Source: Hyphomicrobiales bacterium
GTDB taxonomy: Bacteria; Pseudomonadota; Alphaproteobacteria; Rhizobiales; Xanthobacteraceae
Length of the DNA stretch: 64,000 nucleotides
Direction: 5' to 3'
NCBI GenBank assembly: GCA_017305665.1
Contig: JAFKKH010000029.1
Coordinates: 1 to 64,000, forward strand
The translations under genes were made by a program, and so were the position numbers. A model generated the notes under the pieces. The model had not been told where the DNA came from. It saw only the letters and a list, made by a program, of their open reading frames with translations, and ran no database searches. Positions 1 to 64,000 of this stretch are shown piece by piece (position 1 is the stretch's first letter; every line of letters begins with the position of its first letter).

Positions 1-326
1 GCCATGCTATGGCGCGAGGCATCGCGCCGGGAGCACGCGACTTGGGCCGACGCGCGAAGCGATGTCAGTGGGGCGAATCTCCACCCCGGCCGCATCGCAC
101 AGCGTGGTCGTCAGCCGAAGGTCCGGTTCTCAAGCGCTCCTCCGAAGTCCGAACGGCCCTCCACAGGAGGAAACCGTCCGCGCTCCGGGCTCGCGCCCAA
201 AGACCTTCGCTCCGGCCTGACGCTGCCGCGTCCACCGCATCCCGCCCCGCGTATCGTGACGATCGCGAGCCGCCCCTCTCCGTTGAGGCAGGACGAATAG
301 GAATATAATCCATATAAAGAGGAATG
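1..326. other. Left-edge region without a supported gene; repeat-like
   Basis: No open frame here has a convincing ribosome binding site or a recognisable protein. The stretch is GC-rich, unlike the ATPase gene that follows. Read on the minus strand, the segment around 130-300 would encode Arg-rich peptides with a run such as RHDTRGGMRWTRQRQ. That pattern resembles, from memory, translated repetitive intergenic DNA common in Bradyrhizobium-type genomes. I infer a repeat or decayed intergenic segment. An AT-rich patch at about 299-320 marks the change to the ATPase gene 3' end. Confidence 0.35.
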
Positions 327-2612
327 TCAAGCCCGTCGCGTAAAGGCAACAATACGCTCACAAAAGTGTTGGAGCTCTTGATCGTTGATAATTTCGGTCT
401 GCCAAGTCGGATTATCGTGGTGAAATCTATTGCCATAATCGACCAAGTCTCTGAGTACAGCAGTGTCTACTGCATTCAAGATTTGATTGGGTTGACCGAC
501 GCGCTGAGAGCATATGGTTTGGAATTGCCCTAGCAAGGAATCCGGGGGGAAATCCTCGGGATATGCAACGCGCATAAAAGATTCCAACATGGGCCTTAAC
601 GACTGCGCAACTTCTCTCTGGTCTGCAACGTTGTTTGACGCAATGTAAGCGACCACCTTGGCGTGCCTTTTGTCGTGATCGGTTATTGAATCTTGTTGAA
701 CGTTCCAACCAATTAAATCTGAACCATCACGGTCGCGAACAACTTTGATCGCGGTTCGGGTAAATTTCTCAAACTTCTTCCACACCGCACATAAGAAAGG
801 TCGCGAGTGTGAAAGAACGATAACCTGAGATACTCTATCGACTAGTCGACCTAATTCTTGGACGGTAGTTGTTGAGCGACTTTCGTCCAAGCTAGTCATC
901 GGATCGTCAATTACGACAATCTTGTTTGAGAGTCGTGGATCTCCGTCGAGCGAGGCGAAGAAAAACGCAAGTGCTAGGGTGTTTCGGTCGCCTGCGCTTA
1001 GAGTATTTTTAAAAGCGGGGGTCCCTGGGGCGCCTGTGAGCGGGACCGATGTGTTGTCAATTACGACGTTATAGGTACATGATGACCCTCCGCGGCTATT
1101 CACAGACGTTACGCTGTCAAGCCGAAATCCTGCGCCGAATGCTCTTAGATATGAGTTGATTGCATTTTCATACGCAGGGAATACGCTTGCGCGATATTGT
1201 TCTAAGGCATCACGAGCCTGGTCGCGCAGTCCTTCCGTGATCTTTTTTGCTTTTTTTTCGTCCTGATACGCATCGCACAAGGGTGCTATTTTGGCGCTGT
1301 GCCGAGCTTCGGTCGCTTTCAATTTTTCTAGTTCGCCAGTGAGCGTTGCGATGTTTGCGGTCGCGGCTCTCTCTTTGACACTAGCTATTTGGTCGTTGAC
1401 GGATGTGAGTGTGCTGGAAGCGCTTGCCACCATGTCGCGCGCGCGATCGAAATCAGCGATCGCCCCTAGCGTGGCGGACGTCATTTCAAGGGGCTCAAGT
1501 GGCGCCGCTTGCTTCTTTTGAAGATCAGCAACTATAGCATCTCGCGCTATTTTCCAAGAAAGCGCAACAGCCGCCGTATCGACGGTTACCTTGGGAACGA
1601 TAACAAAATCCTTCCAAAAATTACGACGCTGTTCCCAGAGATGGACACTTCGCTCGAATGCGGCGGGAGCGTCACCGGCGTGAAATTTGCGAACTTCTTG
1701 CAAGGTAAGATCAATTTCGCGCTTTAATTGAGCATATGCTTCACTAAAGTATGAGCGGTAGTGCCCGATGAGTGGCGAGCCGCTAAGATTTTGAGCACAA
1801 AAGGGGCAGGCCTCGTCCGCCGTATCGCTTCGTATTATGCGGTGCATTCCATCTTCGACCCAGCGCTCACCGTCGCCGATTTCGGAAAAATGTTTCTGCA
1901 CTTGAGCAAATGCGGTTGTGTCTATTTCCGGCAGGCTTAGTTTGAAGAGGCTATTGAGCGCTATTGTATCAAAGCGCGGTAGCTCAATTTTGTTGAAGCC
2001 GTCCTCGCGTCTCACTGCGTCAGCAGCTTGAGCCGCATTAAGAGAGCGTTCTGCTTCAGATATTGCGCCGACTATGTTGGGGTTTTTTTTCAAGGCGCAA
2101 AATGCGTCTACAGTCAGACCGGCGCGTGCGGTTGCGGGTATCGCTGCTTCTTTAGTGCGAATGTCGCGATTGTGTTCTTCGATTTTGGAAACGTGAGCTT
2201 GCGCTGCTGCATTTAACGCGACGCCCTGAGCGCCGAGAATAAGTTCGTGTAGATTCTGTCGGTGACCGGGTTCGATATCGACGCCGGAGCATACATTTTG
2301 AGCTACAAATGCATCATCGAAAACCGCAAGGTCAGGGATTGTTGCCGACCATGTGCCATTCTGGAAAACATGGGGGGCTGTTCCAGCGACATTCACTACG
2401 ACATGAGGATCGTGTGCTGCAGTTAAGCGTTTTCGTTCGTTGATGTGAACAGGATCGCCGTCGCTTAGCGAGCGGAGTATGGCTGCGAGTGTAGTTTTTC
2501 CACGACCGTTTTCAGCAAAGATGAGAGTAGCTTTCGAGAAGGGGAGTTGTCGGCCCGAATTTACGGAATCAAACTTTCCCACGTTTCGCAGTAGAGAAAT
2601 TCGCTCAACCAA
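327..2612 (-). CDS. AAA_13-family ATPase with CPFC zinc-hook motif, RloC/PrrC-like candidate anticodon nuclease
   Basis: A 761-residue ABC/SMC-like ATPase. Walker A is ENGRGKTT (about residues 34-41), a coiled central region carries CPFC (269-272) like a Rad50 zinc hook, the signature-like LSAGD lies at about 538-542, Walker B IVVIDDPMTSLDE at about 565-577 and a His-loop LSHSRPF at about 600. The C-terminal 130 residues hold R673-x3-E677 and later R729-F-H-H (His 731/732). RloC and PrrC tRNA-cleaving nucleases of this family use an Arg-Glu-His set in the equivalent region, so an anticodon nuclease is a reasonable inference, not proven. The start is TTG at 2612, chosen because GGAGG lies six bases upstream; a longer frame to 2687 would run through the groESL terminator. 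Base composition is clearly lower in GC than the neighbours, suggesting transfer. No restriction-modification genes are visible beside it. Confidence 0.75.
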   Translation of the reverse strand: MVERISLLRNVGKFDSVNSGRQLPFSKATLIFAENGRGKTTLAAILRSLSDGDPVHINERKRLTAAHDPHVVVNVAGTAPHVFQNGTWSATIPDLAVFDDAFVAQNVCSGVDIEPGHRQNLHELILGAQGVALNAAAQAHVSKIEEHNRDIRTKEAAIPATARAGLTVDAFCALKKNPNIVGAISEAERSLNAAQAADAVRREDGFNKIELPRFDTIALNSLFKLSLPEIDTTAFAQVQKHFSEIGDGERWVEDGMHRIIRSDTADEACPFCAQNLSGSPLIGHYRSYFSEAYAQLKREIDLTLQEVRKFHAGDAPAAFERSVHLWEQRRNFWKDFVIVPKVTVDTAAVALSWKIARDAIVADLQKKQAAPLEPLEMTSATLGAIADFDRARDMVASASSTLTSVNDQIASVKERAATANIATLTGELEKLKATEARHSAKIAPLCDAYQDEKKAKKITEGLRDQARDALEQYRASVFPAYENAINSYLRAFGAGFRLDSVTSVNSRGGSSCTYNVVIDNTSVPLTGAPGTPAFKNTLSAGDRNTLALAFFFASLDGDPRLSNKIVVIDDPMTSLDESRSTTTVQELGRLVDRVSQVIVLSHSRPFLCAVWKKFEKFTRTAIKVVRDRDGSDLIGWNVQQDSITDHDKRHAKVVAYIASNNVADQREVAQSLRPMLESFMRVAYPEDFPPDSLLGQFQTICSQRVGQPNQILNAVDTAVLRDLVDYGNRFHHDNPTWQTEIINDQELQHFCERIVAFTRRA

Positions 2613-2674
2613 GACGAGCCTCCAATTCAGAAGCGGCAACCTTAGGTAGCAATCGGCTGTGGCCGACACAAACA

Positions 2675-2702
2675 AAAACCCCGGCATCGCTGCCGGGGTT
2701 TT
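2675..2702 (-). terminator. Intrinsic terminator behind groESL
   Basis: A perfect inverted repeat: arms AAAACCCCGGCA (2675-2686) and TGCCGGGGTTTT (2691-2702) around a 4-base loop. Read on the minus strand it is a GC stem followed by a T-run, so it should end the groESL transcript. The A-run on the other side makes it potentially bidirectional. The ATPase start codon lies only about 63 bases beyond it. Confidence 0.85.
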
Positions 2703-2731
2703 GCATTCTTGTAACTGCCTGAGAGGCTGGA

Positions 2732-4497
<1,766 letters not shown>

Positions 4498-4812
4498 TTA
4501 CGCGGCCTTCTTCTTGGAGGCGACGTCGGTGAGGACGCCCATGATGTCGCTCTCCTTCATGATGAGGAGCTCCTGGCCGTCGATCTTGACCTCGGTGCCG
4601 GACCACTTGCCGAACAGCACGCGGTCGCCGACCTTGAGATCGATCGGGATCAGCTTGCCGGCCTCGTCGCGGCCACCGGGGCCGACGGCGACGACTTCGC
4701 CCTGCGAGGGCTTTTCCTTGGCGCTGTCCGGAATGATGATGCCGCCTGCGGTCTTCTCTTCGGCGTCGATGCGCTTGACCACGACGCGGTCGTGAAGCGG
4801 ACGGAATTTCAT
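4498..4812 (-). CDS. groES: Co-chaperonin GroES (10 kDa subunit)
   Basis: Heptameric lid of the GroEL chamber. The 104-residue protein begins [14 protein letters not shown]. It carries the mobile-loop segment [18 protein letters not shown] (about residues 17-34) and the [11 protein letters not shown] region near the C-terminus. The ATG is preceded by AGGAGGA at good spacing. It is the first gene of the groES-groL operon. Confidence 0.98.
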
Positions 4813-4854
4813 GCAGTCCTCCTAAATAACTGTAACTGTTTGCAGTTTTGGAAG

Positions 4855-4881
4855 TTGGCAGTCGTGATAGGCGAGTGCTAC
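4855..4881 (-). promoter_or_regulatory. CIRCE operator for HrcA
   Basis: Read on the minus strand the site is GTAGCACTC, nine bases, GACTGCCAA. The consensus is TTAGCACTC-N9-GAGTGCTAA, so 8 of 9 and 7 of 9 positions match. It lies between the predicted transcription start and groES, the usual place for HrcA repression of groESL. Confidence 0.85.
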
Positions 4882-4896
4882 CACGACCTTTGCGGG

Positions 4897-4925
4897 ACAT
4901 AGGCCCATTGATGTTGGCGGGCAAG
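4897..4925 (-). promoter_or_regulatory. Sigma-32 (RpoH) heat-shock promoter of groESL
   Basis: On the minus strand CTTG (4925-4922) is followed after 18 bases by CCTATGT (4903-4897). This fits the alphaproteobacterial RpoH pattern CTTG-N17/18-CYTATnT. The expected start point falls just upstream of the CIRCE site, giving dual sigma-32 and HrcA control. Confidence 0.8.
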
Positions 4926-4942
4926 AGGCTCTAGCAAAAATT

Positions 4943-4969
4943 TTGGCACTCTAAAATTCCGACTGCCAG
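4943..4969. promoter_or_regulatory. Second, degenerate CIRCE-like inverted repeat
   Basis: TTGGCACTC, nine bases, GACTGCCAG: 8 of 9 and about 6 of 9 matches to the two CIRCE half-sites with the correct 9-base spacer. It sits upstream of the sigma-32 -35 element, so it cannot act in the same way as the downstream operator. It may be an auxiliary HrcA site or a decayed copy. Confidence 0.55.
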
Positions 4970-5226
4970 ACATCCCGCCGTCATCGTTAACGGCCCTCGG
5001 ATTGTTGTTAGCAGCCGCGCGGTAAGTCGCTGCCAGCACTCGTATATCAACACTTTATTAAACTTTTAAGCTTGTGATCGATGTGTGTCGTGCGTCACAT
5101 TTTCTTCGTAACCGGCTGTGGGATGGTGACCGTCAAGGCGTTGGTCCCGAAAGCAGGTTGGTCGAGGGATTGGAGCGCTACCGCAAAACCGGTCGCCACG
5201 TTTGCCGATAGCGCTGCCTTCCAGGG
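4970..5226. other. Intergenic region between groESL promoter and usg
   Basis: No supported gene. It is AT-richer near 5045-5080 (runs such as TTTATTAAACTTTTAAGC), where a promoter for usg may lie. A long frame upstream of usg from 5081 is in frame with it, but lacks a ribosome binding site and has non-Usg sequence. Confidence 0.5.
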
Positions 5227-5270
5227 CATGGTCCCGAAAAGTGGACCCCCGGTTTTCGGACCAGGCCATG
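5227..5270. repeat. Short palindromic intergenic repeat (GGTCCCGAAAA type)
   Basis: Imperfect inverted repeat: CATGGTCCCGAAAA (5227-5240) against TTTTCGGACCAGGCCATG (5253-5270). A related GGTCCCGAAA occurs at 5143. The layout resembles a short element common between genes in Bradyrhizobium-type genomes; that attribution is from memory. Confidence 0.55.
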
Positions 5271-5293
5271 CCTCCACAGAGAAGGAGGTTGGC

Positions 5294-5596
5294 ATGGTCT
5301 CGAAGGGTGGAGTGCAGCCTGGCGGGGTCGTCTCCGACGACTTTCGCAAGCAGGTTCTGGGATATGGCCTGACCACGGCGGAAATCCTGTACCGCCGTCC
5401 GGACCGCAAGTGGCTGCTGCAGAGCTACGTCTGGCAGAACTACGACCTGTTTCCCAAATTTCCGGCGCTGCGCGACTTCCTCGCGTTCTGGGAGAAGGAG
5501 ATCGAGGGTCCGCTGTTCTCCGTCACGATCGCGCATTCGAAACTGATCAAACCCGCGGAGCTGCGCGCGGTGGACGGCGTGTTCCGCCTGCACTGA
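5294..5596 (+). CDS. usg: Usg family protein
   Basis: A 100-residue protein matching the alphaproteobacterial Usg family, recognisable by DFRKQVLGYGLTTAEILYRRPD, LLQSYVWQNYDLFPKFPALRDFLAFWE and the ending HSKLIKPAELRAVDGVFRLH. Its molecular function is not established. The ATG at 5294 is chosen because AAGGAGG lies five bases upstream. Usg proteins usually begin within a few residues of the DFRKQ block, so the in-frame extension to 5081 is rejected. It appears monocistronic. Confidence 0.85.
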   Translation: MVSKGGVQPGGVVSDDFRKQVLGYGLTTAEILYRRPDRKWLLQSYVWQNYDLFPKFPALRDFLAFWEKEIEGPLFSVTIAHSKLIKPAELRAVDGVFRLH

Positions 5597-5700
5597 AGGC
5601 TGCATTGCGTGTTGTGAGCGTCATCGGACGCGACTAACCTTCTCCATGCTGCGTCGCTGCGGTTCGCGCGACGCCGCGAGCAAGGGAAGGGACACGGCCG

Positions 5701-6318
5701 ATGGCAAAAGCAAAAGCGAAGACAGCAAAAGCACGCTCCGCGGCGAAGTCAGCCGCACGCAAGACCTCCACGCGCAAGACCTCCAGCCGTCGCAAGGTCG
5801 CGGCCCGCGCGACATCGGCGCGCCGCAAGTCTTCGGCCAAATCTTCGGTCAAGTCCGCTGCGAAGTCCGCGCGCAAGGTTGCCCGCAAGGTCGCGAAGCC
5901 GAAAGCCGCCCGCGCTGCCGCGAAGCCGAAGCGTCCGCCGCAGAAAGTCGCGATCAGCCATTACAACAACGCGGATTTCGAGTCGGGCCTGCGCACCTAT
6001 GCGCAGTATCGCGATCTCGGCATCGTGGAAGCATCGAACGGCATGGCGCGCGCGCACGTGCTGCGCTTCGTCGAACCGTGCGATCCGGATGTGGTGTCGA
6101 AGCTGCACTTTCACGACACCGAATTCCAGATGGTCTACGTGCTCAAGGGCTGGGTGAAGACCGAGCTCGAAGGCGAGGGCGAGGTGACCATGCGCCAGGG
6201 TTCGGCGTGGACCCAGCCGCCGAAGATCAAGCACAAGATCAACGACTATTCCGAGGACGCCGAACTGCTCGAGATCGTCCTGCCGGCGGACTTCGAGACG
6301 GTGGAGCTCGCGGGGTAG
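5701..6318 (+). CDS. Cupin-domain protein with histone-H1-like Lys/Ala N-terminal tail
   Basis: The 205-residue product is a fusion of two unlike parts. Residues 1 to about 78 are almost only Lys, Ala, Ser, Arg and Thr (starting MAKAKAKTAKARSAAKSAAR), a low-complexity basic tail as in bacterial H1-like or AlgP-like nucleoid proteins. Residues about 80-205 form a single cupin barrel with HFHDTEFQMVYVLKGWVK (motif 1, metal-binding His/Glu) and QGSAWTQPPKIKHKI (motif 2). The ligand and reaction are unknown. The tail may bind nucleic acid or polyanions, which is inference. AAGGGA lies about eight bases upstream of the ATG. The gene stands alone, followed by a palindromic repeat. Confidence 0.85.
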   Translation: MAKAKAKTAKARSAAKSAARKTSTRKTSSRRKVAARATSARRKSSAKSSVKSAAKSARKVARKVAKPKAARAAAKPKRPPQKVAISHYNNADFESGLRTYAQYRDLGIVEASNGMARAHVLRFVEPCDPDVVSKLHFHDTEFQMVYVLKGWVKTELEGEGEVTMRQGSAWTQPPKIKHKINDYSEDAELLEIVLPADFETVELAG

Positions 6319-6334
6319 GGCGGCACTCACTCTT

Positions 6335-6481
6335 CGTCATTCCGGGGCGCGAGTGAAACGAGCGAGCCCGGAATCCATACGCCTAGCGTCTGTGTGACAC
6401 CGGGCGATCTTTACGGTGATTTATAATGAATACAGGGGTTATGGATTCCGGATCGCCGCTTGCGCGGCGTCCGGAATGACG
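6335..6481. repeat. CGTCATTCCGG-type palindromic intergenic repeat, copy 1
   Basis: Begins CGTCATTCCGGGGCGCGAG and ends GGCGTCCGGAATGACG, with an internal GGAATCCAT...ATGGATTCC pair, so the whole unit can fold back. The centre is interrupted by about 50 bases of AT-richer sequence. It lies between convergent genes. Confidence 0.8.
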
Positions 6482-6484
6482 ACC

Positions 6485-7576
6485 TCACTCGACCAGATAC
6501 TTTTTCACCGCGGCCTCGTCCCACGCGATGCCGCTGCCGGGCTGTTCGCCGGGCAGCACGTGGCCGTCCTTCACCTTGAGCGGCTCGCGCAGCACGGCAT
6601 CGGCCCAGTCGACATATTCCAGCCAGTGCGCGGTCGGCGTCACCGTCATCAGGTGCGCGCTGACCTCCGAGAACAGGTGCGACGACATCTCGACGCCCGC
6701 GGCATGGGCCAGCGCGGCGGCACGCAGCCATCCGGTGACGCCGCCGATGCGCTGGGCATCCGGCATCACGAAGTCGCAGGCGTGATGATCGAGTGCCGTC
6801 TGCATGGAAAACGCGCTGTCGAAGTTCTCGCCGATCTGGATCGGCGTTTGCGTCGCGGCCGCGACCTCGGCGCAGCCGGCATAGTCGTCGTGGCGGATCG
6901 GCTCCTCGATCCAGAGCAGGCCTTCGCCATCGAGCATGGCGCCGCGGCGGACGGCGTCCGCGACCGTAAGCGCCTGATTGAAGTCGCACATCAAGGTCAC
7001 ACCATCGCCGACCGCCTTGCGCACCGCGCGCACCGTTTTCAGGTCGTCGTTCGCATCGGGACGGCCGAGGCGGATCTTTGCCGCGTCAAAACCTTCCGCG
7101 ATCAGCTTTTGCGCTTCGTCGGCGGCGGCTTCGGGCGGCATGATACCGAGCCCCTTGGAATTGTAGGCGCGGATCGGCTTCGGCACGCCGCCGAGCAGCC
7201 GCGCCAGCGGCAGGTTGCGGCCGTGAGCGAGCGCGTCCCACACCGCCATGTCGATGCCCGATTGCGCCAGCCGCTGGATGCCGGCGAGATCGAGCAGCGC
7301 GAATGCCCGCGTCAGCTTGCGCTCGATGTCGTGCGGGATCAGTTCGTCGCCCGCGATCAACTCCGCCATGGCGCGAACCATCTCGGTCAGCGGCTTCAGC
7401 GCCACCGGAGTGATCGCGAAGATATAGCTGTGACCGCGTACGCCCTGATCGGTCTCGCAATCGATCAGCACCAGCGGCGCCTTGTCGACCGCGCCGGAAC
7501 TCGTTCGCAGCGGCATCTTCATCGGTGCGAGGACGGGGCGCGCGTTGAAGCGCTTGATGCGGAGGGTGTCGGACAT
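6485..7576 (-). CDS. Mandelate racemase/muconate lactonizing enzyme family protein
   Basis: Enolase-superfamily enzyme of 363 residues, expected to abstract an alpha-proton from a carboxylate. Substrate is not predictable. Visible catalytic set: K167-x-R169 (AKIRLG, a K-x-R variant of the usual K-x-K), metal ligands D198 (CDFN), E224 (IEEP) and E250 (GEN), D273 (PDAQRIGG) and H300 (SSHLF). The capping domain is residues 1 to about 125. It follows chrA by 24 bases on the same strand and may be co-transcribed. The K-x-R motif suggests a dehydratase or epimerase subgroup other than mandelate racemase proper. Confidence 0.88.
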   Translation of the reverse strand: MSDTLRIKRFNARPVLAPMKMPLRTSSGAVDKAPLVLIDCETDQGVRGHSYIFAITPVALKPLTEMVRAMAELIAGDELIPHDIERKLTRAFALLDLAGIQRLAQSGIDMAVWDALAHGRNLPLARLLGGVPKPIRAYNSKGLGIMPPEAAADEAQKLIAEGFDAAKIRLGRPDANDDLKTVRAVRKAVGDGVTLMCDFNQALTVADAVRRGAMLDGEGLLWIEEPIRHDDYAGCAEVAAATQTPIQIGENFDSAFSMQTALDHHACDFVMPDAQRIGGVTGWLRAAALAHAAGVEMSSHLFSEVSAHLMTVTPTAHWLEYVDWADAVLREPLKVKDGHVLPGEQPGSGIAWDEAAVKKYLVE

Positions 7577-7600
7577 GAGCGGTCTCCTGAAGATCAGACA

Positions 7601-8833
7601 TTAGAAGCGGCCGAGCAGGCCGCCGCACAGCGCGCACACTAGCACGACGAGCCACGGCGGCGTTCGCCAGGCTTGCAGAAGAGCGAAAGCGCCGACGGCG
7701 AGTGCGAAGTCGGCGCTGCCGTGGATCGCCGAGGTCCAGACCGGATTGTAAAATGCCGCCAGCAGCAAACCCACGACCGCGGCGTTGACGCCGCGCAGCG
7801 CCGCCTGCATCGCCGTCACGCGTCGCAAGCGTTGCCAGAACGGCAGAACGCCGCCGATCAGCAGGAATGACGGCAGGTAAATCGCCGCGAGGCAGATGGC
7901 CGCCGACGTCAGACCTCCGATGACGGTGCCCACATAGGCCGAGAAGGTGAAAAGCGGTCCGGGAACGGCCTGTGCCGCGCCATATCCGGCGAGAAAGGCA
8001 TCGTTGCGGATCAACCCGGTTGGCACCAGTTCGGACTGCAACAGCGGAAGAACGACGTGTCCGCCGCCGAACACCAGCGAGCCGACGCGATAGAACGTGT
8101 CGAACAGGCGAAGGTCTGTACTCGTGCTCCCGGCCGCGAGCAGGGGAAGCCCAAGAAGCAGCACGAAGAACATGGCGATGAGTAAGGCGCCGGTGCGCCG
8201 CCGGACCGGAATTTTCAGGTCGTCGGAGACAGCCGGCGCGTCCGCCCTGAGCAGGGTCGCACCTGCGAGGGCGCCCGCGGCAATCGCAACGAGTTGGCCG
8301 ACGGCGGACGGCAGCGCGATGACGAGGATCGCGGCAACGACCGCAAAGGTCGCCCGTATCCTGTCGGGCGTCAGCGTACGGATCATGCCGAGCAGGGCGA
8401 CGGCCACCACCGAAACGGCGGCGATCTTGAGGCCGTGCAGCCAGCCGCTGTCGGCAAGCGAGCCGGCAGCCGAGACGCCGTAGGCAAACAGCACCATGAC
8501 GATCGCGGATGGCAGCGTGAAACCGCACCAGGCCGCCAGCGCACCGCTCCATCCCGCTCGCACGAGCCCGATGGTCAGGCCAACCTGGCTGGAGGCCGGC
8601 CCCGGAAGAAACTGGCACAGGGCCAGGATGTCGGCGTAAGTCGGCTCGTCGAGCCATTTGCGGCGGATGACGAACTCGTTGTGGAAGTAGCCGAGATGAG
8701 CAACCGGCCCGCCGAACGATGTCAGGCCGAGCTTGAGGAAGGCCAGCAGCACTTCGTCCGCACGCCCGGGCGGCCTGCCGTCGCCATCGTTGTGACCGGC
8801 GGACGACGGATTGACTGCATTCGCTCCGACCAT
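7601..8833 (-). CDS. chrA: Chromate transporter ChrA (two-domain)
   Basis: Inner-membrane CHR-family chromate efflux protein, 410 residues with two homologous halves of about six helices each. The halves are marked by FLKLGLTSFGGPVAHLGYF (N-half) and FYRVGSLVFGGGHVVLPLL (C-half), plus QFLPGPASSQ and AQAVPGPLFTFSAYVG motifs. The ATG at 8833 is chosen at the beginning of the conserved region; an upstream in-frame extension overlaps the nucleoside transporter and is not protein-like. It starts 9 bases behind the CNT transporter, so the two are probably one operon. No ChrB regulator is visible. Confidence 0.9.
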   Translation of the reverse strand: MVGANAVNPSSAGHNDGDGRPPGRADEVLLAFLKLGLTSFGGPVAHLGYFHNEFVIRRKWLDEPTYADILALCQFLPGPASSQVGLTIGLVRAGWSGALAAWCGFTLPSAIVMVLFAYGVSAAGSLADSGWLHGLKIAAVSVVAVALLGMIRTLTPDRIRATFAVVAAILVIALPSAVGQLVAIAAGALAGATLLRADAPAVSDDLKIPVRRRTGALLIAMFFVLLLGLPLLAAGSTSTDLRLFDTFYRVGSLVFGGGHVVLPLLQSELVPTGLIRNDAFLAGYGAAQAVPGPLFTFSAYVGTVIGGLTSAAICLAAIYLPSFLLIGGVLPFWQRLRRVTAMQAALRGVNAAVVGLLLAAFYNPVWTSAIHGSADFALAVGAFALLQAWRTPPWLVVLVCALCGGLLGRF

Positions 8834-8841
8834 GGCAGTCC

Positions 8842-10092
8842 TTAACTCACCACGCCCACGATCGCGCCCATCAGGCATGTGGTCAACGTGCCCGAGACGA
8901 TCGACTTCAGGCCGAGCGCGTTGATCTCGTTGCGGCGTTCCGGCGCCATGGTGCCGAGCCCGCCGATCATGATGCCGAGGCTGCCGAAGTTGGCGAAACC
9001 GCACATGGCATAGAGCATGATGAGCTTTGCGCGCGGATCGAGCGCGTCGGGCGCGAGTTTTGCGAATTCGACATAGGCGATCAACTCGTTCAGCACGGTC
9101 TTGAGGCCCATCAGCCGGCCGGCGGTGACGGCCTCGCTCCACGGCACGCCCATCAGCCAGCACACCGGCGCCATGGCGTAGCCGAGCAGGCGCTGCAACG
9201 ACACCGGCTCGCCGCCGATCGCGGGCAGCAGTCCGATGATCGCGTTGGCGAGATGCACCAGCGCCACCAGCACCAGCAGCATGGCAATGACGTTGAGCAA
9301 GAGTTCGAGGCCGGACGTGGTGCCCTTGACGATGGCGTCCATGGTGCTCGACGCGACCGCGTCGGGATTGTCCAGTAGTCCATCGGTGTGACGGTCCGAT
9401 GTTTCCGGCACCATGATGAGGCTGATGAGGATCGCGGCCGGTGCGCCAAGCACCGAGGCGATCACGAAATGCGCCGACGCATCGGGGATCAGCGGCGCAA
9501 GCAGGGTGGCGTAGAGCACCAGCACGGTGCCGGCGATCCCCGCCATGCCGCCGGTCATCACCAGAAACAGTTCGCTGCGCGTGAGCTGCGCGAGGTAGGG
9601 ACGGATGAACAGCGGCGCTTCCACCATGCCGAGAAAGATGTTGGCCGCGGTGGAGAGACCGACCGCGCCACCGACGCCGAGCGTGCGTTCAAGGAACCAC
9701 GCCATGCCGCGCACGATCGGCGGCAGCACGCGCCAGTAGAACAACAGCGATGTCAGAACGCTCATGACCAGGATGATCGGCAACGCCTGGAAGGCGAGGA
9801 TGAAATCGGCGCCGGGCGCCTTGAGATCGAACGGCGGTTGGCTACCGCCGAGATAGCCGAACACGAAGGAGGTGCCGGCGCGGGTCGCCGCCGCGATGGC
9901 GCCGACGGCGTCGTTGATGGCAGCAAAGGCGTGGGTCACCACCGGCAGCTTGAGTAGAACGAGGGCGGTCGCGAAAGTGACGGCGAGGCCGATCGCGGCC
10001 TGCCGCAGCGATACCGCGCTGCGGTTCTCGCTGATCGCCCATGCGAAGGCGAGCAGTGCGAAGATGCCGAGTGCTGATTGAAGCTGTGGCAT
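8842..10092 (-). CDS. NupC-type concentrative nucleoside transporter
   Basis: CNT-family symporter in the inner membrane, 416 residues with 8-10 hydrophobic segments. Recognisable blocks are GVGGAVGLSTAANIFLGMVEAPL, TGGMAGIAGTVLVLY, GLKTVLNELIAYVEFA and YAMCGFANFGSLGIMIGG, which form the nucleoside-binding core of CNT proteins. ATG at 10092 is preceded by a GGGGGA. Probable substrates are purine or pyrimidine nucleosides driven by protons or sodium. First gene of a likely CNT-chrA-MR run. Confidence 0.92.
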   Translation of the reverse strand: MPQLQSALGIFALLAFAWAISENRSAVSLRQAAIGLAVTFATALVLLKLPVVTHAFAAINDAVGAIAAATRAGTSFVFGYLGGSQPPFDLKAPGADFILAFQALPIILVMSVLTSLLFYWRVLPPIVRGMAWFLERTLGVGGAVGLSTAANIFLGMVEAPLFIRPYLAQLTRSELFLVMTGGMAGIAGTVLVLYATLLAPLIPDASAHFVIASVLGAPAAILISLIMVPETSDRHTDGLLDNPDAVASSTMDAIVKGTTSGLELLLNVIAMLLVLVALVHLANAIIGLLPAIGGEPVSLQRLLGYAMAPVCWLMGVPWSEAVTAGRLMGLKTVLNELIAYVEFAKLAPDALDPRAKLIMLYAMCGFANFGSLGIMIGGLGTMAPERRNEINALGLKSIVSGTLTTCLMGAIVGVVS

Positions 10093-10160
10093 GAATCCCC
10101 CGTGCCAGTATGCCAGAGCCGGGTGATCGGGCAACGCGGCAGTTCCTGTATCGCGGGGCC

Positions 10161-10237
10161 TAGTGGAGCGGATTTGACATTCGCTACCCCCTTCGCCGCA
10201 AGTTCGCGCAGCGAATGTCAAATCCTAAGCTCCACTA
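10161..10237. repeat. ATTCGC-type long hairpin repeat, copy 1a
   Basis: Left arm TAGTGGAGCGGATTTGACAT followed by TCGCT (10161-10185) is complementary to the right arm ending TCCACTA at 10237, with a 3-base insertion. First member of a tandem hairpin pair in a 338-base gap between divergent genes. Confidence 0.8.
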
Positions 10238-10250
10238 GTAACTTATAGTT

Positions 10251-10329
10251 GCGAGTGGTTCTGTGATTCTAACATTCGCTAAAGATGCCCGCTGAAAAGC
10301 GATGCGAATGTTAGAATCGAACCACTCGC
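10251..10329. repeat. ATTCGC-type long hairpin repeat, copy 1b
   Basis: Left arm GCGAGTGGTTC...ATTCTAACATTCGC and right arm GCGAATGTTAGAATCGAACC followed by ACTCGC form a hairpin of about 25 pairs. It is the second of the pair and uses different outer arms from copy 1a. It lies about 100 bases upstream of the MFS gene. Confidence 0.8.
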
Positions 10330-10430
10330 GGGGCTGCGGTGCGTTTCCCCGGATTGACGCCCGCAGGACGGCACGTCATGTCATGCGACCGGTGTGCCGG
10401 GCACGCCGCGAATCGGATTTCTTGCCGCCA

Positions 10431-11651
10431 ATGACCACCGTTGCCACCGAATCCCGGTCTTTGCTGCGCGAAAGGCCGTTCCTGTTTTTCCTCGGCACGC
10501 GCACGTTCTCCCGCTTCGCCAGCCAGATCGCGGCGGTCGCCGTGGGCTGGCAGGTCTACGAGCTGACGTCGAGTGCCTTCGTGCTCGGCATGATCGGCCT
10601 CGTGCAGTTTCTGCCGACAGCCGTGCTGGTGTTCATCGCGGGTCATGCGGTGGACCGCTTCGACCGCAAGCGCGTGGTGCAACTCTGCCAGTTGGCGGAA
10701 GGTGTGACGGCGGTGTTCCTGGCGTGGGGCACCTATGCCGGCTGGATCACCGTTCCCGAGATTTTTCTCGCCATGCTGGTGGTCGGTACCGCCGGCGCAT
10801 TCGAAAGCCCGGCGGTGGCGGCGCTGCTGCCGGCCGTGGTGCCCGACGGCACCCTGCAGCGAGCGACCGCGACCTCGAGCGGTTTCGGCCAGCTCGCGAC
10901 CATCACCGGGCCTGCGCTCGGCGGTTTCGCCTATGCGGTCGCACCGGGATTGCCCTACGTCCTGATGGCCGGCTGCTGGCTGATCGGCATGCTCTCGATG
11001 GGCGCGGTGGTGCTGGTGCATCGTCCGGCCGAAACGCCGTCGCCGGACTCCGACGACATCTATGCCGGCTTCAGATTCATCTGGGCGAACCCGGCGATCC
11101 TCGGCACCATCTCGCTCGATCTGTTCGCGGTGCTGCTCGGCGGCGCAACCGCGCTGCTGCCGATCTATGCGCGTGACATCCTGCACACCGGGCCGTGGGG
11201 CCTCGGCATCCTGCGGGCCGCGCCCGCGGTTGGCGCGCTCCTGATGACCATCGTGCTGGCGCGCCACACCATCAGCCGCAAGGTCGGAATGCGCATGTTC
11301 CAGGCGGTCATCGTGTTCGGCGTGGCGACCGTGCTGTTCGCGGTTTCGACCTGGCTCTGGCTCTCGCTGCTGGCGCTCGCCGTCATGGGCGCGGCGGACA
11401 CCATCAGCGTCGTGATCCGCTTCTCACTGGTGCAACTCGCGACGCCGGACGCGATGCGCGGTCGGGTCGGTTCGGTGAACTTCCTGTTCATCAACGCGTC
11501 GAACCAGCTCGGCCAGTTCGAGAGCGGCGTTACGGCGGCGCTGCTCGGCGCGATGCCGGCGGCCGTTCTCGGCGGCGTCGGCACCGTTGCGGTGGCGCTG
11601 ATCTGGATGAAACTGTTCCCGACGCTGCGCGACATGCAGCGGCTGGAGTAG
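10431..11651 (+). CDS. MFS transporter, EntS/MFS_3-like exporter
   Basis: Major facilitator of 406 residues with about 12 hydrophobic segments. The loop-2 signature HAVDRFDRKRVVQ (about residues 67-79) is conserved, and the start FLFFLGTRTFSRFASQIAAVAVGWQVYEL fits the MFS_3/EntS-like group of exporters that includes enterobactin exporters. Substrate is unknown. ATG 10431 is chosen over an upstream frame that runs through the palindromic repeat. Confidence 0.88.
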   Translation: MTTVATESRSLLRERPFLFFLGTRTFSRFASQIAAVAVGWQVYELTSSAFVLGMIGLVQFLPTAVLVFIAGHAVDRFDRKRVVQLCQLAEGVTAVFLAWGTYAGWITVPEIFLAMLVVGTAGAFESPAVAALLPAVVPDGTLQRATATSSGFGQLATITGPALGGFAYAVAPGLPYVLMAGCWLIGMLSMGAVVLVHRPAETPSPDSDDIYAGFRFIWANPAILGTISLDLFAVLLGGATALLPIYARDILHTGPWGLGILRAAPAVGALLMTIVLARHTISRKVGMRMFQAVIVFGVATVLFAVSTWLWLSLLALAVMGAADTISVVIRFSLVQLATPDAMRGRVGSVNFLFINASNQLGQFESGVTAALLGAMPAAVLGGVGTVAVALIWMKLFPTLRDMQRLE

Positions 11652-11674
11652 GGACGCGTGGTTGCGGTGATCTT

Positions 11675-11878
11675 CTAGTTGCAACACGTTCCGCTCTGGA
11701 CCGGCGGACACGGCACCGATCCGTAGGAACAGAACACGCAGCAATCTCCGGCTTTCGGCTTCAGCCGTTTGCCGCAGCCCTTGCAGTCGTAGAAGAACTG
11801 GCAGGCGTCCGTCGGCATCCGCTCGCTGGCGCGATGCCCACAGGCGGGGCAGGTGATGGTGGATTCCAGAATGACCAT
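11675..11878 (-). CDS. GDCCVxC-domain small Cys-rich protein
   Basis: A 67-residue cytoplasmic protein with CPAC (about 8-11), CKGC and the diagnostic GDCCVFCSYGSVPCPPVQ block. This matches the small GDCCVxC family, some members of which are selenoproteins; here all positions are plain Cys codons. Likely metal or redox binding, function unknown. The ATG at 11878 fits family starts (MVILESTITCPACGH); a GTG three codons upstream is possible. It is convergent with the MFS gene and lies upstream of the SDR gene's 3' end. Confidence 0.85.
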   Translation of the reverse strand: MVILESTITCPACGHRASERMPTDACQFFYDCKGCGKRLKPKAGDCCVFCSYGSVPCPPVQSGTCCN

Positions 11879-11910
11879 TGCCTGCACTCCCGCCAGGATG
11901 GATCGACCGC

Positions 11911-12666
11911 CTAGCCCCGCCCGACGAACGGCATCTTGCTCGCCATCACAGTCATGAACAGCACGTTGGCGTCGAGCGGCAACTGCGCCATGTAGGCGAT
12001 GGCGTCGCCGACAGCCTTGGAGTCCATGCGCGGCTCCGGCATCTTGCGGCCGTCCGGCTGCAGAACGCCGTCCACCATGCGGTCGGTCATCGGCGTCGCA
12101 GCGTTGCCGATATCGATCTGGCCGACGGCGATGTCATAGGCGCGGCCGTCGAGGTTGGTGGCCTTGGTGAGGCCGGTGATGGCGTGTTTGGTCGAGGTGT
12201 AGGCCGAGGAGAACGGCCGCGGCGCGTGCGCCGAGATCGAGCCGTTGTTGATGATGCGGCCGCCGCGCGGCGTCTGATCCTTCATGATGCGGAAGGCGTG
12301 CTGGGTGCACAGGAACGGCGCGGTGAGGTTGGTATCGACCACGGCCTGCCACTGGTCGAGCTTGAGATCCTCGAACGGCATCGCCGGCGTGCCCATGCCG
12401 GCGTTGTTGAACAGCAGATCGAGCCGGCCGTATTTGTCCATGGTCTTGGCGAACAGCGCCGCGATGGAGGCGGGGTCGGTCATGTCGGCGGAGACGGGCA
12501 GGCTCTTGCCGCCGGAATCTGCGCCGAGTTTCTGCGTCTCCTCCAGCATGTTGAGGCGGCGGCCGGCCAGCACCACGGTGTAGCCGATCTTCATCAGCGC
12601 GAGCGATGCCGCGCGTCCCACACCGGTGCCTGCGCCCGTCACGATTGCGATCTTGTCTGCAGCCAT
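11911..12666 (-). CDS. SDR-family NAD(P)-dependent oxidoreductase
   Basis: Short-chain dehydrogenase of 251 residues with Rossmann motif TGAGTGVG (about 10-17), NNAG (about 89-92), a Ser in NNGSIS and the catalytic Y-x3-K in AYTSTKHA. Substrate unknown. AGGAAACAAA precedes the ATG. It lies about 25 bases behind the Anbu protease gene on the same strand, so co-transcription is likely. Confidence 0.93.
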
Positions 12667-12691
12667 TTTGTTTCCTGCCTTTTGTCCTGCG

Positions 12692-13450
12692 TTACGTTCT
12701 TGCTTCGATCTGGTCTTTATAGGGCGGTCGCGGAATACTCTGATGCGCCGCGCGCAATGCCGCCGACCAGCGTGCCCGCAGGTCGTGGAAGTAGGGTTCG
12801 CCGGCCTCGATGCGATGATGGAGGTCGGCCTCGCAGACGTCGTTGCGTACAACCAGAATATCGATCGGCAGGCCGACGCCGAGGTTGGAGCGCATCGTCG
12901 AGTCCATCGAGATCAGGCCGGTCTTCAGCGCATCGTAGAGATCGACGTCATAATGCATCGCGCGGTCGAGCACCGGCTTGCCGTATTTGTGCTCTCCGAT
13001 CTGCAGATAGGGCGTGTCGGTGGTGCATTCGATGAAGTTGCCGGCGGTATAGATCATGAAGAGCTGCATCCGGGCGCCCTTGATCTGGCCGCCGAACAGG
13101 AACGAGACGTCGAAGCTGACGTCCTCGGCCCGCAGCGCGGCGCCCTCGGTGGCATGGACGCCGCGGATGGCGCGGCCGATGCGCTGCGCGGCCTGGAACA
13201 TGGTCGGCGCGTTCAGCAGGGTCTCGACCTCGCCGGTTTCATGGTTCTCGAAGCCCTCGCTCAGCGTCGAGAGAACCGACTGGGATATGGCGAGATTGCC
13301 GGCGCTGGCGATCGCCATCATGCGCTCGCCGGGCGTGCTGAAAACGTGCAGTTTGCGAAAAGTCGAGACATTGTCGAGGCCGGCATTGGTGCGGGTGTCG
13401 GCGATCATCACCAGACCGTCTTTCACCAGAATCCCGCAGCAATAGGTCAT
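12692..13450 (-). CDS. Anbu, proteasome-type protease
   Basis: Predicted proteasome-type protease (COG3484, Anbu or ancestral beta subunit) of 252 residues. It begins [24 protein letters not shown]; after Met removal Thr2 would be the N-terminal nucleophile as in HslV and proteasome beta subunits, with D18 and a later Lys in the fold. Anbu often clusters with alpha-E, ATP-grasp and transglutaminase genes. None of these is beside it here; the neighbour is an SDR gene. Natural substrates are unknown. Confidence 0.88.
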
Positions 13451-13747
13451 TCCTGGTCCTCGGCCTTCTCTTGAGCGTGAGCTTAGTAGCGAATTTTGCC
13501 GGATGCTCCAACCCCTCCGCGCAACCCTTTGCCCCGGTGGGGACGCTGGTCAGCGCGATGGAGGCGCGATATGCATTTGGGACGGACGTCTACCACTGTC
13601 CGGGCGAGGCCAAAAAAGCGCGGGACAGCGCCTAATTCGGCGACCGTTCCGGATGACTTCGACGGCTCGGGCGAGCAGGATTTTGGAATGACGCGGGCGG
13701 TGTTCCGCGGGCGAGGACAACGGTCCCGCTGACGGCAAGGAGAGGTC

Positions 13748-14491
13748 ATGAGCGACATCATCACCGCGGGCATTCTGGTGATCGGCGACGAAATCCTGTC
13801 CGGACGGACCAAGGACAAGAATATCGGTTTCATCGCCGAGTACCTGACCAATATCGGTATCGACCTGAAGGAAGTGCGCGTCGTTTCCGACGACGAGGCC
13901 GATATCATTGCCGCGTTGAATGCGCTGCGGGCGCGCTACACCTATGTCTTCACCACCGGCGGCATCGGCCCGACCCATGACGACATCACCGCCGACAGCA
14001 TTGCGAAAGCGTTCGGCGTCGGCATCGACCACCACCCGGAGGTGGTGGCGCGCTTCAAGGAGCGGTTCAAGAATCCGGGCGAACTCAACGAGGCGCGGCT
14101 GCGCATGGCGCGCATCCCCGACGGCGCCGAACTGATCCAGAGCGCGACCATCCTGGCGCCGGGCTTCAAGCTCGGCAACGTCATCACCATGGCGGGCGTG
14201 CCCTCGATCATGCAGGCGATGATGGACATCGTCGCGCCGCGGCTGCAGTCGGGCACGCGGATGCTGTCGGAATCGGTGCGCGCCGATTGCCGCGAGGGCG
14301 ACGTCGGCACGCCGCTGCGCGCCATCGCGGAAGCGCATCCCGACACCATCATCGGCAGCTATCCGTTCCTCGACGAGAACGGCAAGCCGAACACCAGCCT
14401 CGTGGTGCGTTCGCGCGATCAGGCCAAGCTGACTGCTGCCATGGATGCGGTAAAGACCATGCTAGCAGGGATGAAGGCGGCGCAAGCGTGA
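13748..14491 (+). CDS. CinA N-terminal/MoaB-like molybdopterin-binding domain protein
   Basis: A 247-residue single-domain protein of the competence/damage-inducible CinA-like (MoCF_biosynth) family. It starts [19 protein letters not shown] and carries [15 protein letters not shown] (about 69-83), the nucleotide/pterin-binding loop. It lacks the CinA amidase domain. Related proteins act as nucleotide pyrophosphatases, but the role here is uncertain. AGGAGAGGTC lies just upstream of the ATG. The xanthine phosphoribosyltransferase start follows after a few bases, so they form an operon. Confidence 0.9.
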
Positions 14492-14498
14492 GGAGAGC

Positions 14499-14999
14499 GT
14501 GACCCAGACTCCCGACAAGGCCTTTCCGGTTTCGTGGGACCAGTTCCACCGCGATTGCCGTGCGCTGACATGGCGGCTGAACGAGGCCGGTCCGTTTCAT
14601 GCCGTCGTGGGGATCACCCGCGGCGGCCTGGTGCCGGCGGCGATCGTGGCGCGCGAGCTCGGCATCCGCGTCATCGATACCGTCTGCATCGCAAGCTACG
14701 ACCACACCCGGCAGAGCGAATTGAAGGTGCTGAAGGGTATTTCGGAGGAAACCGCGAAACTCGGCGGCGGCACCGGCAAGGGACTTCTGATCGTCGACGA
14801 TCTCGTCGACACCGGCGCGACCGCGCGGGTGGTCCGCGCCATGATTCCGGACGCGCATTTTGCGACCGTCTACGCCAAGCCGAAGGGACGGCCGCTGGTC
14901 GACACCTTCATCACCGAGGTGTCGCAGGACACCTGGATCTATTTTCCGTGGGATCTCGGCCTGTCGTTCCAACCGCCGGTGCGCGACGGTGCGGCGTGA
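14499..14999 (+). CDS. gpt: Xanthine phosphoribosyltransferase
   Basis: Purine salvage enzyme of 166 residues converting xanthine or guanine plus PRPP to the nucleotide. The PRPP-binding loop [15 protein letters not shown] (about 96-110) and ITRGGLVPA (about 39-47) are intact. The start is GTG at 14499, right after AGGAGA at a short spacing; no better start keeps the conserved N-terminus. It is 7 bases behind the CinA-like gene. Confidence 0.93.
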
Positions 15000-15022
15000 G
15001 ATTCGACGGAACACATCGATGC

Positions 15023-15142
15023 CGTCATTCCGGGACACGCGTTTTCGCGTGAGCCACAGATGTGCATTGCACATCGGGGAATCCATAATCCCCGCCGTGG
15101 TTATGGATTCCGGACAGCCGCTTCGCGGCTTCCGGAATGACG
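15023..15142. repeat. CGTCATTCCGG-type palindromic intergenic repeat, copy 2
   Basis: Opens CGTCATTCCGGGACACGCG and closes TCCGGAATGACG, with GGAATCCATAA and TTATGGATTCC in the middle. Lies between gpt and the following gene on the same strand. Confidence 0.85.
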
Positions 15143-15188
15143 ACAGAGATTGCGAGGCCGTTTAATCCATCGAAGCCGAACCACTGTG

Positions 15189-15815
15189 ATGAACCATCCC
15201 CTGCAAAACCGCGTCACGCCATTGGGCGAAATCATTGCGACGCCTGAGCGCGGCACCTTCACAGGCAATCGCGGCATCATCCACGATCCGGCCACGCGAA
15301 CGCTGCTGAAGCGGCGCTGGACGACGAAGGCATGGATCACCTGCGTCTGCGAATTCCGTGGCCGCCGCCGCGACGTGATGGGCACGCAGAGCTGGACCGA
15401 GCTGTTCTTTCTCGACGAGGCGACGGCCTTCGCGGCCGGACATCGCCCGTGCTTCTATTGCCGGCGCGACGATGCGAATGCGTTTCGCGCGGCGTGGGCG
15501 AGGGGCAATCGCACCGGCGCGCTTCGAGCACCCGAGATCGACGCTGCGCTCCATGCCGAGCGGCTCGACGGCCGGACAAAACGGTTGCACCCGTTGTCAA
15601 AGCCTTTGAGCGATCTGCCCGACGGCGCCATGGTGCAGGCGGGGCAGGAGAGTTTTGTGGTCGCGAGCGGCCGGCCGCTGCGCTGGACCTTCGGCGGCTA
15701 TCGTGCGGTCGATGCGCCGCTGGTCGATGCAAAGCTGATTACGCCGCTGTCAACAGTGCGAGCGTTGGCCGCCGGATACAAACCGGTGCTGCATAAGAGC
15801 GCGCAAAAAGAATAA
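15189..15815 (+). CDS. Conserved hypothetical protein with CxC and CxxC pairs
   Basis: A 208-residue cytoplasmic protein I do not recognise by name. Two cysteine pairs, C52-x-C54 (TCVCEF) and C88-x2-C91 (HRPCFYCRRDD), could bind one zinc ion. The segment RTLLKRRWTTKAWITCVCEFRGRRRDVM looks basic and possibly nucleic-acid binding. No signal peptide or membrane segment. The ATG at 15189 lies 47 bases after the palindromic repeat. No function is claimed. Confidence 0.75.
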   Translation: MNHPLQNRVTPLGEIIATPERGTFTGNRGIIHDPATRTLLKRRWTTKAWITCVCEFRGRRRDVMGTQSWTELFFLDEATAFAAGHRPCFYCRRDDANAFRAAWARGNRTGALRAPEIDAALHAERLDGRTKRLHPLSKPLSDLPDGAMVQAGQESFVVASGRPLRWTFGGYRAVDAPLVDAKLITPLSTVRALAAGYKPVLHKSAQKE

Positions 15816-15816
15816 C

Positions 15817-15916
15817 GTCATCCTGAGGAGGCCGCGTCAGCGGCCGTCTCGAAGGATGGACCGCGTGCAGCGCCATCCTTCGAAGCGCGCAAGACGGCGC
15901 GCACCTCAGGATGACG
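15817..15916. repeat. CGTCATCCTGAG-type palindromic intergenic repeat
   Basis: Begins CGTCATCCTGAGG and ends CCTCAGGATGACG, with internal TCGAAGGATGG and CCATCCTTCGA, so the 100 bases fold into a long hairpin. A second palindrome family, distinct from CGTCATTCCGG. It lies between convergent genes and may help termination. Confidence 0.85.
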
Positions 15917-15946
15917 CTTACCTCCCGTGTTGGCTCGCAACTAACC

Positions 15947-16207
15947 CTAACGCACCGTCTTGCCGTTCTGATCCACCGGCATGCGAGAATCCCGCAAGGC
16001 GAATTCCCGCACCACGATCCGGCAACGTTCGACTTCGGCGGCATCGGCACGGCGTGTTTTGGTCGCATGCGCGGCTTTGGTGGCATGCTTCAACACGTCT
16101 TCGCAATGATGCAGCACGTGACGGTCGGGCGCGTGCACGGGCGCCGCGACGACGCGCGACGCCATCGCCGCCGTGGCGGCGAGCAGCAGCAGGGTCCGCA
16201 AGATCAT
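15947..16207 (-). CDS. Small secreted His/Cys-containing protein coupled to the MetE-like gene
   Basis: Predicted 86-residue protein with a Sec signal peptide (MILRTLLLLAATAAMASRVVA, likely cut after A20-A23). The mature part is short, basic and contains HVLHHCED and ERCR, thus two Cys and several His. Its ATG overlaps the stop codon of the MetE-like gene as ATGA, evidence for translational coupling. I do not recognise the family. It could be a small metal-binding periplasmic protein; that is inference only. Confidence 0.6.
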   Translation of the reverse strand: MILRTLLLLAATAAMASRVVAAPVHAPDRHVLHHCEDVLKHATKAAHATKTRRADAAEVERCRIVVREFALRDSRMPVDQNGKTVR

Positions 16208-17226
16208 CCAAGCCTCGTACGCGCGAGCTTCGCACCGGCGCCGAGCGCCTGCAGCTTGGCTTCCGCGATGTCGCGGTGCATCGGCGCCATGCCGCAATTG
16301 GTGGTGGCGACGATCTTGTCCTTCGGCACGTGCTTCATCACGGCTTCGATCGTTGTCACCACATCCTCCGGCGTTTCGACCTCGTCGGTGGCAACGTCGA
16401 TGACGCCAGCCTGAATCACCTTGCCCTTGAGCAGGCCGAGCAATTCCAGCGGCACTCGCGAGTTGCGGCATTCCACCGCAACCTGCTGGATCGAACTGGC
16501 GGCGATGGCGGGAAAAGTCTCCTCGTATTGCCGCCACTCGTTGCCGAGCGTCTTTTTCCAGTCGGTGTTCGCCTTGATGCCATAGCCGTAGCAGATGTGC
16601 ACGGCAGTCGCGCAGGTCAGCCCTTGCGCCGCGCGCTCCAGCGCCTTGATGCCCCAGTCGCGCACCTGATCCATGTAAACGTTGAAGGCGGGCTCATCGA
16701 ACTGGATGACGTCGACGCCGTCGGCCTGAAGCGCCCGCGCTTCCTCGTTGAGCAGTTCCGCGAAGGCGAACGCCATCTTGACGCGATCGCCATAGTGTTT
16801 GTCGGCGATGGTATCGATCAAGGTCATCGGGCCGGGCAGGGTGAACTTGAGCTTGTTCTTCGTGTGTGCGCGAGCGGCGCGGGCCTCGTCGGCGTGGACG
16901 CGGCCCTTGAGGCGCACCGGCGCGACCACTTGCGGCACCATCGCCTTGTAGCGATCGTTACGGATTCCCATTTCGACCTTGTGCGCGAAGTCGATGCCAT
17001 CGATGTTGGCGAGGAAGCCATGGACGAAATGCTGTCGGGCCATTTCACCATCGGTGACGATGTCGACACTGGCATCTTCCTGCAGCTTCACCGCGAGCAG
17101 CGTGGCGTCGCGCTTGGCGCGGGCGAGCTCGGCGCCTTCGGACTTCCAGGGCGCCCACAGCATGTTGGGCTCCGCCAGCCACTCGGGTTTCGGCAGCGAG
17201 CCGGCATTGGTGGTGGGAAACAACAT
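16204..17226 (-). CDS. MetE C-terminal-like (core) cobalamin-independent methionine synthase family protein
   Basis: A 340-residue protein of the UROD/MetE-C fold without the N-terminal half of classical MetE. The zinc set is visible: H210-x-C212 (VHICYG), E252 (VECRNSR) and C311 (TTNCGM). It also has the FTLPGPMT and QFDEPAF motifs of substrate sites. Stand-alone cores like this either make methionine with a non-folate methyl donor or act on other thiol substrates; the sequence cannot decide. No DUF1852 (MesX) partner is seen. It overlaps the small secreted protein gene by four bases. Confidence 0.85.
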   Translation of the reverse strand: MLFPTTNAGSLPKPEWLAEPNMLWAPWKSEGAELARAKRDATLLAVKLQEDASVDIVTDGEMARQHFVHGFLANIDGIDFAHKVEMGIRNDRYKAMVPQVVAPVRLKGRVHADEARAARAHTKNKLKFTLPGPMTLIDTIADKHYGDRVKMAFAFAELLNEEARALQADGVDVIQFDEPAFNVYMDQVRDWGIKALERAAQGLTCATAVHICYGYGIKANTDWKKTLGNEWRQYEETFPAIAASSIQQVAVECRNSRVPLELLGLLKGKVIQAGVIDVATDEVETPEDVVTTIEAVMKHVPKDKIVATTNCGMAPMHRDIAEAKLQALGAGAKLARTRLG

Positions 17227-17397
17227 ATGATGGCCCTCCCGGCGTTTCGATTTGGCCGTCTATCTGCCACGCTTTGCCCGCGCGGTACATAACACAAAGC
17301 TCATCGGCGACGGCTTGCCAGCCATACCGCTGAAATTGCTGGCAAGGCTTGGTGCCTTGACTACAATCCGGCTCAACCAATCTGATCCGGAGCCGCC

Positions 17398-18102
17398 ATG
17401 ATCGATCTGCACTACGCGCCGACGCCGAATGGCTGGAAAATCTCGATCATGCTGGAGGAATTGGGGCTACCCTACAACGTCATCCCGGTGAACATTCGTG
17501 CCGGCGAACAGTTCCGCCCGGAATTTCTGGCGATCAGCCCGAACAACCGCATTCCCGCCATCGTCGATCACGAACCCGCCGACGGCGGCGCGCCGTTTTC
17601 GGTGTTCGAGACCGGTGCGATCCTGATCTATCTCGCCGAGAAGACCGGGCGCTTCCTGCCGACGGACATGCGCGGTCGATCCAAAGTGATCCAATGGGTG
17701 ATGTGGCAGATGAGCGGGCTCGGGCCGATGCTCGGTCAGCACGGCCATTTCGCGCTCTACGCGGCGGAGAAGATTCCCTATGCCATCACGCGCTATCGCG
17801 ACGAGGCCGCGCGGCTCTATGGCGTGCTGGACCGGCAACTGCAGAAGACTGGTGCCTACGTCGCGGGAGATGAGTATTCCATCGCCGACATCGCCTGCTT
17901 TCCTTGGACCATGACCCACAAGGCGCAGGGCTTTACGCTCGACGACTATCCGGGCGTCAAGCGCTGGTACGCGACGGTGCGGGCGCGGCCTCAAGTGCAG
18001 GCTGGCCTGGCCATTGGCAAGTTCGTCAAGGAGCCGTTCGACGAGGAGTCCCGCCGCAACATGTTCGGCGAGGCGGCGAAGGCGCTGGCTGGAAGGACCT
18101 GA
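17398..18102 (+). CDS. Glutathione S-transferase family protein (Nu-class-like)
   Basis: A 234-residue GST with thioredoxin-like N-domain (IDLHYAPTPNGWKISIMLEELGLPY, cis-Pro in NRIPAIVD, ETGAILIYLAEKTG) and an all-helical C-domain. The TPNG start and length resemble YfcG/YghU Nu-class enzymes, which act as disulfide-bond reductases with glutathione. GGAGCC precedes the ATG. Same strand as the HCCA isomerase gene, also a glutathione-fold enzyme, but separated from it by a palindromic repeat. Confidence 0.9.
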   Translation: MIDLHYAPTPNGWKISIMLEELGLPYNVIPVNIRAGEQFRPEFLAISPNNRIPAIVDHEPADGGAPFSVFETGAILIYLAEKTGRFLPTDMRGRSKVIQWVMWQMSGLGPMLGQHGHFALYAAEKIPYAITRYRDEAARLYGVLDRQLQKTGAYVAGDEYSIADIACFPWTMTHKAQGFTLDDYPGVKRWYATVRARPQVQAGLAIGKFVKEPFDEESRRNMFGEAAKALAGRT

Positions 18103-18124
18103 TGGACACGGTATTCATTGTAGT

Positions 18125-18223
18125 CGTCATTCCGGGATGCTCCGCTTGGCGCAGGCCCGGAATCTATGCTCCCTGCAGGGGGTATGGATTCCGGGCTCGC
18201 GCTTCGCACGCCCCGGAATGACG
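18125..18223. repeat. CGTCATTCCGG-type palindromic intergenic repeat, copy 3
   Basis: CGTCATTCCGGGATGC at the left, CCCCGGAATGACG at the right, with GGAATCTATG and TATGGATTCC internally. Short version of about 99 bases. Confidence 0.85.
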
Positions 18224-18266
18224 CTCCTGATAGGACGTCGCTCAACGTAACAAGCAAGGATAAATC

Positions 18267-18869
18267 ATGATCGAATTCTTCTTCGACTGTTCCAGCCCCT
18301 GGACCTATCTCGCCTTCCACAACATCCAGCCGCTGGCGAAGGAGTTCGGCGAGACGATTTCATGGCGGCCGATCCTGGTCGGCGGCATCTTCAATTCGAT
18401 CAATCCGAGCGTTTATGCGTCGCGCGAAAAGCCCGTGGTGCCGAAGGCCCGCTACATGAAGAAGGATCTCGCGGACTGGGCGCGCTCGGCCGGCCTTGCC
18501 ATCAAGATGCCGCCGACGGTGTTCCCGGTGAACAGCGTCAAGGCCATGCGCGGCTGCATCTGGCTCGGCAACGATGCGATGGTGCCGTTCGCAACGGCGG
18601 TGTTCGAGGCCTATTGGGGCGACGACAAGGACATTTCGCGCGAGCCCGTGCTGGCCGAGATTTGCAAATCGGTCGACATCGATCCGGAAAAGCTGCTGAC
18701 CGGCATCGGTGACGAGGGCATCAAGAACGAGCTGAAGGCCAACACTGATGAGGCCATCGCGCGCGGCGCGTTCGGTTCGCCGACCATCTTTATCAACAAA
18801 ACCGACATGTATTTCGGCAACGACCGCCTGCCGCTGATCCGCGAGGCGTTGCAGCGGAAGGCCGCCTGA
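18267..18869 (+). CDS. 2-hydroxychromene-2-carboxylate isomerase (DsbA/kappa-GST fold)
   Basis: A 200-residue glutathione-dependent isomerase-like protein. The N-terminal FFFDCSSPWTYLAF (about 4-17) is the usual kappa-GST start with Ser for glutathione activation, and GSPTIFINKTDMYFGNDRL (about 171-189) is the conserved C-terminal block. Known members isomerise hydroxychromene carboxylate in naphthalene breakdown, but many are in genomes without that pathway. AAGGA precedes the ATG. Its stop overlaps the ATG of the next gene by one base. Confidence 0.92.
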   Translation: MIEFFFDCSSPWTYLAFHNIQPLAKEFGETISWRPILVGGIFNSINPSVYASREKPVVPKARYMKKDLADWARSAGLAIKMPPTVFPVNSVKAMRGCIWLGNDAMVPFATAVFEAYWGDDKDISREPVLAEICKSVDIDPEKLLTGIGDEGIKNELKANTDEAIARGAFGSPTIFINKTDMYFGNDRLPLIREALQRKAA

Positions 18870-19846
18870 TGCCGCGCGCCGTCGTCTGCCGCGAACTGGG
18901 GCCGCCGGAGAGCCTGCGCCTTGAAGAGTTTCCGTCGCAGCCGCTCGGCGCCGAGAAGATCCGCGTCGCGGTGCGCGCCGCCGGGCTGAATTTTCCGGAC
19001 GTGCTGATGGCGGCCGGCGACTACCAGCTCAAGCCGGAACTGCCGTTCACGCCGGGCATGGAGGCGGCGGGCGATGTGGTCGAGGTCGGGTCGGACGCGA
19101 AAGGCTTCCACGTCGGCGACAAGGTGATCGTCAAGCTGCGCCATGGTGCTTTTGCGGAGGAAGTTGCGGTCTCGCCTTCGCAACTGACGCCGCTGCCGAA
19201 AGCGTTCGACTATGCCGAAGGCGCGACGTTTCTCGCTGCGCACGGCACGGCCTACCACGCGCTGGTGGATCGCGCGCAGATCGCACGCGGCGAGGTGCTG
19301 CTGGTGCACGGCGCGGGCGGCGGCGTCGGTCTCGCCGCGGTCGAAATCGGCAAGGTGCTCGGCGCGACCGTGATCGCGGTGGCCTCGAGCGAGGAGAAGC
19401 TGGCTGTTGCGAAGGGACGCGGCGCCGATCATCTGGTGCTGTCGTCGCGCGAACCGTTTCGCGATGCCGTCAAGCGCATCACCGAGGGGAAGGGCGCCGA
19501 CGTGGTGTTCGATCCCGTCGGCGGCGAGACCTTCGAGCAGAGCCTGCGATGCATCGCCTGGGGCGCGCGGGTCTGCGTGATCGGCTTCACCGGCGGCATT
19601 GGGCTCGCGAAAACCAATCTGGTTTTGATCAAGGGCGCGAGCGTGCTCGGCGTGCGCGCGGGCGAGGCGGTGCGCAGGAATCCGGCGCTCGGCGAGGAAC
19701 GGATCAGGACATTGTTCGGCTGGGCCGAAGGCGGTCACATCCGCCCCAACATCTCGCACCGGCTGCCGCTGGCGGACGTCGCCAAGGCGATGCGGCTCCT
19801 GATCGACCGCAAGGCGATCGGTCGCGTGGCGCTGATGATGAGGTAA
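18869..19846 (+). CDS. Quinone oxidoreductase-like zinc-free MDR enzyme
   Basis: NADPH-dependent medium-chain reductase of 325 residues. Rossmann motif HGAGGGVGLAAVEI (about 147-160), N-terminal GroES-like domain, no zinc-binding cysteines, as in NADPH:quinone reductases and enoyl reductases. Coupled to the HCCA isomerase by a TGATG overlap, which suggests the two act on related substrates such as enones or quinones; inference. Confidence 0.92.
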   Translation: MPRAVVCRELGPPESLRLEEFPSQPLGAEKIRVAVRAAGLNFPDVLMAAGDYQLKPELPFTPGMEAAGDVVEVGSDAKGFHVGDKVIVKLRHGAFAEEVAVSPSQLTPLPKAFDYAEGATFLAAHGTAYHALVDRAQIARGEVLLVHGAGGGVGLAAVEIGKVLGATVIAVASSEEKLAVAKGRGADHLVLSSREPFRDAVKRITEGKGADVVFDPVGGETFEQSLRCIAWGARVCVIGFTGGIGLAKTNLVLIKGASVLGVRAGEAVRRNPALGEERIRTLFGWAEGGHIRPNISHRLPLADVAKAMRLLIDRKAIGRVALMMR

Positions 19847-19852
19847 CGATTA

Positions 19853-19877
19853 ATCCCTCCCCAAAAGGGGGAGGGAT
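19853..19877. terminator. Hairpin between convergent genes
   Basis: TCCCTCCCC (19854-19862) and GGGGAGGGA (19868-19876) pair perfectly around AAAAG. There is no T-run on either side, so it is at best a weak or factor-assisted terminator for the converging MDR and crotonase transcripts. Confidence 0.5.
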
Positions 19878-19887
19878 ACCGCGAATC

Positions 19888-20778
19888 TCACTTATACCCG
19901 CGCTCGTCCCACCACGGGAAATAGTCGGGCATGTCCGACGACACCTTGTTCTTGAACTGCGCGGGCCGCTTTTCCAGGAACGACACCACGCCTTCCTTCA
20001 CGTCCTCCGATCGCCCGCGCGCGTAGATGCCGCGGCTGTCGACCTTGTGCGCTTCCATCGGGTCGTCGGCTCCCAACATGCGCCACATCATTTGGCGAAT
20101 GAGAGCGACCGACACCGGCGCGGTCTTGTCGATGAAGGAGCGTGCCAGTGCGCGGGCCGTAGTCATCAGTTCGTCGGCCGGCACCACCTTGCTGACGAGC
20201 CGGCCGGCGAGCGCTTCCTCCGCCGGAAACACACGGCCGGAGTAGCACCATTCCAAAGCCTGCGAGATGCCGACGATGCGCGGCAGGAACCAGCTCGATG
20301 CGGCTTCCGGCACGATGCCGCGCTGGGAGAACACGAAGCCGAAGCGGGCATTGACGCTGGCGATGCGGATGTCCATTGGCAGTTGCATGGTGACGCCGAT
20401 GCCGACCGCGGGGCCGTTGATGGCACCGATCACGGGCTTCAGGCACTTGAAGATGCGCAAGGTGACCTGGCCGCCGCCGTCGCGCACGTTCGGATCGCTG
20501 TAGTCGACCTTGCCGTCGGCGTTTCGCTTGACCGGGCCGCGCTTGGCGTCGCGGTCGAAGGTGTCGGCACCGGAGGAGAGGTCGGCGCCGGCGCAGAAGC
20601 CGCGCCCCGCGCCGGTCACGATGATCACGCGCACGTTGTCGTCGGCATCCGCCTTGTCGAAGGCGTCGATCAGTTCGGTCATCATGGTCGCGTTGAACGC
20701 GTTGAGCTTGTCGGGCCGGTTCAGCGTGATGGTGAGGATCTGTTCGGCGACCTCGTAGGTGATGGTCTGGTAGGTCAT
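19888..20778 (-). CDS. Enoyl-CoA hydratase/isomerase (crotonase) family protein
   Basis: Crotonase-fold protein of 296 residues. The oxyanion-hole segments FCAGADLSSG (about 61-70) and INGPAVGIG (about 120-128) are present, and E158 in RGIVPEAASSW matches one of the acid/base positions. The insert with DPNVRDGGGQV between them is typical for a subgroup annotated only as crotonase/enoyl-CoA hydratase. ATG at 20778 follows AAGGAACCACCCC. Probably fatty or aromatic acyl-CoA metabolism. Confidence 0.92.
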   Translation of the reverse strand: MTYQTITYEVAEQILTITLNRPDKLNAFNATMMTELIDAFDKADADDNVRVIIVTGAGRGFCAGADLSSGADTFDRDAKRGPVKRNADGKVDYSDPNVRDGGGQVTLRIFKCLKPVIGAINGPAVGIGVTMQLPMDIRIASVNARFGFVFSQRGIVPEAASSWFLPRIVGISQALEWCYSGRVFPAEEALAGRLVSKVVPADELMTTARALARSFIDKTAPVSVALIRQMMWRMLGADDPMEAHKVDSRGIYARGRSEDVKEGVVSFLEKRPAQFKNKVSSDMPDYFPWWDERGYK

Positions 20779-20811
20779 GGGGTGGTTCCTTTTCGATTCT
20801 TTACAATCCTC

Positions 20812-20914
20812 CGTCATTCCGGGACACGCCTCTTGGCGTGGACCCGGAATCCATACTCCCTGTCGTGGTTATGGATTCCGGACTCGCTCGTTTCACTCGC
20901 GCCCCGGAATGACG
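20812..20914. repeat. CGTCATTCCGG-type palindromic intergenic repeat, copy 4
   Basis: CGTCATTCCGGGACACGCC at the left and GCCCCGGAATGACG at the right, with GGAATCCATA and TTATGGATTCC inside. Lies between the crotonase promoter region and the end of the amidase gene. Confidence 0.85.
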
Positions 20915-20924
20915 GCGATGTTTT

Positions 20925-22343
20925 TTACGTCCTCGGCGCCGTCGGCCACGGCCGCTGCGGGCCGCGCAGACCTTCGAAGGCCTTCGCCATCGCCAGCACG
21001 CCACGGTCGTCAAAGCGGCGTCCGACGATCTGCACACCGATCGGGAAGCCGTCGGCATCGTAGCCGCCGTTGATGGACACGGCCGGGTTCTCGGACATGT
21101 TCCACGTCACCGTATAGATGATGTGCTCGAACGGTTTCAGCGGATCGTTGCGCGGGGCTGCGAACTCGGCGGGGAATTTCACCACCGGCGACACCGGCGA
21201 GATGACGTAGTCATACTCCGCGAACAGCTTTGCCGCGACGGCACGGATTGCCATGGTGGCGTTGAAGCCCCTGACCACATCGACGCCCGAGAGTTTCGAT
21301 CCGGATTCCGCCCACGCGTAGATGTAGGGCAGGGCTTGTCCGCGCACGTTCGCGGGCATGCGAAGGAAATCGTCCCACGAGCGCGCCCGCCAGAAATGGT
21401 CGAGCCCGTCGAGCATCTCGCGCGTCAGCACCGTCGGCACCTCGGTGACGATGGCGCCGGCTGCCTCGAACGCGCTGGCGGCGTTGACCGCGGTCTCGCG
21501 TACCGGCGCTTCGAGCGGATCGCCGAAGCCGAGATCGAGCATCAGGCCGATCTTCTGGCCCTTCGGCGTGTCGTCGAGCCGGCTCCAGTCGATGTCCTGC
21601 ACCGGCAGGCTCATGCCGTCGCGAGCATCGGGCAGCGACAGCACGCTCATCAGCAGCGCATTGTCGTCGACGGTGCGGGTCATCGGCCCGGTGACGCGAC
21701 CGACATAGGGCGGATCGATCGGCACGCGGCCGAGGCTCGGCTTCAGCGCGACGAGGCCGCACCAGCACGCGGGCAGGCGGACCGAGCCGCCGATATCCGT
21801 GCCGAGATGCAGCGGACCGTAGCCGGCCGCGCCGGCCGCGCCCGCACCGGCGCTGGAGCCGCCAGGATTCATGGCGAGATCCCACGGATTGCGGGTCAGC
21901 GGATGAAACGACGACAGGCCTGACGACAGCATGCCGTAATCCGGCATGGTGGTCTTGGACAGGATCACCGCGCCGGCCTCGCGCACCCGCGCCGCGGGCG
22001 GTGCATCCGATGGTGAGGGCGTCAGCGTGGTGGTGGCCGCGCCGAGCGGCACCGGCACGCCCTTGGTCGCGATATTCTCCTTGATGGTGATGGGCACGCC
22101 ATCGAGCGGACCGATCGGCGCGCCGTTCTGCCAGCGTGCGGTGGAGTCCTTCGCGGCCTTGCGCGCGCCATCAGGATCGAAGGCATAGAGCGCCTTGATA
22201 TGCGGCTCCCACGCCGCGATGTGGGCCAGCACGTCCTCGATCACATCGCTCGGCGAGAACTGCTTGCCGTGGAAGCCGGCCAGCATCTGGCAGGCGGTGA
22301 GGTCGTGCAGCCCGGTAGCTGCCTTCGGGGCGCCGTCAGACAT
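20925..22343 (-). CDS. Amidase (amidase-signature family)
   Basis: Ser-cisSer-Lys amidase of 472 residues. Catalytic Lys88 is in PITIKEN, the serine loop is NPGGSSAGAGAAG (about 159-171) and the nucleophile Ser187 lies in GTDIGGSVRLP. The glycine-rich loop deviates from the usual GGSSGGS, with Ala-Gly repeats. Cuts amide bonds of unknown substrate. Last gene of the peptide-hydrolysis operon; its ATG overlaps the M20 gene's end by eight bases (ATGTCTGA), a sign of translational coupling. Confidence 0.93.
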   Translation of the reverse strand: MSDGAPKAATGLHDLTACQMLAGFHGKQFSPSDVIEDVLAHIAAWEPHIKALYAFDPDGARKAAKDSTARWQNGAPIGPLDGVPITIKENIATKGVPVPLGAATTTLTPSPSDAPPAARVREAGAVILSKTTMPDYGMLSSGLSSFHPLTRNPWDLAMNPGGSSAGAGAAGAAGYGPLHLGTDIGGSVRLPACWCGLVALKPSLGRVPIDPPYVGRVTGPMTRTVDDNALLMSVLSLPDARDGMSLPVQDIDWSRLDDTPKGQKIGLMLDLGFGDPLEAPVRETAVNAASAFEAAGAIVTEVPTVLTREMLDGLDHFWRARSWDDFLRMPANVRGQALPYIYAWAESGSKLSGVDVVRGFNATMAIRAVAAKLFAEYDYVISPVSPVVKFPAEFAAPRNDPLKPFEHIIYTVTWNMSENPAVSINGGYDADGFPIGVQIVGRRFDDRGVLAMAKAFEGLRGPQRPWPTAPRT

Positions 22344-23508
22344 GACCGCCCACCGGCAGGCGGGTTTCGATGATGCGCGCGAACATGCTGGCGCCGATCG
22401 GCAGGATCTTGTCGTCGAGGATGTAGCCGGGATTGTGCACCGGCACCGAGCCCTCGTGGCCGACCCAGAAATAGGCACCGGGAACGGCCTGAAGCATGTC
22501 GGCGAAATCCTCGCTGCCCATCTTGGGCGTCGAGCGGGTCAGCACCTTGGCCGGATCGACCACGGTGCGGGCGACGTCTTCCACCACCTTGGAGTGCTCG
22601 TCGCTGTTGATCAGGACGCTGAAGATGTCGCGGATGTCGACATGGATCTCCACCTGGAACGCCGCAGCGATGCCGGCGCAGATCGCGCGCATGCGCTCGC
22701 GGATCAGGGCGCGCACGCCGTCATCGAAGGCGCGCACGGTGCCGGAGAGCTTGGCTTCGCCGGGAATGACGTTGTAGGCGGAGCCCGCATGGATCTGCGT
22801 GATCGAGAGCACCGCCGCGTGGATCGGTTCGACGTTGCGGCTGACGATGGTCTGCAAGGCCTGGCCGACCGCCATGGCGATCACCACGGGATCCTTGGAG
22901 CGCTCCGGCATCGCGCCATGCGCACCGTAGCCAGTGATGACGATGTCGAAGAAGTCGGCGCCGGCCATCGCGGGGCCGGGGAGAATGGCGATCTCGCCAT
23001 GATCGAGATCGGGCGCGTTGTGCAGGCCGTACATCTCGTCGCAGGGGAATTTTTCCAGCAGGCCGTCCTTGATCATGGCGCGGGCGCCGCCGAGGCCTTC
23101 TTCCGCCGGCTGGAAGATGAAGTGCACGGTGCCGTCGAAGTTCTTCGTCTCCGCGAGATAGCGCGCGGTGCCGAGCAGCATGGTGGTGTGGCCGTCATGG
23201 CCGCAGCCGTGGAAGCGGCCGGGAATGGTCGAACGCCACTTCAGGTTGGTGTTTTCCTCCATGGGCAATGCATCCATGTCGGCGCGCAGGCCGATGCGCC
23301 TGGCTCCGGAGCCCTTGCCCTTGAGCACGCCGACCACGCCGGTGCCGCCGATGCCGCGATGAACCTCGATGCCCCACTGCTTCAGCTTGTCGGCGACGAT
23401 GCCGGAGGTGCGCACCTCCTCGAAGCCGATCTCGGGATGGGCATGGAGATCGCGCCGGATAGCGGTGAGTTCGTCGGCAAAGCCGTCGATGCGGTCGATC
23501 GTGGGCAT
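22336..23508 (-). CDS. M20 family amidohydrolase (hippurate hydrolase-like)
   Basis: Di-metal amidohydrolase of 390 residues related to hippuricase, IAA-amino acid hydrolase and aminoacylases. Visible landmarks: DLHAHPEIGFEE, the metal-binding HGCGHDGHT, QPAEEGLGGA with catalytic Glu, and LHNAPDLDHG. It should free an amino acid or amine from an N-acyl compound. ATG at 23508, 5 bases behind the M81 gene; translationally coupled to the amidase downstream. Confidence 0.92.
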   Translation of the reverse strand: MPTIDRIDGFADELTAIRRDLHAHPEIGFEEVRTSGIVADKLKQWGIEVHRGIGGTGVVGVLKGKGSGARRIGLRADMDALPMEENTNLKWRSTIPGRFHGCGHDGHTTMLLGTARYLAETKNFDGTVHFIFQPAEEGLGGARAMIKDGLLEKFPCDEMYGLHNAPDLDHGEIAILPGPAMAGADFFDIVITGYGAHGAMPERSKDPVVIAMAVGQALQTIVSRNVEPIHAAVLSITQIHAGSAYNVIPGEAKLSGTVRAFDDGVRALIRERMRAICAGIAAAFQVEIHVDIRDIFSVLINSDEHSKVVEDVARTVVDPAKVLTRSTPKMGSEDFADMLQAVPGAYFWVGHEGSVPVHNPGYILDDKILPIGASMFARIIETRLPVGGHV

Positions 23509-23513
23509 GGGCG

Positions 23514-25040
23514 TTATCCCTTGGCTGTTTGCTGTTGCTTGTTCGGGGGCGAAAAGGGTTGACCGTTCGGCTTCAGCTTCACGCCGGGGCGCAGCCGCGT
23601 CCACGGCAGCGTTGATGTATCGGCCGGCATGGCGCCGGGAGCGGCGCAGATCAGGAGCTTCTCGGCGATCGGCTCGAAGTCGGCGCGGAAATGCACCGAG
23701 CTCTTGTTGACGAGGATCGGCTGCGCCGTTGGCTCGATGCCGACATAGCGATACATCGCCTGATCGGCGAGTTGCGCCTTGTGCGACGCCACCACCACGC
23801 GCACGTCGCCGATGCGCAGGCACGCGGACGGACCCATCTCCATCTCGCGGCCGCCGTAGTAGGGGCCGGGCGCGATGAAGCGGCCGTCGGACAGTTTTTC
23901 GACGATAAACGTTTCGGTGTACGGGCTGTCGCCGGGAATGCCCGACTTGCCGCCGAGCGACAGCGTCACCGTCGCGCCTTCGCCGGCGGCGTGCGCGGCT
24001 TTCGCGGACGCGGGATCATAGATCGCACCGGTTGCGGCTGTCGCCTTGTTACGCACCAGCGCGCGCAACATCCCGGTGGTGTCGGAATCGCCGCCGGCGC
24101 CCGGATTGTCCTGGGTATCGGCGATGATGACTGGTTTTGTCGCGCTCTTGGCGAGCTGCATCGCGTATTGCACGCCATCATCTGGTGAATAGATGCGGCC
24201 GTCGAAATCGTCCTCATGGCTTTCGACGAGTTTCGCGACGGCATCGGCCGCGCGGTCGGCATCGGCCTGCGTCTTGCCGTAGGCGAACACGGTGGCGCCG
24301 CAGCCCGGAAAATCGGCGGCGGGGAAGCCCGGCGCGAACGACAGCGTCGGCACGTCGTTGCTTTCGAGGGCCGCCAGTTTTTGGTAGATGCCTTTGGTCG
24401 GCTGATCGTTGGTGCATTGCCAGCTGATCGGAATCAGGAACGGCAGTTGCCGGAATGCTTTTGCGAATTTCTGCTTGGTGTCGAGCAGCAGCGCGAGATG
24501 TTTTGCCGAGGCCCGGCCGGTATCGGCCATGTCGACATGCGGATAGGTGCGATAGGCGATCAGCGCGTCGGCGTGTTCGACCATCTCGGGCGTGACGTTG
24601 GCGTGGAGATCGAGACTGACCACCAGCGGCAAGTCCTTGCCGATGATCTTGCGCACGCGCGCGAGAATTTCGCCTTCGCCGTCGTCGAAATGTTCGGTCA
24701 CCATCGCGCCGTGCAGGTCGAGATAGACTGCGTCCAGCTTGCCCGCGGCGGCAATGCCGTCGGTGATGACCTTTGTGATGCGTTCGAATGCGTCCTTGGT
24801 GACATGCGCAGAGGGCGACGCGCCGCAAGCCACGGTCGGAACAAGATCCCAACCGTTCGCTTCCGCCGCCTCGACGAAACCGGCGAGGCCGATATTGATA
24901 CCGCGCATCACCTTCAGCACGTCAGCGCCAAAGGTCATGCCGGGCCAGCCGCCGCCATGGACGAATGCGTTGTAGGTCGCCTTGGTGGGCGCGAACGTAT
25001 TGGTTTCGTGCAGGAAGCCGCCAACGGCGATGCGGGTCAT
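23514..25040 (-). CDS. M81 family metallopeptidase (MlrC/microcystinase-like)
   Basis: 508-residue member of the M81/DUF1485 family, whose founding member MlrC degrades linearised microcystin peptide. Characteristic stretches: GGFLHETNTFAPTKA at the start, DLHGAMVTEHFDDGEGE and SLDLHANVTPEMVEHAD with putative metal-binding Asp and His residues, TQDNPGAGGDSDTTGML and GGKSGIPGDSPY. It lies 32 bases behind the ABC ATPase gene in the same operon, which supports a role in intracellular breakdown of an imported peptide or amide. Confidence 0.9.
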   Translation of the reverse strand: MTRIAVGGFLHETNTFAPTKATYNAFVHGGGWPGMTFGADVLKVMRGINIGLAGFVEAAEANGWDLVPTVACGASPSAHVTKDAFERITKVITDGIAAAGKLDAVYLDLHGAMVTEHFDDGEGEILARVRKIIGKDLPLVVSLDLHANVTPEMVEHADALIAYRTYPHVDMADTGRASAKHLALLLDTKQKFAKAFRQLPFLIPISWQCTNDQPTKGIYQKLAALESNDVPTLSFAPGFPAADFPGCGATVFAYGKTQADADRAADAVAKLVESHEDDFDGRIYSPDDGVQYAMQLAKSATKPVIIADTQDNPGAGGDSDTTGMLRALVRNKATAATGAIYDPASAKAAHAAGEGATVTLSLGGKSGIPGDSPYTETFIVEKLSDGRFIAPGPYYGGREMEMGPSACLRIGDVRVVVASHKAQLADQAMYRYVGIEPTAQPILVNKSSVHFRADFEPIAEKLLICAAPGAMPADTSTLPWTRLRPGVKLKPNGQPFSPPNKQQQTAKG

Positions 25041-25072
25041 GTCGCTTACTCAACTCAATTCGGCAACGGATG

Positions 25073-26731
25073 TCAAAGCGTCGCAGTCGCGACCGTTTCA
25101 CCCAATGCCACGGGGCGGAAATTCGCAAAATCCCATCTCCGTCCGGGCGCGGCGTCAAGCAGCGCGCGGGTATAGGCAACTTGCGGATTGGTCAGGACTT
25201 CGGCAGCCGGTCCCTGTTCGACGACGCGGCCATGCTGCATCACGACGACATCGTCGCAAATCTGCGCGGCAACGCGCAGATCGTGGGTGATGAACAGGAG
25301 CGCGATGCCGAGCCGCTTCTGGATGTCGGCGAGCAGTTCCAGCACCTGTGCCTGCACCGAGACGTCGAGCGCGGAGACGGCTTCGTCGGCGACCAGCACG
25401 TCGGGATCGAGCGCCAGCGCGCGGGCGATGGCGATGCGTTGGCGCTGGCCGCCGGAAAATTGATGCGGGTAGCGCGAGATCGCGTCCGGTGGCAGGTCGA
25501 CCAGTTCGAGCAGTTCGCCGGCCCGCTTCAGCGCTTCGGCGCGCGGCACGCCGTAGTTGATCGGACCTTCGGCGATGGTCTCGCCCACGGTGATGCGCGG
25601 ATTGAGCGAGCGGTAGGGATCCTGAAACACGATCTGGATGCGCTTGCGGTGCGGCTGCAGCAGCCGGCGCGACAGCGTGGAGATTTCGTGACCGGCAAGC
25701 CGCACACCGCCAGAGGTCGGATCGATCAGGCGCACGATGCAGCGTGCCACGGTGGATTTTCCGGAGCCGCTTTCGCCGACGATGCCGAGGGTGCGGCCTC
25801 GGCGCAGCGTTAGCGTCACGTCCTGCGCGGCGGCGACCTCGCGCGCTTTGCCGAGGAACGAGTGCTCGCGATAGATCTTGCCGAGATCATTGGTTTCGAG
25901 CACCACGGGCTCCGACGTTTCGGGGCGCGGCGCGCGCGGCACGAGGCTCGGCACCGATGACAGGAGGTTGCGCGTGTATTCCATCTGCGGCGTGCGCAAA
26001 ATGGTGTCGAGCGGACCTGTTTCCACCAGCCGTCCGTCGCGCATCACGGCGACGCGGTCGGCGATTTCGGCCACCACGCCCATGTCGTGGGTGATGAAGA
26101 GAACGGCGGTGCCATGATCGCGCTGCAGGTCGCGGATCAGGGTCAGGATCTGCTTTTGCGTGGTGACATCGAGCGCGGTGGTCGGTTCGTCCGCGATCAG
26201 GAGCTTGGGCTCTAGCACCAGCGCCATCGCGATCATGATGCGCTGGCGCTGCCCGCCGGACAGGCGATGCGGGTACGACTTGAAGATACGCTCGACGTCG
26301 GGCAGGCGAACCTGCTCCATCATGTTGAGGATTTTCCGTTGCCGCGCCCGCGCATCGAGATTGGTGTGGGCGCGCAACACCTCGTCGATCTGGCGGCCGA
26401 CCGGCACCACCGGATTGAGCGCCGTCATCGGCTCCTGAAAGATCATCGCCATGCGGGTGGCGCGCAACTGGCGCAGGCGACGGTCGCTGGCGGTCAGGAG
26501 CTCCTCGCCGACCAGCTTGATGCTGCCGTGGGACGCGGCGAGAGAACCCTTCGGCAACAGGCCCATCACGGTCAGCGATGTCACCGATTTGCCCGATCCG
26601 CTCTCGCCGACGAGGCAGAGCGTTTCGCGTTCGCGCACCTGCAGCGATACGTTGTCGATGATCTTGCGGCCGCTTCCGGTCTTGCCGAGACCGACGACGA
26701 GATTGGAGATGTCGAGAACAGTGTCGCTCAC
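25073..26731 (-). CDS. ABC transporter ATP-binding protein, DppD-DppF type fusion
   Basis: 552-residue protein with two complete ABC cassettes, as in GsiA. The first Walker A is GESGSGKS (about 42-49) with signature LSGGQRQRI. The second Walker A, also GESGSGKS, is at about residue 325 with FSGGQRQRI and LVADEAVSALD. Energises peptide or opine import. The start is GTG at 26731, which overlaps the permease stop as GTGA. A long in-frame upstream extension reads through the permease gene and is not real. Confidence 0.94.
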   Translation of the reverse strand: MSDTVLDISNLVVGLGKTGSGRKIIDNVSLQVRERETLCLVGESGSGKSVTSLTVMGLLPKGSLAASHGSIKLVGEELLTASDRRLRQLRATRMAMIFQEPMTALNPVVPVGRQIDEVLRAHTNLDARARQRKILNMMEQVRLPDVERIFKSYPHRLSGGQRQRIMIAMALVLEPKLLIADEPTTALDVTTQKQILTLIRDLQRDHGTAVLFITHDMGVVAEIADRVAVMRDGRLVETGPLDTILRTPQMEYTRNLLSSVPSLVPRAPRPETSEPVVLETNDLGKIYREHSFLGKAREVAAAQDVTLTLRRGRTLGIVGESGSGKSTVARCIVRLIDPTSGGVRLAGHEISTLSRRLLQPHRKRIQIVFQDPYRSLNPRITVGETIAEGPINYGVPRAEALKRAGELLELVDLPPDAISRYPHQFSGGQRQRIAIARALALDPDVLVADEAVSALDVSVQAQVLELLADIQKRLGIALLFITHDLRVAAQICDDVVVMQHGRVVEQGPAAEVLTNPQVAYTRALLDAAPGRRWDFANFRPVALGETVATATL

Positions 26732-27618
26732 TTGCCGGCCTCCCGCTGTTTCATGCGGGGATCGAGCGCGTCGCGCGCGGCATCGCCGATCAGGTTGACG
26801 CTCAGAATCGTGATCGAAAGGATCAGGCCGGGCCAGAAGATCAGCGACGGCTTGATCTGGAAGAAGGCGCGGCCCTCGGCCATGATATTGCCCCAGGTCG
26901 GGGTCTCCGGGCTGATGCCGGCGCCGAGGAACGACAGGATCGCCTCGGTGAGGATGGCGGAGGCGCAAACATACGTGCCCTGAACGATCAGTGGCGCGAT
27001 CGTGTTCGGCATCAAATGCCGCCACATGATCTTGGGCAGGCTGGAGCCGACTGAAATCGCGGCTTCGACATAGGGTTCCTCGCGCGCGGACAATACGACG
27101 GAGCGCACCAGCCGTGCCGCGCGCGGGATTTCCGGAATGGTGATGGCGACCAGCACCGTCCACAGGCTGGCGCCCGACAGCGCGACCACGGCGATGGCGA
27201 GCAGGATGCTGGGGATCGCCATCAGGCCGTCCATGATCCGCATCAGCACGGCGTCGATCCATTTGAAGAAACCGGAGACGAGGCCGATCACAAGTCCGAT
27301 GGCGACGCTGAAGATCGCAGCACCAAGCCCGATCAGGAGCGAGACACGTCCGCCGTAGAGAATGCGCGCCAGCACGTCGCGGCCATAGGCGTCCGTGCCG
27401 AGGATGAACTCCGCGCTGGCCGGCTTCAGCCGCACCGCCGGTGCCAGCAGTTGTGGATCGTGCGAGGTCAGCCACGGTGCGAAGATGGCGGATGCGATGA
27501 CGAGCGCGAGGCAGATGCTGGCGCCGGCGATGATCGGCGTCGCCGTCAGGAAGCCGAGCCCCGGCCGCAGCGGCCGCGTCACGGGAAGCGAGGATTCGGG
27601 AAGGGTTTCGATCGCCAT
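26728..27618 (-). CDS. ABC transporter permease, DppC type
   Basis: Inner-membrane permease of 296 residues with an N-terminal anchor, the OppC-type segment HDPQLLAPAVRLKPASAEFILGTDAYGRDVLARI, and the BPD-transporter loop EAAISVGSSLPKIMWRHLMPN that docks the ATPase. About six membrane segments. ATG 27618, 11 bases behind the first permease gene. Part of the dipeptide/oligopeptide-type importer. Confidence 0.93.
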   Translation of the reverse strand: MAIETLPESSLPVTRPLRPGLGFLTATPIIAGASICLALVIASAIFAPWLTSHDPQLLAPAVRLKPASAEFILGTDAYGRDVLARILYGGRVSLLIGLGAAIFSVAIGLVIGLVSGFFKWIDAVLMRIMDGLMAIPSILLAIAVVALSGASLWTVLVAITIPEIPRAARLVRSVVLSAREEPYVEAAISVGSSLPKIMWRHLMPNTIAPLIVQGTYVCASAILTEAILSFLGAGISPETPTWGNIMAEGRAFFQIKPSLIFWPGLILSITILSVNLIGDAARDALDPRMKQREAGK

Positions 27619-27629
27619 CGGTGCTGCCC

Positions 27630-28571
27630 TCAATACCGAATGCGGGGATCGAGCAGCGTGTAGGCGAGGTCGATCAGCAGGTTGACGCCGACATAGATGG
27701 CCGACGTCAACAGGATCATCGCCTGGATCACCGGGTAGTCGCGCGCGAGCACCGCGTCGACGGTGAGGCGGCCGATGCCGGGCAGGTTGAACACGCTTTC
27801 GGTGACGACGACGCCCGAGATCAGCAGCGCGAAGCCGGTGCCGATCACGGTGATGACGGGGACAGCGGCGTTGCGCAGCGCATGGCGCAGCAGCACGCTG
27901 CGCTCGGTGATGCCCTTGGCGCGGGCGGTGCGGACATAATCCTCGCCGAGCACGTCGAGCATCGCCGCGCGCGTCATGCGCGCGATCAGCGCGACATAGA
28001 TGAACGACAGCGTCAGTGTCGGCAGCGTGATGCGCTCGATGAACGGCACGATGCCGCGGTGGATCGGACGAAAGCCCTGCACCGGCAACCATTGCAGGTC
28101 GATGGCGAAGATCTGCACCAGCACGTAGCCGATCACGAACACCGGAACTGAAAATCCGATGACCGACAGCCCCATCACGAAACGGTCGATCCAGGTGCCG
28201 TGTTTCCAGGCGGCGACGACGCCGAGCGGAACCGCGATCAGAATGGACAGGATGATCGTCGACAGCGCGATGCAGATGGTCGGCTCGACGCGTTGCCCGA
28301 TCAGTTTCAGGACGGGGACGTTGGAGATCAGGGAGACGCCGAGATCGCCGTGCAGCAGGCGGCCGATCCAGGTGAAGAATTGCAGATACAACGGCTCGTT
28401 CAGGCCGAGCGAGATGCGGATGCGATCGATCTGCTCGGGCGTCGCCGTATCGCCCGCGATGATCGCAGCGGGATCGCCGGGCGTCAGCCGCAGCAACAGA
28501 AACACGAACAGCGCCACCACGCCCATCACGGGCACGGCGGCGAGGATGCGGCGGATCAGGTAGCCCAGCAT
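27630..28571 (-). CDS. ABC transporter permease, DppB type
   Basis: 313-residue inner-membrane permease starting MLGYLIRRILAAVPVMGVVALFVFLLLRLTPGDPA, the typical DppB N-terminus, with the ATPase-docking loop RTARAKGITERSVLLRHALRNA. First of the three transport genes that follow each other with minimal gaps. The 148 bases upstream contain a short GC hairpin (CCCCGCAAGATCGCGGGG on the plus strand) before the M20 gene. Confidence 0.93.
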   Translation of the reverse strand: MLGYLIRRILAAVPVMGVVALFVFLLLRLTPGDPAAIIAGDTATPEQIDRIRISLGLNEPLYLQFFTWIGRLLHGDLGVSLISNVPVLKLIGQRVEPTICIALSTIILSILIAVPLGVVAAWKHGTWIDRFVMGLSVIGFSVPVFVIGYVLVQIFAIDLQWLPVQGFRPIHRGIVPFIERITLPTLTLSFIYVALIARMTRAAMLDVLGEDYVRTARAKGITERSVLLRHALRNAAVPVITVIGTGFALLISGVVVTESVFNLPGIGRLTVDAVLARDYPVIQAMILLTSAIYVGVNLLIDLAYTLLDPRIRY

Positions 28572-28719
28572 CAGCCGCCTCCGCTGCGCCGTCCCCGCAA
28601 GATCGCGGGGGCAAACGATGGATTGGAAGTCCCGGTGCAACAAACGGTCATTGCTCTTACTTTCGCAGATCGACGCCCGAAGGCAAGTTCAGCAAGTCCC
28701 GTGCCATTGCACCGCGATT

Positions 28720-29850
28720 TTAGTCGAGTGTCGCCAGAAGTCCCGCCATCAAACGGCCGCGCTCGGCGAGGCTATCCACTTCGATGTGCTCGTTCAGGGT
28801 GTGGGCATCGGCGCCGCGCACGCCCAGTCCGTCGAGCGAGGGGATGCCCATGGCGCCGGTGAAGTTGGCGTCGGAACCGCCGCCGGCGCTGCCGTGAGGC
28901 AATTCGACGCCAAGCTGCTGCGCGACGCCGACTGCCTTTTCATAGAGCGCCATGGTTCCGCGATCCGGCTCCCACACCGGCCGCGTCACGCCGCGCGTGA
29001 CCTTGAACGTGACATCGTTCGAGGTGCCCGACAATGCCAGCATCCGTTCCACGCCGCGATCGAGGTCGGCCTGCCGCTTCGCCATGCTGAGCGCTTCGCC
29101 GGTGCAGGTCGTGGCAACACAATTGACCCATTGGCCGCCATGCACGATGCCGACGCTGAAGGTGCAGTCGTCGGTGGTCATGCCGTCGATGGCGACAATT
29201 TGCTTTGCCATTTCGCGGATGGCGGAACGGCCGGAGGAGAGGGTGGCGCCGGCATGGCTCGGCTTGCCTGTCGCTTCGAGGTTGAAGCGGGCGATCGCAT
29301 AACGGCCGGTGACGACGCCGTTGTTGGCGCGGCCGGGCTCCGGCACCAGCACATATTTGTTGCGCGCGGCTTCCGCCTCGATGATGTCGCGCACGCTGGG
29401 CGTGCCGACTTCCTCGTCCGGCGTGAACAGCACGGTGATCGGCAGCGGCGTCGTGAACGCGGCCTTGGCGAGTTGCCGGATCGCCTCGAGCGACAGGTAG
29501 TTGCCGCCCTTCATGTCGAAGATGCCGGGACCGTAGCACTTGTTGCCCTCGCGGCGGAACGGCAGTTTCTCCAGCGTGCCGACCGGATGCACGGTGTCGA
29601 AATGGCCCGCGATCAGAATGCCGGGCTCGCCCTGTTTCGGGTGCGGAAAGCGCGCGCGGACGCAGCCGGCAAAACCTTGCCGTCCGGCGATGCGTTCGAT
29701 CGTCGCACCCATGATCGCCATGTCGCGCGCGGCGAGATCGAGCATCCGCTCCACCGCGCTCGCATCCCATGTCGGGCTCTCGCATTCGACCCAGGTGCGT
29801 AGCCCTTGCAGCATGGCCTCGGTGTCGAACGGAAGATTAGCCGGATTCAT
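28720..29850 (-). CDS. M20 family peptidase (carboxypeptidase G2-like)
   Basis: 376-residue zinc peptidase similar to glutamate carboxypeptidase. Landmarks: LIAGHFDTVHPVG (metal His/Asp), GIFDMKGGNY, TPDEEVGTPS (catalytic and metal Glu) and the C-terminal GGGSDANFTGAMGIPSLDGLG. The downstream of two ATGs is chosen (29850) because AGAAGG then has normal spacing. Upstream gene of the permease operon and divergent from the binding-protein gene, with 288 bases between. Confidence 0.9.
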   Translation of the reverse strand: MNPANLPFDTEAMLQGLRTWVECESPTWDASAVERMLDLAARDMAIMGATIERIAGRQGFAGCVRARFPHPKQGEPGILIAGHFDTVHPVGTLEKLPFRREGNKCYGPGIFDMKGGNYLSLEAIRQLAKAAFTTPLPITVLFTPDEEVGTPSVRDIIEAEAARNKYVLVPEPGRANNGVVTGRYAIARFNLEATGKPSHAGATLSSGRSAIREMAKQIVAIDGMTTDDCTFSVGIVHGGQWVNCVATTCTGEALSMAKRQADLDRGVERMLALSGTSNDVTFKVTRGVTRPVWEPDRGTMALYEKAVGVAQQLGVELPHGSAGGGSDANFTGAMGIPSLDGLGVRGADAHTLNEHIEVDSLAERGRLMAGLLATLD

Positions 29851-30138
29851 GGATCGCATCCTTCTTATGTCGTTGTGATTGGTGCGTTGCGAATTGGCCC
29901 AGCCGTGAGCGGCCGAGCGACGCCGATAATGCTAGCTACGAATTGACAGTGCAACTGGGGCCGTGGCGCGATTGTTGCTTGTACACTAACGAGAACGGCG
30001 TTGACGCGCTCGCGGCTTGGTGCAAGTCTCAAATCCGGTTGAGCGACAGTGCGTTATGCGTTTGCGTGCGGCCCGAATGACCAGCGTGCGCAAATTCTCA
30101 TCGGCGATTGACCGCATTCAAGTCAGGAGGGGATTCGA

Positions 30139-31740
30139 ATGGTTCAGATTACGCGCAGACAGTTTTCGACGATGGCCTCGGTGGCCGCGCTCTCGACAGC
30201 GTTACCGCTGCGGGCGAAGGCGGCGGGCGGCAAAACCATCACGGCGGTGATGCATTCCGACTTGCGCATCATCGATCCGGGGCTGACGACGGCGTACATC
30301 ACGCGCGATCACGGCTACATGATCTACGACACGCTGCTGGCGATGGATTCCAATTTCAAGATCCAGCCGCAGATGGCCGAATACAAGATGTCCGACGACA
30401 AGCTCACCTACACATTCACGCTGCGCGATGGATTGAAGTGGCATGACGGCGCACCGGTCACGGCCGAGGATTGCGTCGCCTCGCTGCAGCGCTGGGGCAA
30501 GAAGGACGGCATGGGCCAGAAGCTCATGGATTTCACGGCGAGCCTCACCGCCGCCGATCCCAAGACCATCGTGTTGAAACTGAAGGAGCCCTACGGCCTG
30601 GTGCTCGACTCGATCGGCAAGCCGTCGTCGCTGGTGCCGTTCATGATGCCGAAGCGGATCGCCGAGACGCCGCCGGACAAGGCGATCCCCGAGCAGATCG
30701 GGTCGGGCCCGTTCAAGTTCGTGAAGGAGGAATTCCAGCCGGGCGTGAAGGCAGTCTATGCCAAGAACCCCGACTATGTGCCGCGCAAGGAGCCGGCGAG
30801 CTGGACCTCGGGCGGCAAGGTGGTGAAGGTCGATCGCGTCGAATGGGTCACCATGGCGGACGCCCAGACCGCGATCAACGCGCTGCAGTCGGGCGACATC
30901 GATTTTCTGGAAAACCCGTCGTTCGACATGATCCCGATCCTGAAGAAGGACAAGGAGCTGCACGTCCAGACGCTCAACAAGCTCGGCTTCCAGACGATCG
31001 GGCGGATGAATTTCCTTTATCCGCCGTTCGACAATGTGAAGGTGCGCCGTGCCGCGCTGATGGCGCTGAGCCAGAAGCCGATCCTCGACGCGCTGGTCGG
31101 CAATCCCGAATACTATAAAGTCTGCGGGGCGGTCTTCGTCTGTAACACCCCGCTGGGAAGCGAGGTCGACTCCGATCCCGTCGTCAAGGGCGACGATCTC
31201 GCTCAGGCCAAGAAGCTGCTCGCGGAGTCCGGCTACGACGGCACCCCGGTGGTGTTGATGGCACCGGGCGACGTGGTGACGCTCAAGGCGCAGCCGATCG
31301 TCGCGGCGCAGCAACTGCGCGAAGCCGGCTTCAAGGTCGATCTCCAGGCGACCGACTGGCAGACCGTGGTGTCGCGCCGCGCCAGCCAGAAGCCGCCGAA
31401 GGACGGCGGCTGGAACATGTTCTTCACCAACTGGGTGGCGCCCGACGTGATGAACCCTGTGTCCAACGTCATGCTCAACGGCAAGGGCAAGAACGGCGGC
31501 TGGTTCGGCTGGCCGACCGATGAAAAGATGGAAGAGCTGCGCGACAAGTTCGTCCGTGCGACCAATGCCGATGACCAGAGAAAGATCGCGGAGGATATCC
31601 AGAAGCGCGTCTTCGAAGAGGTGACCTATATTCCGGCGGGCCAGTATGAGGCCCCCTGCGTATGGCGCAACGAATTGAAAGGCGTTCTCGACGGACCGGC
31701 GACGCCGATCTTCTGGAATATCGAGAAGACGGAAGCGTAA
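30139..31740 (+). CDS. ABC transporter substrate-binding protein, family 5 (Tat-type signal)
   Basis: 533-residue periplasmic solute-binding protein of the DppA/OppA group. The N-terminus MVQITRRQFSTMASVAALSTALPLRAKA carries a twin-arginine-like RRQF and an Ala-x-Ala cleavage site. LRDGLKWHDGAPVTAEDCVASLQRW is the family signature. It is transcribed away from the permease/hydrolase operon and supplies its ligand-binding component. AGGAGG is present about ten bases upstream of the ATG. The ligand is unknown. Confidence 0.94.
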   Translation: MVQITRRQFSTMASVAALSTALPLRAKAAGGKTITAVMHSDLRIIDPGLTTAYITRDHGYMIYDTLLAMDSNFKIQPQMAEYKMSDDKLTYTFTLRDGLKWHDGAPVTAEDCVASLQRWGKKDGMGQKLMDFTASLTAADPKTIVLKLKEPYGLVLDSIGKPSSLVPFMMPKRIAETPPDKAIPEQIGSGPFKFVKEEFQPGVKAVYAKNPDYVPRKEPASWTSGGKVVKVDRVEWVTMADAQTAINALQSGDIDFLENPSFDMIPILKKDKELHVQTLNKLGFQTIGRMNFLYPPFDNVKVRRAALMALSQKPILDALVGNPEYYKVCGAVFVCNTPLGSEVDSDPVVKGDDLAQAKKLLAESGYDGTPVVLMAPGDVVTLKAQPIVAAQQLREAGFKVDLQATDWQTVVSRRASQKPPKDGGWNMFFTNWVAPDVMNPVSNVMLNGKGKNGGWFGWPTDEKMEELRDKFVRATNADDQRKIAEDIQKRVFEEVTYIPAGQYEAPCVWRNELKGVLDGPATPIFWNIEKTEA

Positions 31741-31743
31741 TCG

Positions 31744-32397
31744 TCACTGCAGCGCGCGATCCGGGCGTTTGTCCGCGATGCCCGGATCGCGTTGCGCGCC
31801 GTTCGCGGGCGGCATCAGGAAACGCGTAATCATCGTTTCCAGCATCACGAGTCCCTTTTCGGTATCGAATTTCGGTTCGCGCAGGGCGACGATCTTCAGG
31901 CCGTCAAGCACGCCCATCAGGATCGTTGCCGCCGTTTCCGGCTCGATCGCCGGATCGATCTGGCGCGATGCCTGGCCCTTGCGCAGAAGCTCCGCGAGCA
32001 GGTCGCGCATCCGTCGGCTGCTCTCGCGCATGATCTTCGCGATCGCCGGATTTCTGCCGGACTCGATCAACAGTTCAAGCACCATCGGAGTTGCTTGCCG
32101 GATCCGGCTTTTCTTGCGGCGCAGCTCCGCGAGCAGGGCAGGTATCGCCTCCTTGTCGGCGGCCACGTCGTGAAACCGCTGGGCCATCTCCGTTAGCCGG
32201 AGATCAGCCATGGCGCCGATGATCGCCTCCTTGCTGGCGAAGTAGTGATAGAGATGGCCCGGACTGATGCCCGCCTCGGTGCAGATGGCGGCGATCGATG
32301 CACCTTTGAAGCCGTGGCGGACAAAGCACCGCCCGGCCGCTTCCAGAATCTCGCGCCGCTTGCCTTCATGCCTGACCGGATCGAGCCTGCGCATCAT
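31744..32397 (-). CDS. TetR/AcrR family transcriptional regulator
   Basis: 217-residue repressor with an N-terminal helix-turn-helix at about residues 14-60 (KRREILEAAGRCFVRHGFKGASIAAICTEAGISPGHLYHYFASKEAI) and an all-helical ligand domain. AAGGAAGC precedes the ATG. It is divergent from the MATE efflux gene with about 100 bases between, the standard layout for local repression of an efflux pump. Confidence 0.93.
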   Translation of the reverse strand: MMRRLDPVRHEGKRREILEAAGRCFVRHGFKGASIAAICTEAGISPGHLYHYFASKEAIIGAMADLRLTEMAQRFHDVAADKEAIPALLAELRRKKSRIRQATPMVLELLIESGRNPAIAKIMRESSRRMRDLLAELLRKGQASRQIDPAIEPETAATILMGVLDGLKIVALREPKFDTEKGLVMLETMITRFLMPPANGAQRDPGIADKRPDRALQ

Positions 32398-32406
32398 GCT
32401 TCCTTA

Positions 32407-32482
32407 ATTAGAGCAATCATTCTATCAAAACTTGACCGGTATGCAACGCTCGACTATATAAATAGAGCAAACGATCTATTTA
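32407..32482. promoter_or_regulatory. Divergent promoter region with two TetR operator-like sites
   Basis: Two related sites: ATTAGAGCAATCATTCTAT (32407-32425) and AAATAGAGCAAACGATCTAT followed by TTA (32460-32482). Both share TAGAGCAA, a short spacer and a TCTAT right half; the second is a partial palindrome AAATAG/CTATTT. AT-rich compared with surroundings. They probably bind the adjacent TetR protein and control both the regulator and the MATE gene. Confidence 0.6.
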
Positions 32483-32501
32483 TAGGAAGCCGACTGACCC
32501 G

Positions 32502-33920
32502 ATGGCGGATCGCCGAAAACTATTGCTCGAGGGTCCGATCGGAGCCGCGCTGTTCCGTCTCGCGCTCCCGATCATGCTCGGGAACCTGTTGCAGACCGGC
32601 TATCAGTTGACCGACGCGTTCTGGGTGGGACGGCTGGGCGCAACGGCGGTTGCTGCGGTCTCCATCAGCTTTCCGGTGTCGTTTCTGGTGATCGCGCTGG
32701 GCGCCGGTCTTGCGATCGCCGGCGCAACATTGTCGGCGCAGTACATGGGCGCCGGCCGTCAGGACATGGTCAACCATGTCGCCGCGCAGACCATGATGAT
32801 GGTGGCACTGACATCGGCCATTCTCGGGGCGGCCGGCTATCTTCTCGCGCCGCATCTGTTGCGATGGATGGGGGTTGCGCCCGAGGTCTACGATGCCGCG
32901 CTCGGCTTCATGCGGGTGTCGTTCATCGGCATCATCTTCGTCTTCCTCTATGCGATGTTTCAGGCGCTGATGCGAGGTGTAGGACAGACTCGCGTGCCGC
33001 TGATGATCGTGCTGGGAACCGTCGTTCTCAATTTCGTGCTCGATCCCGTTTTCATTTTCGGCTGGGGGCCGCTGCCCGGATACGGAGTGATGGGGGCCGC
33101 GCTCGCCACCCTGGCCACGCAGGGCCTCGCAGCATTGCTCGGTCTTGTCATCTTCCTGCGCGGCAGGCACGGCATCCAGCTGACATGGCGCGGCTTCAAG
33201 CCCGATCTGCCTTACGTCAAGCGCGCGTTCATGCTGGGGCTGCCGGGGTCGATCGAACTGGCGAGCCGGGGCCTTGGGCCGATGGCGATGTCGTTCCTCG
33301 CGGCCGGCTTCGGCACGGTGACGCTGGCGGCTTACGGCGTGGGAACGAATATCCTGCAGTTCATCACCATTCCGGCGATGGGCCTGTCCCAGGCGGTTTC
33401 GGCTCTGGTCGGCCAGAACATGGGGGCGGGGAATGTCGAGCGCGCCGCGCGAACGGCGACGCTCGGAGGCGTCGTCGGTCTCGCTGTCCTGACCCTTGTC
33501 GGGGGAACGGCTTTCGTTTTCGCCGAACACCTGATCGCTTTCTTCGTCCCGGCTGACCCCAACGTGATCGCCGAAGGCGCGCGCTTCGTTCGCATCATGT
33601 GTCTGGCATGGGGCGGCATCGGCGTGCAGCTTTGCGCGGTGTCGGCGTTTCGCGCGTCGGGCAATATGGTGATCGCGATGGCGATCGCCGTCGTCTTCCA
33701 GTTGTTCGTGCAATTTCCGCTGGCCTACGGTCTTGCAAGGGGCACCGGATTGGCCGAGACGGGAATCTGGTGGTCGTTTCCGATCACGAGCGTGATGGCT
33801 GCGATCACGTCGGCCCTGTGGTTTGCGCAGGGCGGGTGGAAGAAAACCCGGCTCACCGAGGAGAAAAAGCAGGTCGTCGAGGTGACCGACGAGGCCATCA
33901 TGGAAGAGGGAATTCGCTAG
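32502..33920 (+). CDS. MATE family efflux transporter
   Basis: 472-residue multidrug/toxin extrusion protein with about 12 membrane segments. It starts with EGPIGAALFRLALPIMLGNLLQTGYQLTDAFWVGRLG, the NorM-like first helix pair, and has internal repetition (GLPGSIELASRGLGPMAMSFLAAGFG, second half). The putative Shine-Dalgarno AGGAAG is rather far upstream. Likely cation-coupled drug export, repressed by the divergent TetR regulator. Confidence 0.92.
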   Translation: MADRRKLLLEGPIGAALFRLALPIMLGNLLQTGYQLTDAFWVGRLGATAVAAVSISFPVSFLVIALGAGLAIAGATLSAQYMGAGRQDMVNHVAAQTMMMVALTSAILGAAGYLLAPHLLRWMGVAPEVYDAALGFMRVSFIGIIFVFLYAMFQALMRGVGQTRVPLMIVLGTVVLNFVLDPVFIFGWGPLPGYGVMGAALATLATQGLAALLGLVIFLRGRHGIQLTWRGFKPDLPYVKRAFMLGLPGSIELASRGLGPMAMSFLAAGFGTVTLAAYGVGTNILQFITIPAMGLSQAVSALVGQNMGAGNVERAARTATLGGVVGLAVLTLVGGTAFVFAEHLIAFFVPADPNVIAEGARFVRIMCLAWGGIGVQLCAVSAFRASGNMVIAMAIAVVFQLFVQFPLAYGLARGTGLAETGIWWSFPITSVMAAITSALWFAQGGWKKTRLTEEKKQVVEVTDEAIMEEGIR

Positions 33921-34021
33921 GCGCCCTCCCGTGAATCGAACGTCCCGCGTCGTGGCGGGTTTTCCGATTTCCGGTTTTGCTTGCTCGCTCGACTTCAGGT
34001 AACTAGGGCCAATTCGTCAAT

Positions 34022-34108
34022 GCGGACGTGGCGGAACTGGTAGACGCAAGGGACTTAAAATCCCTCGATGGCAACGTCGTGTGGGTTCGAGTCCCACCGC
34101 CCGCACCA
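34022..34108 (+). tRNA. tRNA-Leu (UAA)
   Basis: 87-base tRNA with encoded CCA. Acceptor GCGGACG pairs with CGCCCGC except an A5-C68 mismatch; the anticodon loop reads CTTAAAA (anticodon TAA); a long variable arm follows, as expected for Leu; the T-arm is GTGGG-TTCGAGT-CCCAC. Located 35 bases upstream of the aminopeptidase gene on the same strand. Confidence 0.93.
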
Positions 34109-34143
34109 ACTCTTCGGACCAACCTCGTGGAATCGAGAAACTG

Positions 34144-35400
34144 ATGAACAAGCCCGAACGCCACATCGCCCCATCCATCGATCCCGTGAAATTGGATCGT
34201 CTCGCTGAAGTCGCGATCAAGGTCGGCCTGCAGCTTGCGCCGGGGCAGGATCTCCTGATCACAGCGCCGGTCGCGGCGCTGCCGCTGGTGCGGCGGATTG
34301 TCGAACATGCCTACAAGGCAGGGGCGGGGCTGGTGACGCCATTCTTCTCCGACGAGGAAATCACGCTGTCGCGTTATCGCGCGGCTCCGGATGCGAGCTT
34401 CGATCGCGCCGCCGGCTGGCTCTACGAGGGCATGGCGAAGGCGTTCTCGGCCAACACCGCGCGGCTCGCCATCGTCGGCGACAATCCCATGCTGCTCTCG
34501 GGAGAGGACGCCGCAAAGGTCGCGCGCGCCAACAAGGCCAACTCGATGGCTTATCAGCCGGCGCTGGAAAAGATCGTCAACTTCGACGTCAACTGGAACA
34601 TCGTGGCGTGGCCCGGCACGGCGTGGGCGAAGCTGATGTTTCCTGACGACGGCGAGGAGCGCGCGGTTGCGAAGCTGGCGGATGCGATCTTTGCCGCCTC
34701 GCGCGTCGATGGCACCGATCCGATCGCGAACTGGACCGCGCATAACGCAGCACTTCGCCAGCGCACCGACTGGCTGAACGGCCAGCGCTTCCACGCCTTG
34801 CATTTCTCCGGTCCCGGCACCGACCTGACGGTCGGCCTTGCCGATGGCCACGAATGGGTCGGCGGGGCCTCGACGTCGAAGAATGGCATCGTCTGCAATC
34901 CGAACATTCCGACCGAAGAGGTGTTCACCACACCGCACGCCCAGCGGGTCGAAGGTCATGTCCGCAGCACCAAGCCGCTGTCGTATCAGGGGACGCTGAT
35001 CGACAATATCGCCGTGCGTTTCGAGCAGGGCCGCATCGTGGAAGCAACCGCATCGCGCGGCGCCGACGTGCTCAACAAGGTGCTCGACACCGACGAAGGC
35101 GCGCGGCGGCTCGGCGAGGTGGCGCTGGTGCCGCATTCCTCGCCGATCTCCAAGAGCGGCCTTCTGTTCTACAACACGCTGTTTGATGAAAATGCCGCCT
35201 GCCACATCGCGCTCGGCCAGTGCTATTCGAAATGCTTCGTCGACGGCGGCAAGCTGACGCCGGAGCAGGTCGCGGCGCAGGGCGGCAACAAGAGCTTCAT
35301 TCACATCGACTGGATGATCGGCTCGGGCGAGACCGACATCGATGGTCTCCGCAGCGACGGCAGCCGCGTTCCTGTTTTCCGCAAAGGCGAGTGGGCCTAA
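34144..35400 (+). CDS. M29 family aminopeptidase (AmpS/PepS-like)
   Basis: 418-residue metallo-aminopeptidase of the M29 (thermophilic aminopeptidase) family. Conserved pieces: the SKNGIVCNPNIPTEEVFTTPHAQRVEG segment with metal-binding Glu/His, YQGTLIDNIAVRFEQGRIVEA, ALVPHSSPISKSGLLFYNTLFDENAACHIALG and HIDWMIGSGETDIDG near the end. Removes N-terminal residues from peptides in the cytoplasm. The ATG at 34144 excludes a frame that would overlap the tRNA. Confidence 0.94.
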   Translation: MNKPERHIAPSIDPVKLDRLAEVAIKVGLQLAPGQDLLITAPVAALPLVRRIVEHAYKAGAGLVTPFFSDEEITLSRYRAAPDASFDRAAGWLYEGMAKAFSANTARLAIVGDNPMLLSGEDAAKVARANKANSMAYQPALEKIVNFDVNWNIVAWPGTAWAKLMFPDDGEERAVAKLADAIFAASRVDGTDPIANWTAHNAALRQRTDWLNGQRFHALHFSGPGTDLTVGLADGHEWVGGASTSKNGIVCNPNIPTEEVFTTPHAQRVEGHVRSTKPLSYQGTLIDNIAVRFEQGRIVEATASRGADVLNKVLDTDEGARRLGEVALVPHSSPISKSGLLFYNTLFDENAACHIALGQCYSKCFVDGGKLTPEQVAAQGGNKSFIHIDWMIGSGETDIDGLRSDGSRVPVFRKGEWA

Positions 35401-35496
35401 CGCCGCACTCGTGCACGGGCAGTCCGGTTGTGGCCTCATTGCGGCCACGGCCGCATGCTTAACGCAACCTCAACGGGGGTCGCCTAAGACGGCATC

Positions 35497-35937
35497 ATGA
35501 CAGATCACGGTACCCATAACGGCCGCCTGCGACCGCTTGTCCTTGCGGTCGCGCTGCTCGCGGCCGGTGCCGGTCTGGGCGGCTGCGCCAGTGTCGGCGA
35601 CGGCTTCGCATCGGGTGCGTTCGTCGATCCGGCCAAATACGAGCTCTACGACTGCAAGCAACTCGAAGCCGAGCGCAAGTCGCTCGCCACGCGCACCGCG
35701 GAGCTGCAGCGATTGATGAACAAGGCCGATACGGGCGTCGCCGGTCCGGTCGTCGCCGAGGTGGCGTATCGCAACGACTACGTTACGGTCCGCGCATCGG
35801 CCAAACTCGCCGACGAGGAATGGCGGAAGAACAAGTGCGTGGAGACGGCACCGCCTGCTGCGGCACCGCCGCCTCCCGCCGCAGCCAATCCCGCCGGCGC
35901 GCATGCGCGGGGCCGTTCCGGCGGCGCGGTTCACTAG
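35497..35937 (+). CDS. Predicted lipoprotein, hypothetical
   Basis: 146 residues with a signal peptide and a lipobox LGGC at residues 27-30, so Cys30 should be lipidated. The mature part has YELYDCKQLEAERKSLATRTAELQRLMNKA, a short amphipathic helix region, and a Pro/Ala-rich tail. Similar proteins seem common in the family but have no known function. Alternative frames here are shadows. Confidence 0.8.
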   Translation: MTDHGTHNGRLRPLVLAVALLAAGAGLGGCASVGDGFASGAFVDPAKYELYDCKQLEAERKSLATRTAELQRLMNKADTGVAGPVVAEVAYRNDYVTVRASAKLADEEWRKNKCVETAPPAAAPPPPAAANPAGAHARGRSGGAVH

Positions 35938-35978
35938 TTCTGCCGATTTGAAATCCCTGCACCGCTCGCTGACGCCGT

Positions 35979-37175
35979 TCACGGCCGCCAGTTGTAGATC
36001 CAGTCCTGACGCGCCAGCATCCGCCGGGCCCCCAGCGCCGTGATGCCGAGGTCGCGCGCCAGCGCGGCAACACCTTTAAGATGATAAATCCGCCCGTTCT
36101 GTTGTGCGAGCCGCTGAACGCGCGCGACGCGTTCGCGACGCAGATGGGTGTAGCGTGCCAGTGCCGCTGTGGCTCCGCCGGCATTTTCGGTTGCTTCGGC
36201 CAGGCATTGTGCGAGCACCGCCGCGTCCTCGATCGCCATGCCCGCGCCTTGGGCGGCAAACGGCAGCATCGCGTGGGCGGCATCGCCGAGCAAAGCCGTT
36301 GCGCCGCTATGCCAGGCAGGGAGGGACGGGCTCGTGAATAGCGCCCATTTGCGCCAGCCGTCGATCGCGCCGATCATCGCGCGCGCCGGTTCGGGCCAGC
36401 CCGCCGTCGCAAACCGACGCATGATGTCCGCGGCATCGCCGGGCTCGCTCCAGCCCGGCTGATTCCAATTCCCGGGAACGATCGCGACGACGTTGATCCG
36501 TTGCCCGCCCGACATCGGATAGGCCACGAGATGGGCGTCCGGCCCCATCCAGAGTGTGACGCGCGGCGCGGTCGGTGTAGCGGGTAACCGCGCCGTCTCG
36601 ATGGTGCCGCGCCATGCGATCAGGCCGGAAAATTGCGGGCGGATATTCGGGAAAAGCTGATCGCGTAGCGCCGACCACACGCCATCGGCGCCGACCAGCA
36701 CCCATGGTGTTTCCTCGCGGCGTGCGTCGCTCGCGCGCAGGCCGACGGTCACGCCCGTGCCGCTCATCGTGGCGTCCTCGAACGCTGTGCCCAATCGCAG
36801 TTCGATGTTCGGATCGGCGCGAACCTGATCGACCAGCGCCGCCTGCAGGTCCGCGCGATGAATCACCCAGTAGGGCGCGCCGTATGCAGCGGCAGCTTCG
36901 CCGAGCGGCAGACGGCAGACCTCGCCGCCGCGCCGCACGCTCATGATGCTGACGGCATCAGGTACGAGGGCGTGCGCGGCCAGCCGTTCGCGCAGGCCAA
37001 GTCCGATCAGGATGCGGCTTGCGTTGGGCGACAGTTGCAGACCGGCGCCGGCCTCTTCGAGGCGTTCGGCCTTTTCGATGATGATGACGCGAAAGCCCTT
37101 CGCGGCGAGCGCGAGCGATGCCGTCAGGCCTCCAATTCCGGCACCCGCGATGAGAACGGTGCGCGACGGCGTCAC
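35979..37175 (-). CDS. FAD-dependent monooxygenase (salicylate hydroxylase-like)
   Basis: 398-residue group A flavin monooxygenase. FAD-binding GAGIGGLTA (about 10-18), the DG motif VLVGADGVWSALRD (about 158-171) and GDAAHAMLPFAAQGAGMAIEDA near residue 290 are intact. Hydroxylates an aromatic substrate with NAD(P)H; the substrate cannot be told. GTG start at 37175, seven bases after the zinc-finger gene's stop, so the two may be co-transcribed. Confidence 0.9.
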   Translation of the reverse strand: MTPSRTVLIAGAGIGGLTASLALAAKGFRVIIIEKAERLEEAGAGLQLSPNASRILIGLGLRERLAAHALVPDAVSIMSVRRGGEVCRLPLGEAAAAYGAPYWVIHRADLQAALVDQVRADPNIELRLGTAFEDATMSGTGVTVGLRASDARREETPWVLVGADGVWSALRDQLFPNIRPQFSGLIAWRGTIETARLPATPTAPRVTLWMGPDAHLVAYPMSGGQRINVVAIVPGNWNQPGWSEPGDAADIMRRFATAGWPEPARAMIGAIDGWRKWALFTSPSLPAWHSGATALLGDAAHAMLPFAAQGAGMAIEDAAVLAQCLAEATENAGGATAALARYTHLRRERVARVQRLAQQNGRIYHLKGVAALARDLGITALGARRMLARQDWIYNWRP

Positions 37176-37182
37176 GGGAAGG

Positions 37183-37428
37183 TCAGGCGACCTTGTCCTT
37201 CACCACGCATTCGGGAGGACGCGCCTGTCCGGCGCCGAGATCGGCCGCGAAACGGTACAACGTCGAGCAGTAAGGGCAGATGATCTCGTTGTCGTTGCCA
37301 AGGTCCAGGAAGACATGGGGGTGATCGAACGGCGGATTGGATCCGACACACATGAACTCCCGCGAGCCGATCTCGATGACGGCGACGCCGGCATCGTTAT
37401 GGAAGTGGGGGACGACGTGGTCGGACAT
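37183..37428 (-). CDS. zf-CHCC zinc-finger protein
   Basis: 81-residue protein with the CHCC metal set C27-x8-H36 and C51-x2-C54 in FMCVGSNPPFDHPHVFLDLGNDNEIICPYCSTLY. This is the zf-CHCC family (Pfam), homologous to the NDUFS6/13 kDa subunit of respiratory complex I and common as a stand-alone gene in alphaproteobacteria. The ATG at 37428 matches the family start. Likely role in complex I assembly or structure; inference from homology. Confidence 0.92.
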   Translation of the reverse strand: MSDHVVPHFHNDAGVAVIEIGSREFMCVGSNPPFDHPHVFLDLGNDNEIICPYCSTLYRFAADLGAGQARPPECVVKDKVA

Positions 37429-37690
37429 GTTCTTCACCTTAGGGATCGCCGCGAAACTATGACGCGCCAAATACGCAACGACTTCGCGCCGCACCATACT
37501 GATGGGCGCGCCCGATTCCTAGCTGGCTGGAAACGGATTTGGATATTTCATGGGTCAACTATCCATGCAAATTCGACACAATCCTGTCGTCTTGGAGAAG
37601 CCCTTCTTTCGTCGGGGCGGTTGTGTCTGAAAAACGGCATACCACCTTAAGGCCTACGACGAAGGCAGGCTTCTATCGGGGATTTCCGCA

Positions 37691-38821
37691 ATGTGGTGGC
37701 GAATCGGAAGCGCGATGGCGGGGGTGGCGGTGTGCGCAACAGCGCTCGCCTTGCTGTGGCCGCATGCCAGCGATGCCGGTGCCGTATTGATGGCGCAGGA
37801 CGATCCCGCGCATCTCTCCGATCTTCAGCTCAATTCCGCACTCCGGAATGATCCGGCGTTGCTCACGCGCAATATCGAAGCGGCGCTCGCCGCGCATGAT
37901 GCCGGTCTGGCACAAAGCTTTGCGGAGGTTGCGGAGGCCCACGGAGTTTCCGTCCCGGACGATTTATCCCGACGGGTTGCCGAGGCTGTCGGGGAAGAAA
38001 ATTCTACCGGACACGTCGCAAAGCGATTCCTGACCGGGCTAGTCACCGGCAATGCCGACGATGGTGCCAGCCTGTCGGGAACGGTCGCAGGCGACTTGTT
38101 CGTGTTTGGTGATGTCCGAGACGTCATCCGCGAAGGCAAGCATCTTGCGATGGGCGAGGACACTGACCGACTGGTGCTGGGCCTCGCCGCCGCGGGGCTC
38201 GCGGTGACGGCGGCCACCTATGTGTCGGTCGGCGGTGCGGCGCCGGTGCGCGCCGGTCTCACCCTGGTCAAGGATGCCCGCAAGGTTGGCCGGCTCGGCG
38301 AAGGCCTGACCCGGTGGGCGGGCCGCTCGGCGCGCGAAATGGTCGATGCGCCGATGCTGCAGCAGGCGGTAGCCACGGGATCGCTGGCACGGCCGGGCCA
38401 GACCGCCCGTGCCATCAAGGCGGCGTTCCATGCCGAGAAGGCCGGTGGGCTGGTGCGTCTCGCCAAGGATGTCGGCCGCGTCGGCGAGAAAGCGGGGACG
38501 CGCGGTGCGCTCGACACGCTGCGGATCGCCGAAGGACCGAAGGATGTCGCGCGAGCGGCACGGCTTGCCGAATCCAAAGGTGGCCAGACCCGCGCCATCA
38601 TGAAGATTCTCGGCCGCGGTGCGCTGCTGCTTGCGGCGGGCGCGTTCAATCTGTCGCTGTGGGTATTCGGCGCGCTGATCGCGCTGTTCGGATTTCTGTC
38701 CTCGATCAAGGCCACCACCGAGCGCCTGACGCTCGCATGGCTGCATCGCTCAAAAGCCAGGCGGCTGCGGCGGCAGCTCGCCTTACAATCAAGTCTCGCT
38801 GGCGCGGCTTCCGCAGCCTAG
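37691..38821 (+). CDS. Hypothetical membrane protein with N-terminal anchor and C-terminal transmembrane pair
   Basis: 376 residues; I do not recognise a named family. Residues 1-30 form a signal or anchor, followed by an Asp/Ala-rich region. VLGLAAAGLAVTAATYVSVGG (about 158-178) is a likely membrane segment and LLLAAGAFNLSLWVFGALIALFGFL (about 313-337) a hairpin pair. The region between is amphipathic and Ala/Arg-rich. The tail is basic (RSKARRLRRQLALQ). No catalytic motif is evident. Confidence 0.75.
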   Translation: MWWRIGSAMAGVAVCATALALLWPHASDAGAVLMAQDDPAHLSDLQLNSALRNDPALLTRNIEAALAAHDAGLAQSFAEVAEAHGVSVPDDLSRRVAEAVGEENSTGHVAKRFLTGLVTGNADDGASLSGTVAGDLFVFGDVRDVIREGKHLAMGEDTDRLVLGLAAAGLAVTAATYVSVGGAAPVRAGLTLVKDARKVGRLGEGLTRWAGRSAREMVDAPMLQQAVATGSLARPGQTARAIKAAFHAEKAGGLVRLAKDVGRVGEKAGTRGALDTLRIAEGPKDVARAARLAESKGGQTRAIMKILGRGALLLAAGAFNLSLWVFGALIALFGFLSSIKATTERLTLAWLHRSKARRLRRQLALQSSLAGAASAA

Positions 38822-38878
38822 CACCTCACGGTCCTCCGCCGACCAACTCCTTCAAATCTCGAAATCACGGAATCGCCC

Positions 38879-39631
38879 ATGCCGAGCTTTCATCACGGCG
38901 ACGTTGAAATTGCTTACCTCGACGAGGGAGAGGGCGATCCCGTCGTGCTCGTGCACGGGTTTGCATCGAGCAAGAACGTGAACTGGGTGTATCCGACCTG
39001 GGTGTCGGAGCTGCGCAAGAACGGCTTGCGTGTGCTCGCCTTCGACAATCGCGGTCATGGCGATTCCAGCAAGCTCTACGATCCCGAGGACTATCACATC
39101 GGTACCATGGCGAGCGACATCGCCGCGCTGATGGATCATCTCGATATCGAGCGCGCTGATGTCATGGGCTATTCGCTTGGTGCGCGCATGATGGGCATTC
39201 TGGCGCAGACACGGCCGGAGCGGGTGCGCTCGGCGATTTTCGGCGGCCTCGGCATCGGCCTGATCAAGGGCGGCGGTCCCGGCGAGAACGTTGCCAAGGC
39301 GCTGGAAGCGCCATCGCTGGACGACGTGACCGATCCGGTCGGGCGCACGTTCCGCGCGTTCGCCGATCAGACCCGTTCCGATCATCGCGCGCTCGCGGCG
39401 TGCCTGCGCGGCTCGCGGCGGTTGATGACGGAAGCGGAGGCCGCGAGCATCAGCGTGCCGACGTTGATCGCGGTCGGCACCACCGACGAGATCGCGGGAT
39501 CGGCGGAGGCGCTGGCGGAGATCATTCCCGGTGCGGAAGTGCTGGATATTCCGAACCGCGATCACATGCGTGCGGTCGGCGACAAGGTCTACAAGGAAGG
39601 CGTGCTGGACTTCCTGTCACGCCGTGCGTGA
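38879..39631 (+). CDS. Alpha/beta hydrolase
   Basis: 250-residue alpha/beta hydrolase with complete triad: nucleophile Ser99 in GYSLGAR, Asp203 in GTTDEIAG and His229 in NRDHM, plus the oxyanion HGFAS at about 26-30. Substrate unknown. Its 3' end overlaps that of the convergent membrane-protein gene by 15 bases. Confidence 0.92.
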   Translation: MPSFHHGDVEIAYLDEGEGDPVVLVHGFASSKNVNWVYPTWVSELRKNGLRVLAFDNRGHGDSSKLYDPEDYHIGTMASDIAALMDHLDIERADVMGYSLGARMMGILAQTRPERVRSAIFGGLGIGLIKGGGPGENVAKALEAPSLDDVTDPVGRTFRAFADQTRSDHRALAACLRGSRRLMTEAEAASISVPTLIAVGTTDEIAGSAEALAEIIPGAEVLDIPNRDHMRAVGDKVYKEGVLDFLSRRA

Positions 39632-41122
39632 CGCGTCCTCATCCCGTTTGGCGAGATAGCGCGCGGCGGCGATCAGCGCGACGAATGTCGCGATCCACAC
39701 CATGCGCGCGCCGTAACGATCGTGCGGTCCGGAGATCACGCCGCAGATGAATGCGTTGCCGAGCAGGGCCACGCAGACCGTTATGGCGAGCAGTTCGATG
39801 TCATCAAGACGGCGGCGCCAGAGCGCGCCCAATGCGATCGCGGCGACCAGCAGCATCGAGACCAGCGCCACGGGAATGTGGAGGTAGTTGATCGCCGCGA
39901 AGTTGATGTCCCAGTGCTGTTGGTGTGCGGCGCGCATCGCCGCCTTCTGCCCGGGCAGGTAACGCTCGATGATGCCGTAGGTGTGCGGAATCCAGCCGTT
40001 GGTGCCTTCGCCGGTGCCGACATGCAGCAACTGGCTGACGGTCGCAACCGCCGCCGCTTCGGCTTGCCAGAACGGGTAGGCCTTGAGCGCTTCGGTGGCG
40101 ATGAATTCCATCTCCGCGTTCATGCCGTCGAAGCGGCCGAGCTTGTTGAAGATGCTGTCGTTGGCCCAGAGGAATTCATCCGCGGTCGCGGGCAACTGGT
40201 TGCGATAGGGACAAAGCTTCAGCTTGATCTTGTCGCAGTGATCGTTGAGGTAGCGCGCGACGATGCCGTCCTGCATCATGCGTCCGAACGAGACGCCGGC
40301 ACCGCCGGGCGTCCAGGCGAGTTGGCCCGACAGCGCGAAGTTCGCGGCGAGCAGCATGGCCGCGCCGACGACGAGCGTCACGCTGCCCTGAACGAGGCCG
40401 ATCAAGGACAGTCTTTGCCGCAGCAAAGGCTTCGTGATCCAGCCGAGGCAGCACAGGCCGAACAGAACACCGAACGTCGCGCTGTGGGTCGCGGCCGCGA
40501 ACGACGTGTAGAGAAACAGCAGGATTTTCTCGACGGTCGAGAGCTTGTCGTTATGGACGACCAGCAGGAACAGCGACAGCACCGCGAGGCCTGCGAAGAT
40601 GTCGGTGAGCAACATGCTGGCGAGCCATGGCAAGGCCGTCGTCAGGATCAGAACCAGGGCGATGGCGAGCAGCCGCGACGGCCGCGCCATACCGAGCACG
40701 CGCAGGGTCAGTTGCAGGATCCACAGCGTCAGCACCGCCTGGAATACGAGATTGACCCAGAAGTACGATCCCTGGCCGAGATGGAGGTAGATGCCGTACA
40801 CCGTCGAACGGCTTGGCACGAGGTAGCCCTCGTACCATCGTGCCAGATAGCCGCCGGTATCATATTCAAGCAGCGGATAGCCGTTCCAGATCGCGGGTGC
40901 GAGCAGGAAGACGACGGATACCACGATGGCGGCGACCCAGGCCCACGAGACGTCAGCGGCGCGCGTACGTACGACTTGCGTATGAATGACGTGATCTCCG
41001 GTGGGGGCGGGGCACCATTGCGCTAAATGAAGGCCCGGCGCAAATGCATAATGAGTTTGACGTAAATTGGTTCGGCCATGGCTTGAATTGAGGAAATTCC
41101 GAGCCACTTTTCCGGAACGCAT
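39617..41122 (-). CDS. Multi-pass membrane protein, GT-C-like, unknown function
   Basis: About 500 residues with some ten hydrophobic segments. LLEYDTGGYLARWYEGYLVPSRSTVYGIYLHLG in the first periplasmic loop includes acidic Asp positions as in GT-C glycosyltransferases, and HTYGIIERYLPGQ lies further on. I therefore suspect a lipid-linked sugar transferase-like protein, but no named family is claimed. The start is uncertain: conserved-looking sequence begins near 40960, but no start codon is close. ATG 41122 or GTG 41107 are the nearest plausible ones, both with weak ribosome sites. Confidence 0.7.
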   Translation of the reverse strand: MRSGKVARNFLNSSHGRTNLRQTHYAFAPGLHLAQWCPAPTGDHVIHTQVVRTRAADVSWAWVAAIVVSVVFLLAPAIWNGYPLLEYDTGGYLARWYEGYLVPSRSTVYGIYLHLGQGSYFWVNLVFQAVLTLWILQLTLRVLGMARPSRLLAIALVLILTTALPWLASMLLTDIFAGLAVLSLFLLVVHNDKLSTVEKILLFLYTSFAAATHSATFGVLFGLCCLGWITKPLLRQRLSLIGLVQGSVTLVVGAAMLLAANFALSGQLAWTPGGAGVSFGRMMQDGIVARYLNDHCDKIKLKLCPYRNQLPATADEFLWANDSIFNKLGRFDGMNAEMEFIATEALKAYPFWQAEAAAVATVSQLLHVGTGEGTNGWIPHTYGIIERYLPGQKAAMRAAHQQHWDINFAAINYLHIPVALVSMLLVAAIALGALWRRRLDDIELLAITVCVALLGNAFICGVISGPHDRYGARMVWIATFVALIAAARYLAKRDEDASRTA

Positions 41123-41284
41123 GATGATGCGGGTATGACCGGGCCGGCCGGTATCCTGCGGTCCTTTCAATCGCTTAGGCCGCTGGTTAACCCTATGCCG
41201 GCTGAATACCCGCTGAACGGCGAAGGACAACGCGCACCCGTCATGTTATGGTGCAGGACGGAATACTGGGGGAACGAGACCGTC

Positions 41285-42112
41285 ATGGCGAAGCATCAGG
41301 TCAATCCGCAGAATCCCAAGCTCGCAGCACTCGATCCGATCTGGGATCGCATTCGCAGCGAGGCCGAGGATATCGTTCGCCGCGAGCCGGAACTTGCGTC
41401 CTTCATCTATTCGACGGTTTTGCATCACGATCGCCTCGAGGCGGCGGTGGTGCATCGCGTCGCCGAGCGGCTCGACCATTCGGCGCTGTCCGGCGACCTG
41501 ATCCGCCAGACCTTCCATGAGGCGCTGCGCGATGATCCCGACATCGGCAATGCATTCCGCGCCGACCTGGTCGCAGTGTACGACCGCGATCCCGCGACCT
41601 CCCGCTTCATCGATCCGCTGCTCTACTTCAAGGGCTTCCACGCCATCCAGAACCATCGTCTCGCGCACTGGCTCCATCAGCGGGGCCGCAAGGATTTCGC
41701 CTATTACCTGCAGAGCCGCGCCTCGGCGGTGTTCCAGACCGACATCAACCCCGCGGCAAAAATCGGCCGCGGCATCTTCCTCGATCATGCCACCGGTTTC
41801 GTCGTCGGTGAAACTGCCGTCATCGAGGACGACGTCTCGATCCTGCACGACGTGACGCTCGGCGGCACCGGCAAGGAAAACGAGGACCGCCATCCGAAAA
41901 TCCGCCGCGGTGTCATGATTGGCGCGGGCGCGAAGATTCTCGGCAACATCGAAGTCGGTCATTGCGCGCGCATCGCGGCGGGCTCCGTCGTGGTGAAGCC
42001 GGTGCCGAACAATGTCACCGTCGCTGGCGTTCCTGCGCGCGTGGTGGGTGCGGCCGGTTGCTCGGAGCCGTCACGGACGATGGATCAGATGCTGAATGCG
42101 ATGGGACTTTAG
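41285..42112 (+). CDS. cysE: Serine O-acetyltransferase
   Basis: First step of cysteine synthesis from serine: acetyl-CoA to O-acetylserine, in the cytoplasm. 275 residues with an N-terminal helical domain (about 1-140) and a C-terminal left-handed beta-helix of hexapeptide repeats (DINPAAKIGRGIFLDHATGFVVGETAVIEDD). The catalytic DHATG is intact and the tail is long, as needed to contact cysteine synthase. GGGGGAACGAG precedes ATG 41285; an upstream frame is rejected. Confidence 0.95.
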   Translation: MAKHQVNPQNPKLAALDPIWDRIRSEAEDIVRREPELASFIYSTVLHHDRLEAAVVHRVAERLDHSALSGDLIRQTFHEALRDDPDIGNAFRADLVAVYDRDPATSRFIDPLLYFKGFHAIQNHRLAHWLHQRGRKDFAYYLQSRASAVFQTDINPAAKIGRGIFLDHATGFVVGETAVIEDDVSILHDVTLGGTGKENEDRHPKIRRGVMIGAGAKILGNIEVGHCARIAAGSVVVKPVPNNVTVAGVPARVVGAAGCSEPSRTMDQMLNAMGL

Positions 42113-42214
42113 TTCTGTCGAAGAATTTCCGTTCTGAAATTGCGAAATAAACCGGTAGCGGTGCAGGCCATCTCGCTCTAGAACCCTGCGACCTCAATTT
42201 TACTGGAGACCGCC

Positions 42215-42433
42215 GTGGACGTTCAGGAAGTCAGGAAGCTCGACGCCTATCTCAAGCGCGTGTTCGGCAACCCCAAGATTCGTGTGGTGCCACGGCCGAA
42301 GAAAGACGACTCGGCCGAGGTGTATATCGGCGAGGAGTTCATCGGAGTGCTGTTCGTCGATGACGAGGATGACGACCGCTCGTTCCAGTTCCAGATGGCG
42401 ATTCTCGAGGACGATCTGGCCGACGTCGGCTGA
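42215..42433 (+). CDS. DUF3126 family protein
   Basis: 72-residue small acidic protein of the alphaproteobacterial DUF3126 family: LDAYLKRVFGNPKIRVVPRPKKDDSAEVYIGEEFIGVLFVDDEDDDRSFQFQMAILE. GTG start at 42215 preceded by GGAGA. Function unknown. It follows cysE by about 100 bases, a common neighbourhood in this group. Confidence 0.9.
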   Translation: MDVQEVRKLDAYLKRVFGNPKIRVVPRPKKDDSAEVYIGEEFIGVLFVDDEDDDRSFQFQMAILEDDLADVG

Positions 42434-42437
42434 TCGC

Positions 42438-43148
42438 TTAAGTCTGCGGCCCGCGCAGTTGCCGCGTCAGCCGCTCCATGGCGGCGGCAACGGCGCGCCA
42501 TTGCGTCAGCCATTGCCGCGGAAAGCGGAACGTCAGATCGGCGTCGCCGATCCGGCGTTCGCTGAGGCACATACCCGGCGTCACCGTATCGCGCGTACAG
42601 CGCGCGACCATCGCAGGCGTCTCCGCAGAAAACAGATCTTCGCCCGCATACGGCGTACTGTCACGGAACGCGCGCATCGACAGGCCGTCCTGCGGCACCG
42701 TAGCGGCCTCATCGAGATAGCGGGGATAGATGGTGCGGACCAGAATGTCCGGGGCCAGTGAATCGTGATGTGCCGCGATCGACAGGAAAATGCGATCGAT
42801 CGGTTGCGGCGTGTCTTCGACCGTTTCGGCCGTGACATGCTTCGGGGCGTCCGGCGGCGCCAGCGACGGATAGACGAAATTCAGGTCGATGCGCTCCTGC
42901 GGCCCTGAATGCCTCTGCACCTTTCTGCGGAAGGCGTGCGGGGGCACGTTGAACAGGGTCTCGCCGATGCTGACGGGGAGCGGTTCATTGGTGTCAGGCA
43001 CCTTGGGCGCCCAGGTCGGCCAGAGCAGATAGGCAACTGCCGTGACCGCAAGCACCGCGATCAGCGCGGACGTGAGCAGTGGGAGGACGTGACCGCGTCG
43101 CGACCGGCCGCGCCGGCGGGAGCGGTATGGAACCGACAGCAGGGTCAT
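42438..43148 (-). CDS. Hypothetical membrane-anchored protein
   Basis: 236 residues. A basic N-terminus (RSRRRGRSRRGH) precedes one membrane helix (about 21-45), followed by a periplasmic domain containing VSIGETLFNVPPHAFRRKVQRHSGPQERIDLNFVYPSL and two cysteines (CTRDTVTPGMC) that may form a disulfide. I do not recognise the family; similar proteins occur as hypotheticals in Bradyrhizobium-type genomes. It converges on DUF3126 with only four bases between. Confidence 0.78.
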   Translation of the reverse strand: MTLLSVPYRSRRRGRSRRGHVLPLLTSALIAVLAVTAVAYLLWPTWAPKVPDTNEPLPVSIGETLFNVPPHAFRRKVQRHSGPQERIDLNFVYPSLAPPDAPKHVTAETVEDTPQPIDRIFLSIAAHHDSLAPDILVRTIYPRYLDEAATVPQDGLSMRAFRDSTPYAGEDLFSAETPAMVARCTRDTVTPGMCLSERRIGDADLTFRFPRQWLTQWRAVAAAMERLTRQLRGPQT

Positions 43149-43383
43149 GCAGGCAGGATCATGGGCAGGGCGGCGCTTCTTCCGCGAGGGGGCGAATCAC
43201 CAGCGACTATGCCACGCGAATGCGGAATTTCCGCATCGTGCCATGCAGTTGCGAAGGGAAGCGGCATGGTTGCCGCGCGCCGCGGCACCTCGGGTGTTAA
43301 CCCTTTCTTAAGGATAAGCTGGCGGGCGAAGCGGCTTTTTGCGAAGCAGGGAGCGTCGTTGTCGAGTAACGGATGCCCCGCCG

Positions 43384-43713
43384 ATGTCGCCGGATGCGTT
43401 GAATTCCTTCTTCTCCCTGTGCATCGGATTTTCCCTCGCGGGTGCGCTCGCCAGCGGATACCAAGCCTTTCTCGCACGTCCCGCCGGCTTTGGCCTGCTG
43501 CAGGAAACGGTGATGACGAAGGCTTTCGCCGCCGTACCCTTTCTGGTGTTCGCGGCGCCCTTCATCATCATGCGCAACACGCTGCGCGGACGCCGCATCG
43601 AGCGCCGCCGCTTTGAATTCGTCATGATGGCGACCGTGCTCGCGGGCTTCTGGAGCCTGATGTCGGGCACCTTCCTGATCATGACCCTGCGGGCGGTCGG
43701 GTTGCTCGCCTGA
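43384..43713 (+). CDS. Small multi-pass membrane protein, hypothetical
   Basis: 109 residues with three hydrophobic segments (about 8-30, 44-63, 84-106) and a short basic loop RNTLRGRRIERRRFE between the second and third. No known family recognised. The ATG at 43384 is chosen ahead of the first helix; an upstream extension adds an Arg-rich stretch and is less likely. Confidence 0.75.
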   Translation: MSPDALNSFFSLCIGFSLAGALASGYQAFLARPAGFGLLQETVMTKAFAAVPFLVFAAPFIIMRNTLRGRRIERRRFEFVMMATVLAGFWSLMSGTFLIMTLRAVGLLA

Positions 43714-43736
43714 ACGGCGGCATGGCATGGTCTTCA

Positions 43737-43814
43737 CTCGTGTGATGGTTCTGACATTCGCTTCAATCTCGCTGCAAGTCTTTCAAGCGAAAGTCAGAAC
43801 CAAAATCACACGAG
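43737..43814. repeat. ATTCGC-type long hairpin repeat, copy 2a
   Basis: Left arm CTCGTGTGATGGTTCTGACA then TTCGCTT; right arm AAGCGAAAGTCAGAACC...CACACGAG. Same family and tandem layout as the pair at 10161-10329, with different outer arms. Confidence 0.8.
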
Positions 43815-43827
43815 CAACCCATATTTT

Positions 43828-43903
43828 CTAATGGTCCTTTGATTCTAACATTTGCATGAGCGTCCGCTGCAACGGGATGCAAATGTTAGAATCGGACCAT
43901 TAG
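43828..43903. repeat. ATTCGC-type long hairpin repeat, copy 2b
   Basis: CTAATGGTCC...GATTCTAACATTTGCAT pairs with ATGCAAATGTTAGAATCGGA then CCATTAG. Its right end touches the Shine-Dalgarno (AGGAGA, from 43905) of the carbonic anhydrase gene, so the hairpin would sit in that gene's leader if transcription starts upstream. Confidence 0.8.
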
Positions 43904-43915
43904 CAGGAGACGACC

Positions 43916-44446
43916 ATGGCGATCTATGAACTCGACGGGCAGGCGCCCGATCTTCCCAAGAGCGGAAATTATTTCATTGCCGACACCGCATCGGTAATCG
44001 GCAAAGTGCGCCTGCTCGAGAATGCGAGCATCTGGTTCGGCGCAGTGTTGCGCGGCGACAACGAATGGATTGAGGTCGGCGTCGGCTCCAACGTGCAGGA
44101 CGGCAGCACCTGCCATACCGACAAGGGCTTTCCGCTGACCATCGGAACCAATTGCACGGTCGGCCACAACGTCATCCTGCACGGTTGCACCATCGAGGAC
44201 GGCGCGCTGATCGGCATGGGCTCGATCGTGATGAACGGCGCGCGGATCGGCCGCGGCAGCATTGTGGGCGCCGGCGCTGTGATCACTGAAGGCAAGCAAT
44301 TCCCGGAATATTCGATGATCATCGGCGCGCCGGCGCGCGTCATCCGTACACTGGAGCCGGCCCAGGTCGAGGCGATGGGCGGCGCCGCCAAATTCTATGC
44401 CGCAAACGGACCTCGCTTCAAAAAGGGTTTGAAGCAGATCGGCTGA
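43916..44446 (+). CDS. Gamma-class carbonic anhydrase family protein
   Basis: 176-residue left-handed beta-helix trimer-forming protein. The three zinc-ligand histidines of the gamma-CA fold are visible: H67 (TCHTDKG), H84 (VGHNV) and H89 (ILHGC). Hexapeptide repeats run through ISIW-like turns from about 30 to 145. May interconvert CO2 and bicarbonate, although many bacterial homologues (PaaY, YrdA) have low or unknown activity. AGGAGA precedes the ATG. Confidence 0.92.
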   Translation: MAIYELDGQAPDLPKSGNYFIADTASVIGKVRLLENASIWFGAVLRGDNEWIEVGVGSNVQDGSTCHTDKGFPLTIGTNCTVGHNVILHGCTIEDGALIGMGSIVMNGARIGRGSIVGAGAVITEGKQFPEYSMIIGAPARVIRTLEPAQVEAMGGAAKFYAANGPRFKKGLKQIG

Positions 44447-44571
44447 CACGTCGGCGGGTCGCGCAGAAGTGAGCGGAATATCGAACGAATAAAAATCGCC
44501 CCCCGGAAACAATCGGGTACAGCCGGTGTATCTCATCGGTGGGGCAACAGGGAATTGGACGGAGTTTGACG

Positions 44572-44964
44572 ATGTTGCGCAAAACGATGATCGCATTGCT
44601 GGCGGTCGCTGCGGTGGGACTTGTCTCGCCGACGGTCGCCTCGGCGCGCGGCGGCCATGGCGGCGGTGGTTTTCACGGCGGCGGTGGTTTCCATGGCGGC
44701 GGCGGCTTTCACGGTGGTTTCCATGGTGGTTTTCACGGCTTCCGTGGCGGCGGCTTTCATCATGGATTCTACGGCCGCGGTTTCGGCTGGGGCCTCGGGC
44801 TCGGCCTGGCGCCATACGCCTACGGCTGGGGCTATCCGTATGGCTATTACGGATATCCCTACGCCTATGGCGGCTATTACGACGATGGCGGCTGCTATCT
44901 GGTTCGGCGCCGGATCCATACGCGCTATGGCTGGCGCTGGCGTCGGGTCGAAGTCTGCGACTGA
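44572..44964 (+). CDS. Secreted Gly/His-repeat protein
   Basis: 130 residues: signal peptide (MLRKTMIALLAVAAVGLVSPTVASA, cleavage about 25), then about eight tandem GGGGFH/GGFHGG units (residues about 27-60), a GWGLGLGLAPYAYGWGYPYGYYGYPYAYGG Tyr/Gly-rich zone, and a conserved C-terminus CYLVRRRIHTRYGWRWRRVEVC whose two Cys may pair. His-rich repeats suggest metal binding or a structural wall role; not proven. Other frames across the repeats are open only because of the repetition. Confidence 0.85.
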   Translation: MLRKTMIALLAVAAVGLVSPTVASARGGHGGGGFHGGGGFHGGGGFHGGFHGGFHGFRGGGFHHGFYGRGFGWGLGLGLAPYAYGWGYPYGYYGYPYAYGGYYDDGGCYLVRRRIHTRYGWRWRRVEVCD

Positions 44965-45048
44965 TCGCTCCGACTTTTTAGAACGCTTGACCAGCGGCGC
45001 GCGATGCTTGTCGCGCGCCGTTGCACCGTGATCGTCGCGCTCCCGTGT

Positions 45049-45100
45049 GATGGTTCAAGTTCGCTCCGGGAGCGTGACCCCGTGAGGCGAACTTCAGAAT
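45049..45100. repeat. Degenerate ATTCGC-type hairpin
   Basis: AAGTTCGC (45057-45064) and GCGAACTT (45087-45094) are complementary, with TGTGATGGTTC preceding, as in copy 2a at 43743. Probably a decayed third locus of the same repeat family, between convergent genes. Confidence 0.5.
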
Positions 45101-45108
45101 TCGGGGCG

Positions 45109-45993
45109 CTAGCCGAGCACGTGATATTTCTTGAGCCAGGTCTGCATCTGTTGCCAGGCATCTTCCGCCGCGTCCTTGCGATAGCTCGGACGGTAATCGG
45201 CATGGAAGCCGTGGGGTGCGCCGGGATAGATCTTGAAGTCCGCAACTTTGTGGTTGGCGGCGAGCGTGGCCTTCATCGCATCGATCTGCGCGGCCGATAT
45301 TCCCTGATCGGCACCGCCGTAGAGTCCGAGCACCGGCGCCTTCATCTCAGGCGCGAGCTGCGTCGGACTTTTCGGCCATAGCGGATTGGGCGGATCGACC
45401 AGCGGGCCGTAGAACGCGACGCCTGCCTTGAGGTCCTTGCTGTGAGCGGCATATTCCCAGACGGTGCGGCCGCCGCGGCAGAAGCCGATGATGCCGAGCC
45501 GGCCGGTATCGGCGCCTTGCGACTTCGCCCAGGCCACGGTGCTGTCGAGATCGGACAGCAGCTCCGCATCGGGCTTGCTGTTCACGAGCGGCAGAAGCTG
45601 GCTCATATCGGTGATCTTGCTGATGTCACCCTTGCGGAAATAGTAGTCCGGCGCGACGGCGAAGGCGCCGAGCTTGGCGAGACGCCGCGTCACATCCTTG
45701 ATGTATTCGTGAAGGCCGAAGATCTCCATGGCGACGATCACCACGGGTGGATGCGCGACGCCTGCAGGCGCGGCGCGATATCCGGGCATCTTGCCATCGG
45801 CAACCGGAATCTTGACGTCACCTGCGGTGAGACCGTCGGTGTCTGTCTTGATGACCTCGGCGCGAACCGGGCCGGCCGCAAGCGTATAACCGGCGGCCGT
45901 AGCGGCTGAGGCCGTCATGAAGCCGCGACGCGACAGGGGCGCGGTGCGGGTCAATCCGATGACATCGGAAGCGAGCAGGGGATCAGTGCGCAT
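45109..45993 (-). CDS. Dienelactone hydrolase family protein, Tat-exported
   Basis: 294-residue alpha/beta hydrolase of the dienelactone hydrolase family. The nucleophile is Cys in GFCRGGRTVWEYA, with D in GLYGGADQGI and H in YPGAPHGFHADY. The N-terminus has SRRGFMTASAATAAGYTLAAG, a twin-arginine signal, so the enzyme acts in the periplasm or is membrane-tethered, unlike classical cytoplasmic ClcD. AGGACC precedes the ATG. Confidence 0.9.
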   Translation of the reverse strand: MRTDPLLASDVIGLTRTAPLSRRGFMTASAATAAGYTLAAGPVRAEVIKTDTDGLTAGDVKIPVADGKMPGYRAAPAGVAHPPVVIVAMEIFGLHEYIKDVTRRLAKLGAFAVAPDYYFRKGDISKITDMSQLLPLVNSKPDAELLSDLDSTVAWAKSQGADTGRLGIIGFCRGGRTVWEYAAHSKDLKAGVAFYGPLVDPPNPLWPKSPTQLAPEMKAPVLGLYGGADQGISAAQIDAMKATLAANHKVADFKIYPGAPHGFHADYRPSYRKDAAEDAWQQMQTWLKKYHVLG

Positions 45994-46357
45994 TGTGGTC
46001 CTCCGTTGTCGGGGAGCGTCATTCAGCCGCCCGCAATGGAGGAACGCAAATCACGCCTGCGAGGGGCGGTTCTTGCCCGCAGATTCTTGCCCGCAGATTC
46101 TTGCCCGAATGTCTTCGCAAAAATGTCGCAAGGCCGCCCGGCGGAGTATGACGCCCGGCGACCTTGCCCTGCCCGGACATTGAAATTGGCTTGCGCCGTC
46201 CGGTACAGGGAGATTGCGCCGGCGCGACGCCACTGTGTGTGAGCTACTTCACATTCCTTTTTGCGGATATTGATAACCGGGCCGCGAGTTCCGCGGGCTG
46301 GCGGCAAGTGGCCGGGTCGGCTATACGCGGCCTTCAACAGAACGACGGGAGCAGAGC
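45994..46357. other. Intergenic region between hydrolase and FKBP genes
   Basis: No supported gene. It contains the 14-bp tandem repeat listed separately and should hold the divergent promoters of the dienelactone hydrolase and FKBP genes; I see no unambiguous promoter consensus. Confidence 0.5.
46070..46108. repeat. 14-bp tandem repeat, about 2.8 units
   Basis: TTCTTGCCCGCAGA repeated twice without change (46070-46083, 46084-46097), followed by a partial third unit TTCTTGCCCGA. No protein context. Confidence 0.85.
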
Positions 46358-46834
46358 ATGCGGATGTTTCGTGACGGTGCAAAATTCTTTCGCGGTTGGG
46401 CGTTGGCTGTTGTCATCGCCGCGGCCGGTATCGTCATTGTCGGCACTTCCGTCCCAGCAGCGGCGCAGACCACAAGGAAAACCATGACAACGCCATCAGG
46501 ACTTCAGATCACGGACATCAAGGTCGGCACCGGTGCGACGCCAAAGCCCGGACAGATTTGCGTCATGCATTACACCGGCTGGCTCTACGAGAATGGGCAG
46601 AAGGGCAAGAAGTTCGACAGCTCGGTGGATCGCAACGAGCCGTTCGAATTTCCGATCGGCAAGCATCAGGTGATCGCGGGCTGGGATGAGGGCGTTGCCA
46701 CCATGAAGGTCGGCGGCAAGCGCACGCTGATCATTCCGCCGGCGCTCGGCTATGGCGCGCGCGGTGCGGGCGGCGTCATTCCGCCGAATGCGACGCTGAT
46801 CTTCGACGTCGAACTGCTCGGCGTGAAAGGCTGA
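46358..46834 (+). CDS. FKBP-type peptidyl-prolyl isomerase, exported
   Basis: 158 residues: signal peptide or anchor (residues 1 to about 36, ending VPAAAQ) and one FKBP domain. Active-site aromatic positions are seen in [58 protein letters not shown] and [13 protein letters not shown]. Catalyses proline isomerisation of periplasmic proteins. ATG 46358 follows GGGAGCAGAGC. An intrinsic terminator follows. Confidence 0.94.
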
Positions 46835-46855
46835 AGACAACGTTTTGTGGTTGGG

Positions 46856-46889
46856 AAAGTCCGTCGCGCCCTCGCACGGCGGACTTTTT
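46856..46889. terminator. Terminator between converging FKBP and YkgJ genes
   Basis: AAAGTCCGTCG (46856-46866) pairs with CGGCGGACTTT (46877-46887), one G-U pair, followed by TT. Works for the plus-strand FKBP gene; the A-run on the other side makes it usable from the minus strand as well. Confidence 0.8.
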
Positions 46890-46905
46890 CATGTCGACGC
46901 GGCAG

Positions 46906-47730
46906 CTACGCCGAATCGGCGTGCGGAATGTTCGACAGCTTGAGCAGCGCGGGCCGGTAGGGCGGATACGGCTCGTCGTCATCCGGAATGCTGCAGCGCC
47001 CGAATTCCTGCCGGATGCGATGGATTTCGGCGATGCGATCGTTCAGCCGCTGCAAATGCTCCGGCGATCTCGCCTTCCAATAGCGGAATGTATCTGATGT
47101 GACAGGGATGAATGCCGTGCCGAACAGCGTTGGATCGGGAACAACCGTTCGGCCAAGGAGAAGAAATTTATCGTAACCGACGGCGATCAGCGTCGCATAT
47201 CCGGGATTTCCCGTTCTCCTGATTCCGTTCAGCGACCATTCGCGCAGCTTGCTGAAATATGGCTCTTCCTGCCACCGGTCCGGACAGTTGGAATCCACCT
47301 GCACATTGACGGCGTCCTGGCTGAAATGCACCACGAGACCTGACGTCTCGGGGAACCACTCGTCTCCGAGATGCCCCTGCAGCCAGGCACAACTGAATGA
47401 TCGGCACATCTGCGGGCGATCATCGTAGATCGTGCATCCTTTGCCCGCCTCGCAGTGCTTGCACCACTCGTTCACGGATGTCCCGACCGCTTCCACCTCG
47501 AGCAGCGTGCAACAGGATGTGCACGATCCACACTCCCGTCGAGGCGCCGCCGACAACGCGGCGGGCGTTTGGAATCCCGCGTCGTTGCGAACGAGCAGCT
47601 TCTGCTTTTCCAGCGCGCGAATGGCGCGTTCGACTTTTAGGCGCGACAGTCCAGTTGCATCGATCACGCCTTTGACGGTCGTCGCGCCTCTCTCGACGGC
47701 GCGGACGACGTCCGACATCACCTGATCCAT
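46906..47730 (-). CDS. Winged-helix N-terminus fused to YkgJ-type cysteine-cluster domain
   Basis: 274 residues. Residues 1-55 read as a winged helix (TTVKGVIDATGLSRLKVERAIRALEKQKLLVRN), while residues 67-114 hold C67xxC70xxC73C74, C90xxC93, C99, C109 and C114, the YkgJ/UPF0153 metal-binding cluster. The combination suggests a metal- or redox-sensing DNA-binding protein, but the C-terminal 150 residues (SNCPDRWQEEPYFSKLREWS, RYWKARSPEHLQRLND) have no recognised function. A purine-rich stretch precedes the ATG. Confidence 0.8.
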   Translation of the reverse strand: MDQVMSDVVRAVERGATTVKGVIDATGLSRLKVERAIRALEKQKLLVRNDAGFQTPAALSAAPRRECGSCTSCCTLLEVEAVGTSVNEWCKHCEAGKGCTIYDDRPQMCRSFSCAWLQGHLGDEWFPETSGLVVHFSQDAVNVQVDSNCPDRWQEEPYFSKLREWSLNGIRRTGNPGYATLIAVGYDKFLLLGRTVVPDPTLFGTAFIPVTSDTFRYWKARSPEHLQRLNDRIAEIHRIRQEFGRCSIPDDDEPYPPYRPALLKLSNIPHADSA

Positions 47731-47745
47731 GTTCTTGTTCTTCTG

Positions 47746-47892
47746 TTATTCTTCTTCTTGTTGGGCTTGGTCTTTGCCTTCGGGCGTAAGGCCCGGGACG
47801 TTCCAGAACCAATCAACTTTCCGTAGATCAAACCCCTCTGCCGGAAATGCATGTCTGGCGTCGGCAAGCGGACCCGTGATCGAGACGATCAT
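47746..47892 (-). CDS. Possible 48-residue leader peptide upstream of the YkgJ gene
   Basis: A short frame starting MIVSITGPLADARHAFPAEG and ending 15 bases before the YkgJ start. It has no recognised homologue. Codon use is not unlike the neighbours, but evidence is thin; it may be chance. Confidence 0.25.
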   Translation of the reverse strand: MIVSITGPLADARHAFPAEGFDLRKVDWFWNVPGLTPEGKDQAQQEEE

Positions 47893-48039
47893 GGTTCGCT
47901 GGTCTTTGATGACGGTTTTGCGATCTGTCCGGCGTGAACGCCTCAGCGTCACGAATTTGTTGTTCGGAACTTCAGCTCGCCGAGTTCCGGCGATTCACGC
48001 GCTCCAAATGCGCGGATCCGAAAAGCCGTCCAAACAAAA

Positions 48040-48072
48040 AAGTTGCGGCCAGCCTTGGGGGAGGCTGGCCGC
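48040..48072 (-). terminator. Intrinsic terminator of the BTLCP gene
   Basis: GCGGCCAGCCT (48045-48055) and AGGCTGGCCGC (48062-48072) form a perfect 11-bp stem. On the minus strand the hairpin with a C-rich loop is followed by AACTTTTTTG. It lies about 65 bases downstream of the BTLCP stop codon. The region 47893-48138 otherwise holds no gene. Confidence 0.85.
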
Positions 48073-48138
48073 GCGCGATCCGGTCGGGGACGGGGAGGGG
48101 TGGGGATGACCGGGTCGCGGGTCGTTAAGTCCTTATGT

Positions 48139-48759
48139 CTATCGGGAGCTGGCTGTCGCCACCGCCGGATGGTTGTCGCCGAGCGCAACCCAGACATTGG
48201 GGTCGCTTTGCGTTTGACGCTTCACGAAGCGGTAGCCGGTCTCGGTCCAGGCGAGGACGTCCTCGTTCTGGTTGTCGAGAATGAACTCGCCCTTGTTGGT
48301 CTTGACCGTCAGCACGGCATGACCGTCGCCCTGCTTGTCGCGCACCACCGTGATCAGCAGCGCTTCGCGCGGCCAGCCGGCATCGATCAGCATCTTGCGT
48401 TTCAGCAGGACGTAGTCCTCGCAGTCGCCATAGCCGTCCGTCGGCAGCGACCATTTTTCGACGACGCCCCAGTGTTCCATGTCCGTCATCGGCTTGACGG
48501 TTTCATTGACCCAGTGGTTGACCTTCACGAGGTCGCGCCAGGCGGTCGGCGTCATCACGATGTCGCGCGGCTGGGTCGCGCCGCCGCGGCATTCCTTTGG
48601 ATTGCTTGCGCAGAATTCGACCCAACCGATCGGCGCACGCGTGGTGTCGCCGAGACTTGCGTAGAGCTGTCGTCCGTCACCGGCGTTCGCCGGTGTCATC
48701 AATCCCCACAGGATGGCGGCTGCGGCCGCCAATCCCATTCCCTGTCCCCTGCTGAGCAT
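48139..48759 (-). CDS. Transglutaminase-like cysteine protease (BTLCP, LapG family)
   Basis: 206-residue periplasmic protease of the BTLCP family. Signal peptide about residues 1-26 (GLAAAAAILWGLMTPANA). Catalytic triad C113 (GYGDCEDY), H147 (DGHAVL) and D162 (ILDNQNED). LapG in pseudomonads belongs to this family and releases a large adhesin from the surface when cyclic di-GMP is low. No lapD-like gene is adjacent, but a PilZ gene lies next upstream. ATG 48759 chosen by the signal peptide; a 13-residue extension is possible. Confidence 0.9.
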   Translation of the reverse strand: MLSRGQGMGLAAAAAILWGLMTPANAGDGRQLYASLGDTTRAPIGWVEFCASNPKECRGGATQPRDIVMTPTAWRDLVKVNHWVNETVKPMTDMEHWGVVEKWSLPTDGYGDCEDYVLLKRKMLIDAGWPREALLITVVRDKQGDGHAVLTVKTNKGEFILDNQNEDVLAWTETGYRFVKRQTQSDPNVWVALGDNHPAVATASSR

Positions 48760-49080
48760 TGTGGCCCCCGTTTCTTGTTGGGACCACTCGTCGCACAAAG
48801 GATTTGCGCCGCCGCTAAGTGGCGCAAGTAGAATTGAGACGAATGCAAGTAAAGCTCGCGGCTAATTCGATCTATACTTGAATCGAATTTGCGTAAAATT
48901 CGAACTATTCGCGTTTGATTCAAATTTTACGCATTAGGAACCGAAGGCCGATGGAATCAGGCTTTTTGTGGCGGAATGCCCGGCGCGTTTACCGGGAAAA
49001 TGGCCGTGCAAAAGCACCTCCCGCGTGGCGAAAACGCCGGTGCGGCTCGAAATACGGAGGGTTGGGAGGGGGGCCGCCGT
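48760..49080. promoter_or_regulatory. AT-rich intergenic region with inverted repeat
   Basis: Between BTLCP and PilZ genes. TGCGTAAAATT (48890-48900) and AATTTTACGCA (48923-48933) are complementary around 22 bases, within a locally AT-rich stretch, strongly contrasting with the flanks. Likely promoter and operator DNA for the BTLCP gene. No reading frame is supported. Confidence 0.5.
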
Positions 49081-49695
49081 TTACCGGGCGGTGACGTTAT
49101 CTTCGAGACTGTCCGGATTCTGCTCGTGAACGAACTCGAGCGCGAAGCCTTCTTCCAGGTTGCGGACCACGCGGGCCTGGACCTTGCCCAGCGCGACCTG
49201 CGACTGCAGCGGTGGCCGGTGTTCGGCTGCGATGGCGGCACCGGACAGCGACATGTCGATGATCCGGCAGGTCATCTTGGCGCCGTCCTCGAGCGTGAGG
49301 ACCGCGATCGGATTGCGCGGCACGATACGGTCGTGGCGGCGGTCTTCCGGCAAGTTGAGGATGTCGCGGTTGGCGAGCCAGGTGAGCTGGGCCGCGAGCT
49401 TGTCGCGCTTGCGGGGCGTCGCGCCGACCGTCATGGCGAAGCCATTGTCGATGATCCGGGTGATCTTGCCTTCGACCCGGCCGATATGGTCGAGATAGGC
49501 CACGACCCGGTCCCCGACATTGCCAATGCCGGGTGCCAGCATGGCGAGTCCGCCCGGGGACATATTGACGATCTGGCAGGGGAATTCGCGCCGATCCGGC
49601 AGCATATAGCGGCCCAGCAGGTGAATTTTCACACGCTGAAACCGTCGGCGCTCGTCCGCGACCGGATGATTTGAAATTTTCTGCGCCAACGCCAT
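49081..49695 (-). CDS. Double PilZ-domain protein
   Basis: 204 residues with two PilZ-like cyclic-di-GMP binding domains. The first has RRRFQR (about 16-21) and NMSPGG (44-49); the second has RRHDR (119-123) and DMSLSGAA (147-154). Both keep the RxxxR / [D/N]xSxxG pattern. Probably transduces cyclic di-GMP to surface or motility functions. ATG 49695 is chosen over an in-frame TTG upstream. Confidence 0.9.
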   Translation of the reverse strand: MALAQKISNHPVADERRRFQRVKIHLLGRYMLPDRREFPCQIVNMSPGGLAMLAPGIGNVGDRVVAYLDHIGRVEGKITRIIDNGFAMTVGATPRKRDKLAAQLTWLANRDILNLPEDRRHDRIVPRNPIAVLTLEDGAKMTCRIIDMSLSGAAIAAEHRPPLQSQVALGKVQARVVRNLEEGFALEFVHEQNPDSLEDNVTAR

Positions 49696-49808
49696 GATCG
49701 CTGCACCGGTCAACCGGTATTCGGTCTTGGTAAACCCTACGGCTGTCAGGGTTAACGCAGCGTTAGCGGGTGGCGGGCCCCATCCGGGCGCCGCAGATGG
49801 GAGGAAAG

Positions 49809-50795
49809 ATGCGTTTCACGCTCAAGGCCGCGGTGACGTCCGTTTGGATCGGGGCACTCTCCATCGGTGCGTCGCATGCGGCCGACATGAAGGTGACCTT
49901 GCTTGGGACGGGAACGCCAACGCCGCGCATTGGCAGCTTCAGCGCATCGACCCTTGTCGAAGCCGGACCGGAGCGGTTGCTGTTCGATTTCGGCCGCGGC
50001 TCGACCATCCGGCTTTTCCAGAAGAAAATCCCGCTCGGCTCGATCACCGCAAGCTTCATCACGCATTTGCATTCCGATCATGTCGTCGGGTTGCCCGACA
50101 TGTGGCTGAGCGGATGGATCGGCACGCCATGGGGAGCGCGAAAGACGCCCATGGTGATTTTTGGCCCGAAGGGGACGGTGGCCATGACCGAAAACCTGAC
50201 CAAGGCGTTTTCGGAGGACATACGCATCCGCACCGATGATGAGCATTACCCGGCGGCGGGCGTGGCCTTTGCGGCAAAGGATATCGAACCTGGGCCGGTT
50301 TACGAAAAGAACGGCGTGAAGGTCAGCGCGATCGAGGTCAATCACGGCGAGAAGATCAAGCCGGCCTACGGTTACGTGATCGAATTCGACGGCAAGAAGG
50401 TCGTGTTGTCCGGCGACACCAAGCCGGATCAGCATGTCATCGACGCAGGGAAGGGCGCCGACCTGCTTGTGCATGAGGTGGCGATCATCGAGCCGGAGCT
50501 TCTGAAGTCATATCCGAACTATCGCGCCATCGAGGATCATCACACGTCGCCGGAAGATGCGGGGCGGATTTTCAGCGAAGCGAAACCGAAGCTCGCGGTT
50601 TATTCCCACATCGTCTTTGCCACCGTGAAGCCGGTGCAGGACGTGCCTGAGGATGCGCTGGCAGCTCGGACCGAGACGACCTATGCCGGGCCGTTCATCA
50701 TCGGACGCGATCTGATGTCGTTCGTTATCGGCGACAAGATCGAGGCGTTCGACGCCGGCGGCCATCCATTGACGCCGTTGTCCGCTCAGCGGTGA
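49809..50795 (+). CDS. Exported RNase Z-like MBL-fold hydrolase
   Basis: 328-residue metallo-beta-lactamase fold protein with the metal motif THLHSDHVVGLPD (85-97). Further ligands are probable in NHGEKIKPAYGYVIE, LSGDTKPDQH and YSH. Overall similar to RNase Z/ElaC-type enzymes, but residues 1-25 form a signal peptide (MRFTLKAAVTSVWIGALSIGASHAAD), which argues against tRNA processing and for a periplasmic arylsulfatase- or lactonase-like role. GGGAGGAAAG precedes the ATG. The alcohol dehydrogenase gene follows after 43 bases. Confidence 0.9.
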   Translation: MRFTLKAAVTSVWIGALSIGASHAADMKVTLLGTGTPTPRIGSFSASTLVEAGPERLLFDFGRGSTIRLFQKKIPLGSITASFITHLHSDHVVGLPDMWLSGWIGTPWGARKTPMVIFGPKGTVAMTENLTKAFSEDIRIRTDDEHYPAAGVAFAAKDIEPGPVYEKNGVKVSAIEVNHGEKIKPAYGYVIEFDGKKVVLSGDTKPDQHVIDAGKGADLLVHEVAIIEPELLKSYPNYRAIEDHHTSPEDAGRIFSEAKPKLAVYSHIVFATVKPVQDVPEDALAARTETTYAGPFIIGRDLMSFVIGDKIEAFDAGGHPLTPLSAQR

Positions 50796-50838
50796 GTATG
50801 AAAACGAATAACAACTGAACGCACGGGAGGAACTTGGA

Positions 50839-51990
50839 ATGGAGCAAATTCGCGTCTGCACGTATGATGGTCCCGGTGCAAGACCGGTCATGCGCTCCGT
50901 GCCGTGGCCCAAGATCCCGAAGAAGGCGGCGCTGCTCAAGGTCGGCGCCTGCGGCGTCTGCGGCACCGACCTGCATATCCTGAAAGGTCATTGGCCGAAG
51001 CAACTGCCGTGGCCGTTCACGCTCGGGCACGAGATCGGCGGCGTCATCGTCGAGGCGGGCGGCGAGTTCACCGAGGATTTCATGAGCAAGCCGCTCGGCG
51101 TCGGATCGAAGGTGATGATCCCGCCGCTGATGCCGTGCGGGAAGTGCTACTACTGCGTCCACTATCCCGAGACCGCCAACAAGTGCCTGACGCCGGTCTA
51201 CTATGGCCGCTATCTCGGCTTCGACAAGGCGCCGCATCTGTGGGGCGGTTGGGCCGAGTATGTCTATGTCGATCTCGACATGTTGCCTGGAACCAAGATC
51301 TACAAGCTGCCGGATGACATGTCGCTGCGGCTGGGCGCGCTGTCCGAGCCGCTGACCTCCTGCATCCGCGCCTTCAATCGCGCGACGCGCGCCGGCGGAT
51401 TCAAATGGGGCGACACCGTCGTCATTCAGGGGTCGGGCCCGATCGGCATTCTTGCCGTTGCGGCGGCGCAGGAGATGGGCGCGGGCCGCGTGATCTGCGT
51501 CGGCGCGCCGGAGACGCCGCGGCTGGCATTGGCGCGCAAGTTTGGTGCTGAGACCACGGTGAATATCGATGAACTCAAGACACCGGAGCAGCGCATTGCG
51601 CGGGTGCGCGAGATCGTCGGCGGCTTTGGTGCAGACCTCGTGATGGATTGCTCGGGGCATCCGAGCGCGGGACCGGAAGGCATCGAAATGTTGCGCGACG
51701 GCGGCACGTATGTCGAGATGGGCCAGTTCACCGACGCCGGTTCGATCAATACATCGTGGCATCGCATCTGCACCAAGGACCTCAACGTGCTCGGCTCGTG
51801 GGGATTCACCGGCAACGATCTGCCGCTCGGCGTCGACATGCTCTATCGCACCCGCGACAAGTATCCGTGGCTCGACATGCAGACGATCTATCCGTTCACG
51901 GAAGAAGGTGTCGGTCAGGCGGTCGCGGATGCGATGGCGATGAAGACGGTGAAATCCACCATCGTGCCGTGGCCGGAACTCGTGGAGTAG
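50839..51990 (+). CDS. Zinc-dependent alcohol dehydrogenase, MDR superfamily
   Basis: 383 residues. Catalytic zinc ligands C41 (CGVCGTD), H64-E65 (LGHEIGG). The structural zinc lobe PLMPCGKCYYCVHYPETANKC has four cysteines. NAD-binding VIQGSGPIGILAVAAA. The substrate is a secondary alcohol or polyol, not defined. GGAGGAAC precedes the ATG; same strand and close to the MBL gene, so possibly one transcript. Confidence 0.93.
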   Translation: MEQIRVCTYDGPGARPVMRSVPWPKIPKKAALLKVGACGVCGTDLHILKGHWPKQLPWPFTLGHEIGGVIVEAGGEFTEDFMSKPLGVGSKVMIPPLMPCGKCYYCVHYPETANKCLTPVYYGRYLGFDKAPHLWGGWAEYVYVDLDMLPGTKIYKLPDDMSLRLGALSEPLTSCIRAFNRATRAGGFKWGDTVVIQGSGPIGILAVAAAQEMGAGRVICVGAPETPRLALARKFGAETTVNIDELKTPEQRIARVREIVGGFGADLVMDCSGHPSAGPEGIEMLRDGGTYVEMGQFTDAGSINTSWHRICTKDLNVLGSWGFTGNDLPLGVDMLYRTRDKYPWLDMQTIYPFTEEGVGQAVADAMAMKTVKSTIVPWPELVE

Positions 51991-52018
51991 ATGCGTCCGG
52001 CGCGTCGCGAAGTGCCGA

Positions 52019-52576
52019 TCAGCGCAGTCCTTCGTAGACCATGAAGCCGCGCGCGATCGCGAGTTTCTTCAGGACGCGCGGCACGAAGCGCTGCGGCGGG
52101 TGGTTCATGTAACGCCATGATGTGAGGCTGAAGTCGCCGAGCGGCTGGCCGCTGTGCTGCATCGGCGCCAGCAGCCCGGTCAGGCTGATCGGCGTGTGAG
52201 CGCGATTGGCGAACGGCAACAACAGCAGTTCGAGGTGGGCGAGTGATCCGTCTCGTGTCGTCGCAGTCACGCCGGCAACGGCAGCTACTAATTCGTCGGT
52301 GACGATACCAAGAATATCGGTGATCTCGTCGCGGCTCGCGGGCGCGAACAGATCGGCAAAGTTCTGGCTTTTGAGATCGCGATCGAGCAGGGCGCAGACA
52401 CGGGTTCCCGCGACCCGAAACGGATAGCCGCGCTTCGGATCGTACGACAGCACGAAGATATCGCCGAGCAGTTCGCGGACTGCGCCGGGTTCGATCGCGC
52501 CTCGGTCGGGGGCGCGTTCACCGTCGCGCTTCTCGTCCCAATAAGCGAAGAACGCCCGGTTCGATGGATGCTTCAT
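52019..52576 (-). CDS. PAS_5-domain protein
   Basis: 185-residue soluble protein of the alphaproteobacterial PAS_5 (DUF1388-like) family: NRAFFAYWDEKRDGERAPDRGAIEPGAVRELLGDIFVLSYDP, FRVAGTRVCALLDRDLKSQNFADLF, HLELLLLPFANRAHTPISLTGLLAPM. No output domain. Probably a stand-alone sensory or adaptor module; function unknown. Confidence 0.85.
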   Translation of the reverse strand: MKHPSNRAFFAYWDEKRDGERAPDRGAIEPGAVRELLGDIFVLSYDPKRGYPFRVAGTRVCALLDRDLKSQNFADLFAPASRDEITDILGIVTDELVAAVAGVTATTRDGSLAHLELLLLPFANRAHTPISLTGLLAPMQHSGQPLGDFSLTSWRYMNHPPQRFVPRVLKKLAIARGFMVYEGLR

Positions 52577-52837
52577 GACCTAAAACCGTCCTGACCGCGG
52601 TGCGAAGCAGACACTTCTGTCTCGCTTCGGGGCGTCGCGGTCCCCGTTTCTGTTGTGCAGGAGGGAGGTTGCAGCGTCCATGCCGCAGGCGGCCTTGACG
52701 TCTGGGGGACACAGCTTTGTGTCGTTAACGTTAAATTAACTATGGGGTTGGGATTGGTCGGCGAGGCGGTAAGGTAAGGCTGCTCCATTGCCCCGCCGTT
52801 TTTCTCCAGGTTCCGGCGAGGCGAATACAGGCAGGCG
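52577..52837. other. Intergenic region with no supported gene
   Basis: Contains a locally AT-rich TTAACGTTAAATTAAC (about 52723-52738), likely the promoter area of the PAS_5 gene or of the candidate small transcript to the right. A minus-strand frame across 52573-52845 has Thr/Pro-rich sequence and no ribosome site and is not accepted. Confidence 0.5.
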
Positions 52838-52956
52838 TCGAACAAGAGGTCATCGCGGGGAGGGGTGGGGATACCGGATTTTCGACCATGTCGAAGATCA
52901 ACCCAGCGAAAGACCGGACACGGATCGAGGGAGGGTTTCTCAGACCCTCCCTTTTT
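52838..52956 (+). ncRNA. Candidate small RNA ending in an intrinsic terminator
   Basis: Ends in a strong terminator: GGGAGGG (52929-52935) pairs with CCCTCCC (52945-52951) and is followed by TTTTT. No gene on the plus strand lies upstream within 850 bases, so the terminator needs a short transcript of its own. The stretch also contains CGGGGAGGGGTGGGGAT (52856-52872), repeated exactly at 48091. An ATG at 52888 opens a frame that runs through the hairpin. A promoter is not clear; the left end is arbitrary. Confidence 0.4.
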
Positions 52957-53065
52957 CGTTGCGGCGGTATTTCCGCAAGAAGATCAAATCCTTTGCTTGC
53001 GCCGCCCGGCCAAGCCGCCTATGTGGGCCCATCGTTTGCTCGCGCAGCCCTCAAGGTCGCACCCC

Positions 53066-53881
53066 TTGGATTCTCCGTCAGATCCCCCGCCAGATTTGCC
53101 GCCCGATCAGCCGCCGGAAGCACCGCGCGAACCGATCCTGACCCTGCCGGGGGCGCTGACCGCCTACATCGTTCTGCTCGCGGTCATTCATGCGGTGCGC
53201 ATGGCGCTGCCGCCCGATCTCGAATACTGGACCATCGAACTGTTCGGTTTCATTCCGAAACGGTACGACCCGACGCTGCTTGCGACGGCATTTCCCGGTG
53301 GGGCGGGCGCCAAGGTCTGGACGTTCGTGACCTATTCGCTGCTGCACGCCAATATCAGCCACATCGTTTTCAACGTGCTGTGGCTGTTGCCGTTCGGCAG
53401 CGCCGTGGCGCGGCGCTTCGGCAGTTTCCGGTTTTTCCTGTTCATGGCGGTCACGGCGGTGGCCGGCGCCATGGCACATCTTGTCACCCATGAGCACGGC
53501 ATCGCACCGATGATCGGTGCGTCAGCCTCGGTGTCGGGCGCGATGGCGGCGGCGATCCGTTTCGCCTTCGTGCGCGGCAGCTTCCTGTCGTTCCGCTACG
53601 GCGATGCCGACGCGGCCGCGCAGGTGCCGGCATTGTCGCTGACGCGTGCGCTGCGCAATCCGCGCGTGCTCGCGTTTCTCGCGATCTGGTTCGGCGTCAA
53701 CATCATCTTCGGGATGGGATCGATCGCGATCGGCGCGGAGCCGGGGAGCGTTGCGTGGCAGGCGCACATTGGCGGCTTTGTGGCGGGCCTCGTGCTGTTC
53801 TCGCTGTTCGATCCGGTGCCGCGCGGGCCGTGCGATGCTGCGGCTGCGTCATCCGAGCAGACGCCCCAACCGCCACACTAG
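53066..53881 (+). CDS. Rhomboid family intramembrane serine protease
   Basis: About 271 residues with six membrane segments. Active Ser153 sits in GASASVSGAMAA (151-162), the His in WQAHIGGFVAGL near the end, and HANISHIVFNVLWLLPFG (94-111) provides the conserved Asn/His region. Cuts membrane protein substrates. N-terminal Pro-rich cytosolic tail (DPPPDLPPDQPPEAP). The start is uncertain: TTG 53066 places the tail directly; a longer frame from 52865 would pass the terminator and is unlikely; ATG 53021 is another option. Confidence 0.85.
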   Translation: MDSPSDPPPDLPPDQPPEAPREPILTLPGALTAYIVLLAVIHAVRMALPPDLEYWTIELFGFIPKRYDPTLLATAFPGGAGAKVWTFVTYSLLHANISHIVFNVLWLLPFGSAVARRFGSFRFFLFMAVTAVAGAMAHLVTHEHGIAPMIGASASVSGAMAAAIRFAFVRGSFLSFRYGDADAAAQVPALSLTRALRNPRVLAFLAIWFGVNIIFGMGSIAIGAEPGSVAWQAHIGGFVAGLVLFSLFDPVPRGPCDAAAASSEQTPQPPH

Positions 53882-53929
53882 CGGTTGCTTGCGGCGCAGG
53901 CCGATTTCATTCATCATTTCCGTTCATTC

Positions 53930-53961
53930 AGGCGAAGTGGGATCCGGTTCGCGTGAAGAAA
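53930..53961. repeat. GCGAAGTGGGATCCGGTTCGC intergenic repeat-like element
   Basis: AGGCGAAGTGGGATCCGGTT followed by CGCGTGAAGAAAG. From memory, GCGAAGTGGAnnCCGGTTCGCGTGAAGAAA is a very frequent intergenic motif in Bradyrhizobium-type genomes. Only this copy is in the window. Confidence 0.5.
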
Positions 53962-54075
53962 GATGATGTTTCGCTCATGCGAACGTGAACAAATCGAAGG
54001 TTCGACTGTTGCCTGAAGGCTGAAGATCATCGGGTTGCACGGCGTTGCCGTGCAACCGTTCTTTGGGAGGCGACA

Positions 54076-54504
54076 ATGACGGTTCGAGCCATTCTCAATG
54101 CCAAGGGCCATAATGTCCTGAGCGTCCCGCCGGATGCCAAGCTGTCGGCTGCGGTGAAGGTTTTGTCGGAGCGCCGGATCGGCGCCGTTCTGGTCATGAG
54201 CGGCACGCGTGTCGACGGCATCCTGTCCGAGCGCGACATCGTCCGTGTGCTCGGTGAGCGCGGCGCAGGCGTGCTCGACGAGCCCGTCAGCGCGGTCATG
54301 ACGCGCAAGGTGATCAACTGCCGTCCGTCGGATACGGTCGCCGGCCTCATGGAGGTCATGACGTCAGGAAAATTCCGGCATCTGCCGGTCCTGGAAAACG
54401 ACAGGCTGGTCGGGCTCGTCTCGATCGGCGACGTCGTCAAGCTGCGCGTTCAGGAATACGAGACCGAGCAGGAAGCGCTGCGCGACTACATCAAGACCGC
54501 CTGA
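54076..54504 (+). CDS. CBS-domain protein (tandem CBS pair)
   Basis: 142 residues forming a Bateman module: first CBS about 8-60 (VPPDAKLSAAVKVLSERRIGAVLVMSGTRVDGILSERDIVRVL), second about 77-135 (CRPSDTVAGLMEVMTSGKFRHLPVLENDRLVGLVSIGDVVK). Binds adenine nucleotides in family members; here a stand-alone regulator of unknown partner. GGGAGGCGACA precedes the ATG. Confidence 0.93.
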   Translation: MTVRAILNAKGHNVLSVPPDAKLSAAVKVLSERRIGAVLVMSGTRVDGILSERDIVRVLGERGAGVLDEPVSAVMTRKVINCRPSDTVAGLMEVMTSGKFRHLPVLENDRLVGLVSIGDVVKLRVQEYETEQEALRDYIKTA

Positions 54505-54513
54505 ACGAACAGA

Positions 54514-55566
54514 TCAGGGATTGCTTTCGGTCGGAGCGCTTTCGATCGGCGTGTCCTCCGTATCCGCCGCGGACGAGGGCGCGAGAATCTCGATCGCCTC
54601 GACGATCGCTTCGATGGTGCGTTCGGCAGCACGGGTGCCGTGCGCGATCAGATCGTCGGCGCGGTGGAAATCGAACCATCCGATCTGACCGACCCGCGGC
54701 GAGATCAACAAGTCGGGCGGATCGCCGGCGAGCCGCGCGCGGGTGATGCGGTCCTGCATGATGTTGAAGGCGTCGACCATGACGGTCGAGATGCCGGGCC
54801 GTCCGCCGCCGCCGAAAAATTCGCGCTTCACCGTTCGTTCGATGGAAAAGAACTTGCCGAAGCCGCGCTTGGGCGGCGGAGGCTCGACCACTTCCTCCGG
54901 AGCATTGGCCTCCGTGCCATGCGAGAAGATCGTGGTGCTATGGCCGAACACGTCGTTGGACAGGTTGGCCGCGATCACGATCTCGGCGCCGAGCGCACGG
55001 GCCGTCGAGACCGGCACCGGATTGACCAGCGCGCCGTCGACCAGCCAGCGATCGCCGACGAGAATCGGCGCGAAGATGCCAGGCAGGGCGTAGGACGCGC
55101 GCATCGCATCGACCAGCCGGCCGTGTGTCAGCCAGATCTCATGGCCGGTGCGGACTTCGGTGGCGACGCTCGCGAACTTGATCGGCAGGTCTTCGATCTG
55201 GATCTGCCCGAGCGATTGCTCGAGCTGGGCGGCGAGCTTGGTGCCGCCAATCAATCCGGAGCCGTTCAGGCGGATGTCGAGATAGCCGAAAATGTTGCGC
55301 GGCTGCAGGCTGCGGGCCCATTCTTCTAGCGTGTCGAGATGGCCGGCCGCATAGGCGCCGCCGACCACGGCGCCGATCGAGGTGCCGACGACGACGTTCG
55401 GGACGATACCGTGTGCGATCAGCGCACGCAGAATTCCGATATGGGCGAAGCCGCGCGCCGCGCCACCGCCCAATGCCAGCCCGATCACCGGCCGCCGCAC
55501 GCTGCCCAGCCCGACCTTCTGACCATTCGATCCGTTTGGACCGCGGCCCCTCAATCCCTCAAGCAC
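54514..55566 (-). CDS. Patatin-like phospholipase (RssA-type)
   Basis: 350 residues. Oxyanion GGGAARG (33-39), nucleophile Ser63 in GTSIGA, catalytic Asp177 in VDGALVNPVPV: the Ser-Asp dyad of patatins is complete. Long C-terminal region with PPPPKRGFGKFFSIERTVKREFFGGGG. Probably a lipid acyl hydrolase. GTG start at 55566 with only a weak GGGAA upstream. Converges on the CBS gene with nine bases between. Confidence 0.9.
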   Translation of the reverse strand: MLEGLRGRGPNGSNGQKVGLGSVRRPVIGLALGGGAARGFAHIGILRALIAHGIVPNVVVGTSIGAVVGGAYAAGHLDTLEEWARSLQPRNIFGYLDIRLNGSGLIGGTKLAAQLEQSLGQIQIEDLPIKFASVATEVRTGHEIWLTHGRLVDAMRASYALPGIFAPILVGDRWLVDGALVNPVPVSTARALGAEIVIAANLSNDVFGHSTTIFSHGTEANAPEEVVEPPPPKRGFGKFFSIERTVKREFFGGGGRPGISTVMVDAFNIMQDRITRARLAGDPPDLLISPRVGQIGWFDFHRADDLIAHGTRAAERTIEAIVEAIEILAPSSAADTEDTPIESAPTESNP

Positions 55567-55777
55567 AATGGAATTCCCTGACTGACGGCATCGAATCTAA
55601 CGGCGGATACGATAAACGCACAAAAAGCTCGGTTTGGGCCTGATGACGCCGGCCCTAACCAGAAATTATGACTGGAGGGCGACGTTACAACCGGCAAAGC
55701 CGGTTTTTGCATGGGATGCAGCCATGAGAGAGGACGCAGGCTTGAATTTGCCGCGTTTTCGGTGAAAAACCGGCGTC

Positions 55778-56836
55778 ATGATCCGCAGGGGCAATCATCA
55801 TCGCCGAGCCACGTCCGGCCGGGGCCAATGGCTCTTGTCTGCGTTGGTGATGCTCCTTGTGGCCGCGACCCCCTACGTCGCTTCAGCCCAGTTGTTCGGC
55901 GAGCGTCCGCCACCGGTGCCGCCGGCCCCCGTGCCGGGCGCTCCGACAGGACCCGCAATCAGCCTTGCGCCGCCTTCGGGACCGGCGGCCATGCCAAATC
56001 TGCCGGCGCCATTGACCCAGGCCCCCGCCGCGGCCGTGCCGCTGGGGGCGCCTGCGCCGAGCGTCGCGGCAACCCCCGCGCAGGCGGTCCTCGCGTTGAC
56101 TGCGCGCTATGGCAAGGATCTGCCTGTTATTAACAACGGGCTGATCTGGAGGGTCTATTCCGATCGCCCCGACGCAACCGGCGCATTCAAGCTGATGCGG
56201 GAGGATCACGGCGCGACGCCCAACATCGTGCTGCCGCCCGGAAGCTATGTGGTCCACGTGTCGCTGGGGCTGGCCAGTGCCGTCCGTCCGGTGACACTGA
56301 GATCCGACACCGACCGCGAATCCTTCGTGCTGCCGGCGGGCGGCCTGCGGATCGAGGGGCGGGTCGGCACGTCGAAAATTCCGCCGAACCAGATTTCCTT
56401 CAGTATCTACAAGGGCAGCCAGTTCGAGGGCACCGAACGCGCACCGCTGGTTCCGAGCGTGACAGCAGGCGATGTGCTGCTGCTGCCGGAGGGGACCTAT
56501 TACATCGTCTCCAATTACGGCGACGCCAATTCGGTGGTTCGCTCCGACATTCGCGTGCAGGCCGCGAAGCTGACCGATGTGACGATTTCCCATCGTGCGG
56601 CCGTCATCACCTTGAAACTCGTCAGCGAAAAGGGCGGTGAGGCGTTGGCCAACACCGCATGGTCGGTGCTGACGCCAGGCGGTGACGTCATCAAGGAATC
56701 GATCGGCGCATTTCCCCGCGTCATTCTTGCCGAGGGCGAATATCGCGCCATCGCCAAGAACGAAGGCAAGGTGTTCGAGCGCGGCTTCAAGGTCGTCAAC
56801 GGTGTCGATGGCGAGATCGAGGTGGTCGCGCATTGA
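55778..56836 (+). CDS. Exported Pro/Ala-rich protein, hypothetical
   Basis: 352 residues. Signal peptide at about residues 15-37 (QWLLSALVMLLVAATPYVASAQ), then a Pro/Ala-rich linker to about residue 105, then beta-rich sequence with repeated motifs such as LPPGSYVVHVSLG, LPEGTYYIVSNYGD and LAEGEYRAIAKNEG, suggesting three carboxypeptidase-regulatory-like or Ig-like units. No known family is claimed. Possibly envelope-associated. Confidence 0.78.
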   Translation: MIRRGNHHRRATSGRGQWLLSALVMLLVAATPYVASAQLFGERPPPVPPAPVPGAPTGPAISLAPPSGPAAMPNLPAPLTQAPAAAVPLGAPAPSVAATPAQAVLALTARYGKDLPVINNGLIWRVYSDRPDATGAFKLMREDHGATPNIVLPPGSYVVHVSLGLASAVRPVTLRSDTDRESFVLPAGGLRIEGRVGTSKIPPNQISFSIYKGSQFEGTERAPLVPSVTAGDVLLLPEGTYYIVSNYGDANSVVRSDIRVQAAKLTDVTISHRAAVITLKLVSEKGGEALANTAWSVLTPGGDVIKESIGAFPRVILAEGEYRAIAKNEGKVFERGFKVVNGVDGEIEVVAH

Positions 56837-56972
56837 AGCGCGATGCACGTGCATGACACCGCTGTCATGAAACTGTCGTGGTCTCTAATTCGCACTAACC
56901 ATCAAAAGACTTTAGTGCGCCGGCCTGCGGTTTTCTCGCGGGTAGGGTTGCACCGTTTACTCTGATTTAAGC

Positions 56973-59495
56973 GTGTCCAACTTGGATGCCCTACGAAGAA
57001 AATTCGTTCCGTGGGGGCACGTTGTGACCGCTGTCAGAATGCCGGCGAAAAAGTTCAAGACCGATTTGTTCAGCGACATCGTCGTCCTGCAGCGCAAATG
57101 GGATGCGGCGCTGCGACCGGGCGAAATACTTCCATCCTATGACGAGGTGATGCTCGGCAGCCTCGGCCGTCTTGCGGACCACGTTGCGTTGTTGCGCGAG
57201 GCGGACAAGTCGCTCGAGGTGCTGCGCGCTGGACGTTACGTGCAGGAGTGGCTCGGAGACACGGCGTGGGACACGCCGATTGCCGCGCTGCCGCCGGATT
57301 GCGCCATGGCGCTTGAACAGGTGGTGAATTGCGCGCTCCACAATAACAGGCCCCATCTCGGCGTTGCGCATTGCGTGCGGGACGGCGTGGTGCAGACCTA
57401 CGATCTGCTGGCATTGCCGACCGCATCGCGTTGGGGCGGCAAGCTGGTGGGCACTTATGTCAACGAGCGCAAGGAGCGCTATAACCTGCTCGATGCGATC
57501 TTCGCGTCGACCAGCGAGGGTATCCTGTCGCTCTCGACCATCCGCGATGCATCCGGCGAACCATGTGACTTCCAGATCGTTCATCTCAACGATGGCGCGG
57601 CGCGGCTGCTGCAATGTCCGCCCGACCAGTTGCGCTGGGACCGCTTGAGCCGCGGCAGACATCTCCTTTGCGATCCGGCGCTGCTGGATCGGTTGATTGA
57701 CGTGGTCAGGAGCGGCCGCGGCGATTCCGTGGAGATCGGCAGCCATGATCGAACCCTGAAGCTCGGGATGACGGCGGTCGCCGACATGGTGTCGGTGACC
57801 GTCTCCGACGTGACCGCGCTGAAGAAGCGTGAAGACTCGTTTCGTTTGTTGTTTGACAGCAATCCGATGCCGATGTGGGTATTCGATTGCGAAACGACAA
57901 AGTTTCTCGGCGTCAACGATGCGGCGGTTCGTCACTATGGTTACGACCGGGTCCGGTTTGCCAGCATGAAGTTGCAGGACATCTGGCCGCAGGATGAGTG
58001 GGCCGTGCATAGCGAGGCGCTCAAGCGGCTGGATGATGTCTATCATTCGAGCCGCAACTGGCGCCACATCAAGGCGGACGGCAGCGAAATCGAGGTGCTG
58101 ACATATGGCCGGCGCGTCGAGTTCGACGGCCGCCAGGGTTTTCTGGTGGCGATCGTCGACATCACGGAGCGCCGCAAGGCCGAAGCCCGCATCGCCTATA
58201 TGGCGCATCACGACAGCCTCACGAATCTGGCCAACCGCGCGGCCTATCAGGAACGTCTTCAACTGGCGCTGGAGCAGAGCCGGCAGGCGGGCAACGGCGT
58301 GGCCGTTCTCTGCATCGACCTCGACCTGTTCAAGAACGTGAATGATTCATTCGGCCATCCGACCGGCGATCGGCTGCTCACGCTGGTCGCGGATCGGCTG
58401 GCGTCGCGGGTCGGCGGCAGCGGCCTTGCGGCCCGGCTCGGCGGTGACGAATTCGCGGTCATGCTCGCCGGCGTATTGTCGCCCAACGAAGCCAGCGATT
58501 ACGCAGCGCGGCTGATCGAGGTTCTGAGCGTTCCATACGACATTGACGGCATCGACATCGTGATCGGCGCCAGTGTCGGTATCGCGCTGTCGCCGGGTGA
58601 TGGCGAGAGCGGAGAGCAACTGCTGCGCAATGCCGACATGGCGCTGTATCGGGCAAAGTCGGAGGGCGGCGGCGTTCACCGTTTCTTCGAAAAGGAGATG
58701 GACCGGCAAGCACAGCGGCGCCGTGACATGGAGCTCGACCTGCGGCGCGCATTGATCAATGGCGAATTCGAACTGCACTATCAGCCGTTGGTCGATCTGA
58801 CGGAAGACCGGATCACGGGATTTGAATCGCTGTTGCGATGGCGGCATCCGGTGAAGGGAATGATCTCGCCGGCCGAATTCATCCCCGTTGCCGAGGACAT
58901 CGGATTGATCGTCGGCATCGGCGAATGGGTTTTGCGCGAGGCCTGCGCGGAAGCGGTGAAATGGCCGGACAATATCAAGGTCGCGGTCAACCTCTCGCCG
59001 GTGCAATTCCGAAGCCGCAATCTGGTGCAGGCCGTTGTCACCGCGCTGGCGCATTCCGGCTTGTCGCCGCTGCGGCTGGAGTTGGAGATCACCGAGTCGG
59101 TGTTCCTGGCGGAAACGGAAGCCAACTTGGCGATCCTGCATCAGTTGCGGGGGCTTGGCGTGCGGATTTCCATGGACGATTTCGGCACCGGATATTCGAG
59201 CTTGAGCTATCTCCGCAGCTTTCCGTTCGACAAGATCAAGATCGATCGATCGTTCGTGCGCGATCTCGCCGAGCGGCCGGATTGTCTGGCCATCGTGCGG
59301 GCGATTTCCGGTCTCGGCCGCAGCCTCGACATTACGACGACGGCCGAGGGCGTCGAAACCGTCGACCAGCTCGAGTCATTGCGCGCCGAAGGATGTGACG
59401 AGGTTCAGGGTTTTCTGTTCAGCCCGGCGAGGCCTTCGGTCGAACTCGCCCAACTGTTTGCAAGGTTCGGTGAAAAGGCGTCGCGCGCCGCCTGA
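56973..59495 (+). CDS. PAS-GGDEF-EAL cyclic-di-GMP protein
   Basis: 840 residues. N-terminal sensory part with a PAS domain about 290-400 (FRLLFDSNPMPMWVFDCETTKFLGVNDAAVRHYGY...), GGDEF domain about 410-570 with intact RLGGDEFAVML (about 489) and the substrate region HDSLTNLANRAAYQ, then EAL domain about 590-830. The signature is FESLLRW (about 616), with Ser for the usual Ala, but the catalytic Glu, the DDFGTGYSS loop (about 732) and the ET-type ITESVF are kept. Both synthesis and hydrolysis look possible. GTG start at 56973. Acts with the double PilZ protein in the same signalling field. Confidence 0.92.
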   Translation: MSNLDALRRKFVPWGHVVTAVRMPAKKFKTDLFSDIVVLQRKWDAALRPGEILPSYDEVMLGSLGRLADHVALLREADKSLEVLRAGRYVQEWLGDTAWDTPIAALPPDCAMALEQVVNCALHNNRPHLGVAHCVRDGVVQTYDLLALPTASRWGGKLVGTYVNERKERYNLLDAIFASTSEGILSLSTIRDASGEPCDFQIVHLNDGAARLLQCPPDQLRWDRLSRGRHLLCDPALLDRLIDVVRSGRGDSVEIGSHDRTLKLGMTAVADMVSVTVSDVTALKKREDSFRLLFDSNPMPMWVFDCETTKFLGVNDAAVRHYGYDRVRFASMKLQDIWPQDEWAVHSEALKRLDDVYHSSRNWRHIKADGSEIEVLTYGRRVEFDGRQGFLVAIVDITERRKAEARIAYMAHHDSLTNLANRAAYQERLQLALEQSRQAGNGVAVLCIDLDLFKNVNDSFGHPTGDRLLTLVADRLASRVGGSGLAARLGGDEFAVMLAGVLSPNEASDYAARLIEVLSVPYDIDGIDIVIGASVGIALSPGDGESGEQLLRNADMALYRAKSEGGGVHRFFEKEMDRQAQRRRDMELDLRRALINGEFELHYQPLVDLTEDRITGFESLLRWRHPVKGMISPAEFIPVAEDIGLIVGIGEWVLREACAEAVKWPDNIKVAVNLSPVQFRSRNLVQAVVTALAHSGLSPLRLELEITESVFLAETEANLAILHQLRGLGVRISMDDFGTGYSSLSYLRSFPFDKIKIDRSFVRDLAERPDCLAIVRAISGLGRSLDITTTAEGVETVDQLESLRAEGCDEVQGFLFSPARPSVELAQLFARFGEKASRAA

Positions 59496-59534
59496 TACGC
59501 GGTCAGCGCCTGACGCAAAGGGCGCCAGGGCGTG

Positions 59535-60005
59535 TCAGGTGCCAAGCTCGTCTGTGCGCCTCGCAGCTTCTCTGGCGACTTCATCGGCTGCTGCCGATGC
59601 ACGCTGTTCGCACTTCTCCTTGATCTCGTCGAGTTCTTCATCGGTCAGGTGCTCGATTCCGATGAAGGTGTTTTGCACGGTGCTGACGCGGATCAACTCG
59701 TCCAGCTTGACCTGAATGGCCGCGCCATCCCGGTTCTGCGAATTCTGGATCAGGAACACCATCAAAAATGTCACGATCGTCGTGCCGGTGTTGATCACGA
59801 GCTGCCAGGTGTCCGAATAGTTGAACAGCGGACCCGTGATCGCCCAGATCAGGACGACCATGACGGCAACCACAAAGGCCGACGCGCGGCCAGCCGCCCG
59901 CGAGGTCGTATTGGCGATCTCACCAAAAAGCTGCGCGCTTCTGCTGTGTGACTTCGCGCGGTGAGTCCGACCGTCCGCCGCTATTGCGTGCACTCTCTTT
60001 GCCAT
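59535..60005 (-). CDS. Low-affinity iron permease family protein
   Basis: 156 residues with two membrane helices ([39 protein letters not shown]) followed by [19 protein letters not shown] and an acidic helical tail. This matches Iron_permease (Fet4-related) in Pfam. The bacterial members are of unproven function. ATG 60005 chosen; an N-terminal extension is less likely. Confidence 0.88.
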
Positions 60006-60150
60006 CCGCCATTTCCCTCCGCCAGAGCGGCAAGGCGTAAGGAAATTGTCTTGCCACCCGGACAGGATGACGCACGCGGGGAACTTTTGTTCCATGCCGA
60101 AGGGCGATGCAAGGCATTCAGATCTGCGCGCGGGATACGATCCGGATCGT

Positions 60151-60714
60151 CTAGAACCGCGTCACGATCTCCGACAGCGCGGGGCGCGGGCGATCCTCGT
60201 TCGGTTTTGTCGGCGTACCGATATGGATGAAGCCCGCGAATTTCTCGTCCGGCTTCAATCCGAACCCGTCGAGCACATCGCGGTCGAACGCGAACCAGCC
60301 GGTCAGCCAGTTGGCGCCGTAGCCGAGCGCGGTGGCCGCATTGACGATGTTCATGGCGCTGGCGCCGGCGGACAACTCCTGCTCCCACGCAGGCACCTTG
60401 GGGTGCGGCCTGGTGAAGCTCACCACCGCGATCACCAGTGGCGCATCCATCAGGCGACGCTTCTCGAGTTCGACGTCGGCCTGCGGGGCAGACGGATTCT
60501 TGCGTGCGAACACGCGTGCGATGATGTCGCCGGCCCGGGCGCGCGCATCGCCCTCGAACACGATGAAGCGCCACGGCGCGAGTTTGCCGTGATCGGGCAC
60601 ACGCGAACCGATGGTGAGAATCGTTTCGAGTTCAGCGGGCGAGGGGCCTGGGCCGCTCATCTCGCGCGGCTTCACCGAACGGCGGGTTTTGAGGAATTCG
60701 ATGGTATCGGGCAT
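60151..60714 (-). CDS. Nitroreductase family protein
   Basis: 187-residue FMN-dependent oxidoreductase: [10 protein letters not shown] at the N-terminus for FMN phosphate binding, [38 protein letters not shown] and the C-terminal GFIHIGTP. Reduces nitro compounds or quinones with NAD(P)H. ATG at 60714; an upstream GTG is not needed. Confidence 0.92.
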
Positions 60715-60804
60715 GCACACTCTCGCGAACGTTTCCGCCCGGTTAGCATGACGGGGCGACTGCGGCGAGAGCGGCTGGACGCGTTTAGACCGATTGTGAC
60801 TGGC

Positions 60805-61239
60805 TTATTTGTGGCCGGATGTGCGGCCATTGGCCGGAGCGGCGCTCGGCATGCAACTAATGCTTCCGATGGTGTTGGCTCCGTATTGAACGAATCCCGC
60901 CGCCATCGGAGGCGAATGCTGCACCGAGACCGGTATGTAGAGATAGCACGTGGTTCCATCCATCGGATCGCGCCAACGCTGGATAAGCGTATCCTGCAAT
61001 GGGCCGGCGTATTGCCGCTCAAGCTGCATTCTGGGCAATTGCTGCCATTGGGTCGGTTGCTGCTGTGCCTGCTGGACGGCCGGCGGAGCAGTCGTCTGTT
61101 GCGGTTGATGCTGCGCCCAAGCTGCGCTCAACGACGTTGCGAATATCAGCGACACTACGGCGACGGAGGTCGGCCGGACTGCCCCGGGTCGTCTGTTGTC
61201 CAATGCCGGCGTGCGGCCTGAAACCGAAAAAGGCATCAT
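60805..61239 (-). CDS. Hypothetical exported Gln/Pro-rich protein
   Basis: 144 residues. Hydrophobic segment TSVAVVSLIFATSLSAAWAQ (about 24-43) is a signal peptide; then a Gln/Pro-rich linker (HQPQQTTAPPAVQQAQQQPTQWQQ) and a compact C-terminus RWRDPMDGTTCYLYIPVSVQHSPPMAAGFVQYGANTIGSISC with two Cys. No known family recognised. Confidence 0.7.
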   Translation of the reverse strand: MMPFSVSGRTPALDNRRPGAVRPTSVAVVSLIFATSLSAAWAQHQPQQTTAPPAVQQAQQQPTQWQQLPRMQLERQYAGPLQDTLIQRWRDPMDGTTCYLYIPVSVQHSPPMAAGFVQYGANTIGSISCMPSAAPANGRTSGHK

Positions 61240-61272
61240 GGGATTGCGTTACGCACCGGTGCTTCGTGGCCT

Positions 61273-61887
61273 CTAGTTGAGCGTCAGGCTTCCACCAACC
61301 ACGCCACCGTAGTTGCTCTGGCTCGGTGAACCGGAGAATGACGCGTTGAACCGCAGGCGATCTGTCGCCGCATAGCCGAGACCGATCGCAAGGCCGGACT
61401 CGCCCTTGTAACCGGCAACCGCGCCCGCAATCGAGACCTTGCCGGGACGATCGTCGTAGCGCAGTCCGCTGGCCGCCAGCGCCAGTGCCACGCCGCCACG
61501 CATCTCGTAAAGATTGTTGGTGGTCTGCGCCTGCAGGCTGTTGATCTGCGATTGATATCCGGCACCGATGCTGGTGAGTTGCGACATGTTGACGGCATCG
61601 GTCGGGCTGGTGCCTGCTGCGACGTTGGTGATGCGCCGCTCGTTGCCTGCGGAGCCGACCGAAACGGTGTTCGGAGCCGACGTGACCGAGCCGGCGCCGA
61701 GAGCGACGAGGAAATCCGGAAGCAGGTCGGCGAGATTTTCGAGCGTGATGCCGCGGCTGGGTCGCCCGTTGTCGAAAACGAAGATGGTCGATCCAGCCGA
61801 TTCCGAAATATCGGCCAGTCCCCGGAGTGCGGTGATCCACAGCTCCGGAACGAACACGCAGGGTACATTGTGCCACTGCACACGCAA
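61273..61887 (-). CDS. YadA-like trimeric autotransporter anchor, head and signal peptide missing
   Basis: 204 residues. The C-terminal 80 residues are a YadA anchor: [61 protein letters not shown], ending in LTLN, an outer-membrane beta-barrel of four strands per subunit. Before it is a stalk unit [32 protein letters not shown]. The N-terminal 70 residues ([12 protein letters not shown]...) lack a signal peptide and do not resemble an adhesin head. It is either a truncated remnant or a gene with a missed upstream start. Confidence 0.75.
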
Positions 61888-62015
61888 CGATTTGCGACGG
61901 GGAAGCCGATTTATCCAATCCCCGGGCTCGCCCGTGGCCGGAAATTCGAGGATTCTCTTGAGAAGTTAATGGGATGGGGTCGGTGACGGCGGGCGCCGTC
62001 ACCGATGCAGAACCC

Positions 62016-64000
62016 TTAGTGCGACATTTTGCCCCGCCGGAGGTCCGGCGGCGTGGCTTCATCCACCAGCGCAGCGATCGCCTCGTCGGTCGGCAAGACC
62101 TTCTGCCCTTCGCTGCCGAGACGGCGGATCGACACCGAATGGCTTTCGGCTTCCTTCTTGCCGACCACGAGCAACGCCGGGATTTTCGCCAGCGAGTGCT
62201 CGCGCACCTTGTAGTTGATCTTCTCGTTGCGCAGATCGAGCTCGACGCGCAGGCCTGCGCGCCGCGCCGCGGCGGCAACCACCTTGGCATACTCGTCGCC
62301 GTCGGAGGTGATGGTCGTGACCACGACCTGCGTCGGTGCGAGCCAGAGCGGGAAGTTACCGGCGAAGTGCTCGATCAGGATGCCGATGAAGCGCTCCATC
62401 GAGCCGCAGATCGCGCGATGCACCATGACGGGTGCCTTCTTGGCGCCGTCGGCGTCGATGTAGAACGCGCCGAACCGTTCCGGCAGATTGAAGTCCACCT
62501 GCGTGGTGCCGCACTGCCAGTCGCGGCCGATCGCATCGCGCAGCACATATTCGAACTTCGGACCATAGAACGCGCCTTCGCCGGGATTGATCTCGGTCTT
62601 GATGCGCTGGTTGTGGCTTTGCGTTTTGATGCGCTCCAGCACGTCGCCCATGATCCGCTCGGCATGATCCCACGCGGCGTCCGACCCGACGCGCTTCTCG
62701 GGGCGCGTCGAGAGCTTCACCGTCAATTCGCCGTCGAAACCGAAGTCGGCGTAGGTCGACAGGATCAGATCGTTGATCTTCATGCACTCGTCGGCGAGTT
62801 GATCCTCGGTGCAGAAGATGTGCGCGTCGTCCTGGGTAAAGCCGCGCACGCGCATCAGGCCGTGCATGGCGCCCGACGGTTCGTAGCGATGCACCACGCC
62901 GAACTCTGCGAGCCGCAAGGGCAGGTCACGGTAGCTCTTCAGGCCGTGCTTGAAGATCTGCACGTGGCCGGGGCAGTTCATCGGCTTGATCGCGAACCAG
63001 CGTTTGTCCTCGGCCTCGTCGCCGGCGGACTGCGCCGCGAACATGTTCTCGCGATACCACTCCCAGTGGCCCGACGTTTCCCACAGCGACTTGTCGAGCA
63101 TCTGCGGCGCGTTGACCTCGTCGTAGTCGCCGGTGAGGCGGCGGCGCATGTAGGCGATCACGGCCTGGAAAATGGTCCAGCCCTTGGCGTGCCAGAACAC
63201 GACGCCCGGACCTTCCTCCTGGAAATGAAACAGGTCGAGCTCGCGGCCGAGCTTGCGGTGGTCGCGCTTCTCGGCTTCCTCGATCTGCTTCAGGTAGGCA
63301 TCGAGGTCTTCCTGCTTGGCGAAGGCCGTGCCGTAGATGCGCGTCAGCATCGGATTGTTGCTGTCGCCGCGCCAGTAGGCACCGGCCACCTTCATCAGCT
63401 TGAAGGCGTTGCCGATCTTGCCCGTGCTCGTCATGTGCGGGCCGCGGCAGAGATCGAACCAGTCGCCCTGATAGTAGATCTTGATCGGCTCGTTGCCGGG
63501 AATGGCATCGACCAGTTCGACCTTGAAGGCCTCGCCCTTGTCGCGGAACACCTGCTTGGTCTTCTCGCGATCCCAGACGTCCTTGGTGAAGGGTTTGTCG
63601 CGCGCGATGATCTCGCGCATCTTCTTCTCGATCGCGGCGAAATCTTCCGGCGTGAACGGCTCGTTGCGGAAGAAGTCGTAGTAGAATCCGTTCTCGATCA
63701 CGGGGCCGATGGTCACCTGCGTGCCCGGCCACAATGACTGCACGGCCTCGGCGAGCACATGCGCGGCGTCGTGCCGGATCAATTCCAGCGCGCGCGGATC
63801 GTCGCGGTTGACGAATTCGATCCTGGCGTCTTGCTCGATCGGATCGGCGAGATCGCTGACGACGCCATCAAGCGCCATCGCCACGGTACGCTTGGCGAGC
63901 GAGGGCGAGATGCCTTTTGCAATATCAAGGCCGGTGGTGTTTTTCGGGAACTCGCGCTGTGCGCCGTCGGGGAAGGTGAGCGTGACGTTATCGGCGGGCG
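62016..64000 (-). CDS. thrS: Threonyl-tRNA synthetase, 5' end off the window
   Basis: Attaches threonine to tRNA-Thr in the cytoplasm. About 660 residues are visible. The TGS domain ([17 protein letters not shown]) reaches the window edge, so only a few N-terminal residues are missing. Then the editing domain with [12 protein letters not shown] and YYDFF, catalytic motifs [34 protein letters not shown] and the Zn-binding MNCPGH, and the anticodon-binding domain with [11 protein letters not shown] conventional start at 63884 would drop the TGS domain, so it is not used. Confidence 0.97.

Follow-up and report, generated by a model that had tools for sequence, protein, structure and literature searches.

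An RloC-like ABC ATPase with a predicted HEPN nuclease domain, apparently solitary and inserted behind groESL in a Hyphomicrobiales genome

Introduction

RloC proteins are described, in the consulted sections of PMC2610378, by their ABC ATPase motifs, a CXXC hook and a C-terminal R-x3-E-x36-52-H pattern at a length of 658-897 residues, with 8 of 73 members linked to type I or III restriction-modification (R-M) systems. We have judged membership against this description and, here as below, our citations refer to the consulted sections of the respective papers. PrrC and RloC have both been assigned to HEPN proteins, of which many clades, some of them RloC-like, are linked to R-M genes (PMC3710099). 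RloC is activated by DNA breaks (PMC3874168) and a guard function has been put forward for PrrC (PMC12707154). A linkage of RloC to type II restriction is not described in the consulted sections of PMC12322248, PMC12707154 and PMC3506569, which does not show it to be unpublished, and those of PMC3710099 do not name the type II pairs beside the clade investigated here.

In this study, we have analysed a candidate of this kind located close to one end of a 64,000-nucleotide stretch of DNA from a Hyphomicrobiales bacterium, which in its full length is termed the window. This type of enzyme, which joins a DNA-sensing ATPase to a domain predicted to cut RNA, is already known and the window copy is mostly ordinary. 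We consider it probable that the gene was acquired horizontally and encodes a solitary ABC-HEPN protein of the RloC type, which would act as an abortive defence RNase and likely cut tRNA.

Results

The original prediction had placed an open reading frame of 761 codons at positions 327-2612, which is real and located on the minus strand.

327..2612, minus strand: RloC-like ABC-HEPN gene, 761 residues, TTG start, TGA stop; AAA_13 7.9e-34, PDC-S06 1.5e-68
2619..2623, minus strand: GGAGG, likely ribosome-binding site 6 nt before the TTG, read by eye

In 12 of 18 relatives, a start codon is found at the same aligned residue as the TTG of the window gene, and an alternative longer start, an ATG at 2687, falls within the terminator of groEL. 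The GC content is lower than that of the surroundings, as had been claimed, with 0.502 for the gene vs 0.631 for the window and a minimum of 0.596 for any 2286-bp stretch starting beyond 2700. A search for further AAA_13 loci in the same genome found none besides 327-2612. In profile searches, besides the Pfam match to AAA_13 (PF13166, 117.8 bits at a cutoff of 36), the best PADLOC family is PDC-S06, which covers residues 1-690 and is followed at a large distance by LmuB (4.4e-15) and a weak match to PrrC (1.1e-07, residues 562-662 only), and no NCBIfam family was matched by the 761-residue protein at or above its cutoff.

The motifs that had been assigned to the protein are all present, and their core residues are invariant in an alignment of the window protein with 26 full-length relatives (13 from plasmids and 13 from genomes, at 24-57% identity), which were picked by a match of more than 690 residues, a choice that may favour a kept C-terminus. 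Left out were six loci with a partial match or a broken gene (L002, L003, L004, L018, L019 and L025).

2490..2513, minus strand: Walker A, residues 34-41 (ENGRGKTT); N35, G38, K39 and T41 invariant in 27/27
1797..1808, minus strand: CPFC zinc-hook motif, residues 269-272; C269, P270 and C272 invariant in 27/27; between helices in the model
984..1001, minus strand: ABC signature LSAGDR, residues 538-543; S539, G541 and D542 invariant, L538 in 26/27
885..923, minus strand: Walker B and D-loop, residues 564-576 (VIDDPMTSLD = 567-576); D569, D570, P571, S574 and D576 invariant
807..809, minus strand: H602 at the linchpin histidine position, invariant in 27/27; role according to PMC2610378
330..707, minus strand: C-terminal HEPN-like domain, residues 636-761, from predicted fold and fold searches
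594..596, minus strand: R673 of the R-x3-E...H triad; 27/27, and 11/11 in a second set
582..584, minus strand: E677 of the triad; 27/27 and 11/11
417..419, minus strand: H732 of the triad; 27/27 and 11/11

The alignment contains 33 invariant columns, and the window protein retains each of the 33 that are invariant among the other 26. It also retains 202 of the 220 columns that do not vary among eight close relatives, and the number is similar for each relative when left out in turn. In the predicted model, long helices flank the CPFC motif and the helical insert splits the ATPase head. As judged from these comparisons, the gene is complete, with ATPase, zinc hook and putative catalytic triad fully kept.

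The nuclease assignment had been made dependent on residues 673, 677 and 731/732, of which R673, E677 and H732 are conserved throughout and H731, directly preceding the latter, varies (25/27). Since the three conserved residues are the sole invariant positions of the region 613-761, they constitute more than a chance motif. The spacing between glutamate and histidine, with 54 intervening residues in the window protein, ranges from 49 to 58 in the 27 proteins. In a second set outside the described choice, consisting of the window protein, one MAG piece and nine viral-contig loci, the arginine, the glutamate and the second histidine are found in all 11 rows, and the partial match L003 carries R, E and a Ser-His pair in the same columns. 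The conservation of the triad rests on the alignments A1 and A3 and not on A2, a mixed alignment of 38 proteins with 12-52% identity to the window protein, where an apparent invariance of H732 was discarded since A2 pairs this residue with another 'HY' column that belongs to remote proteins. Similarly, no weight was given to a looser search of the last 170 residues for R-x3-E-x34-60-H, which had matches in 50 of 61 viral-contig and MAG rows and also in a piece without C-terminus. The predicted C-terminal domain resembles HEPN structures, as had been anticipated, with 2hsb ranking first in both fold searches and HEPN appearing in the titles of 11 among the first 23 VIA rows, a count to be read with the caution due to helical bundles. 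Neither of the two outcomes named beforehand as fatal to the nuclease reading was observed.

The relationship to PrrC was examined on the profile level. Genes matching the PADLOC profile of PrrC occur in 5 of 190 genomes of the class, and a profile built from these genes matches A2 with a probability of 98 (E 1.5e-13), placing its LRxxxEK helix on LR673PMLE677, and A1 with a probability of 96.1, covering the ATPase alone. The histidine is unaligned in the comparison with A2 because this alignment misplaces it, and by eye the R-x3-E...SH of PrrC and L003 and the R-x3-E-x54-H of the window protein appear to be one pattern. Membership in PrrC itself is ruled out by the length of 761 compared to 341-416 residues, the CPFC insert, the weak PADLOC match and the absence of an HSDR_N match in the genome. 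With the same architecture and trigger, the HEPN domain could instead cut mRNA or rRNA, which we regard as unlikely since its residue pattern and its fusion to an ABC ATPase are those of the two known anticodon nucleases.

The distribution of the gene is sporadic. It was detected in none of the eight other genomes of the same genus (E 1e-10; two of the eight are 89% complete), in 8 of 296 genomes of the family (1e-20) and in 9 of 385 of the class (1e-40), the latter two counts including its own genome. Matches were found in 45 of 72,556 plasmid records, 23 of them typed as conjugative, and, weakly, in 1 of 50,697 phage records. Broken or partial copies in other genomes (L004, L025, L018/L019 and L002) suggest frequent gain and loss. 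The window gene was apparently acquired horizontally, and it appears to be newly arrived and solitary.

The claim that no restriction partner is in view holds for the ten open reading frames scanned, out of 12 listed between 5.0 and 17.3 kb and 57 listed in all, which have no PADLOC match at 1e-5. Searches of the genome gave no HSDR_N match and a single N6_Mtase, located on another contig (C37) in a protein with Type_ISP_C. This protein (L153 4525-7932), with 1135 residues and no helicase or HSDR_N match at 0.001, may serve in trans as a partner for modification or restriction.

Among 11 close relatives (L004, L005, L013, L014, L020-L025 and L076, which by aligned piece are about 46-59% identical), six have a gene for a restriction endonuclease or for a type I R-M system at a distance of no more than about 3 kb. 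These include a PaeR7I-type pair directly upstream (L021), a BsuBI/PstI-type pair (L022), type I genes upstream (L023), an Eco29kI-type gene close to a broken copy (L025) and an Mrr_cat gene (L013, identical to L142). In the sixth (L076 118-7642, 51% identity), N6_Mtase, Methylase_S, the RloC-like gene and HSDR_N follow each other with overlapping ends in the known arrangement of prrC. No restriction gene was found nearby among the scanned reading frames of L004, L005, L014, L020 and L024; for L004, L005, L013, L014, L024 and L076 the scan covered selected reading frames and may have missed some. Upstream of L005, at about 2.8 kb and beyond a terminase-like gene, there is a gene for a DNA methylase that was not counted, and near L024 four of five scanned reading frames have no Pfam match. 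On the plasmids of L020-L023, four other stretches of 50 kb contain 185 listed features, none of which is named as a restriction gene, with one unspecific SAM methyltransferase left out of the count; the PLSDB gene tables are incomplete. The neighbourhoods of eight remoter plasmid relatives are mixed: L068 and L072 have DNA methylases nearby, L069 has a DUF262 gene, and no such gene is listed near L070, L071, L073, L074 and L075. A reverse-transcriptase (RVT_1) gene adjoins a distant relative in genome G633 (L146 5588-7321).

These observations also bear on the question whether the protein is a DNA repair or structural ATPase akin to Rad50 or SbcC, whose C-terminal domain would not be a nuclease. 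The full-length model best matches Rad50/SMC heads, and the lists of full-length fold matches, taken up by Rad50/SMC proteins and recombination ATPases of phages, are uninformative on the C-terminus. PHROGs returned the SbcC-like phrog_77 (4.1e-11) and no match for the C-terminal domain, and phmmer and profile searches of the PDB yielded mainly ATPase heads and coiled coils, none of which identifies a nuclease domain. However, the invariance of R, E and H in an otherwise variable domain, its HEPN-like predicted fold, the sporadic and plasmid-borne occurrence and the fact that no gene resembling Mre11 or SbcD is named in 13 annotated neighbourhoods of relatives make this explanation very unlikely. 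The proposed reading, in which an RloC-like ABC ATPase carries a nuclease domain, is supported by the conservation of the triad and by the HEPN-like fold.

The setting of the gene behind a chaperonin operon had been considered unusual for such an enzyme. It is delimited by the following features.

4498..4812, minus strand: presumably groES
2818..4458, minus strand: presumably groEL, upstream of and co-directional with the nuclease gene
2672..2702, minus strand: terminator-like hairpin and T-run of groEL; 56-nt stretch with -25.8 kcal/mol, z -3.45
1..331, no strand assigned: contig-end copy of a dispersed repeat, whose shared bases include the nuclease gene's stop codon

In five genus mates (G002-G006), the homologous sequence spans groEL and stops at or before 2669, by the terminator. 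In these genomes groEL faces a conserved glycosyltransferase gene (a pair in four; the stretch of G004 ends in the first), and the gap in between contains nothing of at least 120 residues in G002, DUF4142- and VOC-like genes in G004, and a small gene and a PIN-like toxin gene in G006 (L055 3106-3932), with the gene names assigned by sequence reading. In the genome of the window, the gene pair that groEL faces in the genus mates is found near the end of contig C30. The inserted segment, about 332-2668, contains one gene at a GC content of 0.504. Copies of the repeat are located at window positions 1-331 (the start of C21), at the ends of C30 and C46 and at C22:69310-69597 and C28:56289-56380. 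The edge of the repeat carries TTGACA and, next to it, an AT-rich stretch. On C22 the repeat measures about 0.56 kb and unites the two halves, of which the left one is found at the end of C30 and the other at the start of C21. With C22 as template, these two contig ends would nearly abut, which would make a restriction partner hidden beyond the contig end unlikely, although C46 also ends in the repeat.

The nuclease gene thus looks like an accessory gene that has entered a variable gap as a lineage-specific insertion, residing behind groESL because it was inserted between the terminator of groEL and a dispersed repeat and not because it serves the chaperonin. That read-through from groESL renders the nuclease heat-shock inducible as its actual function, as might be suggested by the shared strand of groES, groEL and the nuclease gene, the 205 bp separating the groEL stop from the start codon and the little promoter room between terminator and start, is highly improbable in light of the strong hairpin in between, the absence of the gene from all eight genus mates, the insertion at a variable gap and the fact that the 13 annotated neighbourhoods, with incomplete gene tables, list no chaperonin gene, and we have rejected such a link. 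A functional meaning of the setting is thus not supported, and by itself it teaches nothing more than that the insertion site is variable.

Discussion

Returning to the solitary RloC-type RNase as the preferred explanation, the biochemistry of RloC and PrrC leads us to infer an RNase activity, a tRNA target, a trigger and a role in defence. In the proposed mechanism, residues 1-635 (a Rad50/SMC-like head interrupted by the CPFC-bearing helical insert) would bind ATP and probably DNA ends and keep the C-terminal HEPN domain inactive. In RloC, the C291G exchange is reported to raise activity. A change of the DNA- or ATP-bound state on phage attack or another kind of damage, or the defeat of a restriction enzyme, would release the HEPN domain, which might then cut RNA via R673, E677 and H732, most likely in the anticodon loops of tRNAs, so that translation would stop and the infection be aborted.

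A tentative and rather doubtful extension would regard the clade as a guard with exchangeable partners. Given the variety of restriction genes found near close relatives (type I, PaeR7I-, BsuBI/PstI- and Eco29kI-type and Mrr-like), such a guard would sense what all failures of restriction have in common, broken or unrestricted DNA, and not one partner protein, and the window copy would be a partner-free descendant working alone or in trans. Our study adds a proteobacterial branch of RloC-like proteins with intact ATPase, zinc hook and putative catalytic triad, often found beside one of several unrelated restriction systems, which appears suited for asking whether RloC-type enzymes respond to a partner protein, as does PrrC, or to broken DNA itself.

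Among known systems, Rad50, SbcC, SMC proteins and LmuB of Lamassu share an ATPase head with a coiled-coil insert with the window protein, and LmuB is not known to have an RloC-type C-terminal region. In Rad50 and SbcC, this region is absent (PMC2610378). PDC-S06, listed in a table of PMC11514479, is the best PADLOC match, yet a candidate family only. PrrC has in common the ABC ATPase and the C-terminal R-x3-E...H nuclease and sits in a type I operon, as does the relative L076, but it is about half as long and contains no zinc-hook insert (PMC2610378). The closest correspondence is found with RloC of Geobacillus kaustophilus and Acinetobacter baylyi, which is reflected in a size within the published range, the ABC motifs (Walker A, signature, Walker B/D-loop and linchpin histidine), the helical CXXC insert splitting the ATPase (C269/C272, with zinc binding predicted) and the R-x3-E...H triad. 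Rare start codons are also reported for RloC, in line with the TTG of the window gene, and like the window copy RloC mostly resides away from type I and III systems (PMC2610378). Differences concern the spacing of 54 between glutamate and histidine, two residues outside the published 36-52, the residue before the catalytic histidine, frequently serine in RloC and histidine in the window protein, and the close relatives of the latter, which unlike RloC often adjoin restriction systems, type II included. RloC-like ABC-HEPN proteins in mobile R-M neighbourhoods have been described before (PMC3710099).
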